The notes under the pieces were generated by a model. It was not told the origin of the DNA and made no database searches. It was given only the letters and a program-made list of their open reading frames with translations. Of a stretch of DNA of 64,000 nucleotides, positions 1 to 64,000 are shown piece after piece (the first letter of the stretch is position 1; each line of letters begins with the position of its first letter). This DNA is from Acetobacter persici JCM 25330. Its GTDB lineage: Bacteria > Pseudomonadota > Alphaproteobacteria > Acetobacterales > Acetobacteraceae. The stretch spans positions 1-64,000 of the forward strand of contig NZ_BAJW01000003.1 of NCBI RefSeq assembly GCF_000613905.1, in the 5' to 3' direction. Position numbers and translations under genes: made by a program.

Positions 1-15
1 CCAGCGTTGCTGCGG

Positions 16-345
16 TCATGCCGCGCGCGGGTCTTCAGCCGGTGCTTTTGTTGCGGGTGCGGGGAGGCGGGCCGCCAGATCCGTCATGCGGACAAACTGC
101 GCAGGGTCCATGGTGTGCAGGTCCGCCAGATGATGCTCGGCCAGACGGCTGAGCCTTTCCGGCTGGTTTTCCAGCGCCCATTCCGTGCGCAGCATGGCGG
201 TCTGTGCGCGCACACGCTCTGTGTCAGACACGATTTTGGAAATCTGCTGATCTAAAAGCGTGGTCTGATGCTTCTTCGTATAAAGGAAAAATCCCGAAGT
301 AATGGCCAGGACAGCGCAGCAGCAGGTAAAGGGCCGGGGGATCAT
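16..345 (-). CDS. ftsL: FtsL-like cell division protein
   Basis: About 109 residues, starting at MIPRPF directly after the rsmH stop. One hydrophobic segment near the N-terminus (about residues 5-22) is followed by an alpha-helical, coiled-coil-like stretch and an Ala/Pro-rich tail. This is the bitopic topology of FtsL, which forms a subcomplex with FtsB and FtsQ in the divisome. The assignment rests mainly on topology and on the mraZ-rsmH-ftsL order, because FtsL sequences are poorly conserved. An upstream in-frame start at 492 would overlap rsmH and is less likely. The next gene of the cluster would lie beyond the window edge. Confidence 0.7.
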   Translation of the reverse strand: MIPRPFTCCCAVLAITSGFFLYTKKHQTTLLDQQISKIVSDTERVRAQTAMLRTEWALENQPERLSRLAEHHLADLHTMDPAQFVRMTDLAARLPAPATKAPAEDPRAA

Positions 346-349
346 GGGA

Positions 350-1372
350 TCAATCCTTTGCCGAAGGAGGAAATATCGGTCGGGCGTTTTTCCACAGCGC
401 GGAGGCGGGCGCTGCGGGCACGCGGTTGGCAATGCATTCTGCATCACCAGGACGAAGGGGCCTCCCGGTGAGCGCGATAAAGGCGGGTTCATCCCCCTTC
501 GTCAATGCCGCACGCGGGTCATAACGTGAAAAACTTGCGGTTTTGCCGGTCGCGGTGGCCATCACCCGTTTGGCAATGCGGTCTTCCAGAGAATGGAAGG
601 AGACCACAACCAGCCGGCCACCGGGGGCCAGCAGATCAAGCGCCTGCGTCAGGCCGCGCTCAATCTCGCCAAGCTCATCATTGACGGCAATGCGCAGCCC
701 CTGAAAGGAGCGGGTTGCGGCATCAATACCGGACCGGTCGCTGGGCACCACGCGGCGGATCAGCCCGGCCAGTTGCGCTGTCGTTTCAAACGGTGTGTCC
801 ACGCGGTCGGCCACAATGGCGCGGGCCACGCGGCGGGCATGCCGTTCTTCCCCATAGAAATGGAAAATATCCGCCAGTTCGCTTTCCGGCGCGTTATTCA
901 CGATATCCGCAGCGGAGGGGCCGCTTTTTGCCATCCGCATATCCAGCGGGCCATCCATGCGGAATGAAAAACCGCGCTCGGCTTCATCAAGCTGGAAAGA
1001 AGATACGCCGAGGTCCAGCACAATGCCATCAAACGCCGGAGCATGGGCTGCAGCCGCAAGGTCCGTCATGCTGCCAAATCCGCCGTGCAGCATATGCAGG
1101 CGCGGCTGCCCTGCCTCAGTGACAAAAGCCGCGGCCATGGTCTGCCCGCGTGCAATGGCGTCCGGGTCCCGGTCAATAGCCCAGACGGCGCAGTCTGCCT
1201 GCTTCAGAATGGCGGATGTGTAGCCGCCACCGCCAAAGGTGCAGTCCAGAATGGCCTCGCCATCGGCGGGTTTCAGAGTGTCCAGCACTTCACGCAGCAT
1301 GACGGGCACATGGCCCGGCGCGGGGGTGCCGGAGGTGTCGTGCAGGGCGGGCGGGGATGTCAGCGCATTCAT
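350..1372 (-). CDS. rsmH: 16S rRNA (cytosine1402-N4)-methyltransferase RsmH (MraW)
   Basis: 340 residues. The N-terminal [10 protein letters not shown] and the SAM-binding motif [14 protein letters not shown] (about residues 43-56) are typical of RsmH. So are [22 protein letters not shown] and the C-terminal [15 protein letters not shown]. The enzyme methylates N4 of C1402 in the ribosomal P site. Its start overlaps the mraZ stop by four bases, indicating translational coupling in the division/cell-wall operon. Full length with no damage visible. Confidence 0.95.
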
Positions 1373-1851
1373 GCAGCCCCTCCGTCCTGTCCATCGCGTG
1401 CGGCGGGAATGCTGATGCGGCGGGAGCGCTGGCGTGCGTCCTCACGGCGCTGGCGCGCGGCTTCGGGCTCCCAGATCTGGAAGGTACGGCCCACACCCAT
1501 AAAAGCCACCACGGCACTTTCTGTAATGCCAGCGTGTTCGCGCAGAAAATCGGGGATGATGATGCGGCCTTCACGGTCCGGATCAAGCGGGTACGCATCG
1601 GCATACAGGGCCGCCGCAAGATCATCATGCTCGTCAGAAAACATATCCAGCCGGTCCAGCGGCTGGGTCAGGCGAGAGAAGGCTCCGGCAGGCCACGCTT
1701 CAATGCAGGGCATTGTATGGGATGGTCGCAGGATCACCAGTGAATCGCCTTCCGTATGCTGCGCCTTCAGAACAGTGCGGAATCCGGCAGGAATCGAAAC
1801 GCGACCTTTCGCGTCGAACCGATTCTCATGCGTGCCGAGAAACACACTCAC
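1369..1851 (-). CDS. mraZ: Transcriptional regulator MraZ
   Basis: 160 residues. The N-terminus [21 protein letters not shown] is a classic MraZ SpoVT/AbrB half, and a second swapped-hairpin repeat follows around residues 80-130 ([18 protein letters not shown]). MraZ is a ring-forming DNA-binding protein that usually represses its own division cluster. The C-terminal Arg-rich tail is longer than the minimal family. A set of TGGGA repeats upstream (1938-1962) is a plausible autoregulatory site. Confidence 0.95.
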
Positions 1852-1937
1852 GTAAGACGATGTCCTTCTGATTCAGGCCTTTCCGTTCGCAGAACAGCGG
1901 GGAACGGAGCCGCTTCCACCACCTGCATGGTGTTCTG

Positions 1938-1962
1938 TGGGATAGCATGGGATTTTATGGGA
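1938..1962 (+). promoter_or_regulatory. Three TGGGA repeats, candidate MraZ operator
   Basis: TGGGA occurs at 1938-1942, 1948-1952 and 1958-1962, exactly 10 bp apart and so on one helix face, about 90-115 bp upstream of the mraZ start. MraZ is known to bind TGGGN-type direct repeats with 5-nt spacers. Here the repeats read on the strand opposite to mraZ, which is a caveat. No convincing -35/-10 pair was picked out. Confidence 0.55.
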
Positions 1963-2164
1963 CGCAAATTAAAAAGGCAGAAAAAACAGCAGAAAACTGC
2001 CATTTGTGAAGTAGTTCGTGAGAACTGTTCTGCAAGAGGCAAAGCAATGTTGAAATAGAGAGCAACAACACTTTGCCACGGCATGTTCTGTAAATGTTCT
2101 GGTTATATCTGCAAAGACTGGCTGCGCAGCGTTGGCTGCGGCCCGAAATGAGGCAGAAACAGAA

Positions 2165-2579
<415 letters not shown>

Positions 2580-2659
2580 GCGCCACCCTGCGTCGGGCGG
2601 CACAGCAGGTCAAGGGGCAAGTGTGACGGAATCGTATCGGCCTGCGCTGAGAATAGGAT

Positions 2660-3807
2660 ATGCTCACCGTCATGACAGTTTCCGTAGAGCCTGAGAGTGC
2701 TCAGGCTGTTCCCGCCCGCCCCAACGTCTCCTCCCGCCTTCTGCTGGGCTGGATCCGCTGGCAGGCCGCCCGGCGCAGGGCAAGAGCACTCCGGCATCCT
2801 CTGCCTGTTCCGGAAGTTGTGCCAGAGATTCTGCCAGACACGGGGTCGGATGCTGTGCCGCGCCGTTTACCAGAGAGCGGGCCGGAGGCTGTGGCGGCTA
2901 GTGAGGCAGAGCGTTCCCCGGACAATCTGAGGGGTGCAGCGGCGGAGCAGGCCAGTTTTCTGGTCGCGCTACGGAAGGCGATGGATACGCCCTCCTTCCC
3001 GACACGCCTGTCGTCTCTGGGGCTCAGGAAAGTTCTCTCTCTTTCCGTGCCCGGTGCGGCTGGCCCCATGCGGGCCCGGCTTTATCTGCCTTACGGGCGG
3101 GTGCGGGGCGCTGTGCTGTATCTGCACGGGGGCGGGTTTGTGCATTGCGGGTTGAATTCGCATCACGGCATCTGTTGCCGTCTGGCGCGGGTTTCCGGGG
3201 CGGCGGTGCTGTTGCCGGATTACCGGCTAGCCCCGGAGCATCCTTATCCTGCCGCGGTGGAGGATAGTCAGGCTGCTCTGCGCTGGCTTGCGGCTGTCTC
3301 AGCCGTTTCTGGGGTGGGAAAGTGGCTGTGACGGGCGATAGTGCGGGGGGGAATCTGTCGGCTGTTCTGGCGCAGGAGGGGGCTGCGGGGCGCGGTCCGG
3401 TTCCGGCGTTGCAGGTCCTGTACTATCCGTCGCTCTATGGCGCGCAGGTTTTTCCATCGCATGAACTGTATGCGGAGGGCTATTTTCTCTCCCGTGCCTC
3501 CATGCAGTGGTACGGGGACCAGTATATTGCGCGGGAGGAAGACTGGACCGCGCGCCGGTTTGTACCGGGCCTCGCCCCCGATCTCTCAGGTCTGCCGCCT
3601 GCCGTCATTATCACGGCGGAATGTGACCCGATGCGGGATGAAGGTGCGGCCTACGCAAAGGCGCTTCGGGCCGCAGGCGTGCCGGTGCGGTATCACTGCT
3701 ATCGCGGCGCACTGCACGGATTTCTGAATTTTTACGCGCTCATGCCCAATGGCAAGGCCGCACTCCGCTTGGGCGGGCGGGGCTTGCGCAAAGCATTTGC
3801 AGCCTGA
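2660..3807 (+). CDS. Alpha/beta hydrolase, HSL/esterase-like (frameshifted)
   Basis: The N-terminal part carries the oxyanion-hole motif YLHGGGFVHCG. The second part carries the nucleophile motif GDSAGGN and the distal acid and His regions (ECDPMRDEG, GALHGF). These belong to one hormone-sensitive-lipase-type esterase, but the frame changes near 3320, where AAAGTGGCT would need one more G. The first 95 residues or so are unusually Ala/Arg/Pro-rich. The start ATG at 2660 has a weak AGGAT upstream. Substrate unknown. Probably one intact gene with a missing base. Confidence 0.8.
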
Positions 3808-3868
3808 AAAGCTGGGGAAGTGTCAGGACGCACATAAAGACAGGCGAGGCAAAGGCAGCTGCCTGCTT

Positions 3869-3897
3869 TGGCCAGAATCACAGAAGCGTTCTGGCCA
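3869..3897. terminator. Perfect 9-bp inverted repeat between convergent genes
   Basis: TGGCCAGAA at 3869-3877 pairs with TTCTGGCCA at 3889-3897. It lies between the converging hydrolase and zwf operon ends. There is no long T run, so intrinsic termination is only inferred from position. Confidence 0.45.
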
Positions 3898-3901
3898 GCC
3901 T

Positions 3902-4354
3902 TCAGGGTATGGGGTGAAAAGTGTTGGGCGACCCCTGATCTGACATGATGATGCGGTTCATCCGGTCAATCCGTAGGGTGAACAGCTTTGGCAGATCCCC
4001 TTTGGGGCCGGGGCAGGAGCCGGATGTTTTCTGCATCACATCAATACGGGAGGCCGTTGGCGGGTCATTCCCGTTCACAATAAACAGCAGGCAGTCCGAT
4101 TTGATGGGCGTCATGCCATTGTGCGTCACCATCACGCGCAGGTGGCGGACCAGAGCCGTATCATCAAACCAGCTTTCCGGCCGGAAGGTGTAGCGGTCCG
4201 TCAGCGTGTCCAGCGTGCCGGTTTTGGCCAGCACAATGACCAGCACGGAAATAGGCACCACCAGCGCCAGACGACGCAGAACATGCTGGCGCAGCGTGCG
4301 TTTGCGGAACGGCCCGCGGAGCGGAGGAGTGGGTTTGGGAGCGTTTGCAGTCAT
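3902..4354 (-). CDS. Membrane-anchored hypothetical protein, coupled to zwf
   Basis: 150 residues. A basic N-terminus (about residues 16-28) precedes one membrane segment (LALVVPISVLVIVLAKTG, about residues 29-46). A periplasmic-looking domain with two cysteines (DCLLFIV, GSCPGP) follows. Its start overlaps the zwf stop by 4 bases, so the two are probably co-translated. I do not recognise the family. Confidence 0.7.
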   Translation of the reverse strand: MTANAPKPTPPLRGPFRKRTLRQHVLRRLALVVPISVLVIVLAKTGTLDTLTDRYTFRPESWFDDTALVRHLRVMVTHNGMTPIKSDCLLFIVNGNDPPTASRIDVMQKTSGSCPGPKGDLPKLFTLRIDRMNRIIMSDQGSPNTFHPIP

Positions 4355-5829
4355 GTCAGCATATCCTCATGCCACAGGGCACCATCGCGCGCCAGAAGGG
4401 CACGGGTTGAGGCGGGCCCCCAACTCCCGGCGGGGTAGGGTTCCAGAGGGGAGAGGGCGTGACGCCATGAGTCCAGAATGGGTTCAATCCAGCGCCATGA
4501 GGCTTCCACCTCGTCCCGGCGGATGAACAGAGCCGGGTTGCCACGTACGGCGTCCAGCAGCAGGCGCTCGTAAGAATCATGATACTCGATGGTAAACTGG
4601 TTCTCATACGCCATATCAAGAGCGGCATTGCGCACCCGGAAGCCGCCTGCGCCGGGGTCTTTACTGGCCAGAACCAGTGAAAGTCCTTCATTTGGCGCAA
4701 TGCGGATAACCAGCCGACCGGGGGAAGGCGTATTGGTAAAAATGGGCCACATCTGCGGGCGGAATTGCAGTACAATTTCCGTCGTCTTGGCCGCCAGACG
4801 TTTGCCAGTGCGCAGGTAGAATGGCGTATTCCACCAGCGTGAAGAGCGGATTTTTGTGCGGATCGCGACAAAGGTTTCCGTATTGCTGGCGCGGTCCTGC
4901 GCCAGATCCTCGGCGTAACCCGGCACGTCCTGCCCATCAATACGGCCAGCGGTATACTGCCCGCGAATGACGTTGTGCCGCACCATGTCTGGCGTCATGG
5001 GCCGCAGGGCGTTGAGCACCTTCAGTTTTTCGTTCCGCAGATCATCCGCCTGGAGGGAGGCCGGGGCGTCCATCGCCACCATGCACAGCACCTGCAACAG
5101 GTGGTTCTGCACCATATCCCGCAGTGCGCCGGATTCGTCATAATAGGGGCCACGCTTGCCCACGCCGACGGTCTCGGCAGCAGTAATCTGCACATGCGCA
5201 ATCGCGTCGGAAGACCAGAGTTTTTCAAGCGCCGGGTTGGCAAACCGTAGGGCCAGAATGTTCTGAACGCCCTCTTTCCCCAGATAATGGTCAATCCGGT
5301 AGATCGACTCTTCGGGGAAGAACCGGCCCACACCGTCATTGATTTCCGTAGCGGTTTCCAGATTAACCCCAATGGGTTTTTCCAGCACAACGCGGGTGAT
5401 GGGGGTAATCAGGCTATGCCCGGCAAGAGCCGCGCAGAGCGGCGCATAGAGAGCCGGGCTGGTTGCCAGATAAAAGACTCGCGTGCGCTGCGGGTCGGAC
5501 AGGATGCCTTCCAGCCCGCTCCAGTCGCTGCCTTCTTTGGTGGCGTCCAGCGCGACATACTGTATCAGCCCCAGAAAGCTGTTCAGTGTTTCCGCGTCCC
5601 GTGCGGCGGCGGGCGCAAATTCCTTTAAAGCAGTCCGCACCTGTTCACGGTACTGATCAGGGGAGTGGGCGGAGCGCGCAATGCAGATGATGCGGGCATC
5701 ATCCTGAAATTCCTGCGCATGAAACCGCTGTAAAAACGCAGGCAGCAGCTTGCGCATTGTCAGATCGCCGGTGGCGCCGAAGATAATAAAATCGAAAGGA
5801 TCAATCCGGTTGATGTGCGCCATAGCCAT
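4351..5829 (-). CDS. zwf: Glucose-6-phosphate 1-dehydrogenase
   Basis: 492 residues from the ATG at 5829. The nucleotide-binding motif IIFGATGDLTMRKLLPA lies near the N-terminus, and the active-site signature RIDHYLGKEGVQN is intact. It oxidises glucose-6-phosphate to 6-phosphogluconolactone with NAD(P), feeding the pentose phosphate pathway, the main sugar route in acetic acid bacteria. An upstream in-frame extension to 6045 runs into the divergent gapR region and looks spurious. Confidence 0.95.
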   Translation of the reverse strand: MAMAHINRIDPFDFIIFGATGDLTMRKLLPAFLQRFHAQEFQDDARIICIARSAHSPDQYREQVRTALKEFAPAAARDAETLNSFLGLIQYVALDATKEGSDWSGLEGILSDPQRTRVFYLATSPALYAPLCAALAGHSLITPITRVVLEKPIGVNLETATEINDGVGRFFPEESIYRIDHYLGKEGVQNILALRFANPALEKLWSSDAIAHVQITAAETVGVGKRGPYYDESGALRDMVQNHLLQVLCMVAMDAPASLQADDLRNEKLKVLNALRPMTPDMVRHNVIRGQYTAGRIDGQDVPGYAEDLAQDRASNTETFVAIRTKIRSSRWWNTPFYLRTGKRLAAKTTEIVLQFRPQMWPIFTNTPSPGRLVIRIAPNEGLSLVLASKDPGAGGFRVRNAALDMAYENQFTIEYHDSYERLLLDAVRGNPALFIRRDEVEASWRWIEPILDSWRHALSPLEPYPAGSWGPASTRALLARDGALWHEDMLT

Positions 5830-6085
5830 AGTACTTTCGCAGGAGTGTGGGTGCCCTTGAAAAGCCCCAAACAAAGACTTTCTTCCCCGTGAGTGTGCAG
5901 CCAAGAACGGGGTAGTCGGGAAAGCGTTGTGGCAGAGGGTTTGTCCATAAGGCTTCTGGCTGTCAAGGTAATTGACCGCGCGGGCGGCTCGCGATAAGCC
6001 CGCGCCTTTGGTGTTCGGGCGTGGCGGGCGGAAGGTCCGCCGCACTCAGGCCCTGAACACGGACTGGAAACGGGGGAACTGGAGC

Positions 6086-6358
6086 ATGGATACCGAAGGA
6101 TTTTCCGGTGGTGACGATGCAGCCGTGGGTGGCATTGCCGCTGACCGGCTGAGAAGCATCATCGAACGGGTCGAGCGTCTGGAAGAAGAGCGCAAGGCCC
6201 TTGCTGGCGATATCAAGGATATCTTCACGGAAGCCAAGTCCGCCGGGTTTGATGTTAAAGTCATCCGGCAGATTATCCGTCTGCGCAAGCAGGAGCCGAG
6301 TGAAGTGGAAGAGCAGGAAACCCTGCTGGATATCTATCGTCGCGCGCTGGGAATGTAA
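6086..6358 (+). CDS. gapR: GapR-like DUF2312 chromosome-structuring protein
   Basis: 90 residues. The core RLRSIIERVERLEEERKALAGDIKDIF plus FDVKVIRQIIRLRK is the DUF2312/GapR family. GapR binds overtwisted AT-rich DNA ahead of replication and transcription in alphaproteobacteria. GGAG lies a few bases upstream of the ATG at 6086. It is divergent from zwf. Confidence 0.9.
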   Translation: MDTEGFSGGDDAAVGGIAADRLRSIIERVERLEEERKALAGDIKDIFTEAKSAGFDVKVIRQIIRLRKQEPSEVEEQETLLDIYRRALGM

Positions 6359-6456
6359 TCCTGGACATTTAATCAACCCCATGCCGGGCAGTAAGCTCCT
6401 TTTTTAGCGGAGCAGGCTGGCGCGGTGTGGGTTCCTGCCGTGTGGGGTCTGTAAAA

Positions 6457-7111
6457 ATGATGTCTGTGGTTTTTCCAGACTGGATGCCGCTCTGGGCGCA
6501 GCTTTTGGTGATAGCGCTTGTTATCGTCTTCGGGCTCGCGTTTCTGATGATGCCGTTTGCCGTCTTTGGCGTAAAAGGCCGTCTGATGGAGTTGGAGCTG
6601 CAAACGCGGGAAATGCAGGCCGAATTGCGGGCTATGGCCATGCGTCTGGCCGCAGGGCAGGGGGCAGCGCAGAACCGCCCGCCCATGTCGGCAGGGGTGC
6701 CAGAAGGGGTGCAGGTGGAGGAAATCTACCGCCGAGCCTGTCAGGCCCTCACCCATTCTTTCAGCACCGGTGCTGACGCCGCTGCGGACCCCAAAAGTTT
6801 CTGATGCGTATGAGCCGCGCCGCGATGCGCCGCCTGCGCCCAATCTGGAGCCGGAACCGCGTGAGGTGTCCGGACGGCGCGTCATGCCCTGGCATGAATC
6901 GCAGAAAGACGCCTCCGGCAGGCAGGAGCCTCTGGCCGACGCCATGCGCCGCTACCGCGCACCAGATGCCGACCAGCCGCCGTACCGTCCGGACTTTCTG
7001 CGTCCGGCGGAACAGGCTGCTGAGCCACGGGTAAACCGCTCTTATGATGAAACAAACGGGCGTTCTGAGCCTGTGCTCAACTTTCCCTCCCGCAGACCTG
7101 CGGATTTCTGA
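6457..7111 (+). CDS. Membrane/coiled-coil protein with disordered tail (frameshifted)
   Basis: The first frame gives one membrane helix (LLVIALVIVFGLAFLMMPF) and a short coiled coil (LMELELQTREMQAELRAM), ending at about 6804. A second frame from about 6770 continues as a Pro/Arg-rich, probably disordered tail ending in RRPADF. The overlap and shared composition suggest one gene with a shift near 6770-6800. The function is not recognised; topology resembles small envelope scaffolds. Confidence 0.6.
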
Positions 7112-7153
7112 GGCGTGGAGGAGAGCACGCTCATCCCCTGAGACGCATGCCTT

Positions 7154-8305
7154 TTAGACGACGACGAGATCATCCGGTGGATAATCTCATCGCGCCCCTG
7201 CCAGCCGAGAATTTCCGCGAGTTCTGATGAACGATGCCCGGCAATGAGGCGGGCATCATCGGCATCGTAAGCGGACAGGCCCCGTGCCAGAACACGGCCG
7301 CCGTTATCCGTTACAACCACCAGATCCCCCTGCGTGAAGTCCCCTCTGACGCCCAGCACACCGGCTGGCAGCAGGGAGCCTCCATGACGCAGGGCATCTG
7401 CCGCGCCGTTATCAATCATAATTTCACCCGCGGGGGTCAGGCTACCTGCAATCCATTGTTTACGGGCCGTCTGCGCGCAGGTCTGCGGCAGGAACCATGA
7501 GCAACGCGCCCCATCCAGCAAGGCGCGCAGCGGGTGGTTCTGTTTGCCAAGGGCAATCGCCATAGCGCAGCCGGAGCGGGTGGCAATCCCGGCGGCCAGA
7601 AGTTTGGTGCGCATCCCGCCGGACGAATAGCCCGGAGCGGCTCACCCCCCATGGCCTCAATCTCCGGCGTCATGGCTTCAATCACCGGCAGGTGTCTGGC
7701 ATCCGGGTTTGTACGGGGGTCGGCTGTATATAAGCCGTCAATATCGGACAGCAGAACAAGCTGATCAGCCCCCGTCATCTGGGCGACGCGGGCCGCCAGA
7801 CGGTCATTGTCCCCAAACCGGATTTCCGTTGTGGCAATGGTGTCGTTCTCATTGATCACCGGCACGCAGCCCAGCCCCAGCAGCGTATCAAGCGTGGCGC
7901 GGGCGTCAGATACCGCTTGCGGTCTTCTGTATCATCCGGGGTCAGCAGAAGCTGCGCGGCTGTCAGGCCTTGCGTGGAGAGCGCCTGACTCCAGGCCTGC
8001 GCCAGACTGATCTGCCCGACAGCCGCCGCGGCCTGCTTTTCCGGCAGCCGGAGCGCGCCGTGGGTCAGCCCCAGCGTGTGGCGGGCCAGCGCAATCGCGC
8101 CAGAGGAGACGACGGTCACATCCGTGCCCTGACGCCGAAGCTGTGCGATATCTTCCGCAACACTGGCCAACCATGCCTGCCGTGGGGCGGCTCTTTCCGG
8201 GTCGACTACCAGCGCGCTGCCTATCTTGATGACAAGCCTGCGGGCTGAAGAAAGGGAGGGGCTGGCGGGGCGTCCGGTCATGGAAATCGTCCAGTAGTCT
8301 GTCAC
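7154..8305 (-). CDS. proB: Glutamate 5-kinase with PUA domain (three frameshifts)
   Basis: Kinase motifs are all present but spread over frames: [66 protein letters not shown]-terminal PUA domain ends in DDLVVV. Shifts occur near 7910 (CTGACGCC should read CTGAACGCC), 7620 and 7177; one added base fixes each. The product phosphorylates glutamate in proline synthesis. The start could be GTG 8305 or ATG 8283. It lies 25 bp after obgE, a common alphaproteobacterial order. Confidence 0.88.
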
Positions 8306-8329
8306 GGGCTCCGGGGGGAGCGTACAGGG

Positions 8330-9355
<1,026 letters not shown>

Positions 9356-9374
9356 TCAACGCCTGAACATGAAA

Positions 9375-9402
9375 AGGGGCCGATCCGTGAGGACCGGCCC
9401 CT
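9375..9402 (-). terminator. Rho-independent terminator after rpmA
   Basis: On the minus strand GGGGCCGGTCC and GGATCGGCCCC form a strong stem with a 4-nt loop, followed by TTTTC. It lies between rpmA and obgE, so ribosomal-protein transcription is probably attenuated before obgE. Confidence 0.7.
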
Positions 9403-9449
9403 TGCCATTCCGGCCACGGGAAAAACGCGTGGTGGAGCGTGCTGAAACC

Positions 9450-9719
9450 TTATTCAGCAGCAGCCGGCAGCGCATCCACGGAAACGTGGACGCGGCCCTC
9501 GGCGCGACGCTCAAAGCGAACGCTGCCGTCAACCAGAGCGAAGATGGTGTGGTCACGACCAACACCAACGTTAGCGCCCGGCTTCATCTTCGTGCCGCGC
9601 TGGCGGATGATGATGTTGCCAGCGATAACCTGTTCGCCACCGAATTTTTTAACGCCAAGACGGCGTCCGGCGCTGTCGCGCCCGTTGCGGGATGAACCGC
9701 CTGCTTTTTTTTGTGCCAT
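9450..9719 (-). CDS. rpmA: 50S ribosomal protein L27
   Basis: 89 residues. [28 protein letters not shown] is the hallmark L27 N-terminus, which reaches toward the peptidyl-transferase centre. It is 45 bp downstream of rplU in the usual order. Intact. Confidence 0.97.
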
Positions 9720-9763
9720 GACCTAAGTCCTCCTTGGTCTAACCAGCCGAACCCTTAAGGGGC

Positions 9764-10078
9764 TCAGGCGGCGTTAATCTCTTGAATGCGCAGAACGGTA
9801 ACCGGCTGGCGGTGGCCATTCTTGCGGCGGCTGTTCTGCCGGCGGCGCTTCTTGAAGATGATGACCTTCTTGAGGCGGTCCTGAGCGATGACGGTCGCCG
9901 TCACCTTTGCGCCAGCAACTGTGGGGGCGCCAATGGTCACGGAGCCTTCGCCACCTACGGCAAGAACTTCATCAAAGGTGATGGTGGCGCCAGCTTCGGT
10001 TTCCAGCTTTTCAACCTTGAGCACCATGTTGGGCTCAACCCGATACTGCTTGCCGCCGGTGCGGATAACTGCGAACAT
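9764..10078 (-). CDS. rplU: 50S ribosomal protein L21
   Basis: 104 residues from ATG 10078 ([14 protein letters not shown]). The C-terminus [16 protein letters not shown] is typical of L21, which binds 23S rRNA. The frame stays open upstream to 10243, but the family start is clear. A strong hairpin lies in the leader (10159-10205). Confidence 0.96.
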
Positions 10079-10158
10079 AAAACCTGTCTCTCTTTCCGAT
10101 CTCTTGACCATCCGCGGCACAGGCGCAGGCGAAGGGTCTGGTCGCTTTTTGTTCCTTG

Positions 10159-10205
10159 GCCGCACTGCGGCATGGCTCCATCTTTGTGGAGTGGTGCGGC
10201 TTTTT
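10159..10205. promoter_or_regulatory. Strong hairpin in the rplU leader
   Basis: GCCGCAC at 10159 pairs with GTGCGGC at 10194-10200, with an inner CTCCA/TGGAG stem. A T5 run follows on the plus strand. It sits in the rplU 5' leader on the minus strand. It could be an r-protein leader structure or a plus-strand terminator; the sequence does not decide. Confidence 0.45.
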
Positions 10206-10299
10206 ACGGGGAGAGTCCCGTGCTCGTCAACAAGAACTTGCACATGCCCCGGATCTCTGCTTGCACGCCGGAAAATCCCTGCTTATAAGCCGGGCCAAC

Positions 10300-10391
<92 letters not shown>

Positions 10392-10464
10392 CGAACAAGC
10401 TAACTATATGATGTATATACGTTTTTAGCAACAGAAATCGCAGTTTTCTGCGGTCTCTGCATAT

Positions 10465-10530
10465 TTTTTGTTGTTTGTCAAATGTTGTTGCTTCTAACAA
10501 CAAATCAACAACAATTTTTTGGATTGTTGT
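10465..10530. repeat. TTGTTGTT / AACAACAA repeats near the left end of element 1
   Basis: TTGTTGTT, TGTTGTTGC, AACAACAAATC, AACAACAA and TTGTTGTTAGC follow each other in both orientations about 75-140 bp from the tRNA end. Such clusters resemble integrase arm-type or excisionase sites, though function is inferred. A short AACAAC tract also flanks the integrase start at about 23274. Confidence 0.5.
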
Positions 10531-10581
10531 TAGCTTCACCCAATAATTTTTGGATTTTGTCAATCCATAAAATCAAAAAAA

Positions 10582-10605
10582 TACCCTGTCATTTCTGGCA
10601 GGGCA
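10582..10605 (-). terminator. Terminator of the mobilization operon
   Basis: On the minus strand CCCTGCCA and TGACAGGG form a stem (one G-T pair) around a 4-nt loop. A T-rich tract follows, about 30 bp after the relaxase stop. Confidence 0.75.
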
Positions 10606-10633
10606 TTAATGCGATTCTGAAATCTGAGACACT

Positions 10634-12421
10634 TCACATTCCTAGAGACATAGATTTTTTCGGCTTCGGTTTGTGTTCCTGTTCTGGCTCTTGTTCGTAA
10701 TCGTGCTCTTGCTCGTTTTCCTGTTCCTCTTCCATTCCTTGGCGGTACTTTTTCAAATTAATATCGGTTTGAAATTCATGAGCTTCTTCAATTTTTCCCG
10801 CTTTAGAAAGTTCTATTAATTTCTCTTTTTGCTCTGTTGTTAATTCGCTATCTTCATCTTTGATAAAATTTATTAATCTGTTTATTATTCCATATTTCTT
10901 TATCGCTTCTTCTGCTTCTGGTCTTTTTTTCCATTCTTCAATTTCATCGTTAATCTTATTTGTTGCAATCTCTGCAACCTTATAAATCCCCTTTTCTCTT
11001 ATCTCTTTTTGTTTTGTCATTAAGTTGGTTAACTCATTCTCTTTATAATTCTTTAATATTTCATGTTTTTCTAAATCTGTAAAAATCATTTGCTCGTTAG
11101 GTGCTTCGCCTAACCCTAATTTATGCAATATAAGTATTGCCATATATGCGGATAATCTTGCGATTTTCTCAAACATTTCCTCCATATTTTTATCGACTAT
11201 TTCGCTTTTTTGTTTATTCTTATTAAATATACTTGCTTTTTGTAATAGTTCGTTTCTCTCTTCTTTTAGTTTAGAATATTGCTCTTTCAAATTATTCATT
11301 TCTTTAACTTGTTCAGATATACAATTTTTTGCACGTTCTGCTTTTGACATAGCAGACTCTTCAATAAGTTCGGGGTGTGGAGCATTAAATATCTGCTCTA
11401 GTTTTTCCATTTCTTGATTTAGTTTTTCTTCCCATGTCATCGCCATGATGCCACGCATTCCGCCGTGGTGTCTTTCTGGTGTCGTTGTGGTTTCTGTGAG
11501 GGTAGGAGTAGCTAAAGCGATTTTAGAGGCTTCTACGGCCTTAATTTCGGCTGTCTCGTGCATTCCTTCGCGGTGCATTTTTAGAGCTTCGGATATGTCA
11601 GAAACTTCTTTAGCGTTGCGTTTTAGTATTCCGCCAACACTTCCCAGAACGAACCCGTCTTGTGTTGCGATAACTGGCGTTAAACTACCATCTTTTCGCT
11701 TGTGTGTTCCTTCTTGGATATGAAGGCCAAGGCTGTCTAATCGTGCCTGTATGCTCTTAAAGCTGTTTATATCTGTGCATTGTTCTTTTGCTAATTTTGT
11801 AAGTCTCTTAATATCTACATCGCTTCTTTTAGCTTCTTGGTATTTTTTAGAGCTATATCTAGCATTCGGTAGTGGTTCATTTGATAGATTTTTAGCGATT
11901 TCGCTAACTTCGGGATTTAAATCTTTAGTAGCATATTCCACGGCCTTATTATGCTTCCCAACGATATGAGAAAACCCAAACTTATGTTCAAGTTCTCTGC
12001 AAATCTTTTCGTGTTTTGCATAATTCTTTTGATTAGTCATAACTCTACCATTTTCCAGAACCTCAGGAACGGTAATATGATAATGTTTATCGCTAATATC
12101 CTCCCCGTCTCTTTTCTTTTGATGCATAATAATATTGGCATCTTCTTCATTAAATCCGAACTCGTTAGCTAGTTTTTTAACAGTCTCTTTAACTTGCTCT
12201 AATGTCATCTCTTCCGTTGAAGATAATATAAAATGTCTCAAAGCATATTGTGGAACTTTTGTTTTTGTTCGTGCTTTGTCAAACGCTTCACGCATTCTTT
12301 CGCGGTCCCCTTGTATTATCTGAATGTCTTCATTGTCCTCGGGTTTGTCGAGTAAATGCCTTACAATATTGCTTGGTCCTGATTTTGTCTTTATTCTTGT
12401 TGATTTTATAATAATACTCAT
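10634..12421 (-). CDS. Relaxase/mobilization nuclease
   Basis: 595 residues. The N-terminal third fits the relaxase nuclease domain: RHFILSSTEEMTLEQVKETVKKLANEFGF is the alpha-helical region, followed by the metal-binding His cluster in KHYHITVPE (about residues 122-130). A long coiled-coil, Lys/Glu-rich C-terminal part ends in a Glu/Gln tract. It should nick oriT and pilot the strand during transfer. Its start overlaps the preceding small gene (ATGA), and a MobC-like gene sits upstream. No frameshift seen. Confidence 0.85.
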   Translation of the reverse strand: MSIIIKSTRIKTKSGPSNIVRHLLDKPEDNEDIQIIQGDRERMREAFDKARTKTKVPQYALRHFILSSTEEMTLEQVKETVKKLANEFGFNEEDANIIMHQKKRDGEDISDKHYHITVPEVLENGRVMTNQKNYAKHEKICRELEHKFGFSHIVGKHNKAVEYATKDLNPEVSEIAKNLSNEPLPNARYSSKKYQEAKRSDVDIKRLTKLAKEQCTDINSFKSIQARLDSLGLHIQEGTHKRKDGSLTPVIATQDGFVLGSVGGILKRNAKEVSDISEALKMHREGMHETAEIKAVEASKIALATPTLTETTTTPERHHGGMRGIMAMTWEEKLNQEMEKLEQIFNAPHPELIEESAMSKAERAKNCISEQVKEMNNLKEQYSKLKEERNELLQKASIFNKNKQKSEIVDKNMEEMFEKIARLSAYMAILILHKLGLGEAPNEQMIFTDLEKHEILKNYKENELTNLMTKQKEIREKGIYKVAEIATNKINDEIEEWKKRPEAEEAIKKYGIINRLINFIKDEDSELTTEQKEKLIELSKAGKIEEAHEFQTDINLKKYRQGMEEEQENEQEHDYEQEPEQEHKPKPKKSMSLGM

Positions 12422-12639
12422 TTGAATAATTCCTTCTTTTCATTAAAAAACTCTCTCATCCATTTATCCCATCTTCTTTTTGTATATTTATTTATTCCAC
12501 ATGTTAAAACTTTATATTCTTCAGTGTTTTCACGTAATTCTATATATGCATTATCGTCATAGAGAAAACTTGCATATTTATGTAAATTATCAACATTCTT
12601 TAAAGAAAAATTATTCGCTTGTTCAAATGTCATTTTCAT
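12418..12639 (-). CDS. Small hypothetical protein in the mob operon
   Basis: 73 residues, rich in aromatic and charged residues (KRRWDKWMREFFNEKKELFK at the end). The stop overlaps the relaxase start by 4 bases, so the two are probably translationally coupled. It may be a relaxase accessory factor by position. No family recognised. Confidence 0.65.
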   Translation of the reverse strand: MKMTFEQANNFSLKNVDNLHKYASFLYDDNAYIELRENTEEYKVLTCGINKYTKRRWDKWMREFFNEKKELFK

Positions 12640-12676
12640 AAAGACAAGAGAATAATAATAATTAATAGTACTTTTT

Positions 12677-12763
12677 CTAGAAATAAAAAAATTCTATATA
12701 ATAGACAAACTGACCATCGTTATAAAATAATCCATTTTCGGGTATATCTGATATTCTTTTCAT
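12677..12763 (-). CDS. Possible 28-residue peptide
   Basis: An ATG with AAAGGA about 8 bases upstream opens a 28-codon frame rich in aromatic residues (NGLFYNDGQFVYYIEFFYF). It lies in the gap between mobC and the 73-residue gene. Support is only the ribosome site and position. Confidence 0.3.
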   Translation of the reverse strand: MKRISDIPENGLFYNDGQFVYYIEFFYF

Positions 12764-12786
12764 AATATTAATCCTTTTTCTTTATG

Positions 12787-13104
12787 TTAATGCCATTCTT
12801 TTTTAAGAATTCTTTTTAAATCTCTTCTTATATCTTCTATTTTATCTTTAATGTCGTCTGTTAGCTCTGTGTCCTGTCCAGAGTTTAAATGCCTAGCAAT
12901 TTGGTTTATGTTGTTTCCAATCGCAGACAATTCACGACGTATACCATTCAGTTGCGGTCCAATTTGCTGACCATTATGCATATAATCATATAAAGACAGT
13001 CTGCATAATTCTGATAAGAATACTTTTTTATTCTTTGCATAGAGCTTTGTTTTTAAATAATACTCTTCCGGCATTCTTACTTTAATCTGTTTCCAATCAC
13101 TCAT
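12787..13104 (-). CDS. mobC: MobC-like mobilization accessory protein
   Basis: 105 residues. The N-terminal WKQIKVRMPEEYY resembles a ribbon-helix-helix DNA-binding strand. The central RRELSAIGNNINQIARHLNSG is the MobC family signature. MobC proteins assist relaxosome assembly at oriT. Its start overlaps the upstream gene, and the relaxase follows downstream. Confidence 0.85.
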   Translation of the reverse strand: MSDWKQIKVRMPEEYYLKTKLYAKNKKVFLSELCRLSLYDYMHNGQQIGPQLNGIRRELSAIGNNINQIARHLNSGQDTELTDDIKDKIEDIRRDLKRILKKEWH

Positions 13105-13310
13105 TTTATTAATCCTTTGCTTCTGTATATCTTGATAGCTAATTTACAATCTCTCTTGATATCTGAGACTGTACTTATTTTTTCTTCTATTTTGTGGAAA
13201 GTATGCAGTATGTTTGCACATATTTCTGCATGATGTTCCAAATCATCAAAAGACATATTATTTAAATATCTTGTATATGCCTCTGTTTTATTGTTTTCCT
13301 TATTATCCAT
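13101..13310 (-). CDS. Small hypothetical protein upstream of mobC
   Basis: 69 residues, charged and probably helical, with LEHHAEICANILHTFHKIEEK in the middle. It overlaps the mobC start by four bases. Not recognised; a relaxosome or regulatory role is inferred only from operon position. Confidence 0.6.
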   Translation of the reverse strand: MDNKENNKTEAYTRYLNNMSFDDLEHHAEICANILHTFHKIEEKISTVSDIKRDCKLAIKIYRSKGLIK

Positions 13311-13314
13311 TTTC

Positions 13315-13473
13315 TTAATTCCTTATATCGAAAATATCCATAATCTCTTTTATTTTTGCTTCATCAAAAATATAATCTTCTTTGAATTCACGGGACTGAC
13401 AATAAATATTATGCTGTCTGTGTAATTCTCTGCTTTCCCAGTCTATCGCTTTATATTCATATTTTTCTTTCAT
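13315..13473 (-). CDS. First small gene of the mob operon (52 aa)
   Basis: ATG at 13473 (MKEKYEYKAIDWESRELHR) with GGAAG 7 bases upstream, ending 4 bp before the next start. It is acidic at the C-terminus (KIKEIMDIFDIRN). The tight spacing to the following genes supports it. No family recognised. Confidence 0.55.
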   Translation of the reverse strand: MKEKYEYKAIDWESRELHRQHNIYCQSREFKEDYIFDEAKIKEIMDIFDIRN

Positions 13474-13487
13474 CCTTTTCTTCCTTA

Positions 13488-13620
13488 TTTGCATGTACGC
13501 ATCAAATAATTAAAAGATAGGAAAATAAGCTTTGCCTTATTTTCAGGGCTCTGTAGTCGGTCCTAAAAGGACCACGAAAGAATGCCCGGCTATCAAATAT
13601 TTTATTTGAATGCGTTAGTT
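13488..13620. repeat. Nested inverted repeats, candidate oriT region
   Basis: Outer arms GCATCAAATAA (about 13499) and TTATTTGAATGC (about 13603) are inverted. Inside are the hairpin GAAAATAAG-CTTTGC-CTTATTTTC (13519-13542) and GGTCCTAAAAGGACC (13559-13573). It lies just upstream of the mob operon, where oriT is expected. No nic site can be assigned. Confidence 0.5.
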
Positions 13621-13714
13621 ATATTGTAGTGCATATTTTGCATAATGCTGATATTTTTGTTGCATTACTTAATTTTATCGAAAAAATAAGGAAAAACATT
13701 AGCTGATTTTATGC

Positions 13715-13807
13715 TATAATAATTCTGCGGTCTCTCATCCGCTATTTTCTTTCTTAGTCTTATATTCTTTATGGTCCTCTCCTATTCATTTAGGAGAGGT
13801 TTTTTAT
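13715..13807 (+). ncRNA. Short promoter-terminator unit: leader/attenuator or small RNA
   Basis: A TATAAT box at 13715-13720 is followed by a GCGG-CCGC mini-hairpin (13728-13743). A textbook terminator follows: CCTCTCC at 13776, GGAGAGG at 13793, T7 at 13800. The pilin gene starts 50 bp further. A transcript of roughly 80 nt is implied, either a free small RNA or a leader that must be read through. The -35 box is weak. Confidence 0.5.
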
Positions 13808-13856
13808 TGTGTTCTTTTTGTTGTGATACAATACACATAAGAAAGGATATAAGAAT

Positions 13857-14375
13857 ATGAGAAAAGGAATAACATTAATTGAGTCTTTGTTTGTGCTTGG
13901 TATTATGGCTGTCTTAATAGGTGGAGTGATGGTATTTTATTCACTCTCTAATATTGCATTAAAATCTAATCAGCTAATAACAGAAGTGTCTGAACTCATT
14001 CAGATAACGCAAGAGCTAAACAAAGACCGAACAACATTCACGGGTATGAATAGTCAGATATTAGCTAAAACTGGCTTAGTATCTTCTAAATATATATTGG
14101 GTGGAACGCTCGTAACTCCGTGGGGTGGCGAAATCCAAGCAATCCCATTTAATTACGATGATAACGGCCCAGACGTTTATTTAGCATTCAACATATTAAA
14201 TTTACCGAGGGAAGCTTGCGAGAAGCTAGGAATGCAAGACTTTGGGGGAACTGCTCAAAGCGTTACGGTTACTAATATGCGAGTAGATGACACGGAAGGA
14301 TTAGCACCTATTGTATTAGTAAAAAATTGCGAAAATGGCGATAATAATTATGTAAACATCAGAATTATGCACTGA
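13857..14375 (+). CDS. Type IV prepilin (PilS-like major pilin), orphan
   Basis: 172 residues. A very short leader MRKG precedes ITLIESLFVLGIMAVLIGG, with the prepilin-peptidase pattern G-1 and E+5 and a hydrophobic alpha-1 helix. The globular part has PilS-like features (LVSSKYILGGTLVTPWGG, NLPREACEKLG), with a Cys pair at ACEKL and VKNCENG. Such pilins form the thin pili of IncI-type conjugation. No pilus assembly or peptidase gene is nearby, so it would depend on host or helper machinery. Confidence 0.8.
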   Translation: MRKGITLIESLFVLGIMAVLIGGVMVFYSLSNIALKSNQLITEVSELIQITQELNKDRTTFTGMNSQILAKTGLVSSKYILGGTLVTPWGGEIQAIPFNYDDNGPDVYLAFNILNLPREACEKLGMQDFGGTAQSVTVTNMRVDDTEGLAPIVLVKNCENGDNNYVNIRIMH

Positions 14376-14486
14376 TTTTTACTCAGGATTCCGTGACGCA
14401 ACAAAAATATTATATAAAATATTTGGCGGTTTTCTGCGGTTTTTAAGTATATACAAATAAATATATAAAAATAATTGCTCTTTTTG

Positions 14487-14515
14487 TTGCATTACTTAAT
14501 TATTTATGCTATAAT
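14487..14515 (+). promoter_or_regulatory. Sigma70-type promoter
   Basis: TTGCAT (14487-14492), a 17-bp spacer and TATAAT (14510-14515), about 80 bp upstream of the gene at 14596. The -35 lies inside a TTTTTGTTGCATTACTTAAT box also found at 13655 and 17067. Confidence 0.75.
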
Positions 14516-14595
14516 AAAAGCATGAACTTAACAGTGTTATTAAATTATTTCTAACACTTAAATAAAGGAGTTCTGTATATATAAGGAAGAAAGAA

Positions 14596-14949
14596 ATGAA
14601 TAATATACAAAGATTTGAGAGTAGTTTTACACAAAGAGAAAAAGAGATATATGTAATATTAGAGGATTATGTATATAGTCATATTTTAGGATATGACGAA
14701 TATAAAAACATAACTTCATCACAAATATCGAAGAGTCTAAACAAATTTACAAAAGAAGAGCTAAAAGTATTCTTTTATAAAATATACAAATATTTAGATA
14801 TGTTTAGATATTCGTCTCGTCCTGATTTCTGGAGAGAGAGGTTTTCTTTAGATAATCATTCGGTTTTAACAAGAGATAAAACATATTTATATGTCGGTAT
14901 GTTGTTAGAATCAACATCGTCTAAATCTGTTATTTCATTTGTTAAATGA
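14596..14949 (+). CDS. Hypothetical protein
   Basis: 117 residues, strongly charged and aromatic, predicted helical (YVILEDYVYSHILGYDEY, LKVFFYKIYKYLDMFRY). GGAAGAAAG precedes the ATG, and a well-formed promoter lies at 14487-14515. Not recognised. It could be a small regulatory or DNA-associated protein, but no HTH can be claimed. Confidence 0.65.
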   Translation: MNNIQRFESSFTQREKEIYVILEDYVYSHILGYDEYKNITSSQISKSLNKFTKEELKVFFYKIYKYLDMFRYSSRPDFWRERFSLDNHSVLTRDKTYLYVGMLLESTSSKSVISFVK

Positions 14950-15011
14950 ATTATTAAAATAGAGAGTTAAAGGGTTCTCTTCAAAAACCTTATATTATAG
15001 GAATTAAGAAG

Positions 15012-15263
15012 ATGGTTAAAAATGTTGTTAAAAACTTCTCTATAGAAGAAATTGAATATAAGAAAACTGGTGAAAGAATTTATCAAAAAGGTCTTTTGAT
15101 GGTTGAATGGATAAGAACGATTAACGGTGAACCTGTTGATATGTATATTCCATTTAATTATGGAAAAAAGAAATTGTTAAACAATTTTATTATTCGTTCG
15201 ATGCTGACGATAAAGAGTATTTTGAGAGATTTGGATTATTTGGAACATTTAAAAAGGAATTAG
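15012..15263 (+). CDS. Small hypothetical protein
   Basis: 83 residues, basic at the N-terminus, with a central GLLMVEWIRTINGEPVDMYIPF that looks like beta strands. It is followed after 4 bp by the next gene, so probably one operon. Not recognised. Confidence 0.55.
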   Translation: MVKNVVKNFSIEEIEYKKTGERIYQKGLLMVEWIRTINGEPVDMYIPFNYGKKKLLNNFIIRSMLTIKSILRDLDYLEHLKRN

Positions 15264-15267
15264 TTAT

Positions 15268-15477
15268 ATGAAAAAGAAAAATAAGAAACCTGTAAAAATT
15301 GGCCGTCCGCTTCTTTTTAATGAGCCTTTAAGTTCCCTCGAAAGAGTGCATAGGCTTCGTGATAAGCGTAGGCTTGTTAATAAGCGTGTTTCTGAAATTA
15401 TGACGGATGAGCAAAAAGATATAATTTTAAAAGAGTTCTCTTATGACGTGGATAAATGGCAGGTAGTCAAGTCATAA
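15268..15477 (+). CDS. Small basic hypothetical protein
   Basis: 69 residues, highly Lys/Arg-rich (MKKKNKKPVKIGRPLLF). Its middle, LSSLERVHRLRDKRRLVNKRVSEIM, resembles short RHH-type or replication-accessory proteins of small plasmids. Directly followed by a strong terminator. The family is not certain. Confidence 0.55.
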   Translation: MKKKNKKPVKIGRPLLFNEPLSSLERVHRLRDKRRLVNKRVSEIMTDEQKDIILKEFSYDVDKWQVVKS

Positions 15478-15505
15478 AAAAAGGGAGCGAAAAGCCCCCT
15501 TTTTC
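15478..15505. terminator. Bidirectional terminator between convergent genes
   Basis: An A run, GGGAGC/GCCCCC arms around GAAAA, then a T5 run. It is placed between the end of the 15268 gene and the end of the MucR-like gene. Confidence 0.8.
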
Positions 15506-15526
15506 CGAGTTCTGGAAGCTTAAAAA

Positions 15527-16069
15527 TTAGGCTTCTGTGTTCTCTGTTTTTTCGGCTTCTGCTCTCTTGCGAGAGTGTCCTAAATCGCTCTTTTTGGCTG
15601 TTTCTGCTCGTGCTTTTGAGATAGCAGGGGAGACCATCGGATATTCTTTAGGAAGGTTCCAACGGCGTCTGTATGCGTCTGGCGTTAGTCCATAAACTCT
15701 ATCTAGATAGCGTTTCAGCATCTTCACTTCTTTACCGTCTTCCAGACAAATAATATAATCTTCAAAGACAGATTTTTGCGGGTCTACTGCGGGATTTGTT
15801 GGCTCTCTTAAGAGCTTCGAATTTACGGCTGGTTCTTCGCTATTGCTCTGCTCTTGAGTTATCTGTTTTGTCTGTGCAGGAACGTCGATAACATTAATCT
15901 TTGCAATATCTTCAATCTTATCTTTAATTCCGCTCATCAGATTAAATAATTCTTCTGGTGAATTTACTCCATTATTAGAAGTGAATGCACTTGCAAGTTG
16001 CACTGTTAAGCGTGCAACGTCTGCATTACTTAGTTTTTTATTATTGTTATTAACAATATCGTTAAACAT
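15527..16069 (-). CDS. MucR/Ros-family transcriptional regulator
   Basis: 180 residues from ATG 16069, with GGGAG upstream. The C-terminal half has the MucR signature: VFEDYIICLEDGKEVKMLKRYL, then LTPDAYRRRWNLPKEYPMV. The usual second zinc Cys (LECGK) is Asp here (LEDGK), as in several functional MucR homologues. The N-terminal half is more divergent. It could regulate the shared promoter boxes of this element, but that is inference. Confidence 0.82.
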   Translation of the reverse strand: MFNDIVNNNNKKLSNADVARLTVQLASAFTSNNGVNSPEELFNLMSGIKDKIEDIAKINVIDVPAQTKQITQEQSNSEEPAVNSKLLREPTNPAVDPQKSVFEDYIICLEDGKEVKMLKRYLDRVYGLTPDAYRRRWNLPKEYPMVSPAISKARAETAKKSDLGHSRKRAEAEKTENTEA

Positions 16070-16135
16070 ATGCAAGCTCCCAAAGATTGATAAAAAGAGC
16101 TTATCAGAATGCTTTGTTATGTCTACTAAAAATAC

Positions 16136-16169
16136 AAAGAAAAAACCCGAAACCAATGAAGGATCGGGC
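16136..16169 (-). terminator. Terminator upstream of the MucR-like gene
   Basis: On the minus strand CCCGA and TCGGG arms flank an 11-14 nt loop and are followed by T6. It would stop transcription from the 16222-16626 gene before the regulator, which therefore needs its own promoter. Confidence 0.65.
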
Positions 16170-16221
16170 TTGTTCGGGGGGTGAAATATATTATATCATA
16201 TGATGAACATAAGAGAGATAT

Positions 16222-16626
16222 TTAGATATTTATCCCTAAATTATTAATCTTTTTTTCTGCTTCTAACTCTAAAAATCTATTATATTTTTTATTCCATAAA
16301 TCGTTAAATCTTTGTTTATTAAAAGACCTCCTGATTATAGAAGCTTTTAAGATTGTTATTATTGTTTGTTTATTCTCTCTCTTTATATTGTCTAATAGTG
16401 TTATCAGTTGTTTAGTTTTTTGTCTCGTTTCTTCGTGTATAATCTTATCTAAGTCTATAGGTTTATCTTCCGTTAAATTGTTTAATACTAATCCTGCATC
16501 TAAAATATTTGCTGATGAATTCTTTTCATCTATGTAATCTATAAAAGACTCTACTATTAATTTAATTGTTAGATACGCTAATACTATATTATTCATTCCT
16601 TTATATCCTTGTGTTGCATTCATCAT
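16222..16626 (-). CDS. Hypothetical helical protein
   Basis: 134 residues, predicted all-helical and charged (KQLITLLDNIKRENKQTIITIL, RFNDLWNKKYNRFLELEAEKK). An earlier region is hydrophobic (NIVLAYLTIKLIVESFIDYI). Not recognised. It lies beside a GC-rich hairpin island. Confidence 0.55.
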   Translation of the reverse strand: MMNATQGYKGMNNIVLAYLTIKLIVESFIDYIDEKNSSANILDAGLVLNNLTEDKPIDLDKIIHEETRQKTKQLITLLDNIKRENKQTIITILKASIIRRSFNKQRFNDLWNKKYNRFLELEAEKKINNLGINI

Positions 16627-16659
16627 ATATTATTTTTGTGAATAACGCACGTTTATATA

Positions 16660-17035
16660 TTGAATAATTGTAAACACTGGAAGAAAGCAAAGCTTTCTGA
16701 CTGGCCCAGTGCGTAGCGAAGCGAAGCCTTATATATGTGCGCTACTATCTCTTTATATTATTAGAATACGTTCCAGAGCGAAGCCCCTAATGTCTAGGGG
16801 CAAGCATGGGGTTAGACCCTCATGCAGAAAGATAAAACAGAGCTAAAAAACAGAAATAGCAAACTCTTCCCTCTTCCTGAGCAGATTATAATATTCGCAA
16901 TCAAAACATTCATATCAGAACGCAGAACGAGCGCAGAGCGGGAGTCCCGTAGGGCAGGTTTTAACCTGTCTGTGTTAATCCCCCTTATATGTATATTTGG
17001 CTGTTTTCTGCTATTTTTAAGTATATACAAATAAT
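16660..17035. repeat. GC-rich hairpin island, candidate origin or structured RNA
   Basis: A gene-free stretch in otherwise AT-rich DNA. Hairpins include GAAAGCAAAGCTTTC (16683), GCCCCTA-TAGGGGC (about 16783), ATGGGGTTAGACCCTCAT (about 16807), CGGGAGTCCCG (about 16939) and GCAGGTTTTAACCTG (about 16953). Such clusters are typical of replication or transfer origins. No coding frame here looks real. Confidence 0.5.
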
Positions 17036-17061
17036 TATTTTGCAATTATTGCATTTTTTGC

Positions 17062-17090
17062 TTGACTTTTGTTGCATTACTAAATATAAC
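17062..17090 (+). promoter_or_regulatory. Sigma70-type promoter for the 17174 operon
   Basis: TTGACT (17062-17067), a 17-bp spacer and TATAAC (17085-17090). The spacer contains the TTTTGTTGCATTACT box shared with two other sites, so a protein bound there would block RNA polymerase. Confidence 0.75.
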
Positions 17091-17173
17091 GCCTCTCACG
17101 GACCCAAAAAACAAAATGGAGGCACGGTGCTTTCATGTAGTCTTAGGAGAAGTATATAAGAAAGAATATAAAA

Positions 17174-17605
17174 ATGAGTAAGAAAATTAAGTATGTGCGA
17201 GATGTTCGTATGCTTAGCACTGAGTTTGTTGCTAATACAATTAAAGAAGAAGTAAGGAAAAACTTTCCTTTTGAAGATATCCGAGTAATCTATTATAACG
17301 ATAAGAGTATATTTATAGGGTTATTTTATTCGGGTAAAAGACCGTATTCAGTATATTATTCATTAAGATCATCTTACACTCATCTTAGTGGTGCTGTTTA
17401 TGGTTCTGTTGATATTGGTTTTACTGGGCAACTTGAATTAATTCACTATAGATATTTTTGGCTTACTCCCGATAATAAAATATTATCTGCATTTTCTAAA
17501 TTGGACGAAAATGAAGAAATAGATAATATTGAAAAACCCGATCCGAGTTATGAACTTGTTAAAATTGATTGTTATAGGACTTCTGTTCATGGGAGTAAAA
17601 AATGA
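17174..17605 (+). CDS. Hypothetical protein
   Basis: 143 residues, apparently beta-rich (IRVIYYNDKSIFIGLFYSGKRP, VYYSLRSSYTHLSGAVYGSVD). The stop overlaps the next gene by four bases. Not recognised. The preceding promoter and coupling make the pair a clear operon. Confidence 0.65.
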   Translation: MSKKIKYVRDVRMLSTEFVANTIKEEVRKNFPFEDIRVIYYNDKSIFIGLFYSGKRPYSVYYSLRSSYTHLSGAVYGSVDIGFTGQLELIHYRYFWLTPDNKILSAFSKLDENEEIDNIEKPDPSYELVKIDCYRTSVHGSKK

Positions 17606-17985
17606 GTTATTTAGAAATAAAACATAAGAAAAGCGGTGCAGAATTAAATTTGAGGTCTCATGAAGATTTTATGGGTCTTAAAACTTTTTACATATCTAAA
17701 AAGCAAAACAAGGAAACCGAAGATGTTTTAAATGTATTAAGCAGTTTTGGAAACAATGAAATTAGCTTTTTAAGTAAACACAAATTATCGCCTACAGCAA
17801 TAGATAAGTTTCCACGATACGCCGTGCGATTTGACAAAATACAAAATATTGGAATTCTGAGTTTAGTTATTGGTGATACAGTTTTTTATTTTAATTTAAG
17901 GAAAAGTTCGGATCATATGCTTTGTGAGTACCCGAAGGTATATGCTTTTAATTTTAGTAAAATGTCTCATGAACCTTTTATTTAA
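17602..17985 (+). CDS. Hypothetical protein coupled to the preceding gene
   Basis: 127 residues, mixed alpha/beta, with no transmembrane or signal segment. ATGA overlap with the upstream gene. A GC-rich run with T5 (about 18012-18049) downstream may terminate the operon. Not recognised; it could be a two-component cargo such as a toxin/immunity pair, with no direct support. Confidence 0.6.
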   Translation: MSYLEIKHKKSGAELNLRSHEDFMGLKTFYISKKQNKETEDVLNVLSSFGNNEISFLSKHKLSPTAIDKFPRYAVRFDKIQNIGILSLVIGDTVFYFNLRKSSDHMLCEYPKVYAFNFSKMSHEPFI

Positions 17986-18072
17986 CATCTGTTCGTAATG
18001 CCTTTTTAACGCCTCTACAGCCCTTTTCCTGCGGTCTGTGGGGGTTTTTATGTTTTTGGGGTTTAGGCTCTT

Positions 18073-20205
18073 CTACGGGCAAATATGAGGCTCATAGAGA
18101 TGCCTGAGAGCTTCAAGAGCTATTATTCCGACGCTCAAGGCGTCTTTTTTTGTCTCTTCTTCGCTCTCAAAATAATCAAAAGCATTCATGGAGAGAGGCG
18201 GAGCCTCTTCCCTTGAATCAGTTAAAATAAGTGAAACCATTTTATTAAAGTTGTTATCATTTATCTTATTTTTATTAGAGTTTTCTGCTATCGCTCTATC
18301 GCAATAATGATAGATATCAGCAATATTACTATTAAAGATATTACCTAATATGTTGATATCTTTCTTATTCATTTTGTTGAAAACAGGGCTTAATGTTTCA
18401 ATAACTGTTTTTCTCTGTCTCTGTTTTCTTATTCCTGTAAAATCTTTCTCATCTTCTTTCGCTGTTGGCTGTAATTCTACATCAAACTTCTTAAGAGGTA
18501 ATATGAACTCCTCGGTATGTTCATCTATTAGAACATAGCCAGTTTGCTTTTTGGTTTTTTCTCCGTATTTGTTTTCAGTATCTGTAAACGCTCCACTGAT
18601 TTTATATCTCTGCTTATCTGCTGGAAATGCATTTAACAATTTCAAAGCGTTAACAGTATGATTACGGCTTATTCTCTTTAAATCGTTTATGTTGTCTTCG
18701 TCTTCGTCCGCGTTTAACTCTTTTGTGTTATTCCATAATTTTTTAGATGTATGAACTTCTTCCGCGATTGTTTGCCAATCGTCTCCGAGTTCCTCGAATT
18801 CTTTTGCATCAGAGTTATATAATCTATTCCATAATCCGCGAATGCCACGGCTTCCTATAAACGAAAATGCTCTGGCTCCTGATGCGGATAACATTGCTCT
18901 GTATTTCGTAAACTCGCAATTTTCATCCATCTCTTCAGGGTTAATAAGTTGTAGAGATTTTCTTATATATTTCATAACATACGAGGTAACGCTTGCACCT
19001 CCTTCCTCTTTATCAATTATCTGTATATCGTAGCCGTTGCCTCCTTTCCTATCTTTACACATATCAGATAAAATATTTTCGACTTTTGTATATGTATCCT
19101 GTGTATCTCCTTTTTTATCTCTGTAAGATTTTGGGAAAAACATTAATGCGTGAATATGAGGGCATCCGTCCTGATGGAATTCATTAACCCTTAATCCGAA
19201 TACTCCGCGAAACTCTGGTATTTTTTTTAATCTTGCTCTGAATAAACTAAAATCTTCGCTGATTTTCTTCCTTGCTTCGACGCAGTTATGTTTTGAATAT
19301 TCCCACTCTTTATTTTTTTGAAAGCCAAGGCTCTTAGGTGCTGAGTGAAAAGAAGGCGGGAGAGTATAAGTTATAAATAACGGTAATAAATCGTTTTCTT
19401 CTGCATATAATTCATAGCCTTTCATGATGCTGTTCATATTGGCTAATTGTTTCAACTGATTACTTGTTTTGATTTCTTGCAAGCTAACGCCTTCGTTATC
19501 TTTGCCTTTAATTTTCACTAAGACTTGTTTAGCCCATTTTTCATTTTTAATTTCCATTTCTTTTTTGTGTGCAGAAACAGAAGTATGGCAATGACTGTTT
19601 TTATTGTTTTTACGTCCGTTTACCAGTCCTAAGCATGAAGCAATATCAGCATTTCCTTGCCTCATCTTTCTTCTTAATTCTCTTTTAACTGCGGTAATAT
19701 CTGTGTCTCTTAGATATGCGTAAATGTTTTCTTCTGTTAATTCTTCCTTTTGTAGTTTAATCATCCATTTCATTTTATTATTAGTTATAATTTTCTCGGA
19801 TTGGTGATTAATGGTGTCTTCATCACCTGCCAGAATATTAGTTAATCCTTCGCTTTCAAATGTATCTAATAAATCAGTTAAAGATGATGTTTTAAAGAAT
19901 TGTTCTAACTTCTGGATATCTACAGATACTTTATTAAGTTCTTTTTTAACTTCTCTTATGTTGAATATGTATTTATTGAATTCGGTGAAGCTTCCGCCGT
20001 TCTCGTCTTCTTCTGGTTCTGATAACAGTAAATCGGTTAATGTTTCTTCTAGTTCTGTTATTCTTTTTATTCCGTTTTGTATGTCTTTAGGTTTTACGCC
20101 TATCTTTTTAGAAATTGCGTTTATGACAAATCCTTTATTTATCTTTAATAATTGCTTTGCTCTCAGAAGTCCTTCTTCTGGGATAATATTATCTATACCT
20201 TCCAA
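18073..20205 (-). CDS. HUH-type replication initiator, phage gpA-like
   Basis: 710 residues from TTG 20205. The central VFGLRVNEFHQDGCPHIHALMFFPK contains the HxH metal motif of HUH nucleases. About 70 residues later, TSYVMKYIRKSLQ supplies the catalytic Tyr motif YxxKYIxK. This is the P2 gpA / rolling-circle Rep family, which nicks one strand to prime replication. The frame stays open about 230 nt upstream of the TTG, with protein-like sequence but no ATG or GTG, so the true N-terminus is probably longer and may involve a frameshift. Confidence 0.85.
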   Translation of the reverse strand: MEGIDNIIPEEGLLRAKQLLKINKGFVINAISKKIGVKPKDIQNGIKRITELEETLTDLLLSEPEEDENGGSFTEFNKYIFNIREVKKELNKVSVDIQKLEQFFKTSSLTDLLDTFESEGLTNILAGDEDTINHQSEKIITNNKMKWMIKLQKEELTEENIYAYLRDTDITAVKRELRRKMRQGNADIASCLGLVNGRKNNKNSHCHTSVSAHKKEMEIKNEKWAKQVLVKIKGKDNEGVSLQEIKTSNQLKQLANMNSIMKGYELYAEENDLLPLFITYTLPPSFHSAPKSLGFQKNKEWEYSKHNCVEARKKISEDFSLFRARLKKIPEFRGVFGLRVNEFHQDGCPHIHALMFFPKSYRDKKGDTQDTYTKVENILSDMCKDRKGGNGYDIQIIDKEEGGASVTSYVMKYIRKSLQLINPEEMDENCEFTKYRAMLSASGARAFSFIGSRGIRGLWNRLYNSDAKEFEELGDDWQTIAEEVHTSKKLWNNTKELNADEDEDNINDLKRISRNHTVNALKLLNAFPADKQRYKISGAFTDTENKYGEKTKKQTGYVLIDEHTEEFILPLKKFDVELQPTAKEDEKDFTGIRKQRQRKTVIETLSPVFNKMNKKDINILGNIFNSNIADIYHYCDRAIAENSNKNKINDNNFNKMVSLILTDSREEAPPLSMNAFDYFESEEETKKDALSVGIIALEALRHLYEPHICP

Positions 20206-20396
20206 TTCTTTATTAATAAGATTTTCAAATATTTTCTTATCAAATAACTTTTTATCTATTGTTAGAAGAGCTTTCCAGGCTCTCAGATTTCCTTTACTCT
20301 CTTCTCTTTGTATGTCGTTTAACTGTTGAATATATAAATATTGTGTCTCTACTCGTGAATTTGAGAGATTTTCTCTTATAGTTTCTTTTCTTTTTG

Positions 20397-20789
20397 CTAA
20401 TCCTTGAACATAGATATTATGTGCCTGATATCTGGGTGATTATTTTTCAGATAAGAAGCAAGTATTTTTAAGTTAACGTAAGGCTTCTCATTTAAAAGAT
20501 AATCTCTTAATGCTTTTATTCCGACTCCATCAGGGTTTTCGTCTGTTGTTAGCTTTGTTAATCCTTTATATACTATCTCACATGCTAACATTCCAAAACT
20601 AGATATATCTAGAGTCTGCCTACCTTTATATAATCCCTCTGCGTTATATATAGGTTTGTTTATATCTATAATTTCGCAATTATGTCTTTTCTCTTCATAT
20701 TTATAGAACGTATTCAAGAATATAGAAAAATCTGAATCTTTCCATAATCTCAATAGTTCTTTTTCTTTATCTTTTGGAGAGATATACAT
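20397..20789 (-). CDS. Hypothetical protein or N-terminal part of the Rep protein
   Basis: 130 residues, helical and charged. Its stop lies inside the open frame that extends upstream from the Rep gene. Restoring one base near 20400 would fuse them (FKD then GLAKRKETIRENLSNSR). If separate, it is an accessory replication gene coupled to the 46-residue gene upstream (TAATG overlap). Confidence 0.55.
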   Translation of the reverse strand: MYISPKDKEKELLRLWKDSDFSIFLNTFYKYEEKRHNCEIIDINKPIYNAEGLYKGRQTLDISSFGMLACEIVYKGLTKLTTDENPDGVGIKALRDYLLNEKPYVNLKILASYLKNNHPDIRHIISMFKD

Positions 20790-20929
20790 TATAATTCGCC
20801 TAAGTCTTGCATGACTTCTATTATATCATCGTAAGAAAGATGCTTGTAATCGGGATAGTTTCTTTTAAACTCGGTGATCTTCTGGTTTAAAACTCTATCG
20901 TTATGATAATTCTTTTCGTATATATTCAT
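20789..20929 (-). CDS. Small hypothetical protein (46 aa)
   Basis: MNIYEKNYHNDRVLNQ to IIEVMQDLGEL; acidic, helical. The stop TAA overlaps the next ATG (TAATG), giving a tight operon with the replication genes. An upstream AAAGGACAATAAA is a plausible ribosome site. Not recognised. Confidence 0.55.
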   Translation of the reverse strand: MNIYEKNYHNDRVLNQKITEFKRNYPDYKHLSYDDIIEVMQDLGEL

Positions 20930-20958
20930 TTTATTGTCCTTTTATTTTATTTATATGA

Positions 20959-21031
20959 TATAATAATATTGGGTCAAAAAACAGTATAGCACAGTTTCCT
21001 GCAAGTTAGTCCTTATCTTGCAGGTTTTTTT
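20959..21031 (+). ncRNA. Second short promoter-terminator unit, candidate small RNA
   Basis: TATAAT at 20959-20964, then a terminator with CCTGCAAG (20998) and CTTGCAGG (21017) followed by T7 (21025-21031). A transcript of about 60 nt is implied. It resembles the unit at 13715-13807 in layout. The DUF4238 gene starts 110 bp downstream. Confidence 0.5.
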
Positions 21032-21140
21032 GTGTTTTATTTAAATTTAGTGATGTTTATTATGAGGGGTGGTCTATAGAAAATGATTATAATTCTCTAA
21101 GAAACTTTACTTTTTATTCTAATATGCACTGGAGCATCTT

Positions 21141-22040
21141 ATGTCAAAGAGCGATCCTATTGTTATAGGACAACATTTTGTTTACCGTCATTATTTAGAT
21201 CAATGGTCAGAGAGTAAAAAAATATATGCTTATGTTAATGGAAAAATAACACATCAAACAAACAGAAAATATAAGGAAAGAAAAGATAATTTTTATAAAT
21301 TGGGTGTTCCTAATGATAGAGAAGTAGATATGTTAAAGTTATTTTTCCTAGATTCAAGATACACTAATAATATTTCTGTCGAGTTTAACGCTAGTATAAT
21401 AAATCCATACTTAAAAATCTCTTCCCTTTATAAGAGAGGTGATAGGTCAAAAGATGTAAAAACATTTATGCACAATGCTATAGAAAAAATTCATATGATG
21501 ATTGAGAATGATTTTGATAACATTCTTCCAAGGTTGTTAAAAAAAGATCAATCATGTTTTTCAATAGACGACGATAGAATGTATCTTATTGTTTGGATTG
21601 CTGTTCAACAACTTAGAACTTTTTCTGTAAAAGATAAGATATTATCTAAGATCACAAATACGGATTTTACGGCCAGTTGGCCTTTATTTAGTTTGTTATT
21701 TTCTTATAATATTGGCTTAAGTGTTTGGATGGAGAAGCCTCAAAGGAAAATTTTTTATATTGAGAATAATACAGAAGTTGAATTTTTAACAACGGATCAG
21801 CCAGTTATAAATATAGATGCCAATGATGCCGAAAGAGCTCCTGATAAATTTTCTTGGTACTATCCCATAACTCCTCGCTTAGCTTTGTTTGTTCCTGAAA
21901 TTGGCACTCATAAAGATATTTCTGACAATGAATTGACAATAGAAAAGGTTGATTATCTAAATGATTTTATGATTAAGTTTTCTGGGATAAATATTTTCTC
22001 TAAATCGCGTAAGACTTTGGAAAGATATAATTTGGTTTGA
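21141..22040 (+). CDS. DUF4238 family protein (cargo gene)
   Basis: 299 residues. The N-terminal GQHFVYRHYLDQW and the distal VEFLTTDQPVINI match the layout of DUF4238 proteins (QHxVPxxYLxxF and FITSDNPV motifs). Their biochemical role is unknown. It is a monocistronic gene next to the integrase, a typical cargo position, and ends at a bidirectional terminator. A defence role is conceivable from location only. Confidence 0.75.
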   Translation: MSKSDPIVIGQHFVYRHYLDQWSESKKIYAYVNGKITHQTNRKYKERKDNFYKLGVPNDREVDMLKLFFLDSRYTNNISVEFNASIINPYLKISSLYKRGDRSKDVKTFMHNAIEKIHMMIENDFDNILPRLLKKDQSCFSIDDDRMYLIVWIAVQQLRTFSVKDKILSKITNTDFTASWPLFSLLFSYNIGLSVWMEKPQRKIFYIENNTEVEFLTTDQPVINIDANDAERAPDKFSWYYPITPRLALFVPEIGTHKDISDNELTIEKVDYLNDFMIKFSGINIFSKSRKTLERYNLV

Positions 22041-22044
22041 TTTG

Positions 22045-22070
22045 AATGGGGAAGAAGTCTTCCCCATTTT
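22045..22070. terminator. Bidirectional terminator between DUF4238 gene and integrase
   Basis: AATGGGGAAG pairs with CTTCCCCATT around a short AAGT loop, and T6 follows on the plus strand. It separates two converging genes. Confidence 0.85.
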
Positions 22071-23210
22071 TTAGCTTATTAATGCAAGCTTTTCCCTGAT
22101 ATCTGACTCTTTCGCATTAACGTAGCGTAGAAGCATCTGGCTGGTTTTATGTCCTGACATACTAGCCAGTGCTCCGATTGAAAGCCCTGCATCTGCAAGC
22201 CGTGAAATCGCTTCATGTCGCAGATCGTGCATACGAAGATCAGGACAGCCAGCACGCTCTCTTGCTGTTCTCCATGTATTATCTATCGTTGTGCTTGATA
22301 CGGTGAAGAGCCAGCCTTCTTGGGTTTTGTGGCAGTTCTCTGCCATTAATTCGTGTACTGCGTCGGTTGCTCTCTGCGAGAGATGTATGGTTCTAACCGT
22401 GCCGTTTTTGGTTTTGGGTTTGCGTATGCTCCAACCCATCCGACCTTCTATGACTTCGGATTTTTTGGCTTTCAGGATTTCGCTTTTTCTCATTCCAGTA
22501 GCTAACGCAATCTCGAAGAAGGCTAGCATTTCTAAAACGTGCGGACCTTCCTTAATAGCGTCTCGCATTCTGTCTTCTTCAGTTCCGTGTAATCTGCGGT
22601 CTCTGCCTTCATCGGGTGAGGGGAGTAATATCTCCTTCACTGGATTTTTAAGGTCTTTTAAGCCCCAGCCGTGTTTCGTCTTTGGCTTCTTGGCTGTCTC
22701 AAAAATTACAGAGAGACGATATAAATCATTGCGGATGGTGGAAGGTGAGGGGTCATAATATTTATTACCCTTCTTAATTTTTCTGTTTATCTTCCATTCG
22801 TGTACGATTTCTGGGGTTATGTCTGTTAGCTTCATCTGAGCTAATTCAGTTTTTTCCCACATATTGAGTCTTAGAAGTGCTTGTTTTGCTCCATTAAGCT
22901 TATCAAGCTCTTCATATTTATATTTTTTTATGCAACGTAAAAGGGTCCATTCATATGATGGAGTGTTATTATCTTCTTTTGCTTTTGCTAATATCTCTTT
23001 GACGGAAATCTTTTTAATAGATTTCTTTGCAATGAAATCTTCTTTCCTGAACTTGTTAGCAGGATTTACTATTTCATCTTTTATCGCAATCTCAACTCTG
23101 TTTGCCCATTCATTAGCTTGTTGCTTTTTGGGGAAAGTTGAGGTAATAGAATGTCCATTGAGTCGGACAGTTGCAGTGTATTTAATTCCTCGTTTTTGAA
23201 CCTGTTTCAT
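22071..23210 (-). CDS. int: Tyrosine recombinase (integrase) of element 1
   Basis: 379 residues from ATG 23210 (MKQVQKRG). The C-terminal catalytic domain holds Arg in TGMRKSEIL, the HxxR box HDLRHEAISR, His in GHKTSQM and the nucleophile Tyr in LLRYVNA. The N-terminal part matches a core-binding domain. It would integrate and excise element 1 at tRNA-Ser. It sits 120 bp from the truncated tRNA copy, at the end opposite the intact tRNA. Confidence 0.93.
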   Translation of the reverse strand: MKQVQKRGIKYTATVRLNGHSITSTFPKKQQANEWANRVEIAIKDEIVNPANKFRKEDFIAKKSIKKISVKEILAKAKEDNNTPSYEWTLLRCIKKYKYEELDKLNGAKQALLRLNMWEKTELAQMKLTDITPEIVHEWKINRKIKKGNKYYDPSPSTIRNDLYRLSVIFETAKKPKTKHGWGLKDLKNPVKEILLPSPDEGRDRRLHGTEEDRMRDAIKEGPHVLEMLAFFEIALATGMRKSEILKAKKSEVIEGRMGWSIRKPKTKNGTVRTIHLSQRATDAVHELMAENCHKTQEGWLFTVSSTTIDNTWRTARERAGCPDLRMHDLRHEAISRLADAGLSIGALASMSGHKTSQMLLRYVNAKESDIREKLALIS

Positions 23211-23330
23211 TGTATATACGCTTGTTCGCCAAAAGCATTCCTTTCTTTCTATTGGGCGTCGAGAAAAGCAATACAACAACAAAAGCACTTTGTCAAGTAA
23301 AACAAGCAGAATACTGCCAATTGTGTTTTA

Positions 23331-23389
<59 letters not shown>

Positions 23390-23440
23390 AAGGTGATAAT
23401 TTTCTCAATAAAAACAATGCGTTAGATAATGTATTGGAAA

Positions 23441-23471
23441 TTTTACCCCTCTTATTCCCCCTCTTAAAACG
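23441..23471 (+). repeat. Remnant of an integrase leader
   Basis: TTTACCCCTCTTATTCCCCC followed by TCTTAAAAC nearly copies 43466-43494, the segment directly upstream of the element 2 integrase start. No integrase gene adjoins it here, so it looks like a leftover of an earlier insertion. The rest of 23389-23610 shows nothing codable. Confidence 0.45.
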
Positions 23472-23616
23472 ATCACTAGGCATTCAGGAGGCAGGGTGAG
23501 AGGAAAGGGATTAAATTCACTTTATCTATATTGATATAGAAAAAACGAATAAATGTGGTCGCCTATCCAATCGCCTTTTTAGGTAGGGACACTCTTATTC
23601 ATAAACACATAAAAAA

Positions 23617-23641
23617 GGGGCCTTCCTTGTAAGAAGACCCC
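23617..23641 (-). terminator. Terminator of the element 2 leftward operon
   Basis: On the minus strand GGGGTCTTC and GGAAGGCCCC form a stem followed by T6, about 25 bp after the 23667 gene. Confidence 0.75.
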
Positions 23642-23666
23642 AGAGATATCTGACTGTGGTTATTGC

Positions 23667-24479
23667 TCAGTCTCCCACGACATTCCTGCCGGTCAGCCTG
23701 AACCAGTGCATGATACCGGCATCCAGAACAGCCATGGTCTTGTGCTCTATTTCTGTGGGGCCGTTCTTCTGCTTCTTCCATGCGTCTGTTCCGGCCTCCA
23801 GTGCTGCGGTCAAACCCTTCTGGAAGAGTTCGTCCGTGCTGCCTTTCGCATGGTGGTAATCTGCCACAATCACCCCCAGCCGTTCCGGGCTTATCTCAGA
23901 AGCACCGGGGCCGCGTTGCTCATCGGCATAAAGTTCTGTCAGTTTAGCGCAAGCGGCTTCTGTGGCAGCGCGCAGGTTCTTCTTCACAACATGCGGCTGC
24001 ATTGCTGTCTGCTCTCCCATCCTCGCGAACAGGAGGGCCAGCTTCCCGGTCACCCCTTCAATGGCAACGCCAAGGGGCAAGCCGGCATCATGTGCAAGTA
24101 TGGCGGCCATGCGGCCCATCCCCGGCACGTTCACCCAGCCTTGCCCGTCTTTCTCCATGCGGTCGCCCTCATCAAGAGAGGCATAGGCACGATCTGCCGC
24201 GACCTCCGCGCTGGCTTCCAGAACGCGACCATCCTTCACCGGCCAGTCATAGATGGCAGAGAGGCGCTGGCAGAACTGGCGGGCATGAAGATCATTCATT
24301 TCACAGGCCAGTGGACAATCCGTGCCGTCCTTGAAGACGACGGAGGGGAGGAAGGCGGCTTTACTGTCCTTGTCCAGAACCGGGCGCATCCAAAGACAGC
24401 GGACAGCATGCGGATCCAGCGTGGCGGGGGCAGCGATGATGCCAGGAACGGCAGAGGCGGTTGTGTAGGAAGCGGTCAT
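23667..24479 (-). CDS. Hypothetical protein of the replication module
   Basis: 270 residues, soluble, predicted alpha-rich. It has CPLACEMNDLHARQFCQRLSAI early and a C-terminal helical part ending HWFRLTGRNVVGD. The start overlaps the end of the upstream gene by 4 bases, so it is the last gene of the primase operon. Not recognised. Confidence 0.65.
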   Translation of the reverse strand: MTASYTTASAVPGIIAAPATLDPHAVRCLWMRPVLDKDSKAAFLPSVVFKDGTDCPLACEMNDLHARQFCQRLSAIYDWPVKDGRVLEASAEVAADRAYASLDEGDRMEKDGQGWVNVPGMGRMAAILAHDAGLPLGVAIEGVTGKLALLFARMGEQTAMQPHVVKKNLRAATEAACAKLTELYADEQRGPGASEISPERLGVIVADYHHAKGSTDELFQKGLTAALEAGTDAWKKQKNGPTEIEHKTMAVLDAGIMHWFRLTGRNVVGD

Positions 24480-25183
24480 GCTGTGGCGTCCAGACTGTTC
24501 TGAGTGATGAGAGTTTGTGGGGTAGTGGTGACGATGCCCTCCGGCGCCGGGTGGCAGACGGAGCAGGTCCAGCCCTCTGACGTGTCACCGGCCTTTCGCC
24601 ACCAGTGCGTGAAGCCGCAAAGAGAGCAGGGACCATCTGCGTGAAGGCGATGGTCTGTCTTCACTGGGCTGGCGGTGATGATGAAGCGGGGCGGAGGGTC
24701 TTCCCGGTCTTGAGGGAAAGGAGCCATGAAGCGGCGGCGCTGTTCATTCCATTCCCAGCCCTGTTCTTTCAGCCAGCGCGGGTCCGGGCATCCGAAGAGA
24801 TAAAGCTTTCCTGTGTCCGGATCCCGACGGATGCTAGATTGTTCCAGTTCACCCGCAAGACTGGCTGTGGGTGCAGCCGGTGCGCTCATGGTGGCGTCGG
24901 CACTGATTGAGGGGGCCTGTTCTGTCAGATGCTGCACGATTTCCGTGCGAGTAGCTTTTAGGCGATCCAGAAGATCAGGGGTGATTGCTGCTTTGTTGCC
25001 CCGTATGACCGGCCTGCCATCTGCAAGCGCAATCTCACAGCCAAGCCACTCCACCTCTTTAATCAGTGCCGCTGCGTCTGTGTGCGGCGCGCAAGAGGTT
25101 CCATCGGAGGATGAAGAACTGACATGGGGCGCTGGCAGTCCGTCAGCCCAGTCCATCAATCCGGATAGTGCTTTGCTCACCAT
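24476..25183 (-). CDS. TubC_N-like / zinc-ribbon protein
   Basis: About 235 residues from ATG 25183, chosen because GGAG lies 7 bases upstream; longer frames reach 25351. Residues about 30-80 (LIKEVEWLGCEIALADGRPVI, LLDRLKATRTEIVQHL) look like the TubC N-terminal docking fold seen in many phage-related proteins. Near the C-terminus CSLCGF and CSVCHP form a likely zinc ribbon. It follows the primase-helicase gene and may be a replication accessory factor. Confidence 0.65.
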   Translation of the reverse strand: MVSKALSGLMDWADGLPAPHVSSSSSDGTSCAPHTDAAALIKEVEWLGCEIALADGRPVIRGNKAAITPDLLDRLKATRTEIVQHLTEQAPSISADATMSAPAAPTASLAGELEQSSIRRDPDTGKLYLFGCPDPRWLKEQGWEWNEQRRRFMAPFPQDREDPPPRFIITASPVKTDHRLHADGPCSLCGFTHWWRKAGDTSEGWTCSVCHPAPEGIVTTTPQTLITQNSLDATA

Positions 25184-25210
25184 GCCAAAGCTCCGGGTAT
25201 TGTAAAAAAT

Positions 25211-25314
25211 GGTCGGGACGGTCGGGACGGGCATAAAAAATGGCAGTTTACCGGCGCTTTCCGGTGTGTGGCGCTGTCCCGACTTGTGGAAAGCGTGGTC
25301 GGGACGGTCGGGAC
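25211..25314. repeat. GTCGGGAC repeat cluster A
   Basis: GTCGGGACGGTCGGGAC occurs at 25212-25228 and 25298-25314, with an inverted GTCCCGAC at 25276-25283 and AAAAAATGGCAG between them (25235-25246). The same arrangement recurs at 42121-42233. If the 25183 start is right, the cluster lies in a 164-bp intergenic gap. Confidence 0.75.
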
Positions 25315-25347
25315 ACAGGGAAGCAGCACTGCTTTTGGGAGAGTGCG

Positions 25348-26955
25348 TCATGCTGTCCCTCCTTCCATAATGGAGCCGGACACCGCATACACACGGAGGC
25401 GTCCTTCTCCCGGAATTCTGCGGTACCGGGTCAGGTTTTTCCCGTCTCCCGGCAAAAGATACCCAGCCTCAAGGAGAACCTTGGCGGCGCGGTTTGGGTC
25501 AATGCCCTTGCAGACCTCTTGCCTCCACATTTCAGGGAGGATCAGATATTCCCACTGGCAGCCATCAGGCGTGTCTGTCAGCCGCCTGAAGCCTACACGG
25601 GAGACGGTACGGCTGTGGGGATTTTCCACCTCTCCCTCTGGGCCGCCTAAAAGAGCGAACCGGCTCTCCCCGTGCTGCTCAATGAATGCCCGGACCTGCT
25701 CTATTGCCTCACGGTCTTCTGCTGCATCGGTCCCGCCACGCTCTTCCAGCCATGACTGGAAACAGGCTTTTGCCGCCCGTGTGGCTTCACCGCGGGCCCA
25801 CGGCAAAACGTCATAGGCCACAGCCAGTTCTCCCGCGGCGGAAACCAGTCCGAAGCGGCGCACGACTGAGCGCACCTGCCCATCCGCCGGGCCAGCAGGT
25901 AGACAGTCAGCTTCAAACTTATCCACCAGCCCCTTGATGCTGTCAGTCAGGCCGGGCTCATCATCATCCCGTTCTTTCACCAGTGCGGCCAGATAGGCGC
26001 GGCTGGCTGTCCCGTAGGAGGTGCGGGCTGCCCGGCGGATATGGTCGGCCAGTTCGCCAGCGGACGGCAGGCCGTGCAGGGCTTCGAACAAACCCATGCC
26101 AGCCCCGGCGTCGGCCTGTATGCTGACCAGCCTCACTTCCTGCCCCGCCATGGCCCGGCGCCCGATTTCTCCCATTTTGGTCGCAAGCGTCACTTCGCCA
26201 GTGGAGAGGAACAGGGAGCGCCATGTCTTGCGGGCGCGGGCCTCCCCATTACGACCAGCCCTCTGCTTGCCGGTATTGTTGGCGAGCATATAAGTAATGT
26301 CGCCCACTTCACGGCTGTCTGCCTGGCCCATTTCATCCAGAATGAGCAAGGTGTCGGAGGTCTCGCATGCGATGCCTTCCGTGCCGTTGCTGGTGCCTCG
26401 CCAGGACCGGACCATTCCGTCACGATCCCCTTTGCCCCAGACGGAACCGGCAGCATAAAGCGCCGTCGATTTTCCCGACTGGCTTTTGCCGATGATATGA
26501 AAACCGCCGGACTGCTCTCCCAGAATATCCAGAAGCGGACCGCAGAATGCGACCGAGAGTGCAAATGACAGGCGGCTGTTGCCGCTGGCATAAACGGCGA
26601 TTGCCTTTTGCCACTCCTCCAGCGTTCCGGCTGTGGCATATTCCGAGCCAGATGCGGCGCGGGTTGTCTGGAACGCAACAGCCTTCCGGCCCGCACCGAG
26701 CGTAATGCCATTGGGCAGGACAAAGGCTGGCCCCCGGTCCGTTTTATGCCAGCCCGAATTGGTAACGCACCGCAGGCGGGTTTTGGTGAGGACGGCTGCA
26801 ATAAACTCTTTGAGACGACGATTTTGTGAAATCGAACAGTTCAGGCCGGCATCTTCCAGTTCGCTGGCAATCTCCCTGCCTTCGCTATGCACAAGCCTTC
26901 GTGGCAGGCTCCATTGATGATAGCGCCTGTCACGATCAAGCCAGCTGATGAGCAA
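25348..26955 (-). CDS. DUF927 helicase/ATPase domain (C-terminal part of primase-helicase)
   Basis: 535 residues counted from TTG 26955. It contains Walker A GKSQSGKST and Walker B LLILDEMGQ, the core of DUF927 ATPases, which are fused to primases in phages and integrated elements. In the same frame, separated only by a TAA at 26986-26988, lies the Toprim-containing gene. The residues around the stop (WVSAPFEVIA, then TRDENGTGWGLL) read straight through as a DUF927 N-terminus. One protein broken by a stop, or a base error. Confidence 0.85.
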   Translation of the reverse strand: MLISWLDRDRRYHQWSLPRRLVHSEGREIASELEDAGLNCSISQNRRLKEFIAAVLTKTRLRCVTNSGWHKTDRGPAFVLPNGITLGAGRKAVAFQTTRAASGSEYATAGTLEEWQKAIAVYASGNSRLSFALSVAFCGPLLDILGEQSGGFHIIGKSQSGKSTALYAAGSVWGKGDRDGMVRSWRGTSNGTEGIACETSDTLLILDEMGQADSREVGDITYMLANNTGKQRAGRNGEARARKTWRSLFLSTGEVTLATKMGEIGRRAMAGQEVRLVSIQADAGAGMGLFEALHGLPSAGELADHIRRAARTSYGTASRAYLAALVKERDDDEPGLTDSIKGLVDKFEADCLPAGPADGQVRSVVRRFGLVSAAGELAVAYDVLPWARGEATRAAKACFQSWLEERGGTDAAEDREAIEQVRAFIEQHGESRFALLGGPEGEVENPHSRTVSRVGFRRLTDTPDGCQWEYLILPEMWRQEVCKGIDPNRAAKVLLEAGYLLPGDGKNLTRYRRIPGEGRLRVYAVSGSIMEGGTA

Positions 26956-26985
26956 CCCCCACCCGGTCCCATTTTCATCACGGGT

Positions 26986-27876
26986 TTAGGCGATCACCTC
27001 GAACGGTGCTGAGACCCAGACCGGAACAGGAGGAAGTTCACCGGTAGCTTCAGAGGTAAAATAGAGGCCCTTGCTGGTCATGCTGTACCCGGGGGGCATC
27101 TTCACGTTTGATTCCGCCAGTGGGGCCTGATCCACCAACGGGCGGAGGATTTCGATTCCTGGCGTCTCACCGCCCTGCGTCATGTCTAGCGGCAGATCAT
27201 CCGCTAAATCCCAACCGTCCGGCAGGCCTTCCGGCACTTTCACCATATGGACAGACTGCACCCCAGCATTGCGAAGGGCCTCAATCGCGGCATCAGCGTA
27301 TTTAACCCCCGGCGCATCATTGTCCGGCCAGATTGTGACGCGGCGGCCAGCAAGAGGGGACCAGTCGGCAGAGCTGACGGACGTGCTGCCACCGCTGGTG
27401 AGCACTACCAGATCAGGAAACAGGTAACTGGCCGCCTCTGCTGTCTTTTCGCCCTCCACCAGAAGCACGGTTGCCTCAGGGTTGGCAGCCAGTTGATCCA
27501 GCCCATACAGGGGGAGGGGGCGAGCAGGTTGCTTCCAGTGCCAGCCGGTGACATCACGCCTTGTCCCATTCCTGTCAGTCCAGATGCGGCGTCCGTAGGT
27601 GAGGGGCAGGACAACTTTGTTGCCGCCTTCATCTTCTTTGCGGAATCGCGCATAAAGAGGCCGCCTCTCTGCATCACGGTAAACCCACAGAGCGGTTGCG
27701 CCGCGGGGACTTTCCGGTACGGAAGGAGCCGGGGTTATTGGCTCCCAGACTTCGCCCTGTTTGCCGTCCTGGGCATTCAAAGCAAGGGCGGTTTTTTTCT
27801 CAGCGTCTGTCAGGGGTCTGAAAAGCCCGGCCTCATTCATGCAGGCCATAGCTGGAATGTTCGGGAGTGTGCTCAT
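26986..27876 (-). CDS. Toprim-domain primase (N-terminal part of primase-helicase)
   Basis: 296 residues. A Toprim domain is seen in VLLVEGEKTAEAA (about residues 137-149) and TIWPDNDAPG. The end PVPVWVSAPFEVIA is the beginning of a DUF927 domain, cut by an in-frame TAA. Together with 25348-26955 it would make an approximately 840-residue primase-helicase for replicating the element. Its start overlaps the upstream gene. Confidence 0.82.
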   Translation of the reverse strand: MSTLPNIPAMACMNEAGLFRPLTDAEKKTALALNAQDGKQGEVWEPITPAPSVPESPRGATALWVYRDAERRPLYARFRKEDEGGNKVVLPLTYGRRIWTDRNGTRRDVTGWHWKQPARPLPLYGLDQLAANPEATVLLVEGEKTAEAASYLFPDLVVLTSGGSTSVSSADWSPLAGRRVTIWPDNDAPGVKYADAAIEALRNAGVQSVHMVKVPEGLPDGWDLADDLPLDMTQGGETPGIEILRPLVDQAPLAESNVKMPPGYSMTSKGLYFTSEATGELPPVPVWVSAPFEVIA

Positions 27877-28229
27877 TCAGAACCCCCTTTCAGACCAAGC
27901 ATTTTGGCCAGTTCAAGGGCAGCCTCGTATTGCGTAACGCCTGCTAGATAAGCAGCAAGGGAAATGACATCCCCTCCGCGTGCATCTGCTTCTGCAAAGT
28001 CTGCCCAGCGGCCAGTGTTCAGATTGACACTAAACGAACCGGGCTTGCGGTCGCCACGCCTTGGGTTACGACAAACCCATTCGTGGCCCAGCCTTCGTCC
28101 GTCTGGTAGGCACTCACCGATGGCGCTCAGTTCCCAGCTTGCATTCTGTACTGTGTCCAGCCGGTCAGGTGTTGCCAGTCGGGAATTTCCCCGAGTGCCC
28201 CGCCGTGGTGAGGAAGTCCGCTTAACCAT
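27873..28229 (-). CDS. Primase zinc-binding-like N-terminal protein
   Basis: 118 residues. The segment GDRKPGSFSVNLNTGRWADF followed by DARGGDVISLAAYLAG is the layout of CHC2-type primase zinc domains (DxxPSFxV...GGDVIdLv), although Cys ligands are largely absent. Coupled by ATGA overlap to the Toprim gene, so probably the recognition subunit of the split primase. Confidence 0.7.
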   Translation of the reverse strand: MVKRTSSPRRGTRGNSRLATPDRLDTVQNASWELSAIGECLPDGRRLGHEWVCRNPRRGDRKPGSFSVNLNTGRWADFAEADARGGDVISLAAYLAGVTQYEAALELAKMLGLKGGSE

Positions 28230-28485
28230 GCTGCCCTCCGCTCATAGCCAGCACGTCACGGGCCAGACTGGCTTCCATGCTGTTCGGGTCTTCTGCGTTC
28301 AGCAGGACCAGCCGGGCTTTGCAGCGCAGATCCTGAATGCCCCGAGCCTTGGTTCTGATAACCTTGCGCCATGCCCGCATATATCTCCGGCTGTGTGGTA
28401 GCCCGGCGTCGAAGGTCGGCTCCTTCCAGCAGCAGCGGTCGGAGCTGAGGGCGGCAATGGTCGCGGTTTGAATGGGAGTGGTCAT
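28222..28485 (-). CDS. Small hypothetical protein
   Basis: 87 residues, basic middle (RRYMRAWRKVIRTKARGIQDLR). It overlaps both neighbours by a few bases in a run of five coupled tiny genes typical of phage early regions. Not recognised. Confidence 0.6.
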   Translation of the reverse strand: MTTPIQTATIAALSSDRCCWKEPTFDAGLPHSRRYMRAWRKVIRTKARGIQDLRCKARLVLLNAEDPNSMEASLARDVLAMSGGQHG

Positions 28486-28748
28486 GCCGACAGCTCCTTT
28501 TGCATCCAGCCGGGCACATCATCAGTGCCCGAAAGCGTGGCCAGAAGATCCAGCTTGTCTTGCAGGCGGTGGGCCAGCCACAGCAGTGCTTCTGGCTCGG
28601 TGATCTCGCGGCCGTCGCCAACGCCACTTTCGGCCACGGCCACAACCAGCCCTGATAGCTTTCTGGCATCATGCAGAATGACGCTTGGACTTCTCAGGTT
28701 CATGACGGTTTCATGTTCAAAACCGGTCAGAGGCATGATGTCTTTCAT
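28482..28748 (-). CDS. Small hypothetical protein
   Basis: 88 residues, acidic and helical (ITEPEALLWLAHRLQDKLDLL). ATGA overlap with both neighbours. Not recognised. Confidence 0.6.
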   Translation of the reverse strand: MKDIMPLTGFEHETVMNLRSPSVILHDARKLSGLVVAVAESGVGDGREITEPEALLWLAHRLQDKLDLLATLSGTDDVPGWMQKELSA

Positions 28749-28966
28749 GACTTCACCTCGCGCAGTTCATCACGAACCCGGGCAATGGATTTGGCCAGCC
28801 ATGACAGGCCATCGCCCCAGCCTGCGCAGTCGTTGTGCGTTGGCGCCGGGTCATGCCCTTCGTCCATGTGTTCGTACAGTTCGCCCATCAGCATAATCAG
28901 AGCGCTTTGGATGCCGTCCAAGGTTACGGCTTGGTTTGCGCAGACGCTTGCGGGGATCTTGCTCAT
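28745..28966 (-). CDS. Small hypothetical protein
   Basis: 73 residues. Helical segments VTLDGIQSALIMLMGELYEHM and LSWLAKSIARVRDEL. Overlaps its neighbours by 4 bases each. Not recognised. Confidence 0.6.
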   Translation of the reverse strand: MSKIPASVCANQAVTLDGIQSALIMLMGELYEHMDEGHDPAPTHNDCAGWGDGLSWLAKSIARVRDELREVKS

Positions 28967-29202
28967 TGTGCAGCCCCCTTAAAGCTTGTGGCGTTGCTCT
29001 CCGCTTCCTCTGCAATCCTCCCAAGGTATGAGGACAGGAAAAGAACCCCTCCGGCCACGATGTCAGCATCTCCGGCGCGATCGGTGCAGCCTTCACCTGC
29101 AGCAAAGTGCGCAAGAGCATCGGCCACGGCAGTTGCGCGGCGGATATACTTGGCCTGCCATTCAAGGGAGAAGGCGGCTTCGTGAAGTGTGGGGGCGCTC
29201 AT
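28963..29202 (-). CDS. Small hypothetical protein
   Basis: 79 residues, helical, Ala-rich (AVADALAHFAAGEG, GVLFLSSYLGRIAEEAE). Overlaps the gene before and after it. Not recognised. Confidence 0.6.
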   Translation of the reverse strand: MSAPTLHEAAFSLEWQAKYIRRATAVADALAHFAAGEGCTDRAGDADIVAGGVLFLSSYLGRIAEEAESNATSFKGAAQ

Positions 29203-29372
29203 CGCACGGCCTCCAGCGCCAAGGCTGCGTGACCGGTTGCAACCGGGTCAGGCGTGGCCAGCCACAACATCGCAAGAGCGATGAAAACGGGCGCAATGAG
29301 GGCTGGGAGGCTTGTGCAGACGATATGGAATGCCCATGTGTACATGGGCGTGCTATAGGCACGATTAGCCAT
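29199..29372 (-). CDS. Small membrane protein (57 aa)
   Basis: MANRAYSTPMYTWAFHIV onwards. One long hydrophobic helix (CTSLPALIAPVFIALAMLWLA) spans residues 20-40 or so. GGAG lies 8 bases upstream of ATG 29372, and the TGA overlaps the next ATG. It is the promoter-proximal gene of the leftward replication operon. Confidence 0.6.
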   Translation of the reverse strand: MANRAYSTPMYTWAFHIVCTSLPALIAPVFIALAMLWLATPDPVATGHAALALEAVR

Positions 29373-29456
29373 GGCCGAAACTCCAGTTCGGTTTGTGGTT
29401 AGGGCCAGTTGGAAGTTCCCGCTTCCTTCTGGCCTGTTTTTTGATAATCAGAAAAA

Positions 29457-29653
29457 ATGAAGAAGTCAATAATTGATAATCATAAAAAGAGGGGCCGCCC
29501 AGCCACAGGCGCAGACCCTATGTGGGGCATTAGATTTCCTGTAGATCAAAGAGAGGCTATTGATGCATGGGCAGAAGATAACGGCGTTACGCGCGCCGAA
29601 GCATCCGTCGTTTGATTCAAAAGGGGCTTGAGGTGGATAGCGGCGGCAAATAG
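29457..29653 (+). CDS. Ribbon-helix-helix regulator (frameshifted)
   Basis: MKKSIIDNHKKRGRPATGAD, then WGIRFPVDQREAIDAWA, then after a shift near 29603 AIRRLIQKGLEVDSGGK. Together these form an Arc/CopG-type RHH fold of about 65 residues. One added base in GAAGCATCC restores the frame. It is divergent from the leftward operon and could repress it. The repeat TTGATAATCA occurs just before and inside the start (29441 and 29473). Confidence 0.65.
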
Positions 29654-29799
29654 CCTGATACTACAATATTCGCCAATCTTCCTGTTTCCGTTGCCGCTTA
29701 TGAATAAGCAGCCGGTATATAAATTTGACTTGTCCTCTTGAAGATAGCAACACTGACACCAAGAGAGGATTCAACGCCAAGGGCAGGGGAGGCGTAACC

Positions 29800-30540
29800 A
29801 TGAATGTTAACGCTGACCGTGAGGCTACTTTCAAGCTCCAACTTGAAGGGTTCCGCTTGGAAGATGTGTCTCTCAAGCAATTGGCGGAATATATCCGTTT
29901 GCTTTCCAATCTACTTGGTTCTCCCAAAACCACTCACCTTACTTCTGTCACTACCGGTTCTGTGAAAATGCCTATTGCAGTTTCTCCAGAAGGTCGTTCT
30001 GCGGTGTTAGAGCGTATGGCTATGGCCACGCACGCAGACGGTGGAGCAGCACGTGCTGCGTATGAAGCATTGGATGATTGTTTAGCTGCCAATGGCGGTC
30101 ATGGATGGATAGAGGATTGCTTGACCGGCAGGAAGCTTCTTTCCTTGCCCGGAGTGACAAGTCTTGCGTCCCCTCTTCCTGCCTTTTGGCAAGATGATAT
30201 GCTGCAAGGTCGACTGGTGGCCATCGCCTACCGTATTAGCGAAGATGACTTTAGTGGGCGTATTCAGAATGCCACAGGGATTGAGTTTTTCCAGTGTTCT
30301 GAGGCTGTAGCAAAAGATCTGGCTCCTCGTTATCTCCAGTATCTGCGCTTATATGGAAAAGCTCGTTGGCAAAGACGAGCGAATGGTGAGTGGAAGCTTC
30401 GTGAATTTAAAGCAGATCGTGCGGTTGTCTTAAAACAAGACAGTCTTATTTCTATCCGTGAAGACATTAAGAAGGCTGGTGGCTTTGGGGTAGAAAATCC
30501 GGATGATTCTTTTAATGAACTAATGGATGTTCGCGGATAA
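29800..30540 (+). CDS. Partner/antitoxin-like protein of the PIN gene
   Basis: 246 residues from MNVNADREATFKLQL (ATG 29800, after AGGGGAGGCGTAACC). The N-terminal half is mixed alpha/beta (LEDVSLKQLAEYIRLLSNLLG). The C-terminal half contains KARWQRRANGEWKLREFKADR, a beta-hairpin-like basic segment. Its stop overlaps the start of the PIN gene (TAATG), the usual antitoxin-toxin coupling. It is much larger than VapB-type antitoxins and I do not recognise the family. Confidence 0.65.
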   Translation: MNVNADREATFKLQLEGFRLEDVSLKQLAEYIRLLSNLLGSPKTTHLTSVTTGSVKMPIAVSPEGRSAVLERMAMATHADGGAARAAYEALDDCLAANGGHGWIEDCLTGRKLLSLPGVTSLASPLPAFWQDDMLQGRLVAIAYRISEDDFSGRIQNATGIEFFQCSEAVAKDLAPRYLQYLRLYGKARWQRRANGEWKLREFKADRAVVLKQDSLISIREDIKKAGGFGVENPDDSFNELMDVRG

Positions 30541-31072
30541 TGTCAGTTAGAGTATTATTGGATACGAACTTCCTTTCAGCATACACTTATGATTCTAGTT
30601 CTGCTAATTTCAAACCAGAAGATGCCTCTGATTCTCTGGCAGATCGCTTGGATTTTCTGGTTGAGCGGCTTTCTGAGAAAGCGCCGAGATTGTAATCCCT
30701 GCTCCTGTGCTGGCTGAAATGTTAAGTGCTAGAGGTGCGGATATTGCGAAGATTATTCCCATTCTGGAAAGTCAGGCAATATTTCGTATTGTAGATTTTG
30801 GCCAGAGAGCGGCTGTTGAATTTGGTATGCTATTCAAAAAGCAGAAAAGTTATAAAGAAGACGGCCAGAATAAAGTCCCTTTTAAATTTGACCTTTCAAT
30901 CATTGCCATAGCAAAAATATCAAGTGTCTCCACGATATATTCTGCTGATGAAAACCTCATCAAGCGGGCGCAAGCTCTTAATTTCGCGGTATGTGATTTT
31001 CAGGGATTACCTCGACGCCCTCAAGAAGCTCAAACTTCACTCATATTCCCAGCGCATGAATCTATTCAATGA
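30540..31072 (+). CDS. PIN-domain ribonuclease, toxin-like (frameshifted)
   Basis: Acidic PIN residues are visible in order: Asp in RVLLDTNFLSAY (residue 8), Glu in VLAEML, Asp in FKFDLSIIAIA and Asp in YSADENLIKRA. The frame shifts near 30690; one base restores it. PIN toxins cleave RNA. Overlap with the upstream gene suggests a type II toxin-antitoxin-like pair stabilising the element. Confidence 0.75.
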
Positions 31073-31222
31073 ACACCCTCGAGAAGCGGCCGGGGTCGAG
31101 TTCATCCCTGAGAATGGTGGTGGGGCTGGGGTGAGGCTGAGGAAAGGTTAGTAGGGGATAATCATTACTGACTCCCCAACATCGTCCCAGTACGGGCATG
31201 CTTCTCCTCATGGAGGATTCGC

Positions 31223-31384
31223 ATGAGCGACAAAGATAAGAAGCCAACGCCACAGCCAGTCAGTCAGCCAAGTCGACTGGAAAATGTCATGAGCAAAAAG
31301 CCTTCCGCGATGGCTTTTGACAGTGCGCCAACGGGTCTACGCACTCCTGCCGCACCCAATCAGCCAAGCCCCAAACGCAAATAA
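31223..31384 (+). CDS. Small basic/disordered protein (53 aa)
   Basis: MSDKDKKPTPQPVSQPSRLE, ending NQPSPKRK. GGAGG is ideally placed 6 bases before the ATG. Pro/Lys/Gln-rich and probably unstructured. Its 3' end overlaps the end of the opposite-strand membrane gene. Not recognised. Confidence 0.5.
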   Translation: MSDKDKKPTPQPVSQPSRLENVMSKKPSAMAFDSAPTGLRTPAAPNQPSPKRK

Positions 31385-31843
31385 AGCCGCTGCGGCTGGG
31401 GTTGCGCATCCAACAATCCACGCCAGCCGCATGGTTTTCTGGTCCTTGGTGATGGCTGTATCGTTCGCGGTGTCCACGTCTTCCGCGAACTCAGAAAAAG
31501 CTCGGTAAAACCCCAATTCCGTTTTCTCGTCTCCTTCCCGCATGATGCCATCAAATCGCGCAGGCGGCTGCAAAAGGGTCTGTGTCTTGGTGGAATACAG
31601 AACCTTTGCACACAGCACGGATGTTGCGAAAAAACCAAAGGCAGCCACAGACGCCGCGCTCTTACATTCCCCCTGCATGGCAGCAGCAACGGAGGCTGTG
31701 GTCAGCGTAATCGCCCAACCCAGTAGAGAAGTCGCCCGAGCTTTGGTTCTGTTTAATGCTTCCTCTTTAGCTTTGTGCGCGGCCTCAGCCTGTCTGGTGC
31801 GCTCTTTGGCATAAAACAGATCAAAGTCTTGCTCCTCAGACAT
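31337..31843 (-). CDS. Membrane protein, hypothetical
   Basis: 168 residues. An N-terminal charged helix (RTRQAEAAHKAKEEALNRTK) leads into hydrophobic segments at about 40-58, 64-82 and 143-163. The layout resembles small SLATT-like membrane effectors (two or three helices behind a helical head), but the match is not certain. Confidence 0.6.
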   Translation of the reverse strand: MSEEQDFDLFYAKERTRQAEAAHKAKEEALNRTKARATSLLGWAITLTTASVAAAMQGECKSAASVAAFGFFATSVLCAKVLYSTKTQTLLQPPARFDGIMREGDEKTELGFYRAFSEFAEDVDTANDTAITKDQKTMRLAWIVGCATPAAAALFAFGAWLIGCGRSA

Positions 31844-31978
31844 GCACTATCTCCCTCATTTTGCGGGAACAGTAGTACACCTGACCGGGTGGTACCATAA
31901 GTAGTTTCCCGAGGCACTTATTACGGTTATGCTCTCACTTAAGTATAGGCGGGAGTTTAGGTTCAGGAAGGAAAGATT

Positions 31979-32185
31979 ATGACCAATACGCGTTACGCTT
32001 GGCCAAACATGAACTGTCCGGGTGAGCCGTTAAACCCAATCCAAACTGGACCTCACGCTCTGGTTGATAAAAATGGCAAACGCGCATGGGCACGGTGGAT
32101 ATATCATTCGTCTGGAGCCAGCATCTGGATGCTTGCCGGATATCAAGGACTGCAAATAGGCCCATCCGGCCTTGTGCGCGAATGA
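31979..32185 (+). CDS. Small hypothetical protein
   Basis: 68 residues (MTNTRYAWPNMNCPGEPLNP...), Trp/Gly/Pro-rich with no membrane segment. AGGAAGG precedes the ATG by about 7 bases. Not recognised. Confidence 0.45.
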   Translation: MTNTRYAWPNMNCPGEPLNPIQTGPHALVDKNGKRAWARWIYHSSGASIWMLAGYQGLQIGPSGLVRE

Positions 32186-32310
32186 TTTAGTTATCTCGGG
32201 CCGGCTGAAATGCCAGATGCAAAAGAAACCGCGAGGTAAAACAACGTAGGCATCTGAATTATTGTCTGCTAGCGTCACTGCGGTCTTATCAAATCGAAAG
32301 AAGTATAGAT

Positions 32311-33357
32311 ATGGAAGCTGCTGCTACAGTTTGCTCACAAATACTGTCTCTAGACGCAGCTTCGTCGACTGATTCTTATATAGCTGATTTACAGAAAGCC
32401 ATGTTAGATGCGACTCCAGATTGCATCAAAGTTCTTTCTGCTGAGGGCAATTTGCTAACAATGAATCGGGCTGGTTGTCTGGCACTTAATGTCCCGCAGG
32501 ATTCCAGATTTGGGATGCCATGGCTGTCTTTGCTTCCGGCTGACGTCCATGCCGATGGAAAGTCTGCGCTCACCAAGGCCGCGCTGGGTGAGACCGTTCG
32601 TTTTCTAGGGAATAGTGCCTCTTCCAGTGGACCAGTGTATTGGGATAATTTGCTAACTCCTCTGATTGATAGTCAGGGGAAAGTATTATCAATACTTTGT
32701 GTGTCACGAGATGTGACAGAAAAGGTGCAGCTCGAAAGAGAGCTTGGGGAAGCTCTTAATCGTGAAAAACTTATCGCCCGAGAAATGCATCATCGTATCA
32801 AAAATATTTTTGCAGTCATTTCCGGACTCATACTCATTTCGGAAAAAGAAGCAAACTCTGGACCAAGCGCAAATCAAGTCATACAAATATTACGTGCAAA
32901 AATAAAAGCTTTAAGTCGTGCTTCTGATGTGGTTTTCATAAAGAAGAACAACTCGACAGAGGCTGAAGGCTTAACCGATCTCGTGGATGTTTCCAGAGCC
33001 GTTTTGCGGCCATATGGCGAGAGATGTCTGGTTGACGGAGAGCAAATATTGGTTGCTCAGGGCAGAGTGTCTGTCTTTGCTCTGCTCCTGCATGAACTCG
33101 CTACAAATTCAGTAAAATATGGGGCTTTGAGCAAAGATAGCGGCAACGTGGCAATTTCTTGGGCGCTTAATAACCATACTGTTCTGTTTAGTTGGCTTGA
33201 GAAAGGAGGTCCAAAAATTTCAACAGAGCCAGAGTGTCGTGGATTTGGAACAGAGATGGTCAATAGAACGGTGCAATCTCTGAAAGGAAGAATTGATAGG
33301 AAGTGGGATGAAGAAGGACTGAGCGTTAATATACGTTTCCCGCACATTAAAGAGTAA
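32311..33357 (+). CDS. PAS-domain sensor histidine kinase, HWE/HisKA_2 family
   Basis: 348 residues. A PAS domain covers about residues 25-135 (LDATPDCIKVLSAEGNLLTMNRA). The phosphoacceptor box REMHHRIKNIFAVISGLI contains the His (about 160). The N box HELATNSVKYGAL and a FSWLEKGGP/GFGTEMV region complete the ATPase domain. No membrane segment, so cytosolic. No response regulator lies next to it, so it would feed a host pathway. Unusual cargo. Confidence 0.88.
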   Translation: MEAAATVCSQILSLDAASSTDSYIADLQKAMLDATPDCIKVLSAEGNLLTMNRAGCLALNVPQDSRFGMPWLSLLPADVHADGKSALTKAALGETVRFLGNSASSSGPVYWDNLLTPLIDSQGKVLSILCVSRDVTEKVQLERELGEALNREKLIAREMHHRIKNIFAVISGLILISEKEANSGPSANQVIQILRAKIKALSRASDVVFIKKNNSTEAEGLTDLVDVSRAVLRPYGERCLVDGEQILVAQGRVSVFALLLHELATNSVKYGALSKDSGNVAISWALNNHTVLFSWLEKGGPKISTEPECRGFGTEMVNRTVQSLKGRIDRKWDEEGLSVNIRFPHIKE

Positions 33358-33380
33358 TGATATCTTTTTTTATTGAGACA

Positions 33381-33485
33381 TTATTTGTCTTTCATGAGGA
33401 ATGCATTTGAAATGATATCAACTATTTTCGCAATTGCAATGCACATTAAAAACCCTATGGCTGTCATGCCTATAACATTCATCAT
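33381..33485 (-). CDS. Possible 34-aa membrane peptide
   Basis: MMNVIGMTAIGFLMCIAIAK and onward form one hydrophobic helix with a basic end (FLMKDK). Upstream frame extension is possible to 33647. There is no clear ribosome site; evidence is composition only. Confidence 0.3.
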   Translation of the reverse strand: MMNVIGMTAIGFLMCIAIAKIVDIISNAFLMKDK

Positions 33486-33687
33486 CAAGCGGTCCTTCTC
33501 ATAATCCCAAGGCTTAAGCACTTTGTGGAGGGCTTGGTTCCCATGGAATAGCAGGCAGGCCGATTTGTGGCTCACCGATAGTCTTTGCCGAATTTGCGGC
33601 TGTGTGATGGTAGGTGCGAGACATGGGGCAAGTTCTCCATGACGCACGGATTGATTTCCGAGCGTACCTACATGGCTCGGGACTCCT

Positions 33688-33963
33688 TCAATGTTGTTCC
33701 TGCAAGCCCGCTCTTACCTTCATAACTGTGGTAGGAGAAACCCCAGCCATCCCGGCTACCTGGCGCAACGACATGCGCGCCCCCTCCGGTGTGCTGAGGA
33801 TCCGCTCAACCTCCGCCCGGCGCTTGCTGGCAGTGTTCAGAATGAACGGAGGGGGCGAGGCAGCGTCCGGTCTCTCGTTACTCCCCATATCTGGGGAATC
33901 TATAACATGGGGATTCCCCACGTTTTGGGTCTCTAAGGTGGCGCGGTTTTTGGCGTCACCCAC
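33688..33963 (-). CDS. Small HTH DNA-binding protein
   Basis: 91 residues. The C-terminal half RRAEVERILSTPEGARMSLRQVAGMAGVSPTTVMKVRAGL is a clear helix-turn-helix with a preceding helix. The N-terminal half is probably disordered. Its start overlaps the end of the DUF2786 gene. A regulator or replication accessory of the element. Confidence 0.65.
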   Translation of the reverse strand: MGDAKNRATLETQNVGNPHVIDSPDMGSNERPDAASPPPFILNTASKRRAEVERILSTPEGARMSLRQVAGMAGVSPTTVMKVRAGLQEQH

Positions 33964-34810
33964 GTTCCCGTCAGGGTGGCCGGAGATCCCCGGTCAGGGG
34001 GAATATCCCCAGAGGCAGGATCTGGCCTTTGGGAGTTTTCCGCAGCATGCAGCCGTTCCAGATCCCGCAGGATGGCAGCACTGTCATTGTAAGTGCCCTG
34101 ACTGGCTTCCTGAAAGCGGAGGCGGATAATCACGTCCGAGAGGTCGCGGGCCTCAATCTCTTTGTTGATTAGATCACCCAAAGCCCAGCGCCGGAAGTCG
34201 GCCCCTTGGCCAAGATAATTATACTGGCTGTTGCTGTCCGCTATGTTCCGGTCGTCATAGAGCTTCTCCCAGTAATCGTATTCCGCAATGGCAGCGGGAA
34301 TGGTGTCAGGCCATGGCTTGACCGTGGCGAGGGCCGCACGAACGCGCACGCTCGGCTGAAGTGTTCCCCGTCCCATGTGTCACACTGCCCAGCCTTTCCT
34401 TTCTTGTGGAAAGGTTTGATTACCGCATCATAGGCCTGTTCTTCTGCGGTGGGCGCGAACACAGCCTCCTCTGAGCCATAGCGGGTCAGCACTTCATCCA
34501 TCTTGGCGCGATTGGCCATACGCCATGCTGCCCGCTTCTTCTCCTCAGCGCGGGCATATGCGCGCTGGTGCGCTGGGTTGCTCATGTCATAGAAGGTGAA
34601 GCCACCTGCGGAGGGCTGGGGCTCGTCGTCCAGATACCCCTCCGTGAGAAGCAGGTCAGGCACATCTGCCAACGTGTAGCCATGGGGCTTAACCAGAGCC
34701 TCGGCCCGGTTGCGCGCTGCAGCCTGCTCTCCGGCGTCTCCCCGCTCAGCCAGCGCCCATATTTTCGCCAGACGGTCGAGATTGAGTTTGTTCTTATGCT
34801 GTCCGGCCAT
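33933..34810 (-). CDS. DUF2786-like protein (frameshifted)
   Basis: Start MAGQHKNKLNLDRLAKIW at 34810, with AGGAG upstream. LAKIWALAERGDAGEQAAARNRAEAL fits the DUF2786 N-terminal helix pair. Near 34380 the frame shifts (DTWDG then TLQPSVRVRAALATV), and a helical part (AAIAEYDYWEKLYDDRN) plus a Pro-rich tail follow. Two operator-like palindromes sit upstream. It is the first gene of a leftward unit. Confidence 0.6.
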
Positions 34811-34823
34811 CTGTCCCGCTCTC

Positions 34824-34888
34824 CTGTTCACAATGAACAGTGCGCGTGACTAGCAGCAGGTACAAGCGGAGGTGTTCATATTGAACAG
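34824..34888. promoter_or_regulatory. Two TGTTCA-N3-TGAACA palindromic operators
   Basis: CTGTTCACAATGAACAG at 34824-34840 is a perfect 7-bp palindrome. GTGTTCATATTGAACAG at 34872-34888 has one mismatch. Centres are 48 bp apart, just upstream of the leftward DUF2786 gene. This is a typical dimer-binding repressor pair. Confidence 0.7.
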
Positions 34889-35144
34889 GTAAGCTGGAAA
34901 GAGGACTGCATCATGCCGTTAAAGCTGGTGACCGTTGCGCATCATAGAAATTTCTATGTCAGAGGGCGCAACGTGACTGGCGGACGGCTGAAGGGTAGTT
35001 TTTTATTATTCCCGCAAAGGATATCTGAAAAAGAATTTATACTAAAATCTTATATATTTGGTATTCGAAACAGCGAATGATACGTCATGCCGCACAAAGT
35101 CTGTAACGATACTCCATAAATAAAACAGCGGCGTGTGATACGGT

Positions 35145-35459
35145 ATGCAAATTGACGTTTCCAACAAAAGACAGAAGGTTCGTCAACTTCTTAGAAACGT
35201 CCAGAAAACGCAGTTTCTCGTAAAAATAAAAATAGAAGAATACACAGACCACATTATAAATTCACAACATGACACAAGCGTTGTGAAAAATAAGACATCA
35301 GAAATGATATCTTCGTACATTATGCTGCTGCAAATTCAGGACATTATTCTCACGGGCCTTTCAAAAACTCCTCCTGACGGGAAAGTGTTCTTATCCCCCG
35401 AGTTAGTCGGTGTTTTGCGGGACTATGGTCTGTGGTGGGATAAGGGGAGTCCTTGGTAA
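35145..35459 (+). CDS. Hypothetical protein coupled to a lipoprotein
   Basis: 104 residues, helical N-terminal half (VRQLLRNVQKTQFLVKIKIEEY), soluble. The stop overlaps the lipoprotein start (TAATG). AT-richer than its neighbours. The pair resembles phage lysis or i-spanin gene arrangements only in outline; the function is unknown. Confidence 0.55.
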   Translation: MQIDVSNKRQKVRQLLRNVQKTQFLVKIKIEEYTDHIINSQHDTSVVKNKTSEMISSYIMLLQIQDIILTGLSKTPPDGKVFLSPELVGVLRDYGLWWDKGSPW

Positions 35460-35650
35460 TGAAAGCTTTTCAGTTGATCGTAGTTTCGCTCTTTTCTGTG
35501 GCTTTTTTGGCAGCATGCTCCGCTCGCCCACATGCCCCGTCAGACGAAACGGCGGCGTGTCAAAAGTATCATACCATGATGACAGCGCCATTGCCGCCTG
35601 ATGTTATGCGCAGGATGGAGGCAGGTTGCGTGAGATCGAAAGAAAAATGA
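35459..35650 (+). CDS. Small lipoprotein
   Basis: 63 residues. The signal MKAFQLIVVSLFSVAFLAAC has a lipobox FLAAC with Cys at residue 20, then SARPHAPSDETAACQKYH. Two further Cys could form a disulphide. Co-translated with the upstream gene. Possibly an o-spanin or entry-exclusion type protein by size; unproven. Confidence 0.65.
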   Translation: MKAFQLIVVSLFSVAFLAACSARPHAPSDETAACQKYHTMMTAPLPPDVMRRMEAGCVRSKEK

Positions 35651-35884
35651 AAAGCCGTCTGAGGTGTTAATCAGGTAGAGCGCGTGGATGATTTTTTGTC
35701 ATATGAGTAGCTGACTTAAAAAGACTGCGCCTCCATCACCGCCCCAAACTCTGTCGTGAACCGCGGCGAAAGATCCCCTACTGTGGTCTCCAAGTCCGCT
35801 CGATACCCATGCTGACTGGCTTGATGGCCTCCCGGCCAAAACGGCAGATAACGACCCGGGCAGGAGGTATAGCGAACGCTAAAG

Positions 35885-36216
35885 CTACGCTTCGACCTGA
35901 GCCAGTGCATCCTGCACCAGTCGATTGAGCTGACGCCACGGGCTGCGGCAATTTCTGCGGCGCGGGCATGGATCTCTTCAGGCAGTCGGACCACAAAGCG
36001 GCCAGAGTAGTGCTTGACCGGATCAATGCCTTTTTCAGCGCACATCTCCAGAAAGACACGGAGGGAGGCCTCACCTTCCTGCTGCAGGCCGCTCACGCTA
36101 TCTGCATAGAAATCAGCCCCTCCGTTCAGCCCCAGAAACTCCCCCCGGAACATGCCGATTTCAGGGTCAAACTGGATGACAGCCCGATGGCCGCCAATTT
36201 CCATCATGTTATTCAT
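35885..36216 (-). CDS. hicB: HicB antitoxin (frameshifted near the end)
   Basis: HicB-type partial RNase H fold (RAVIQFDPEIGMFRGEFLGL, GADFYADSVSGLQQEG), then FVVRLPEEIHARAAEIAAARGVS and, after one missing C near 35926, LNRLVQDALAQVEA. The last part is the RHH DNA-binding tail (SLNQxVxxAL pattern). The gene follows hicA with a start/stop overlap. Confidence 0.85.
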
Positions 36217-36467
36217 GGCGTCACTCCATTCTGCTCAAGCCATTTTCTGACAGAAGCTACGGCTCCTTTGTCGGTGTCTGGTTTGGGATGAGGTCGGTGG
36301 AAGACCTTGATCTCTTCAAACAGGAACACACCGATGCGTGAGCCTTCACGCTCTGACACCTCCGCGCCGAGAGAAACGAAAAGAGCTTCAATGTCCGACC
36401 AGGGCAAGTTGCCTGAGACAGGGCGTTTGAAGATTAACTCCAGCGTTCGGCGGTGCTTGGCTTTCAT
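36213..36467 (-). CDS. hicA: HicA toxin
   Basis: 84 residues from ATG 36467 (MKAKHRRTLELIFKRP). The dsRBD-like fold is visible in LPWSDIEALFVSLGAEVSEREGSRIGVFL, and the catalytic His may lie in KVFHRPHPKP. HicA cleaves mRNA until bound by HicB, encoded immediately downstream. Probably stabilises element 2. Confidence 0.85.
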   Translation of the reverse strand: MKAKHRRTLELIFKRPVSGNLPWSDIEALFVSLGAEVSEREGSRIGVFLFEEIKVFHRPHPKPDTDKGAVASVRKWLEQNGVTP

Positions 36468-36528
36468 AGAAGAGTGATACTGTTTTGTGGTACCACATGC
36501 AAGAGCGATGCTACACCATGCTTCCGCT

Positions 36529-37736
36529 TCATTCCGGCATGTCGGTTGTCCCACCCCCGCGCTGAACGCCAGAGTGGGTATGCTCTGTAAGGCTGATGCT
36601 GCCAGCTTTAACGTCACCGGACGTGCTGATGTTGCAATCGAACGTGGCGCTGCTGGCAGAGACGGAAAATTCACCCTTTGTCCGCACCTTTACACCATTG
36701 CCGGTCAGCCAGATGTATTCTTCCGGGATGCCATTCAGGAAGCCACCGATGTAGAGCCCGTCGCTCCAGCTATGGATGTGATGGCTGCCGGGGCCGCTTG
36801 GCGCGCGGGCCTGCTTGATGCTGGAAATATCACGGCTTGCGAACACGGCCAGCCCGATATCACCTATGGCCGGATCAACGATAACGGCGCTCTTGCCGCC
36901 CTGTAGGCGAAGGTAGGGCAGGTTAGTCGCCCGGATCAGGTCATTCACCCCGGTCATCTGGGGAGCAAAATCGCTTTCAATCTGGCGGCCCAGCGCAGAG
37001 GTTGAGGTCTTTAGGCGCTCCTGAGAATGAACAAGTGCCGCGTTGGCTTTGGTCTGTTTTTCTGTGACCTCTGCCCCATCTTCCTGCGCCTCATGCAGCA
37101 TCCGTTGAATGGCGCCAGAGCCTGAATTGACCAGAGGGAGAACACTATCTCCAAAACCAAAGCTTCTGGCCTGCTGGGTACGCCTGCGCATATCCTTGAT
37201 GGTGGACAGGTAACGGAGGGCATTCTTGAAAATCTGTTCCGTGCTGAGGCGTTGCCGGTCTTCCCGTCCAGAACGGCGATGCCGGAGCGCTGCATCTGCT
37301 GGAGCTGGGAGGAGAAGGTCTTGTTCAGATCCCACTCTGCGATGGAGGAACTTATAGAGGCGAAGGTCTGACGGATACCCTCCGCACTCCCTCCGGCCAT
37401 GCGGGCAGCAGCCTCCCACTTTCCAAGAGATGCGGTGGAGGTGTCGATGGTTTGCGAGAAATTCCGTGTCGCTATGACGTTGGCACTGGTCTCCTGAAAG
37501 AAGGCATTGAGACCTCGACCCGCCGTGACGACCGTGAGCAGCCCCAGCACCTGTTCACGGACATTCCTGACAGATTCAGCGACACGAGTATGGGCCTGCT
37601 CGATCCCCTTGGCATTATCCGTCAGCCGCGCGCGCAAGCGCTTCAACGCACCTTCTGTTTGCTGAGCGCCTTTTACGACCCCTTTGGCATCAAGCCCCAG
37701 AGAGATGACGAGGGAATCAATGACCGTGCTTGTCAC
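36529..37736 (-). pseudogene. Phage tail tape-measure N-terminus fused to Gp138-like baseplate spike
   Basis: Starts at GTG 37736 (MTSTVIDSLVISLGLDAKGV), a tape-measure N-terminus with helical repeats. After a one-base shift near 37265 it continues (STEQIFKNALRYLS). Around 36920 it passes directly into PYLRLQGGKSAVIVDPAIGDIGLAVFASRD, a membrane-puncturing spike (Gp138) domain ending EHTHSGVQRGGG. Two genes that are normally separate are joined, so a deletion removed most of the tail module. Confidence 0.7.
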
Positions 37737-38043
37737 GGCATAGTTTCTCCGGGCTCAATCCAATAGAGGACGTACCGGCTGCCCAGACCGTCATAGGCCG
37801 GGTTGCTGTCAGTTTTCCCCTGCTGATCAACAAACACGAGATCGCCCTTCATTCCGAGATATGCACGGCGGACAATCCGTGTGCGGTCCTGGCACAGGAT
37901 GCCCGCAAGGATTTGCTTTCCGTTCAAAGAGATATCGGCATAGAGCCAGTGCTTCTCTGGCGCAGCGTCATCTCTACCTTCTGCCCTCCCAGAAGGACGC
38001 TCAGAGACTGCGAGGGGACTGCGGATAAAGGGATAGTTTGCAT
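37733..38043 (-). CDS. Phage baseplate plug-like protein (frameshifted)
   Basis: ATG 38043 opens MQTIPLSAVPSQSLSVLLGGQKV. After a shift near 37955 it continues WLYADISLNGKQILAGILCQD to YLGMKGDLVFVDQQGK. This matches the short baseplate plug proteins of myophages. It overlaps the tape-measure start. Part of the tail remnant. Confidence 0.65.
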
Positions 38044-38046
38044 TGC

Positions 38047-38433
38047 TTAACTCTTGCTTGTTACGGGAACAGGGTTCACCTGCCCGATATTGACGAGGGG
38101 GGCGCCGGATGGCTCTTTTGTGGTCAGGGCGCTGGCTCCTGTGCGGGCAAGTGTTGCCCTGGCACCTCCTCGCACTTCTTCAGCGCCAATCATGAGCCGC
38201 AGCATTGAAGGTGATCCTCCTTGGCGTAGATCCCGCTCGACATGCGTGATGTTCATATTCAGGTAAGTGGCTTCCGGGGTGGCTATGCTGAAGAGGTCCG
38301 TGGATGCAGCAGCAGCCTGCACGGCCTTGTGGAAGCTTTCGCGTGCGGCGAGGTCTCCGTCACAAATTAGCATCACGCGCACCAAGTTGGGCATGGCGAC
38401 TTTATTTACGGAAGCAAAAGCCCCTTGTTCCAT
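38047..38433 (-). pseudogene. Phage tail-associated protein, 5'-truncated
   Basis: The frame is open from 38547 (DFKHWGIFTSDNQPFATSSH) but has no start there; the first ATG is at 38433. It ends SGAPLVNIGQVNPVPVTSKS. It precedes the plug gene as in myophage tail modules. The 5' end runs into the relaxase gene, marking a recombination junction at about 38500-38550. Confidence 0.5.
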
Positions 38434-38444
38434 TGGAACGCTGG

Positions 38445-39407
38445 TTATCCGACTTTCCTGAATGGCGCCGAGGGAAACGACGTGCGAGGACGTGGCAAAC
38501 GGCTGATTGTCGCTGGTAAAAATGCCCCAATGCTTAAAGTCCGTTCCTCATCATGGCGTTGGACCAGGTCCTTCATGCGGGCACGATACAAAGCCTCAGC
38601 TTGCTGCGCGGCTTCCTTCCGTATGCGGTCTCTGTCTCCCAGCATTTGCAGTCGCCACTGCTCCAGATCCTGTTGCCATCTTGCCAGTTCAGCTTCTGCG
38701 GCTTTGATCCGCTGCATGTCCTCACCAAGTTTCGCATCCGCAGCCCGGCTGCACTCCCGAACGATCTTTTCCTTATGCCACTCCGCCCGCGTCATTCTGC
38801 GCCGGGAGAAGCCAAAGCGACGGATGCCAAGAGCCGCACAGACTTCGAGCCAGTATGCGTCCTGCAGGTCGCGCATAGCCGCTCGGTAGGCAGCATCGCC
38901 GGCTCTGTTGGTGGCTCCGTTTTGTAGGGCTGTATCCTTTGCAAGCGCACCCGGATGTAGTCGTCGTGCTCGCATGGCGGGATCATCAGGCAAAACGTAA
39001 GCATGCAGATGCGGATGGCTCTCGTCGGTATGCCGAATGACAGACGCCAACTGAGAGTCATAGCGCGCTTGAAGCCATTTCAAGGCGTCTCGCTCCCAGC
39101 CTTCATAATCCCTTCCTTTCCGGTGGAAGGAAGCCACCACAGTCAGAAGTGTGTGCTGGTCCTGCCGGAGGGCGCGTAAGCTGGTAGAGGTCTGGATGCG
39201 GATAGAGGCCGCTCGCTGGTCATGCTTAGAGCGCACCTCCGCAGGATGGAGACCATGCAGAATGGTAGGCGGCCGAGGTTGTTCAACGTGGTAGCAGGCC
39301 CATGGCTCGCGGGCGGCTTCAGCGAGAACAAAGGCGACAGACCGCCCCTGCTTGTCGGGCTTGCGGGCATAGGTTTCGAGGTGGATGAATTGCGGGCTCA
39401 TGCACAA
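38445..39407 (-). CDS. MobV/Pre-type relaxase, C-terminus replaced
   Basis: 320 residues. The signature HTDESHPHLHAYVLPDD (about residues 129-145) is the three-His metal motif of MobV (plasmid recombination) relaxases. A coiled coil follows (AEAELARWQQDLEQWRLQML). The last 25 residues or so read into phage-derived DNA in another frame, so the natural C-terminus is probably lost. Nuclease function may remain. A possible oriT lies upstream. Confidence 0.8.
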   Translation of the reverse strand: MCMSPQFIHLETYARKPDKQGRSVAFVLAEAAREPWACYHVEQPRPPTILHGLHPAEVRSKHDQRAASIRIQTSTSLRALRQDQHTLLTVVASFHRKGRDYEGWERDALKWLQARYDSQLASVIRHTDESHPHLHAYVLPDDPAMRARRLHPGALAKDTALQNGATNRAGDAAYRAAMRDLQDAYWLEVCAALGIRRFGFSRRRMTRAEWHKEKIVRECSRAADAKLGEDMQRIKAAEAELARWQQDLEQWRLQMLGDRDRIRKEAAQQAEALYRARMKDLVQRHDEERTLSIGAFLPATISRLPRPRTSFPSAPFRKVG

Positions 39408-39502
39408 TTCTGTGCCCGGCCGTCATGCAAGGCACCAGAGGAAAGCAAGAGAGCCTGTCCGAAATTCGGACGCACAAATCCGGGGCAACACCGCCAATCT
39501 GG

Positions 39503-39527
39503 AAGCCTTATTAACCGACTAAGGCTT
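39503..39527. repeat. Inverted repeat upstream of the MobV relaxase, candidate oriT
   Basis: AAGCCTTA (39503-39510) and TAAGGCTT (39520-39527) pair perfectly around a 9-nt loop, about 95 bp upstream of the relaxase start. MobV oriTs have such a repeat next to nic. No T run, so not a terminator. Otherwise 39408-39755 shows no gene I can support. Confidence 0.45.
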
Positions 39528-39755
39528 TCAGCGGATGGCCCGAACTCGCACCAGCCAGTCTCCCGCTCCATTCTGCCGGAAGTCCAGCCTCTTACTGCTG
39601 CCATGAGTCAGGATGCGACCGATCACCCTAACTTCTCTGAGGTCCCGCTTGAAAGCCTGTTCGGGATTGGCTGTCGCTCGCCCCCCGGCCATAAAGCACC
39701 CTTTGAGGCAAGAAGAGGAGGCGCGGCTTTGTTGCCTGGCTCGTGGCCTGTCGTA

Positions 39756-40085
39756 TCAGGCGACCATCGCCCGGCGCACAGCATCAGGCTCACGCCACAG
39801 AACCCGCAAGAGCGTTCTCACGGCAGGGTCCAGACCAACCCGGCCCTGTTCCCAGTTCCGCCACGTTGCGACCGGCACGCCAGCCAAAGCAGCAATCTCC
39901 TTCTGGGTCAGCTTCAAATGGCGGCGCACGGTTGCCGGTGTCGGGTAAGGCAGACCCGGCAATTCGTTATCCGTCCCGTCTTCCTTGGCGTGCCGGTCAA
40001 TGTCTTCGTCTGTGGTCGCGTTCACGCGCTTCCAGTCAATGCTGGAAGGCCGAGCTTTGATTTCGGCCAAGGTCATTCTTGCCAT
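39756..40085 (-). CDS. XRE-type antitoxin (BrnA-like position)
   Basis: 109 residues from ATG 40085 (MARMTLAEIKARPSSIDW). The N-terminal part resembles BrnA/HTH antitoxins. The helix-turn-helix LTQKEIAALAGVPVATWRNWEQGR is clear. It directly follows a BrnT-like toxin gene, so it should neutralise the toxin and autorepress. Confidence 0.82.
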   Translation of the reverse strand: MARMTLAEIKARPSSIDWKRVNATTDEDIDRHAKEDGTDNELPGLPYPTPATVRRHLKLTQKEIAALAGVPVATWRNWEQGRVGLDPAVRTLLRVLWREPDAVRRAMVA

Positions 40086-40350
40086 TTTAACCACTCCTTC
40101 CGGTGCATCTTGCGGGCTGAGATAATGCGGAGGCTGTCACCTCTGGGGTATAAACAACCATGAAGGGCACGCCTTCAATCAGGCCCGCGGCTCTGATGCG
40201 GGCTTCTCCATAGTCCTTGCGGTCGTCTGCTTGCTCGATGACAGGGCCGGCAAAGATCATCAGGACATCGGCAAAGCTGAAACCGCGCTCTTCAAAGCAG
40301 GCATCGCTTTTCGCATCATCCCACTCGAACGATTTTGGCCCGTCTGTCAT
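40073..40350 (-). CDS. brnT: BrnT-family toxin (frameshifted)
   Basis: FEWDDAKSDACFEERGFSFADV and EARIRAAGLIEGVPFMVVYTPE are BrnT landmarks. One missing G near 40143 restores GDSLRIISARKMHRKEW, the conserved end (RIISARkaxxkE). BrnT is a RelE-fold ribonuclease. The restored end overlaps the antitoxin start. Confidence 0.85.
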
Positions 40351-40450
40351 AGCCTATTCTATACGCTAACAGCGCACAAAAAGCAATGGGAAACGCTTTC
40401 CAGATCGGGAAAGCAAACGCCAGAAGTGGCGGCAGGGCTGTAAGGTCAAT

Positions 40451-40702
40451 CTACCGGCTTTCCGGTATCCCCATCACCCGCGCCCGGAGGGCTTCGAACC
40501 GTTCGATCTGAGCGGGGGTTGGCTTGCGGGGAATGCGTCTCTTGCGGGGTGACGCGGTTTTCCGGGTCGGGGGTAATTCCCCCACACCCACCAAATCAGG
40601 GATGGCGCGGTTTCCCGGGGCACCTCCGTAACGGAGGCTCCCCCCATCTTCATGAGGCAGGTTCAGACGCTCGCCCACGTCCCGGTCACGCTTGCCGGTC
40701 AT
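40451..40702 (-). CDS. Small basic hypothetical protein
   Basis: 83 residues, Arg/Pro-rich (RKTASPRKRRIPRKPTPAQIERFEALRARV). It starts inside the last bases of rusA (ATGA overlap), supporting translation. Not recognised. Confidence 0.5.
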   Translation of the reverse strand: MTGKRDRDVGERLNLPHEDGGSLRYGGAPGNRAIPDLVGVGELPPTRKTASPRKRRIPRKPTPAQIERFEALRARVMGIPESR

Positions 40703-41124
40703 AGCGGCCGCACCTCAATAACCGTCACGCTCTCCGGGCCATAGCGGCGCGACAGGGCGGCATCCACGATCTGGGCATCATCCTTCCAGGCAATACCATT
40801 CAGAGCATCGGCAGCAGTCTTCATCTGGTTGTCTATGTCTGGCCTGCTGGTCGGCAAGATGCGACCCGCCAGTGCATCAGCGGTTTTCTTCCGGCTCCAT
40901 GAGGGCGGAGGGGCAATACTGATCGTCAGGGAAACGTGCAGCGGCCCGGTCAGGCAGGGCTTGCCGATCTGCTCTATGGCGTGGCGCTGAATATGCTTCT
41001 CGGCCTGCACTGTCTTTGCATCCGTGAAGGTCCGGCCATTGCCAAATCGCGGGCGGCCTTTGGCCCTCAGCAGGCCGGGAATGGTGATGCGGTAAGCGGA
41101 GGGGTGAGAGACAGCGGCTTCCAT
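40699..41124 (-). CDS. rusA: RusA-type Holliday junction resolvase
   Basis: About 141 residues from ATG 41124. ITIPGLLRAKGRPRFGNGR and the acidic signature SRPDIDNQMKTAADALNGIAWKDDAQI define RusA, the phage-derived junction endonuclease. Upstream in-frame codons reach 41238. The palindrome GCAGTTTTCTGC lies 45 bp upstream (41169-41180). Confidence 0.9.
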   Translation of the reverse strand: MEAAVSHPSAYRITIPGLLRAKGRPRFGNGRTFTDAKTVQAEKHIQRHAIEQIGKPCLTGPLHVSLTISIAPPPSWSRKKTADALAGRILPTSRPDIDNQMKTAADALNGIAWKDDAQIVDAALSRRYGPESVTVIEVRPL

Positions 41125-41227
41125 ACCTGAAAGCATAGTACGGAACAGGCAGGAAGTACAAGGAAATGGCAGTTTTCTGCGGGTGTTTGAGGTATCCGGA
41201 TTGGGAAGGCTCACGCATTTTGCGACC

Positions 41228-41632
41228 ATTACGCGCACGCGCGCGAGGGACGGCCCTGCACGGCCCCGGAAAGCAGCCCTCCGGCAGAGTTTTTAATTAC
41301 GAAAAAATTACCATGAACCACACGAAAACAATGACTTAGAAGAAAACGCTAAATCTTGCCCAGGCGGCCAGTTTCGTTTGATTTCCGCTCTCTGTCAGGG
41401 GCAGAAAACAGCCATCGTTTGAAAAACAATCAAACGCACAGAAATCAAACCATCTCGGGCACAAGAGGCGTTGAGAACAAGGGGGCTGAACAGGGCGAGT
41501 TGCACAATACGCGCGCGCGCGCGCGAGGGCATGGCGGCATTGGCTGCGGTTTCAAACGCGGGAAAACCGCGAGGGTCGGGATATTCCCCGAGGCCCGAGT
41601 TACACAATACGCGCACGCGCGTGCGCGTGCGA
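41228..41632. repeat. Three alternating GC/AC repeats
   Basis: CATTACGCGCACGCGCGCG (41227), CACAATACGCGCGCGCGCG (41502) and CACAATACGCGCACGCGCG (41602) each end in GAGG. The two right copies share GAGTT(G/A)CACAATAC. Alternating purine-pyrimidine tracts of this kind can adopt Z-DNA. The region contains no convincing gene. Confidence 0.65.
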
Positions 41633-41677
41633 GGCTGGCAGATGATAATGCGCGGGAACAGCCAGCAGGCCCCCGGT

Positions 41678-41850
41678 CACTGCTCTTACAGTGGCAAAGC
41701 AGTGTGAGAAGGTTGGCCGTCCGCTGCTAACAGCGGCAAGCAGCGGGAAGACCTGCTTCTACAGGTCATAAGCAGGAGAACCCCTCCGCCTGATAACAGG
41801 CAGTCTGGGGTGGTTGTGTTTGCTGCTAACAGCGGCTCTGAGCAAACGAA
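41678..41850. repeat. Array of about five related hairpin units
   Basis: Units at about 41678, 41720, 41752, 41788 and 41822 share CTGCT-N-ACAG, and the first three add a second GCAG copy. Examples are CCGCTGCTAACAGCGG followed by CAAGCAGCGGG, and CCTGCTTCTACAGG followed by TCATAAGCAGG. In each of the first three the left arm can pair with either of two right arms. It lies directly before a terminase-small-subunit remnant. Confidence 0.65.
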
Positions 41851-41887
41851 CAACCTGAAATCGAAAGCGTCAGCCTGTTAGTAAATG

Positions 41888-42110
41888 TTAAGGTTGGGCA
41901 GGCCGCTATTCGGGCCGGGTATAGCGAGAAAACGGCAGGAAGGATCGGCTCTGAGAACCTCAAAAAACTTGATATCCAAGCGACGCGCCCTATTGAAAAA
42001 AGTTGAAATCCAAAACGCGATTTCGGAGCTTGGATTCGCTGGAAATTGTTGACAAATGTTGACATTCAAAACGCGATTTTAGCGCCTGCTAGTCAGACAG
42101 CTAGGGCATA
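41888..42110 (+). pseudogene. Terminase small subunit remnant
   Basis: From 41888 one frame reads VKVGQAAIRAGYSEKTAGRI and GSENLKKLDIQA, the HTH of phage TerS (NATQAAIRAGYSxxTA). It is cut by stops. Two further degenerate pieces follow: KKVEIQNAISE (about 41997) and LTNVDIQNAIL (about 42047). No start codon. A decayed packaging gene. Confidence 0.55.
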
Positions 42111-42118
42111 TTTGCAGG

Positions 42119-42235
42119 GTGGTCCGACCGTCCCGACCGGCATTTTCACAGGTCGGGACAGGTATTGGTTCTAAAAAATGGCAGATTTCAGCCATATTTA
42201 GATGGTGTCCCGACTGGTCCGACCGTCCCGACCGA
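42119..42235. repeat. GTCGGGAC repeat cluster B
   Basis: GGTCCGACCGTCCCGACC at 42121-42138 and again at 42216-42233, with an inverted GTCGGGAC (42152) and a GTCCCGAC (42207). AAAAAATGGCAG lies between (42173). Same architecture as cluster A at 25211-25314, here just downstream of the integrase. Confidence 0.75.
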
Positions 42236-42262
42236 AAAAAGCAATACCGGATGGGGTTTTGT

Positions 42263-43461
42263 TCATCCCCGGCAGTGTGCTGCCCAAGCCTTCATGAGAG
42301 GGCGGCGCTGGTCCAGCAGATCAGTCCTGCGGTAAGCCGCCTCAACCTTGTTCTCTATGGCATGGGCAAGGGCCATTTCCGCCACGTCACGCGGGCAGGC
42401 ATTGGTGTCAGAGGTCCAGTCCCGGAAGGTGGAACGTAGGCCATGTACGGTCACGTTCTTTGTCTTGGCTGCAAGGTGAAGCGCCTTGCTCAGAGCAACG
42501 TCAGACAGAGCCTTACCCCTCTTGTGTCCGGGGAAGACAAGATCCCCGGCGGCGGGGTCTCGGAGGGGGAGCATTTCCTGAAGGACGCCCAGAGCATCAT
42601 CAGACAAGGGCACGCGATGCTCCCGGCCAGCTTTCATCTTGTGGTCAGGGATGGTCCAGATTTGGGCCGCCATATCAATTTCAGACCAGACGGCGTTTCT
42701 TACTTCCCCAGACCGGCCAGCCGTCAGGCAGCAGAAGCGCACGGCTTTGGCGGCAATGCCTTCAGATGACTGGAGGGCTGACATGACGGGAGCTATATCC
42801 CTCCACGCCAAAGCTTTGTGGTGCTGAACCTTCATCAGCTTGGACGGAGGGGGCAGGGTGGCAGACAGGTGCCCCCGCCAGCGGGCCGGGTTCTCGCCGT
42901 CACGCCAGCCTGAGCGCGGGCATAGTCCAGAATGCGCTCAATACGACCACGGATGCGTCCTGCTGTTTCGGTTTTCTCTGTCCATATTGGACGGAGGGCG
43001 GCCAGCACATCCTGAGTGTCGATATCGCGAACGGTTTTCCCGCCAAACACGGGAAAAGCATGCTGGCTGAGAGAGCCTGTCCATGTTGCGGCGCCTTTTC
43101 TGTTTTTCCAGCCGGGTGCCTGCTCATGGATGTAACGGGCGGCCACCTCTTCGAAAGTGACGCCGATCTCTAGTTTCCGGGCAGCCTTCTCCTTCTCCCG
43201 CTCAATGATTGGATCAAGGCCGCTTTTTATCTGGCGGCGGGACTCGGAAGCATGGGAGCGGGCGTCAGCCAGAGAAAGATCAGCCGCACTCCCGAGGCCC
43301 ATCTGCCGCCGCTTCCCTGTAACAGGGGATTTGAAGCGTAACTCCCACAAACGAGACCCACCCGATACCACCAGCCAGAGACCCCCTCCGTCGCATAGGC
43401 CTCCGCTTTTGTGTCGAGACACCTGCAAGGCGGTTAACTGGTTGGGTGGAAGTCGGCTCAT
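42263..43461 (-). CDS. int: P4-type tyrosine integrase of element 2 (frameshifted)
   Basis: From ATG 43461 (MSRLPPNQLTALQV). A DUF4102-type N-terminus (HKSGGLCDGGGLWLVV, KRRQMGLGSAADLSLADAR) is followed by a SAM-like core-binding domain and the catalytic domain: Arg in TAGRSGEVRNAVW, HxxR in HGLRSTFRDW, His in ALAHAI, Tyr in VEAAYRRTDLL. One shift near 42890 (RTRP then RWRGHL). It targets tRNA 3' ends and lies 150 bp from the right att copy. Confidence 0.92.
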
Positions 43462-43607
43462 AGTATTTACCCCTCTTGTTACCCCCCTTAAAACATGGGC
43501 TTTGGAGGTACGTCCAGAAACAACCGTGGACGGAAGAGCGGGCAAAAGCCTAGGATATAAAAGGATTTTGGAACGCCGTGGGACGTGCTGGGACGATAAT
43601 TAGGCGG

Positions 43608-43623
43608 ACTCCCTCTCCGCCAT
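43608..43623 (+). repeat. attR of element 2
   Basis: CTCCCTCTCCGCCATA, identical to 23375-23390 at the end of the middle tRNA copy, and matching the tRNA 3' end CCCTCTCCGCCA. It marks the right border of the element array. Chromosomal genes resume after it. Confidence 0.8.
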
Positions 43624-43647
43624 ACCCTGAATTGTAAATTGTAAAGC

Positions 43648-43800
43648 CTAGTTGCAGGTCTGGATCACTGACTTGATGCCGTCACGCGCTTCCGGGTTTT
43701 CACCGGAGAAGCCGGGGCAACTGCTGTGATAGAAGTTTTTGCATCCGGACAGCGCAAAAGCGAGCAGAATGATTAGGGTTGCTTTCTTTCCTGCGGTCAT
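43648..43800 (-). CDS. Small lipoprotein
   Basis: 50 residues from MTAGKKATLIILLAFALSGC, a lipoprotein signal with lipobox LSGC. Four Cys follow in all (FYHSSCPG, IQTCN). A longer frame begins at 43884. Not recognised. Confidence 0.55.
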   Translation of the reverse strand: MTAGKKATLIILLAFALSGCKNFYHSSCPGFSGENPEARDGIKSVIQTCN

Positions 43801-44005
43801 CAGTGTCTGCCCTGGCTTGCTGGTCTGTTCAGTGGGATCGTCGTTCTTCGCAAGTCTTTCCCATGCTTTGGAAGGTCGGGTCAATCATTGTTGCCCGCAG
43901 CGGGGCTGCGCATCTGCCATTCAAAAGAACAGCAGGAAATCTCAGGATTATTTATAAAATAATGGAATATATCGCGATCTGGCTCAGGCTGGTGCAGGGA
44001 TAAAA

Positions 44006-45226
44006 TTATCTGCCGGTTACTGTGCGGGGAGATGGCTGGAGGAATTTCTCTAAATAGTAAGAGAATTTCCGTTTTTTATAAACGATGTGCGGCACAATGG
44101 CGGATGTGTGGCTTACAACCGGCGTGGCGCTTTCCCGCATGGTCAGGCCTGAAAACTGGTCTCCAATCATCCACGCACCGATGGATGCTGTCACGCCGTT
44201 AATCCGGTGGTCCGCAAAGTCCTGATAGATTTTAGGATAGGCGTTGTAGGTGCCTGCCTCGGCATAGAGGGTTTTTGTGCCCCGCATCATCCGGACATTT
44301 TCACCGCCACGGGCATGAATGGGTTTTTCCACATATGCTGCCGAACTGTGGCGGGTAACGTCCTGCGGGCTGTACCCGGCCGCCAGCAGATTGGGGTGGC
44401 CGGGGTGCCGCTCCCACAGAGCGGGAAGCAGCGCTTTGTTGGAGAGCAGGGCCGTCCATGGCGGGTTGAGAAACGTGCAGTGGCAGGTGTGCAGGTGCCG
44501 AGCGCCCGGATCACGAAACATGAGTTCCCACGGATACATCCGCAGCATGGTGCGGATAATCCGGCCCTGATAAAGGAGTTCTCCGCCCGTGCTGACCTCC
44601 AGATCTTTCAGGTCACAGACCATAGTGGTCAGCCCGGCCTGCTGCGCCCACTGGCTGTAATAAAGGGCGTGTGTCTTGTCCTCAAGATTATCCGGGTAGG
44701 GCACGATGTGGATGGTGGGGCTGATACGCCCCGCCTGCCGCAAGGTGGTGAGGTAAGCCACCAGACGTTCTGACTCTAGCGGCGCGTGGTCATGCGGCTG
44801 GCCACAGTGCTGGTGCCAGAGCGTCTGCATGCGCGTGCTTTCTGGTACGGTGGCCGGGGTGTCCGCATTATATTCAATGAGTCTGGGCTGGCCGCCACAC
44901 CATGCCAGATCAAACCGGCCGATCAGAAACGGATCCTGTCTGCGCCATGAGTCGCGCACAACGTCCTGCGCGCTGCGCGGAATATGGAACGTGTCCAGCC
45001 CGTCTGGCTGCCGGATAATATCCTCCACCAGACTGAGGCACATCTGATGCAGGGTTTGAGCCGTGTGGCGAATCAGGGCGAGGGCAGAGTGATCAAGCTC
45101 ATAACGCACGCTCTCCCGCCACGCTTCGGAGCCATCCTCATTGCGGTAATAGCCGTATCCGATCTGGTCAGCCTGCGTTTTCCAGTCCTGTCTGGCAGTG
45201 GCAGGCACACGGCGAATGTGCGGCAT
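44006..45226 (-). CDS. Glutathionylspermidine synthase-like ATP-grasp protein (YgiC/YjfC family)
   Basis: 406 residues. ATP-grasp motifs: RFDLAWCGGQPRLIEYNADTPA (substrate/ATP region), YVEKPIHARGGENV and the C-terminal SIGAWMIGDQFSGLTMRESA. This fits the C-terminal synthetase family of glutathionylspermidine synthase; bacterial YgiC/YjfC members are peptide-ligase-like with unknown substrates. A small membrane protein follows the pattern of ygiB-ygiC pairs upstream. Confidence 0.85.
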   Translation of the reverse strand: MPHIRRVPATARQDWKTQADQIGYGYYRNEDGSEAWRESVRYELDHSALALIRHTAQTLHQMCLSLVEDIIRQPDGLDTFHIPRSAQDVVRDSWRRQDPFLIGRFDLAWCGGQPRLIEYNADTPATVPESTRMQTLWHQHCGQPHDHAPLESERLVAYLTTLRQAGRISPTIHIVPYPDNLEDKTHALYYSQWAQQAGLTTMVCDLKDLEVSTGGELLYQGRIIRTMLRMYPWELMFRDPGARHLHTCHCTFLNPPWTALLSNKALLPALWERHPGHPNLLAAGYSPQDVTRHSSAAYVEKPIHARGGENVRMMRGTKTLYAEAGTYNAYPKIYQDFADHRINGVTASIGAWMIGDQFSGLTMRESATPVVSHTSAIVPHIVYKKRKFSYYLEKFLQPSPRTVTGR

Positions 45227-45235
45227 CGAGCAGCC

Positions 45236-45565
45236 TTACTCGCCGCCTCCGCCCGCGTGGCCTGCCGCCCCTTCACCAAAGCCTGCATGGCCTGCGGACT
45301 CGGCTTCTGCCTCACCACTATCATGGCCAGATGTGCGTCTGTTCATCCAGTTGGACGAGGTATAAGCCGTTGTGCCTGAGGAATGGCCGTGAGAAGAACA
45401 GGTGTCAGGGCGTTTATCGGGAGACGACTCGCAGGGGTCAGGCTGTGCCGGGTCTGAAGACGCAGAGTGCGTGTGGCGGCTGAGAATACCGAAGAGACCC
45501 AGAATGACCAGAAGTGCTCCGGCAGCAATGCCGAGCAGAGAACCCTTTTTCATTTTTGCTTTCAC
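45236..45565 (-). CDS. Membrane-anchored Ser/Gly-rich protein
   Basis: 109 residues. The N-terminal membrane segment GSLLGIAAGALLVILGLFGIL is followed by a low-complexity His/Ser/Gly-rich tail with two Cys. It is 9 bp upstream of the YgiC-like gene, where DUF1190 (YgiB) partners usually lie, but a DUF1190 match is not clear. Confidence 0.6.
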   Translation of the reverse strand: MKAKMKKGSLLGIAAGALLVILGLFGILSRHTHSASSDPAQPDPCESSPDKRPDTCSSHGHSSGTTAYTSSNWMNRRTSGHDSGEAEAESAGHAGFGEGAAGHAGGGGE

Positions 45566-45648
45566 AACATTTCGAGTGCGGATGAATTTATAGCATGATC
45601 CGTGCTCAGAGCGTGTGATAAAAATATGTGCAAATAAGCCATAAAAAA

Positions 45649-45678
45649 TCAGGGGCTGCGCATGGCAACCCCTGACGG
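45649..45678 (-). terminator. Terminator of the flavodoxin gene
   Basis: On the minus strand TCAGGGG and CCCCTGA arms with a 12-nt loop are followed by T6, about 28 bp after the stop at 45703. Confidence 0.8.
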
Positions 45679-45702
45679 TTTACAGCCGTAAAATAGTCTG
45701 TA

Positions 45703-46260
45703 TCAGGCGGCGGAAAAGCGTGAGGCGACCTCTGCAACGCGCTTGCCGTACAGGATGGCAGTATCCAGATCGCCCTGCGGGATTTCATCCGTGCTGGCGT
45801 CAGCCGGGCTTTGCACCAGCAGGCCGACAGAGCCGCCGAGATTGTTGATATCTGTGCGTTTGGCGGCCTTGGTGTTTGCGGGCGGCAGACCAAGGCTGAC
45901 CCAGATGCCACCATGCTGGGAGGCCAGCGTGTTCAGCCATTCCAGCGTGACGGCTTTATCACCGTTCAGGCTGGCGCTGTTGGTAAAACCTCCGAAAATC
46001 TTGTTTTCCCAGCCACGGGTAAACCAGACTTTTGAGGTTGCATCGGCAAATTTCTTAAACTGCCAGCTTGCATTGCCCATGTAGGTTGGTGCGCCGAAAA
46101 TAATGGCTTTGGCGGTGTTCAGCTTGTCCCATGCGTCTTCCGGGATGTTGCCGTTTTCATCAATGGCAATCAGCGTTGCATTCGCGCCCTGCGCCACATG
46201 TTCAGCAACTTTGCGGGTGTGCCCATAGCCGGAATGGTAGACTACAAAAACGTCAGACAT
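45703..46260 (-). CDS. WrbA-like flavodoxin / NAD(P)H:quinone oxidoreductase
   Basis: 185 residues from MSDVFVVYHSGYGHTRKVAEH, the FMN phosphate-binding loop. IIFGAPTYMGNASWQFKKF and VSLGLPPANT are the other FMN-contacting loops. It probably catalyses two-electron quinone reduction in the cytosol. An upstream in-frame part to 46317 is less likely translated. Not a classical full WrbA by length, so no symbol is given. Confidence 0.85.
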   Translation of the reverse strand: MSDVFVVYHSGYGHTRKVAEHVAQGANATLIAIDENGNIPEDAWDKLNTAKAIIFGAPTYMGNASWQFKKFADATSKVWFTRGWENKIFGGFTNSASLNGDKAVTLEWLNTLASQHGGIWVSLGLPPANTKAAKRTDINNLGGSVGLLVQSPADASTDEIPQGDLDTAILYGKRVAEVASRFSAA

Positions 46261-46400
46261 GCTTTTTGACCCTTTATCAGAAGGGGCCGCGCTGGCGGCC
46301 TGTTTGTCACTGGTCAAACCACCATGCCATCAGGGTCAGGGTGCGATAAGAACCGTTCTGGAGATGTCATCTCCAACTGAGGGAGTGAGATAGCATCTGG

Positions 46401-47492
46401 TTAGGCGGAAGGCGCGGGGATGTTCCGTTGCCGCCATGCGCGGGGCGAGAGGCCGCTCCATTTCCGGAAAGCGCGACTGAAGGCGCTTGTTTCCGTATAG
46501 GCCAGCGTGCGGGCAATGGCGCTGATGTCATAGGCTGGCATGGCCAGATAGCGCAGGGCTTCCGCATACCGGGTCTCTTCTAGCAGAACGGAATAGGAGA
46601 GATTACGCTGTGCGAGTCTGCGTTGCAGGGTCCAGTGCGGTAGATTCATCCGTGTGGCGATGTCCGGGAGTTCACTATGGCCTCCTTCAAGAGCAGCGCG
46701 GATATGCCGCACAACCTGTTCTTTAAGGGGCAGGTCCGGGGCCGCCAGATCGGGCCTGCTACGGGCAAGGGAGATCAGGGAGGAGCGGATCACGTCCAGC
46801 ATGCCGCTGTTCGCGTCCGGCATCGCGCGGTCCATGCCCGTTTTACGGAAGACCAGCGCATTGGTCGGGCACTGGAAGCGGATATCTGCCTGAAAAGCCT
46901 GCCGGTGCTCTTCCGCCTGTTCGGGTTGAGGATGTTCAAACTGCACCTCTTCCGGCGCCCAGTCCGGGCCTAGCGCATGGCGCAGAATGTTGCAGAACAT
47001 GCCCATGGTCAGTTCCGCATCATGGCGGCGGGTCAGAATGGACGGGTCCCGGATGGCATATTCCAGCCGGAGCAGGTCTCCGTGCTGCACAAAGCGGGTT
47101 TCCGTCCGGGCCTGATGATACATGAAATGCGCGGCGAGATTTTGCAGCGCATCTGAGACAGTAGGGGAGAGCAGGGCAACATAGCCGATCAGCCCCAGAT
47201 GCCGTGGATCAAACTGCTGGCCGAACCGCAGGCCGATATTGCCGTCCTGTGTCTCGGCCGCTGCTTCATGAAACAGGCGACAATACGCCCCGAGGTCCAA
47301 GGCATCGGTCGGCAGGGAAAACTGGCGGGTAGACAGGCCCGCGCGCCCGGCAATGCGGTCTATATCCCCGCCACGGTCCTGCATGAAGCGTTCCACGCCA
47401 CATGCGGCCGCAGCGAGAACGCTGGCGTTTTCTCCTGTGCCGGAAGGGTGGGGCATCATATCCTCAACAAAGCGGAGTGCGGTGTTTATCAT
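46401..47492 (-). CDS. AraC-family regulator (Arabinose_bd/OruR type), divergent from eut
   Basis: 363 residues. The N-terminal effector domain (about 30-210) is of the AraC-type arabinose-binding fold. The C-terminal double HTH reads PDIATRMNLPHWTLQRRLAQ and SAIARTLAYTETSAFSRAFRKWSG. Divergent from eutB across 166 bp, it is the likely ethanolamine-responsive activator. Confidence 0.85.
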   Translation of the reverse strand: MINTALRFVEDMMPHPSGTGENASVLAAAACGVERFMQDRGGDIDRIAGRAGLSTRQFSLPTDALDLGAYCRLFHEAAAETQDGNIGLRFGQQFDPRHLGLIGYVALLSPTVSDALQNLAAHFMYHQARTETRFVQHGDLLRLEYAIRDPSILTRRHDAELTMGMFCNILRHALGPDWAPEEVQFEHPQPEQAEEHRQAFQADIRFQCPTNALVFRKTGMDRAMPDANSGMLDVIRSSLISLARSRPDLAAPDLPLKEQVVRHIRAALEGGHSELPDIATRMNLPHWTLQRRLAQRNLSYSVLLEETRYAEALRYLAMPAYDISAIARTLAYTETSAFSRAFRKWSGLSPRAWRQRNIPAPSA

Positions 47493-47658
47493 TCTGAACG
47501 TTGTAAAGTGTCAAAAGTTTGTTGGGATCGGTCAAGTCAGTACGCGCGCAGCTCAGCTATCATTTCAGTATCGAACGAAAATAAAACCAGTCGGGCAGGA
47601 CGCCGGATCTTGTAAAAGGCCGGGCAGAGTGCCGAACGGGATCGGGAGGCACGCCAAT

Positions 47659-49040
47659 ATGGGGTTTCAGTATAGTCTTGGCGGTGAACACTATGTGTTT
47701 GACGATCTGAAGACACTCATGGCGATCGCCTCTCCCGTGCGGTCAGGCGATGAACTGGCCGGGCTCGCCGCAACCTCAGACAGGCAGCGTATTGCGGCCC
47801 GGCACGCGCTGGCCGATGTGCCGCTTGATCTTTTTGTCCGCACAGACTGATCCCTTATGAGGCTGATGACGTCACCCGTCTGATTATGGATACGCAAGAC
47901 AAGGCGGCATTTGTCCCCTTTGCCTCCATGACGGTAGGAGACCTGCGGAACTGGCTGTTGTCTGATGACGCAACGCCTGCGGCATTGCGCGCTGCGGCAC
48001 CCGGCTTTACGCCGGAAATGGCGGCAGCAGTCAGCAAGATTATGCGCAATCAGGATCTGATGAGTGCCGCGCGCAAAATGCGTGTGGTCACGCGCTTCCG
48101 TAACACAATCGGGCTGGAAGGCTGTCTGGCGTCGCGCCTGCAACCGAACCACCCTACGGATGATCTCAAAGGGATTGCCGCTTCCACGCTGGATGGTCTG
48201 CTCTATGGTATGGGAGATGCCGTCATTGGCATCAACCCCGCGACTGACAGTGTCGCGAACGGTCTGGCCCTGCTGGACATGCTGGATCATGCGCGCTGCC
48301 GCTATGATATTCCAACGCAGACCTGTGTGCTGACACATGTGACCAACACGCTTGAGATCATGAACAAGGGCGGTGCGGTGGATCTGGTGTTTCAGTCCAT
48401 TGCAGGGACGCAGAAAGCCAATGAAGGTTTTGGCGTCACGCTGGAGATTTTAAAAGAGGCGCATGAGGCCGCTCTTTCGCTCAAACGCGGCACGGTGGGT
48501 GATAACGTGATGTATTTTGAGACAGGGCAGGGAGCAGCCCTGTCTGCGGAGGCGCATCACGGGCTGGACCAGCAGACGGTGGAAACACGCGCTTATGCCG
48601 TGGCCCGTGCGTTCCGCCCCCTGCTGGTAAATACAGTCGTTGGCTTTATCGGCCCGGAATATCTGTATGATGGCAAACAGATTATCCGTGCCGGGCTGGA
48701 AGACCATTTCTGCGCCAAGCTGCTGGGTGTGCCGATGGGGTGTGATGCCTGTTACACCAACCATGCCGAGGCGGATCAGGATGATATGGACAATCTGATG
48801 GTGCTGCTGGGGGCTGCGGGAATTACCTTCCTGATTGGCGTGCCCGGTGCGGATGATATCATGCTGAATTACCAGAGCCTGTCTTTTCACGATATTCTGA
48901 CCCTGCGCAGTATGCTCAATCTGCGGCCTGCGCCCGAATTTGCGGCGTGGCTGGAACAGATGGGCCTGTTTGAGCCACAGTCCGGCCGCATGCTGGAACT
49001 TGCCCCGCACCAGACGCGCCTTGCGCAGCTTGTGGGCTGA
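47659..49040 (+). CDS. eutB: Ethanolamine ammonia-lyase large subunit (frameshifted)
   Basis: Start MGFQYSLGGEHYVFDDLKTL at 47659 after GGGAGG. The frame breaks near 47843 (FVRTD then IPYEADDVTRLIMDTQD); one base repairs it. Diagnostic segments include TRFRNTIGLEGCLASRLQPNHP, IGINPATDSV and FIGPEYLYDGKQIIRAGLEDHF. The enzyme converts ethanolamine to acetaldehyde and ammonia with adenosylcobalamin, together with EutC. Confidence 0.93.
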
Positions 49041-49044
49041 CATC

Positions 49045-49857
49045 ATGACAAAAAAACCTGTTTTTCCTTCTGAGAACACAGAGACCAGACCGGATGTCTG
49101 GCAGGATCTGCGCGCTCTCACGCGGGCGCGGATTGGTCTGGGCCGAAGCGGGAATGCGCAACGCACTTCTGATGTTTTGACGTTTCAGGCCGCCCATGCG
49201 CAGGCGCGGGATGCTGTGCATACACCGCTGGATGTGCAGGCCATGCTGGCGCAGATGAACGGCATGCCCTGCCTGTGTGTCCGCAGCCGTGCGGATGACC
49301 GACCGACATATCTGCGCAGGCCCGATCTGGGCCGCAGACTGGCGCCGGAAAGTCTGTCCTTTTTACAAAAAGGCGAATGGGATGTTGTGTTTGTTGCAGC
49401 AGATGGACTGTCTTCCGTGGCAACGCAGAAGGGCGCTATTCCGTTGTTCCGGGCGATGCTGCCACGGCTGAAAGACTGGCGGATTGCGCCGCTGGTCATT
49501 GCCACACAGGGGCGTGTGGCTCTGGGGGATGAAATTGCCTCGGCCCTTGGCGCCCGCATGGTTGTGATGATGATTGGTGAGCGCCCCGGCCTGAGTGTGG
49601 CCGACAGCATGGGCGTTTATCTGACATATGCGCCCTATGTGGGGTGCCCGGATTCCGCCCGGAACTGCCTTTCCAATATTCATCCGCACGGGCTGCCGAC
49701 CTCGGGAGCCGCCGACAAACTGGCATGGCTGATGAAGGAAGCCATGCGGATGCAGTTGACAGGGGTTGGCCTGAAAGATGCCGCACCGGACTGCACCTCT
49801 TCTGACACGCTTTCTGAAAGCTCCCTTCCTGCCATAGTAAAGGACCAGCACGTATGA
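49045..49857 (+). CDS. eutC: Ethanolamine ammonia-lyase small subunit
   Basis: 270 residues from ATG 49045. LRALTRARIGLGRSGNAQRT, the cobalamin-side segment GDEIASALGARMVVMMIGERPGLS and CPDSARNCLSNIHPHGL identify EutC. It starts 4 bp after eutB and overlaps the permease start. No microcompartment or eutA genes are nearby, so the acetaldehyde would be handled by host enzymes. Confidence 0.93.
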   Translation: MTKKPVFPSENTETRPDVWQDLRALTRARIGLGRSGNAQRTSDVLTFQAAHAQARDAVHTPLDVQAMLAQMNGMPCLCVRSRADDRPTYLRRPDLGRRLAPESLSFLQKGEWDVVFVAADGLSSVATQKGAIPLFRAMLPRLKDWRIAPLVIATQGRVALGDEIASALGARMVVMMIGERPGLSVADSMGVYLTYAPYVGCPDSARNCLSNIHPHGLPTSGAADKLAWLMKEAMRMQLTGVGLKDAAPDCTSSDTLSESSLPAIVKDQHV

Positions 49858-51199
49858 GCCAGAACCCCACCCATCTGCATAAAACACTGGGGGCGTTCCA
49901 CCTGTGGGGCATTGCCGTCGGGCTGGTGATTTCTGGCGAATATTTTGGCTGGAGTTACGGGTGGGCCACGGCGGGCACGCTCGGCTTTCTGGTCGCTACT
50001 GTTTTTGTGGCGGTGATTTATACGGCTTTTATCTTCAGTTTTACAGAACTGACCTGCGCCATTCCGCAGGCTGGCGGCCCGTTTACCTATAGCTCGCGCG
50101 CTCTTGGCCGCTGGGGCGGGCTGATTGTCGGGCTGGCGACACTGGTGGAATTCATTTTTGCACCTCCCGCCATTGCTCTGGCCATCGGGGCTTATCTGAA
50201 CGTGCAATTTCCGGGGCTTTCACCAAAAGTGGCGGCCTGTGGCGCGTATCTGGTGTTCATGACGCTGAACATTGTTGGCGTGCATATTGCAGCAACCTTT
50301 GAACTTTTTATTACCATAGCAGCCATTATTGAACTGCTTGTGTTTATGGGCGTCGTGGCTCCGGCCTTTTCATGGCAGAATTTTACCCAGAACGGTTGGG
50401 GTGTTGCGCCCCATTTTGGCTGGGAAGCTATGGGAGGCATTTTTGCTGCAATCCCGTTTGCAATCTGGTTCTTTCTGGCCATTGAAGGCGTGGCCATGGC
50501 GGCTGAGGAAGCAAAAGACCCCAGACGCGCTATTCCGGTGGCCTATATTGCCGGGGTGCTGACGCTTGTTTCTCTGGCTTTTGGTGTCATGCTGTTTGCC
50601 GGGGTGTGGGGGACTGGCGGACTCTGGCTAACCTGAATGACCCTCTGCCGCAGGCCATGAAGCAGGTGGTGGGCAGCCATAGCGGCTGGCTGCACATGCT
50701 GGTCTGGCTGGGGCTGTTCGGGCTGGTGGCGTCCCTGCACGGGATTATCATGGGGTATGCACGGCAGATTTTTGCGCTGGCCCGTGCGGGCTTCCTGCCG
50801 AAGGTGCTGGGGCGGCTGCACCCCCGGTTTCAGACACCGTATATGGCAACCATTGCCGGAGGGGTCATCGGCATCGCGGCCATTTTCTCGGATGATGTTA
50901 TTTCCATCAACGGGCAGTCGCTCACCGCGACGCTGGTCACGATGTCGGTCTTCGGGGCGCTGACCATGTATGTGCTGAGCATGATCAGCCTGTTCCGCCT
51001 GCGCCGCACGGAGCCTGACCTGCACCGCTCGTACCGTGCGCCGTTTTACCCTGTTCTGCCCGCTGTTGCGCTGGTGGGGGCGCTGATCGCACTGGTGGCC
51101 GTCATTGCCTGCAACGGCACAATTTTCTGCCTTTATCTGGGCTTTATGGTCGTGCTGTCTGTTCTGTTCATGGCTCTGTCCAGAAAACAGCCGGTTTAA
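49854..51199 (+). CDS. eat: APC-family ethanolamine permease (frameshifted)
   Basis: Twelve hydrophobic segments are spread over two frames. LGAFHLWGIAVGLVISGEYFGWSYG is the typical first helix of ethanolamine permeases, and ELTCAIPQAGGPFTYSSRALG and EEAKDPRRAIPVAYI are APC landmarks. The frame shifts near 50620 (GTGG then DWRTLANLNDPLPQAM). Overlap with eutC supports ethanolamine as substrate. Confidence 0.85.
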
Positions 51200-51256
51200 G
51201 AATGTGATCAGATCATGTTTTGTGAGCCGGGTATTTTCAGGAGCGGACGCAGGCAG

Positions 51257-52774
51257 ATGGTAACGCACACCACACTCAGACGGGTTTCTCTGGTGTCTTT
51301 GCTGCTGATGGGCTGCGCTGTGCTGTCTCCGCTCTCCCATGCAGACTCAACCGGGCATCCGGCAGGGGTGCGGGCCTCCGTGCCCAAAAAGCGGGTGCAG
51401 CCGGGCAGCGTGCAAAAGCCGGTCTCCCAATCGCTGGCCGCGCAAAAACCCGCCGCGCCCCCGCCTGCTGCCTTGCCGGAAATTGCACCCGCTGCGGCCA
51501 TGCAGGAGGATATGCCTAAACTGCATGTGGGGAATCTGTTCCACCCAAAGCCCGGCGATAAACTGTCATACTGGGATGGGCTTGAGGGGCATCTGAGTAT
51601 CGAGGCCGGGATTGCAGGCAACCCGTGGACCCGCTCTGGCAGAAACTTTGGCCAGTTCTATACGGACCGCGCCAATACCGTCACGCTCAACCAGATTATG
51701 GGGTCTCTCTCGCATCCCGTCACCAGTGTGGGGGGCGGGTATGGCATCGGCTTTGTGCTGGAAGCCATGTACGGCTCGGATGCCCGGTTTGACCCGACCA
51801 TTGGCATGGGGTCCGGCTCACTGAACAGCCTGTATCAGTGGGCGCCCACGCAGGCGCATCTGGATGTGCATCTGCCCTGGCTGTTCCGGCACGGGATTGA
51901 TGTGCAGATGGGGCAGATGTACGGACTGATGGGGGTGGAGGGCACTCCGGCGCAGGCGCGTCCGTTCTATACGTTCAATTATGCCTCGGACTATATCGTG
52001 CCGTTTGAAACCGTCGGCATTGTCGCCACCATGCATCTGGCAAAACATACGGACTGGATTGTGGGGATTGATGCCGGGAATTCCACAACATTCGGGCGCT
52101 CGGGCAACAATAATAAACCCAAAGGCTATTTCGGTTTTACGTTCAATCATCTTCTGGACGGCAGGCTGGATGTGCATGCCATTGGGCATTTTGGCCCGCA
52201 GGGGAACAACAGCCGCGCCGTGACCTCACCAGATGGATGGACAAGTGCCGGGGCCGGCCCGCAAGCCAACCGGAAGATGCAGTATAACGGTAACCTGATG
52301 GCGGCGTATCATGTGAACAAGGCCGTGACCGTCACGGTCGATGGGGTCTATCTGCATGATGATCTGTCTCATGATGATGCCTATGGCGTGTCCACCTATC
52401 TGGCGTGGGCCATTCATCCCTGGCTGACGCTCAATGCCCGTGGTGAAATTTTCCGGGACAATACGGGCGCAATCATCGCGCAATATGCCAGCTTTACGTC
52501 CTACACACGTTCCCTCAGCAACCAGACTTATCCTTATTATGTAGCGCCCCCCACGACGTACGGGGCGCTGACGGTCGGGGTTTCCTACCAGCCGCAATTT
52601 ATCAATAAGCGTCTTGGTCTTGGCTCTCTGACCATCCGGCCGGAAATCCGTCTGGATAAATCACTGAATGGCACGCATCCGTTTAATCAGGCAGGCACGG
52701 TCTCTCATCCGGTGGTCAATAATGGCACCAGCAACATGCTGTGGTTCAGTTGTGATGCCACATGGGCTTTTTAA
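51257..52774 (+). CDS. Outer-membrane beta-barrel porin (BBP2/OmpL-like)
   Basis: About 505 residues from MVTHTTLRRVSLVSLLLMGC, with a signal peptide cleaved near SHADS. A Pro/Ala/Lys-rich linker (about 25-95) precedes a beta-barrel of alternating strands ending in WFSCDATWAF with a terminal Phe. GYFGFTFNHLLDGRLDVHAIGHFG and PWLTLNARGEIFRDN match the putative beta-barrel porin 2 family. Downstream of the permease, so it may admit ethanolamine or amines. Ends just before a riboflavin riboswitch. Confidence 0.78.
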   Translation: MVTHTTLRRVSLVSLLLMGCAVLSPLSHADSTGHPAGVRASVPKKRVQPGSVQKPVSQSLAAQKPAAPPPAALPEIAPAAAMQEDMPKLHVGNLFHPKPGDKLSYWDGLEGHLSIEAGIAGNPWTRSGRNFGQFYTDRANTVTLNQIMGSLSHPVTSVGGGYGIGFVLEAMYGSDARFDPTIGMGSGSLNSLYQWAPTQAHLDVHLPWLFRHGIDVQMGQMYGLMGVEGTPAQARPFYTFNYASDYIVPFETVGIVATMHLAKHTDWIVGIDAGNSTTFGRSGNNNKPKGYFGFTFNHLLDGRLDVHAIGHFGPQGNNSRAVTSPDGWTSAGAGPQANRKMQYNGNLMAAYHVNKAVTVTVDGVYLHDDLSHDDAYGVSTYLAWAIHPWLTLNARGEIFRDNTGAIIAQYASFTSYTRSLSNQTYPYYVAPPTTYGALTVGVSYQPQFINKRLGLGSLTIRPEIRLDKSLNGTHPFNQAGTVSHPVVNNGTSNMLWFSCDATWAF

Positions 52775-52895
52775 AAACTGGATGATACGCCAGACCTCAC
52801 GCAGACTTTTGGTCTGCTCTGTGTGCATTGTCTCTTGCAAGCCGGGCGTATTCACCCCATCATAATAAACGCGGTTGTCTTGTGTGCAGCCGTGA

Positions 52896-53036
52896 CGTTC
52901 TCAGGGCAGGGTGAAACTCCCTACCGGCGGTAAGTAACGGTTTTCCGTTATAAGCCCGCGAGCGCCTGCTTCGGCAGGGTCAGCAGATCCGGTGTAATTC
53001 CGGAGCCGACGGTTACAGTCCGGATGAGAGAGAACG
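52896..53036 (+). promoter_or_regulatory. FMN riboswitch (RFN element)
   Basis: P1 is GTTCTC (52897) with GAGAGAAC (53028-53035). Conserved core parts are AGGGCAGGGTGAAACTCCCTACCGGCGGTA split over two arms, AGCCCGCGAGCG, TCAGCAGATCCGGTG and GCCGACGGTTACAGTCCGGATG. It should repress the rib operon when FMN is abundant. It lies about 100 bp upstream of ribD. Confidence 0.95.
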
Positions 53037-53134
53037 GTGCAGACCTTTGGGTCTCCGCGTCTGGTGCGGAGGCGCAAGGGGTGACCTCTGCTATCTGCCC
53101 TGAGTCTGTCTGGTAAGATGTTTTGGGCAGATAG

Positions 53135-54166
53135 GTGCAGGGTGTGACGCAAAACCCTTCAGACATGATGCCGGACTGTGTGGCGCGGGCCTTTGAGGCT
53201 GCGATTGCAGACGCATGGCGGTTTGTGGGCCAGACGGCGCCCAACCCGGCGGTTGGCTGCACGCTGCTGGATGAGGCCGGGGGCGTGCTGATGGTGGCGG
53301 CCCACCACCGGGCGGGGCAGCTCCATGCGGAACGTCTGGCGCTGGAACAGGCGAAGCAGGCCGGGGTGTTTGACCGGGTGCATACGGCGGTTGTCACGCT
53401 TGAACCCTGTAACCACACAGGCCGCACTCGCCCCTGCACGGAAGCGCTGCTGGAGTCTCCGGTTAAAACGGTCTTGATTGGCTGCCCGGACCCTAATCCC
53501 CATGTGGTCGGGGGCGGCGCTGCTACGCTCATAAAAGCGGGCGTTACGGTGCGCTGGCTGGCGGAAAGCCCGAACGGGGCAGACCTTGCCGCCCGATGCC
53601 GTGCACTGCTGGCTCCGTTTGCCATGCGTATGACGCAGGGGCGGCCGTGGATCACGGTGAAACAGGCGCTGGATCAGCAGGGCAGTATGGTGCCGCCCGC
53701 CGGGCAGACAACCTTCACCACGCCAGACTCGCTCCGGTTTGCCCATGCCCTGCGGCGTGCGACCGATCTGGTTATTACCGGCACCGGGACAGTGGTGGCT
53801 GATAACCCCTCTTTCACGGTGCGGCATGTGCCCGACCATGCGGAGCGCCGCAGAACTCTGGTTGTGTGCGGGCAGCAGGCCCATGTGCCCGGATCGTGGC
53901 TGGAGCAGGCTCGCACGCGCTTTGATGTGCTGTTCTGCCCAGACCTTAAGGGGCTGCCTGCTCTGCTGGCTGAAACTCCGGCTTTGTGGGCCATGGTGGA
54001 AGCAGGCCCCACGCTGCTGGCCGCTCTGCGGGCGCAGACTATGTGGGATGACTGGCTGACCATTCGTCAGGACGCGCAGGGCGCGGACCATTTTTCCGTT
54101 TCAACCCGTCATGCAACAACGCCGCTCGCTCTGTTTCCGGAGTGGGCACGGTGCGCTGAGGAGTAA
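53135..54166 (+). CDS. ribD: Bifunctional riboflavin deaminase/reductase RibD
   Basis: 343 residues. The deaminase part has HAERLALEQAKQAG and the zinc motif TLEPCNHTGRTRPCTEAL. The reductase part has PWITVKQALDQQG and TGTGTVVADNPSFTVR. It makes 5-amino-6-ribitylaminouracil phosphate. The start is uncertain (GTG 53135 or 53144, or ATG 53165). First gene behind the riboswitch, intact. Confidence 0.93.
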   Translation: MQGVTQNPSDMMPDCVARAFEAAIADAWRFVGQTAPNPAVGCTLLDEAGGVLMVAAHHRAGQLHAERLALEQAKQAGVFDRVHTAVVTLEPCNHTGRTRPCTEALLESPVKTVLIGCPDPNPHVVGGGAATLIKAGVTVRWLAESPNGADLAARCRALLAPFAMRMTQGRPWITVKQALDQQGSMVPPAGQTTFTTPDSLRFAHALRRATDLVITGTGTVVADNPSFTVRHVPDHAERRRTLVVCGQQAHVPGSWLEQARTRFDVLFCPDLKGLPALLAETPALWAMVEAGPTLLAALRAQTMWDDWLTIRQDAQGADHFSVSTRHATTPLALFPEWARCAEE

Positions 54167-54168
54167 CC

Positions 54169-54770
54169 ATGTTTTCCGGAATTATTGAATCACTCGGCCT
54201 GTGCTCAAAGTCGAACCCGGCGCAAAATCCGTCATGCTGGACGTGGAAACCGGCCTGCGGGATGTGGCTGAGGGGGAGAGCATTGCCGTGAACGGCGTGT
54301 GTCTGACGGCAACAGCACCGTCTGAAACCGGACGGGTGCAGTTTTTTGTCAGCAGCGAGACGCTGGACCGCACCACGCTGGGCGCTCTCCGGGCGGGCAG
54401 TTTTGTGAATCTGGAGCGGGCTGTCACCCCCGCCACCCGGCTGTCCGGCCATATTGTGCAGGGGCATGTGGATGGCACAGCCCGTTTTATTGAAAGCACA
54501 CCCTCTGGTGATGCGCATCGGGTGGTGTTTGAAGTCCCCGCCAGTCTCCGGCGCTATATGGTTGAAAAAGGTTCCATCACGCTGGATGGCATCAGCCTGA
54601 CCCTGAATGAACTCAGTGATGTGAAAGATGATGCGTTCCGCATCGCTCTGATGATCATCCCGCATACATGGACCCACACCAACCTCGGCAAAATTGCGCC
54701 GGGGGATGCCGTGAATGTGGAAGTGGATGTCATTGCCAAATATGTGGAGGTTCTATGTCAGAACCGGTGA
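54169..54770 (+). CDS. ribE: Riboflavin synthase alpha chain (frameshifted)
   Basis: AGGAG precedes ATG 54169 ([10 protein letters not shown]). After a missing base near 54202 the frame continues [16 protein letters not shown]. Both lumazine-binding repeats are present: [29 protein letters not shown], then [13 protein letters not shown] and [13 protein letters not shown]. It dismutates 6,7-dimethyl-8-ribityllumazine to riboflavin. Confidence 0.93.
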
Positions 54771-56121
54771 ACAAAATGCCGTTAGTGGCGGCTCAACCGT
54801 CTGACGCCCTGCGCCGCGCTGTGGAGGCTCTGCGCGCGGGCCGCATGGTGATTATGGTGGATGATGAGGACCGTGAGAACGAGGGTGACCTTGTGATGGC
54901 GGCGGAATTCATGACGCCAGAGGCTATGAATTTTATGATTACCCACGCGCGCGGACTGGTGTGTCTGCCGCTTACCCCCGCCCAGGTGGAAAAGCTGCAA
55001 CTGCCCATGATGGTGCGGGATAATACCGCCCGGCATGGCACGGCCTTCACCGTGTCCATCGAAGCGCGGGAGGGGGTGACAACCGGCATTTCCGCAGCCG
55101 ACCGTGCGCATACCATTCAGGTCGCGGCATCTGAGACGGCTCAGCCGATGGATCTGGCAACCCCCGGCCATATTTTCCCGCTGCGGGCGGCCCCCGGCGG
55201 GGTGCTGGAGCGGATTGGCCATACGGAAGGCTCTCTTGATCTGCTGCGTCTGGCTGGCCTGCGCCTGCGGCGGTTATCTGTGAAATTCTGAATGAAGACG
55301 GCACCATGGCCCGCCGCCCGGCGCTGGAAGTTTATGGGCAGCAGCATGACATGCCCATTATCTCCATTGCGGAACTGGTCACATGGATCAGCGCCCACGG
55401 CCTGACGCCGCTTGCGACAGGTACGGAAAACGCAGGCGTTGTGGCGGAGACGCAGGAAGCACCAGAGGCGGACAACGCGGCAGAAGAAGCCATGGCCGAC
55501 CTCGCAACGGCTTCTCTCCCTAGTGCTTATGGCGGGGAAGATCTGGCGATCCATGCGTTCCGGGATTCCCGTGGCGTGGAGCATGTCGCTCTGGTGAAAG
55601 GGAACCCGGCGGTGCAGGGGGCTGTACCTTTGGTGCGGATGCACTCCGAATGTGTGACGGGTGACGCGCTGGGCTCCTTGCGGTGTGACTGCGGGACGCA
55701 GTTACATGCGGCCCTCAGGGCCATAGGCAAAGCGGAAAGTGGCGTGCTGGTGTACGTCCGCGGGCACGAGGGCCGGGGCATTGGCCTTGTCAACAAGATC
55801 CGGGCTTATGAATTGCAGGATGCCGGGCTGGACACGGTAGACGCCAACCACCGGCTTGGATTTGCCACGGATGCGCGGGACTGGGCGGCAGCAGCCGGAA
55901 TCCTGCGTGATCTGGGCGTGGGCCAGCTTGATCTGCTCACAAACAATCCGGACAAAGTGCGCGCGCTGGAAGCCCGTGGGTTTCTGGTCCGCAAGAGAAT
56001 CGCTCTGGAAACCCCGGTCAATCCGCACAACCGCGCTTACCTGCACGCCAAGCGGCAACGCATGGGGCACAGTCTGAGTCACTTTTCTGTGAGCGATGCG
56101 CCTGCTGACGCCACGGTCTGA
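54755..56121 (+). CDS. ribBA: RibBA: DHBP synthase / GTP cyclohydrolase II (frameshifted)
   Basis: DHBP synthase domain: [20 protein letters not shown] split as [28 protein letters not shown] and GHIFPLRA. One missing base near 55265 connects to [15 protein letters not shown]. The GTP cyclohydrolase II part has [20 protein letters not shown] (zinc Cys) and [17 protein letters not shown]. It overlaps ribE and supplies both precursors of riboflavin. Confidence 0.93.
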
Positions 56122-56151
56122 TTTTACACAGTTTTCTGTAAGGATAAGTTT

Positions 56152-56632
56152 ATGAGCACACGGAACCCTGTCTCCCTCCCGGACCTCACCCTCACGCCCA
56201 TGCCGCGTCTGGCGCTGATTGTCAGCCGCTTTAATGAGGACGTAACCGGCGGCCTGCGGGATGGCGCTCTGGCATGGCTGGGGGAGCACGGCATTACGGT
56301 GGCCGAGGGCGATATTTTTGCAGCGCCGGGTGCGTTTGAAATGCCCCTGCTGGCCCAGACCCTGGCAAAGAGCGGCAAGTTTGAGGGCGTGATCTGCCTC
56401 GGTGCGTGATCAAAGGGGATACGGCCCATTTTGAGTTTATCAGCCTCGGCACCACGGTCGGCTGATGCAGGCCTCTCTGGCAACGGAAACGCCCATCGCC
56501 TTTGGTGTGCTCACAACCTACACGGACGAGCAGGCTAACGTGCGTTCTCGCGATGATGTGCACAATAAAGGGCGGGAAGCCGCTGCAGCCTGTGTGGAGT
56601 CTCTTGCGTTGCTACGTCAGATCAGGGTCTGA
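56152..56632 (+). CDS. ribH: 6,7-dimethyl-8-ribityllumazine synthase (two frameshifts)
   Basis: LALIVSRFNEDVTGGLRDGAL and VAEGDIFAAPGAFEMPLLAQ are the N-terminal half. After single-base gaps near 56404 and 56462, CVIKGDTAHFEFISLGTTVG and TPIAFGVLTTYTDEQA complete it. RibH condenses the RibD/RibA and RibB products. Last gene of the rib operon. Confidence 0.92.
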
Positions 56633-56682
56633 TGCAGAAGGGCACCATCATGGAGTCAGCAGCCTTGTAACGCGGGGGAAGA

Positions 56683-57692
56683 ATGAAGCGGGTTACCGTC
56701 ATCGCAGGTCTTCTGGGGCTGGGGCTGACTGTCTGGATGCTGATGCAGTTCGGCGCGCGCTCCATTCTCTCTCTTATCATGACAGGCGGCTGGGGTATTC
56801 TGGCCGCCACTCTGTTTCATACGGTTCAGGTTGCGCTCTCGGCTCAGGCATGGCGCACCATTGCGGGCAATACTCTTGCCCCCGCTCTGTCCTGGCGGGA
56901 CTATTTTCTGCTGCGCTGCGTGCGGGAAGGGATCAACAACCTGCTTCCCGTAGCGCAGGTAGGGGGCGAGGTCTGGTCCAGCCGCCTGCTGGCGCGGCGC
57001 GGCTTAGGGACCAGAAACGCCGCCGCCGCGACAATCTGTGATCTGACACTTGAACTGCTCAGTCAGGTCCTGTTCACCTTCATGGGTCTGGGCCTGCTGC
57101 TGTTTCTGGTCAAACGCTCCCCCATTACGGATGAATTGCTGGAAAGCGCCCTGATTGCTCTGGCAATCGGCCTCGCACTGTTTATCAGCCAGTGGCTGGG
57201 GGCCGTCGCGTTTGTTGAGGTGCTGCTGGTCAAAATTGCCGGACATCTGGCTGGAGCGGCGTGGATGGCATCCGTGGGCTGCATCAGGCCGTGCTGGGGC
57301 TGTACAAGGTCAAGCGGAATGCGGTTATGGCTCTGTGGCTCCAGTTTCTGGCGTGGGCACTGGGGGCTGTGGAAGTCTGCCTTATTCTGCATTTTATGGG
57401 GTATGACTGCTCGCTCTCGGTCGGCTTTGTGATCGAGGGCGTAGGCGAGGCCGCCAAATCCGTCGGGTTTGCCGTGCCGGGGGCTTTAGGGGTTTCAGAA
57501 GGTGGCTATCTGCTGATCGGCAGCCTGTTTGGCATCAGCCCGGCGCTGGCTATTGCCCTTTCCCTTATTAAACGTGTGCGGGAAATTGCATGGGGGCTGC
57601 CGTCTCTGCTGGTCTGGCAATGGTTGGAACACCGGTGGGATACACAGCATCAGGCCGGGTGCAAAAATCCGCTTTCCCGCCCCGGTCTGTAA
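56683..57692 (+). CDS. hpnL: HpnL-like membrane protein, LPG-synthase TM family (frameshifted)
   Basis: Eight or so hydrophobic helices. LLPVAQVGGEVWSSRLLARRG and AAKSVGFAVPGALGVSEGGYLL are the conserved loops of the UPF0104/lysylphosphatidylglycerol synthase membrane family found beside hopanoid genes (HpnL). A frameshift near 57255 splits the gene. The next gene is the hopanoid transporter hpnN, which supports the name. Confidence 0.8.
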
Positions 57693-57805
57693 GCCCGTCA
57701 GGCGTGATCTTACATATCCTCCCTTGCATCAGGCCGGTGGGTTGGTCCAAACGAATGCAGCTTTGGGCCTTGTGCCGTGAACTTTTCAGGATCTGATTGT
57801 CAGTC

Positions 57806-60396
57806 ATGCTCTCTGCCCCCATAGGTCGTTTCATTACATTCTGTGCGCGTCATGCCTATGCGGTGGTGGCCTTGTTCCTGCTCCTGTCCTGCGGGGCGGT
57901 GTATGCGGGCATGACATGCCTTGGTGTCACAACGGACACCAGCAAGATGTTGTCCGACCGTCTGGAGTGGAAGCAGCGCTCGGATGAAATGGGCCGCCTG
58001 TTCCCGCAGAAGGAAAACCTGCTGGTGGCGGTGATTGAAGCCGATCTGCCGGAGGAAGGGCGTGAGACCGCCCGTGTGCTGGCGGAAAAGCTGGCAGCGG
58101 ACCACACACATTTTGACTTTGCGGAACGGCCGGACGCCAACCCGTATCTTGTCCGCAATGGTCTGATGTTTCTGGAGCCTCAGCCGCTTTCTCAGGTGTT
58201 GAATGATACCATTACAGCGCAGCCGTTCCTCTCAGCCCTGGCGCAGGACCCCTCAGCCCGCGGGCTGTTTGGTGCGATGTCTCTTATTTCTGAAGGCATC
58301 AAGCAGGGGCAGGCAGACGGGCTGAAAAGCTTTCAGACGCCGCTGGCCGGGTTTGCCACCAATCTGGAAAAGGCCGCCGCAGGCAGCCGCAGCCCTTGTC
58401 CTGGCAGCAGCTTCTGGGCGGCCAGTTGTCTGATCTGGCGGGGCGGTATCAGTTTGTGATTACCAAGCCGAAGCTGGATTACGGTTCTTTCCAGCCGGGC
58501 GGTGCCGCGTCTGATGCGATGGTGCAGGCCATCAAAACCCTCGAATTTGTTAAAAGCGGGCAGGCCAAGGTCCACATGACCGGGCAGGTCAAGCTGGATG
58601 ATGAAGAGTTTGCCACTGTGGCCGAAGGAATGGTCACGGGTCTGCTCGGCTCTCTGGCGCTGGTAACGCTGTGGCTGACACTGGCGGTGCGCTCCTGGCG
58701 CGTTGTGCTGCCCATTGTGGTGACACTGGTTGTGGGCCTGTTGCTGACAACGGGCTTCGCGGCCGTTGCCGTTGGCACGCTTAATCTGATTTCCGTCGCC
58801 TTCGCCATTCTGTTCGTAGGGATCGCGGTGGATTTTGCCATTCAGTTCTCGGTGCGTTTCCGCGCCCAGCATGCGGATTCCGGGGATGCTGGCATTCTGG
58901 AAGCTGCGGGAGACGGGGGAGGAAACGGGGCACCAGATTCTGGTGGCGGCTCTGGCAACATCCGCGGGCTTTCTGGCGTTTACGCCCACCGCCTTTCTGG
59001 GGGTGGCGCAGCTTGGGCTGATTGCCGGGATCGGGATGCTGGTGGCGTTTGTGTCCACCACCACTCTGCTTCCCGCGTTGCTGAAAATCTTTCACCCGAA
59101 ACTCGACTGCCCCGATATGGCTACGGCTTTATGAAGCCGGTTGACGTTAAAATCCGCCATCATCGCCATGTGCTGCTGGGCGTGTTCGGGCTTGTGGCTG
59201 TGGCAGGTATTGCGCTGGTGCCCAAACTTCAGTTTGACGGCGATCCGCTGCACACCAAAAATCCGAACTCTGAAGGGATGCGCGCCCTGCATCTGCTGAT
59301 GAGCAATCCGCAGTCCTCCCCATATAGTGCGGAACTGCTGGTGAAGTCTCTGGATGATGCGCAGAAGCAGGCTGAACGCCTGTCCAGCGTGCCGCAGGTG
59401 CATGATGTTCTGTGGCTCGGCTCTTTTGTGCCGACAAAGCAGGATGAAAAACTGGCGCTGATTCAGGATGCCGCGTCCATCCTGCTGCCCACTCTGATTG
59501 TCCCCAACCCCAAACCCGCGCCAAGTGCGGATGAACTGCGCGCGTCTGCCGCCGCGACGGCCACGGCACTTGGCGGCGTGCTGGACAAGCTTTCCGCACA
59601 GGACCCGCTGCGGCGGATTCAGGCCGCACTTGTTAAGCTGTCCACCGCGCCGGATGCGCAGGTTCTGGCTGCCAATAATGCTCTGGTGCGTTTCCTGCCG
59701 CTCCAGCTTGATCAGCTCCGCACCATGTTGCAGGCAACGCCGGTCACGCTGAAGGACGTTCCGCCCTCCATTGCAAATGACTATCTGCTGCCCGACGGCC
59801 GCGCTCTGGTTGAGGTGCACCCGACAGGCGTGATGTCCAGCAGCGGGGCCCTGCGGAAATTTGTCACGGCGCTGCAAAAGGTGGAGCCGGAAATTGCCGG
59901 AACAGCAGTGGATATTGTGGAAAGCGCCCGCTCTATTGTGCGCGCGTTTGAGCAGGCAGCCGCAGCGGCCATTATCATGATTGCGCTTATCCTCTTCCTC
60001 GCCCTGCGGCGCGTGAAGGATATGCTGCTGGTTCTGGCCCCGCTCATGCTCTCCGCGCTGATGACGGTCATTCTGGTCGTGGTGCTGCCGGAAACCCTGA
60101 ACTTCGCCAACATTATTGCCCTGCCGCTGCTGCTGGGGGTTGGCGTATCCTTCAACATTTATTTTGTCATGAACTGGCGCGACGGGGTGAAATTCCCTCT
60201 GGCGTCCCCCACGGCACGGGCGGTCCTGTTTTCCGCCCTGACAACCGGCACGGCCTTTGGTTCTCTGGCGCTCTCACACCATCCCGGCACGGCCAGCATG
60301 GGGCGGCTCCTGCTGCTCTCACTGGGCTGCACGCTGCTGGTCACGCTGGTATTTGTTCCGGCACTTTTGCCCAAACGCCCGATTGATGAAGCCTGA
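57806..60396 (+). CDS. hpnN: HpnN-like RND transporter for hopanoids (three frameshifts)
   Basis: Start MLSAPIGRFITFCARHAY at 57806. Two RND halves with SSD-like helices: VAFAILFVGIAVDFAIQFSVRF and LLLGVGVSFNIYFVMNWRDG. Shifts lie near 58390, 58875 and 59115. The stretch 58875-59115 is correct only in a second frame (GMLAFWKLRETGEETGHQI, GVAQLGLIAGIGMLVAF), so a naive translation is wrong there. It moves hopanoids to the outer membrane. Confidence 0.88.
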
Positions 60397-60440
60397 GACC
60401 GTTAAGGTTTTCTCATAAGAGTAATGCTTTAAAAGCACTG

Positions 60441-60476
60441 AAAAAGCCGTCTTCCGTCAGGGGAGGCGGCTTTTTG
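60441..60476 (+). terminator. Terminator of the rib/hpn unit
   Basis: AAAAAGCCGTC and GGCGGCTTTTT arms around a short loop, about 45 bp after hpnN. Confidence 0.85.
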
Positions 60477-60479
60477 CCA

Positions 60480-60905
60480 CATCCACGAGCTTTCATGGAA
60501 GTCAGATTGCCATAACCGCCATTGCGGAATGTCGGGCTGGTCTTGCCCACGACAGGTTATATCTAGAATACAGTTATATATTTTGAAAGTCCGTGTTGAT
60601 TTTTATGCATTGCGTACGAATTTCCAAAGATTTTATATAGAGTTCAGTTCTGGCGAGAGCACCTGTTTTCTGACAAGTTTCCACAATATGGCTATAATAC
60701 TTTATAGACAGAGACCGCCCTGTTTCCAGAAAATAACATATTTGGCTGAGATTGTTACCTCTTCAATTCGCACTGCGATAATTGCCATTCATGGCCAAGT
60801 GCTACTTATTCCAGATGTTTCCTTCAAAGAAATCTCAGCATCCTGTAAATCGTATTCTTAACCTGCTGGGTGCCCTATGTGGCGGACCAAGTAGTAATTA
60901 TTTTA
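60480..60905. other. Gene-poor interval
   Basis: AT-richer spacer between hpnN and the Hint gene. An open frame at 60529-60861 lacks a ribosome site and protein-like composition, so it is not called. No RNA gene recognised. Confidence 0.5.
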
Positions 60906-60912
60906 AAAAGAA

Positions 60913-60944
60913 GGGGCTTTCCGGTTAAAGGAAAGCCCCCATCA
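60913..60944 (-). terminator. Terminator of the Hint-domain gene
   Basis: On the minus strand GGGGCTTTCC and GGAAAGCCCC around a TTTAA loop, then a TTCTTTTT tract, about 25 bp after the stop. Confidence 0.8.
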
Positions 60945-60965
60945 CATCTCCTCTGATAGAAGCGA

Positions 60966-63170
60966 TTAGGCTGAGTATTGCTTCAGATCAGAGCTTTGCT
61001 GGGTGTTGAGAAGGTAGGGGCCGGCTGCGCGAATAGTCAGGGAGAGGATGCCCATTTTACCGTGCGTCAGGTGATCGCCGAGAGGTAATGTAGCGTTTCC
61101 ATTGGTCCAGGCGCAGTCGTTCCATCCTTCAGCGTACCATCCTTCTGGTTTTTCTGCCTGAAGATGGGATGTGATACTGAACTGCTGTTTGGCGCATTGA
61201 AGCTCTACGTCAGCAATAGCAACTCCCATATAGCGACGATCATCCACAAATGGGCCGATGACGTCAGAAGGACGACTGGCTCGGGAAACGATTCTCACGA
61301 TGCCTGTTTCAGGTGGCAGCATAAAGCTGTAACGATTTATCGTCTTGCGGATAGGCCGGATTACCGCGCCTGTCTGGGTAATCAGATGCAGGTCCGGATC
61401 TATGGTCGTTTCAATAGTTTCTGACGGAAGCAGGGAGGCAACAACACTGTTTTCACGCCATTTTAGAGCGCGGAATAGTGGTTCTACAAATGATCGCTCG
61501 ACACTCAAAGGAGCACCGGCATCATTGTCCCAGTTTTTGACAGCACCACGCAAAATTGCGATCTTTCCTTCTTGGCGGAAGGAGGAACGGTTTCCTGTAT
61601 CTAGGTAACTTTCCGTAAGTACTCCATCTGCTGTGATGATGGCATGCTGGTCTGTTTCCACGTGATAGTAGTCATAGGATGCGATTGATTTATCGTAGAA
61701 GATAGATACACCGTTGATCAGCATCCTTACGGGAACGAAGCGGTCTTTGAAGAACAGGCAATGCTCGGCTGTAATCAGCATGTCTTTGTAAGGAACACCA
61801 TCGGCAATAGCATCTTTGAGGATACGTACAGGCCATCCAGCCTCGTCTTCTACTAGTTCTGGGCGAACTGTTGTGTGCGCCTTTCCAACCCAGACAACCG
61901 GACGGATAACATCCGTATTGTTTTTCCAATCAAAAGTAATAATCTGATCGCCGATATGGATATTTTCGACCGCAACAGTTCCTTCTGGTGTACGGATCAT
62001 GCAGCCTGAAAGGAAGCAGGCTTCTAGCCAGCCAACAGCGCTTTGGTCTTTTCCGTTAGTGTTAATCTTAAAATCATCTTGCGTGTAACCTGTGCCGACA
62101 TCAAGTGTCAGATTACCTGCGGCTGTTGTGAGACTTAATATGCCAGTATTAGAGTCATAAGAAGAGTTTTTGATATTGGACCCGACGTTAATTTGGTCAC
62201 CTTTTGTAAAACCACGAATTTCTCCAGTAAAAGACGCGGCGTTTGCAAAGGTAACAAAGTCCAGACTGTTGCCCGAACCGGACATATTAATATCTTGAGA
62301 GGAGGCTCCATTGTTAAGTTTTAATGAGCCGCCGCTATTAAGATTGATCGTACCTGCATTGCTACTGGACGATACAAGTTTGTTTGATACTGTCAGGTTG
62401 GCATCTGTCAGATTCAGTATGCCATTATTAATATATTGGTTTGTTCCACCAATAATTTGAATATTTCCTAATGAATTGGTGGATGTATAAGACCAAGTGC
62501 CATCATTTTCAAAGCCATTTCCGCTTACAGTTGTAACAGATGTAGATGCACCAGGCACATTAAAAGATACGGTCCCTGTGTTTTTGATGCCGTAAAAATT
62601 CAGATTAGTCGTTGAACCGCTGGTGCCAGCAGAATCGTCAATTGAAAAGGTCCCAGTATTGGTGAATGTGCCACCATTAGATATGCTCCCCCAATTGGAA
62701 GTCATACCTGTTCCGCTGGTAGCAACAACTTTGATCGTGCCATTATTGGTCAAGTTGGTGACATAAGGCGCACTTATAGTAGATGCACCGGCAGATTCAA
62801 GGTCAATGGTGCTACCTGCATCATTGGAAATAGTGCCATATTGGAGGTAAACGCTTGAGCCGGATGTAGCGTCAAGTTGCTTGTATACTATCTGGCCGTC
62901 ATTTTGCGTTAATGAGCTAGAAGAATTCGTTCCAAGATAAAAAGAATTTCCGGTACCTTTAGTTGATGGAATATAGGATACCAGACCATCATTGATCAGA
63001 TTTCCGTAAAAATTAACAATTCTTGCAGCCGAAGGCGAAAATAAAAACTGCCCAGATGATGTGTTCGTAACAGTATAACTTCCTCCAGAGATGGTATTCG
63101 TGAAGGGAGTAGATCCTGTGTAAGTTTGGGTGGTGTCGTTTGTTCCGCCTGAAGAAAAATTATCGCCCAT
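60966..63170 (-). CDS. Surface repeat protein with C-terminal Hint_2 domain
   Basis: 734 residues from ATG 63170 (MGDNFSSGGTND). The first 370 residues or so are Gly/Ser/Thr/Asn-rich repeats of autotransporter type (TNNGTIKV, NTGTFSIDDS, NNGILNLTDANL). The Hint fold follows: CFLSGCMIRTPEGTVAVENIHIGD and ITAEHCLFF. Such proteins are numerous in Acetobacteraceae and may self-process at the ACF site. No classical signal peptide is seen, so secretion route is unclear. Confidence 0.82.
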   Translation of the reverse strand: MGDNFSSGGTNDTTQTYTGSTPFTNTISGGSYTVTNTSSGQFLFSPSAARIVNFYGNLINDGLVSYIPSTKGTGNSFYLGTNSSSSLTQNDGQIVYKQLDATSGSSVYLQYGTISNDAGSTIDLESAGASTISAPYVTNLTNNGTIKVVATSGTGMTSNWGSISNGGTFTNTGTFSIDDSAGTSGSTTNLNFYGIKNTGTVSFNVPGASTSVTTVSGNGFENDGTWSYTSTNSLGNIQIIGGTNQYINNGILNLTDANLTVSNKLVSSSSNAGTINLNSGGSLKLNNGASSQDINMSGSGNSLDFVTFANAASFTGEIRGFTKGDQINVGSNIKNSSYDSNTGILSLTTAAGNLTLDVGTGYTQDDFKINTNGKDQSAVGWLEACFLSGCMIRTPEGTVAVENIHIGDQIITFDWKNNTDVIRPVVWVGKAHTTVRPELVEDEAGWPVRILKDAIADGVPYKDMLITAEHCLFFKDRFVPVRMLINGVSIFYDKSIASYDYYHVETDQHAIITADGVLTESYLDTGNRSSFRQEGKIAILRGAVKNWDNDAGAPLSVERSFVEPLFRALKWRENSVVASLLPSETIETTIDPDLHLITQTGAVIRPIRKTINRYSFMLPPETGIVRIVSRASRPSDVIGPFVDDRRYMGVAIADVELQCAKQQFSITSHLQAEKPEGWYAEGWNDCAWTNGNATLPLGDHLTHGKMGILSLTIRAAGPYLLNTQQSSDLKQYSA

Positions 63171-63490
63171 TTTTATAAACCCTGATTTGCGCAAAACGAA
63201 CCAAGTTTCGTGAGGCTTAAGTTACTTTATGGAGGAATGGTTAATATTGAGTTACTATAATAATTTTTGTTAGAGTAAGAAAAACTCAAAAAAGTTATAA
63301 AAATGAAAACATATTTTGATGAAGGTTGAGTCCTTTAAGAAATATTGATTTTGATCGTGGCTGCTTTTGATGCGTTTATGATGAATGGGAAATGTTATTT
63401 GTTTTTCTTATTTTCATATTTTAGAGATTTATTGTGTTTTTTAGTGTGGCTTTACACTGGGAATTTTAAGAAGTTAGTGGATGCTTGAGA
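63171..63490. other. AT-rich upstream region of the Hint gene
   Basis: No gene. Long A/T tracts (for example TTTTATAACTTTTTTGAG read on the minus strand) suggest a promoter or UP-element region, but no clear -35/-10 pair was fixed. Confidence 0.35.
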
Positions 63491-63499
63491 GCTTGATTG

Positions 63500-63830
63500 C
63501 TACCCGGCTACAGTGATTCTCTTGGGAACGATGAGGCTGTCAAAAAGAACGGCGAGTAATATGCTACCGGAAATGACAAGCTGGTAAATGGAAATCATCT
63601 TGCCTCGTCGGCTTTTTTCGTAATTTCTGCAATATAGAGCGGGGCGGAAAAAGACGTGAAGCCTACGCTAATACCCAGAAAAACACGGCCCGCAATCATG
63701 ACCGCAATGGACGGGGCGAGGGAGCAGAGAGCGGTGCCAAGTAAAAAGAGCAGGCCCGCATAAAACATGGTGCCCCGGCGGCCCCGATATTTTGAGGCCG
63801 GGATAGCCAGAAGGGAGCCTCTGGTGCAGC
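63500..63830 (-). pseudogene. Sugar-porter MFS transporter remnant
   Basis: The minus strand reads MFYAGLLFLLGTALCSLAPS, AVMIAGRVFLGISVGFTSFS and APLYIAEITKKADEA, the sugar transporter signature region. After a shift it continues MISIYQLVISGSILLAVL and ends at a stop at 63500. Only about 100 of some 450 residues remain, without start or C-terminus. A decayed fragment. Confidence 0.65.
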
Positions 63831-63947
63831 GGTTTCCACGGGTAACGCCCTTTTTTGTTGTTGTTCTTTCAACAACGAACGGTTCGTTACGGTGTGAGTT
63901 CCGATAAAAACGGTGTGGGAATGTGGTTTGGTAAGCACGTCATAAAA

Positions 63948-63975
63948 AACCCTCGCGATGGGGCGAGGGTTTTTA
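63948..63975. terminator. Bidirectional terminator
   Basis: AACCCTCGC and GCGAGGGTT around GATGGG, with an A run before and a T5 run after. It may serve genes on either side of the window edge. Confidence 0.75.
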
Positions 63976-64000
63976 AAGTTCAGATCAGACTGAGGCTCAG

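Follow-up and report, generated by a model that had tools for sequence, protein, structure and literature searches.

An array of five hairpin-like units at positions 41678-41848 of a 64,000-nucleotide stretch of Acetobacter persici JCM 25330 DNA (hereafter the window) is a candidate cluster of pac- or cos-type recognition sites for phage small terminases (TerS), a reading which, judged from sequence comparisons, we consider probable on balance but not strongly so. The element that carries the array is satellite-like, having a tRNA integration site and primase-helicase-type genes (DUF927, Toprim) of its own. The first-pass annotation of this DNA had offered two explanations, namely a packaging site kept by a satellite or a folded RNA; the former is favoured, since the half-site plan of the units coevolves at the 5' ends of genes of a TerS-like family, DUF5681, and since the element is satellite-like, but the TerS-like sequence adjoining the array turned out to be Terminase_2, which is another terminase type. 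Four objections weigh most against the packaging-site reading: the core of the site is missing from half of the DUF5681 genes; most related integrase loci have no strict site, which lowered our confidence slightly; decay has affected part of the element; and no phage site that was found resembles units 1 and 3.

The inner left arms of the five units, all read on the forward strand, begin at 41678, 41721, 41750, 41788 and 41822, a spacing of 29-43 nucleotides. Units 1-3 have an exact left arm, right arm and second right arm, with the second copy 4-6 bases on: unit 1 (41678-41704) reads CACTG, loop CTCTTA, CAGTG, spacer and CAGTG, and has an ortholog in A. indonesiensis and a relative in genome G032; unit 2 (41721-41746) reads CCGCTG-CTAA-CAGCGG-CAAG-CAGCGG; and unit 3 (41750-41776) reads GACCTG-CTTCTA-CAGGTC-ATAAG-CAGG. 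Unit 4 (41781-41815; GCCTG-ATAA-CAGGC plus outer arms) and unit 5 (41814-41848; GCTG-CTAA-CAGC plus outer TTTGCT/AGCAAA, a form also seen in G032, L303 and L304) are nested hairpins with a weak second right arm, so that the initial description of tandem units in which each left arm has two possible partners fits units 1-3 exactly and units 4 and 5 weakly. A script that demanded a perfect stem of at least 5 and a loop of 3-7, and scored a repeated right arm as a third arm, found four perfect hairpins, three of them with a third arm, within 173 nt. Not one of 2000 dinucleotide shuffles had as many as three third-arm hairpins (the mean was 0.014), and among 1277 sliding windows across the 64 kb the array was the single one that did; the number of hairpins alone was less special, being reached in 0.65% of shuffles and in 14 of the 1277 windows. 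The folding energies of the array were below those of shuffled sequence on both strands (z-scores of -3.68 on the forward and -4.53 on the reverse). The array was not among the repeats listed by Tandem Repeats Finder, isolated phages and plasmids gave no DNA-level match to it, and an identity as a known RNA family was rejected because an Rfam search returned no match at the gathering score. The array was likewise rejected as an att core, the attachment sequence being the tRNA-Ser 3' end at 43611, on the opposite side of the integrase gene.

Five of 49 Acetobacter genomes, that of the window included, gave DNA-level matches with the array and the TerS stretch. Three of these have two or more units: the window and its closest relatives in this respect, A. 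cibinongensis with units 2-5 and A. indonesiensis with units 1 and 5. In the fourth genome (G004) the match is between unit 2 and the 5' end of a DUF5681-domain gene directly before the large terminase, and in the fifth it is confined to TerS. Related arrays lie in two other Acetobacter elements, and one to three diverged units lie in three more elements. Among further loci that were read, L024, L026, L027 and L028 had no DUF5681 motif, and in L023 and L025 the match covered the TerS part only. A pattern search matched eight genomes and five loci were read, L303 and L304 being kept for context and L300, L301 and L302 being judged chance matches, while the reversed control pattern gave one match among the matches listed; of the covariance-model matches other than the array, G032, G004 and G023, six (G021, G040, G046, G048, G002 and G014:C177) were inspected and judged by eye to be chance. 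As these searches yielded few credible places, the array was rejected as a dispersed genomic repeat.

Covariation over homologues had been proposed as a check, with a lack of conserved arm complementarity in relatives as the outcome that would count against the units. Pairing was in fact kept in the relatives with changes in both arms: CTG-loop-CAG is constant in the aligned units and the outer stem bases vary together. In alignments A2 and A3, whose units were chosen partly by their CTG..CAG core and include one, G32b, that was found with a filter demanding a stem of 5 and so leans towards pairing, standard pairs (G-U pairs among them) filled 98.3% of cells in the ten units whose loop has 4 bases (85.0% after shuffling) and 93.3% in the five whose loop has 6 (72.6% after shuffling), and 0 of 500 shuffles were as high in either set. 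Pairs changed on both sides, a weak measure, were as frequent in 45 of 500 shuffles for the 4-base-loop set and in 104 of 500 for the 6-base-loop set, and some second right arms are, by reading, missing in A. cibinongensis; because the unit sets are partly core-selected, unit covariation alone is not decisive. Between the window and A. cibinongensis, identity is 81% over units 2-5, 79% over the integrase gene, and 53% and 71% over neighbouring non-coding stretches, the highest value, 89%, being that of the region which reaches from the array through the first terS fragment (F0-F1).

The same plan recurs outside these elements, at the 5' end of DUF5681 genes from diverse phages, where YTG-N4-CAR is followed by a second CAR 10-11 bp on, as in GCGTTG-AAAG-CAACGC-AAGT-CAACG, ATTG-CTAA-CAAT-GCATAA-CAAT and TCTG-AGAA-CAGA-ATTGGAG-CAGA. 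Viral contigs and genomes of the Acetobacter family supplied the DUF5681 genes, and 98 rows with the motif FxKGxSGN were clustered at 80% identity over 60 residues to 65 representatives, a count that takes in motif-bearing genes only, genes without FxKGxSGN being left out; the viral loci number at least 80. A complementary YTG-N4-CAR core is present in 31 of the 65 non-redundant 5' ends, against 4.4% of 502 control stretches, and absent from the other 34. Direct repeats of 5-mers were found at a spacing of 11 in 26 of 65 loci, against 9.8% of controls, and at a spacing of 10 in 12 of 65, against 10% of controls; within the range 6-20 the enrichment of right-arm repeats was clear at a spacing of 10-11 and at no other. 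The perfect triple site occurs in 12 of 65 loci, where 100 shuffles gave a mean of 0.69 and a maximum of 3, and eight control offsets gave 0-2 of 57. Loops of 3, 4, 5, 6 and 7 separate YTG/CAR cores with a stem of at least 4 in 1, 18, 5, 0 and 2 of the 65 loci, respectively, and perfect 5-bp stems exceeded controls at loop 4 (29% vs 13%), loop 6 (20% vs 13%) and loop 8 (23% vs 14%). Two isolated phages carry part of the plan, phiAX1 as CACTG-CCAT-CAGTG and PBR31 as AACAGC repeats at 12 and 11 bp.

The three half-sites change together. At positions unused for selection in the 31 core sites, the left arm (L) and first right arm (R1) agreed in 37 of 62 comparisons against a permuted 17.9, R1 and the second right arm (R2) in 34 of 62 against 17.5, and L and R2 in 34 of 62 against 17.1, each level being reached in 0 of 20,000 permutations, which ignore kinship among the 31 sites, so that relatedness is limited by the clustering alone. 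The second arm starts with CA in 21 of the 31 sites, and its third base is shared with the first arm in all 21, a level reached in 1 of 20,000 permutations (mean 11.7). Such coevolution could fit either an RNA with two alternative partners or a DNA site that is read by several identical subunits. According to the former, the left arm would pair with either right arm as a switch or leader that controls terS translation, and the array would be a decoy or a 3'-UTR structure; the joint coevolution of L with R1 and with R2 agrees with this as it does with DNA half-sites, and the G-U pairs, the strong fold z-scores and the nearness of sites to start codons speak for it as well. However, the right-arm repeats are fixed at a spacing of one helical turn, which is needless for RNA, and a DNA site is favoured for that reason; moreover, the array has no Rfam match at the gathering score and no intact terS gene to control, and the position of the phage sites relative to the start codon varies, several lying upstream of or across it and several phages having the site inside the coding region. 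We therefore regard control by RNA folding as quite unlikely.

Two further explanations bear on the same gene starts. A dyad with direct half-sites at the start of a gene would suit a transcriptional operator, bound by TerS or another phage repressor that controls terS, with the copies in the element serving to titrate or sense that protein, but the sites within coding regions are at odds with it, and packaging would better explain why a copy lies beside integrases in elements where no terS was seen; an operator is, in our estimation, distinctly improbable. The units might instead be a coding remnant only, that is, repeats of a TerS N-terminal peptide motif resembling AANSGKQR, and by reading units 2 and 4 do resemble DUF5681 N-termini in one frame. 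This is very improbable, as the units lie in different frames and the sites upstream of or across the start codon are included in the three-way coevolution.

DUF5681 itself is probably a small terminase family, as judged from a sequence profile and, weakly, from the predicted fold. A profile of 57 members returned as the first of 20 hits the TerS of PaP3 (6w7t, E 1.1e-5) and that of NV1 (7joq, E 1.7e-5), which makes these the nearest solved relatives by profile; in a fold search with the predicted DUF5681 model the same two structures came out on top, though weakly: their Z-scores were 5.1 and 5.0, and an unrelated chain followed at 4.6. A comparison with viral models gave none at E 0.001 or better. 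The resemblance differs from a full match in that it is limited to the C-terminal core of PaP3 TerS and leaves aside its DNA-binding N-terminus; in the model, three helices at residues 36-81 match that core and residues 1-35 are without a helix, and no triple site was found within the 4 kb read around PaP3 terS. The TerS family PHROG 2538 was matched by 13 of 57 members and a PHROG of unknown function by 49 of 57. The TerL gene directly follows the DUF5681 gene in both loci checked (G004 and PBR31). No DUF5681 gene was found in the draft genome to which the window belongs. As to packaging modes, STGO-35-1 is described, in the available part of its report, as a headful-packaging phage with a DUF5681 protein in its structural proteome (PMC8954984), and 9NA, similarly consulted, as a pac headful phage (PMC4153490), two sequence pieces of which showed no DUF5681 motif. 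The available portions of the papers on phiAX1 (PMC8566455) and PBR31 (PMC10975493) yielded no packaging information, and look-ups of Mecenats66 (PMC9503643, in part) and Jersey gave none that was useful.

In the mechanism that we propose, a full site would consist of three half-sites of 5-6 bp, the first inverted, the next direct after 4 bp, and a second direct one a helical turn further on, an arrangement that many DUF5681-type terS genes have at their 5' end. A TerS ring would contact all three half-sites from the same face of the DNA, and packaging would start at that point. The satellite-like tRNA-Ser element would carry five such units beside its integrase, and units resembling two phage terS lineages might allow its DNA to be loaded by terminases from more than one helper. 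Binding by TerS, packaging and the use of several helpers are what we infer from the sequence. Single units do have phage counterparts: unit 2, of which 32 bp are 94% identical to coding sequence at the 5' end of a DUF5681 gene, has its best match at the terS start of L313 (score 28, control maximum 13), and unit 4 matches the terS starts of L321, L428 and L426 (score 18, control maximum 10). Since units 2 and 4 match different terS starts, at least two terS lineages are represented by similar sites in the array. Unit 5 was barely above controls, units 1 and 3 gave no match above controls among the 65 phage terS starts, and their 6-nt loop occurs in 0 of those 65.

The first-pass annotation had placed the array immediately before TerS-like sequence. 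That sequence is real, but it starts about 50 bp after the array and consists of three tandem partial copies of one Terminase_2 terS segment (41898-42079, forward strand) instead of a single one: F1 (41898-41978), an internal fragment that is 95% identical over 81 bp to the intact phage terS of L029 and whose frame matches Terminase_2 at E 3.5e-8; F2 (41993-42027), 91% identical to the terS of A. senegalensis; and F3 (42034-42079), at 83%. Another match of the TerS frame beside the array is to phrog_17390, a family of 69 residues without an assigned function. By reading, the Terminase_2 frame is broken both in the window and in A. cibinongensis. Five intact Terminase_2 terS genes had no raised codon conservation over the F segment, and F1-F3 are thus without support as a DNA site. 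The remnant belongs to a terminase type other than DUF5681 and is not what identifies the array. A wider version of the packaging-site reading, which we put forward tentatively and consider doubtful, is that the satellite keeps the sites of several unrelated helpers, of DUF5681 types as well as the Terminase_2 type of F1-F3, in one array, and so could be loaded by whichever helper arrives. If this were true, the array would be a lock with many keys and a record of the helpers that the lineage has met.

Copies of the tRNA-Ser(cga) 3' end at 10378, 23377 and 43611 delimit two tandem islands, of which the second holds the array, and an integrase lies at the right end of each (22071-23288 and 42263-43545). 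The satellite-like element runs from the tRNA-Ser 3' copy between the islands (23377-23388, forward strand) to the copy at its right end (43611-43622, forward strand). Its tyrosine integrase (42263-43545, reverse strand) consists of two overlapping frames, and the gene starts 66 bp inside the right end; the frame break at 42835 is either that of a pseudogene or an error of the draft assembly. Genes of DUF927 and Toprim primase type lie at 25348-27876 (reverse strand), and in L437 and L438 the site is followed by a 347-aa protein, a homolog of which is encoded here at 34241-34831 (reverse strand). Between array and integrase, at 42117-42236, are direct and inverted repeats of GTCCCGACC, iteron- or arm-like, whose motif differs between species, and analogous GGTGTGAC repeats are present in L303 and L304. 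The counterparts of the GTCCCGACC repeats are CACGACC in A. cibinongensis and mostly CCCGACA in A. indonesiensis, a seemingly concerted change. No intact terminase gene was seen among the element proteins scanned, and none of the P4 core genes psu, delta, sid and epsilon was seen among the proteins scanned, which are a subset of the ORFs. Tail-block remnants, comprising a truncated tape measure and a phrog_1830 protein, lie in the island at 36529-38433, and the A. cibinongensis relative has such genes.

The island is colinear with the compact elements L437 and L438 of other genera, at 44-69% identity over five proteins besides the integrase, and these elements span about 13-15 kb, with the integrase at one end and a 283-291-aa protein at the other. 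A homolog in L438 matches the DNA primase PHROG, and there were no structural genes among the seven L438 proteins scanned against PHROGs, whereas the element of the window has tail-gene remnants. L437 and L438 each carry one unit-5-type motif just after the integrase and the repeats. In all, unit-5-type motifs lie near the integrase in three other DUF927 elements (G032, G266 and G234), and in the third element, G032:C107, two such units stand between the integrase and the primase gene, with a third candidate at the integrase end. In its orientation relative to the integrase, the motif of L303 and L304 differs from the others. L303 and L304 diverge right after the motif, where one of them has what is presumably a HigBA toxin-antitoxin pair, so that the site borders a cargo spot. 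In the flanks of 32 integrase-family loci, a strict site was found in four (L193, L213, L217 and L220), two of which are the array itself, and the site is therefore not general beside these integrases.

These observations bear on a more sober account, according to which the terS fragments derive from decaying prophages and the hairpins were inherited from sites that once functioned, with no present role. The partial decay of the element, visible in its two-frame integrase, its truncated tape-measure genes and the want of an intact Terminase_2 frame in the window and A. cibinongensis, accords with such fossil debris, as do the F segment, with no excess codon conservation in intact terS genes, and the 28 of 32 integrase-family loci with no strict site. 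Against it, the array has been kept at 81% between species, like the integrase gene, unit-5-type motifs recur near the integrases of related elements in other genera, and five consecutive units with covarying stems are unlike random debris; we deem it unlikely.

Among the helper phages of known satellites, 80alpha is a pac phage. SaPIbov5 is comparable in that, as far as the consulted part of the source goes, one satellite uses helpers of different kinds, namely 80alpha-like phages and cos phages such as phi12 (PMC6893505); that capacity was reported from experiment, whereas for the array, with its five units of one general type and its terS fragments, it would follow from sequence. The cos site of P4, which lies between the integrase and psu (PMC8628076), and the cos or pac sites of PICIs and SaPIs (PMC8628076, PMC10111431) are, in the parts of these papers available, likewise satellite-borne signals for packaging by a helper near an integrase. 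The array differs from them in having several diverged tandem sites, two of them like different terS lineages, in its three-half-site plan, and in that its helper is a putative one. The cos binding site of HK97 is also a short sequence recognised by a TerS ring, but, according to the available part of the report, it needs 15 bp with an A-tract (PMC11331095), whereas the site in the array would combine a dyad with a further direct half-site at a distance of one helical turn. A limited literature search met the name DUF5681 in one paper and found no description of an array of sites like those of different terS lineages. If the packaging-site reading is right, it supplies a predicted recognition site and a spacing rule for DUF5681, a broad and likely small-terminase family, which could be read across many phages, and it would mean that the helper range of a satellite can be assembled piece by piece.

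Some minor features of the window were also noted. Upstream of the array, 41496-41535 and 41596-41635 are diverged copies of an alternating CG tract after GAGTTxCACAATACG, and A. cibinongensis and A. indonesiensis each have a single related CG tract before the array. The island also holds a BrnT-like toxin (40087-40350) and its helix-turn-helix partner (39756-40094). Elsewhere, 52893-53039 is an ordinary FMN riboswitch, followed by an ORF that we take to be RibD.
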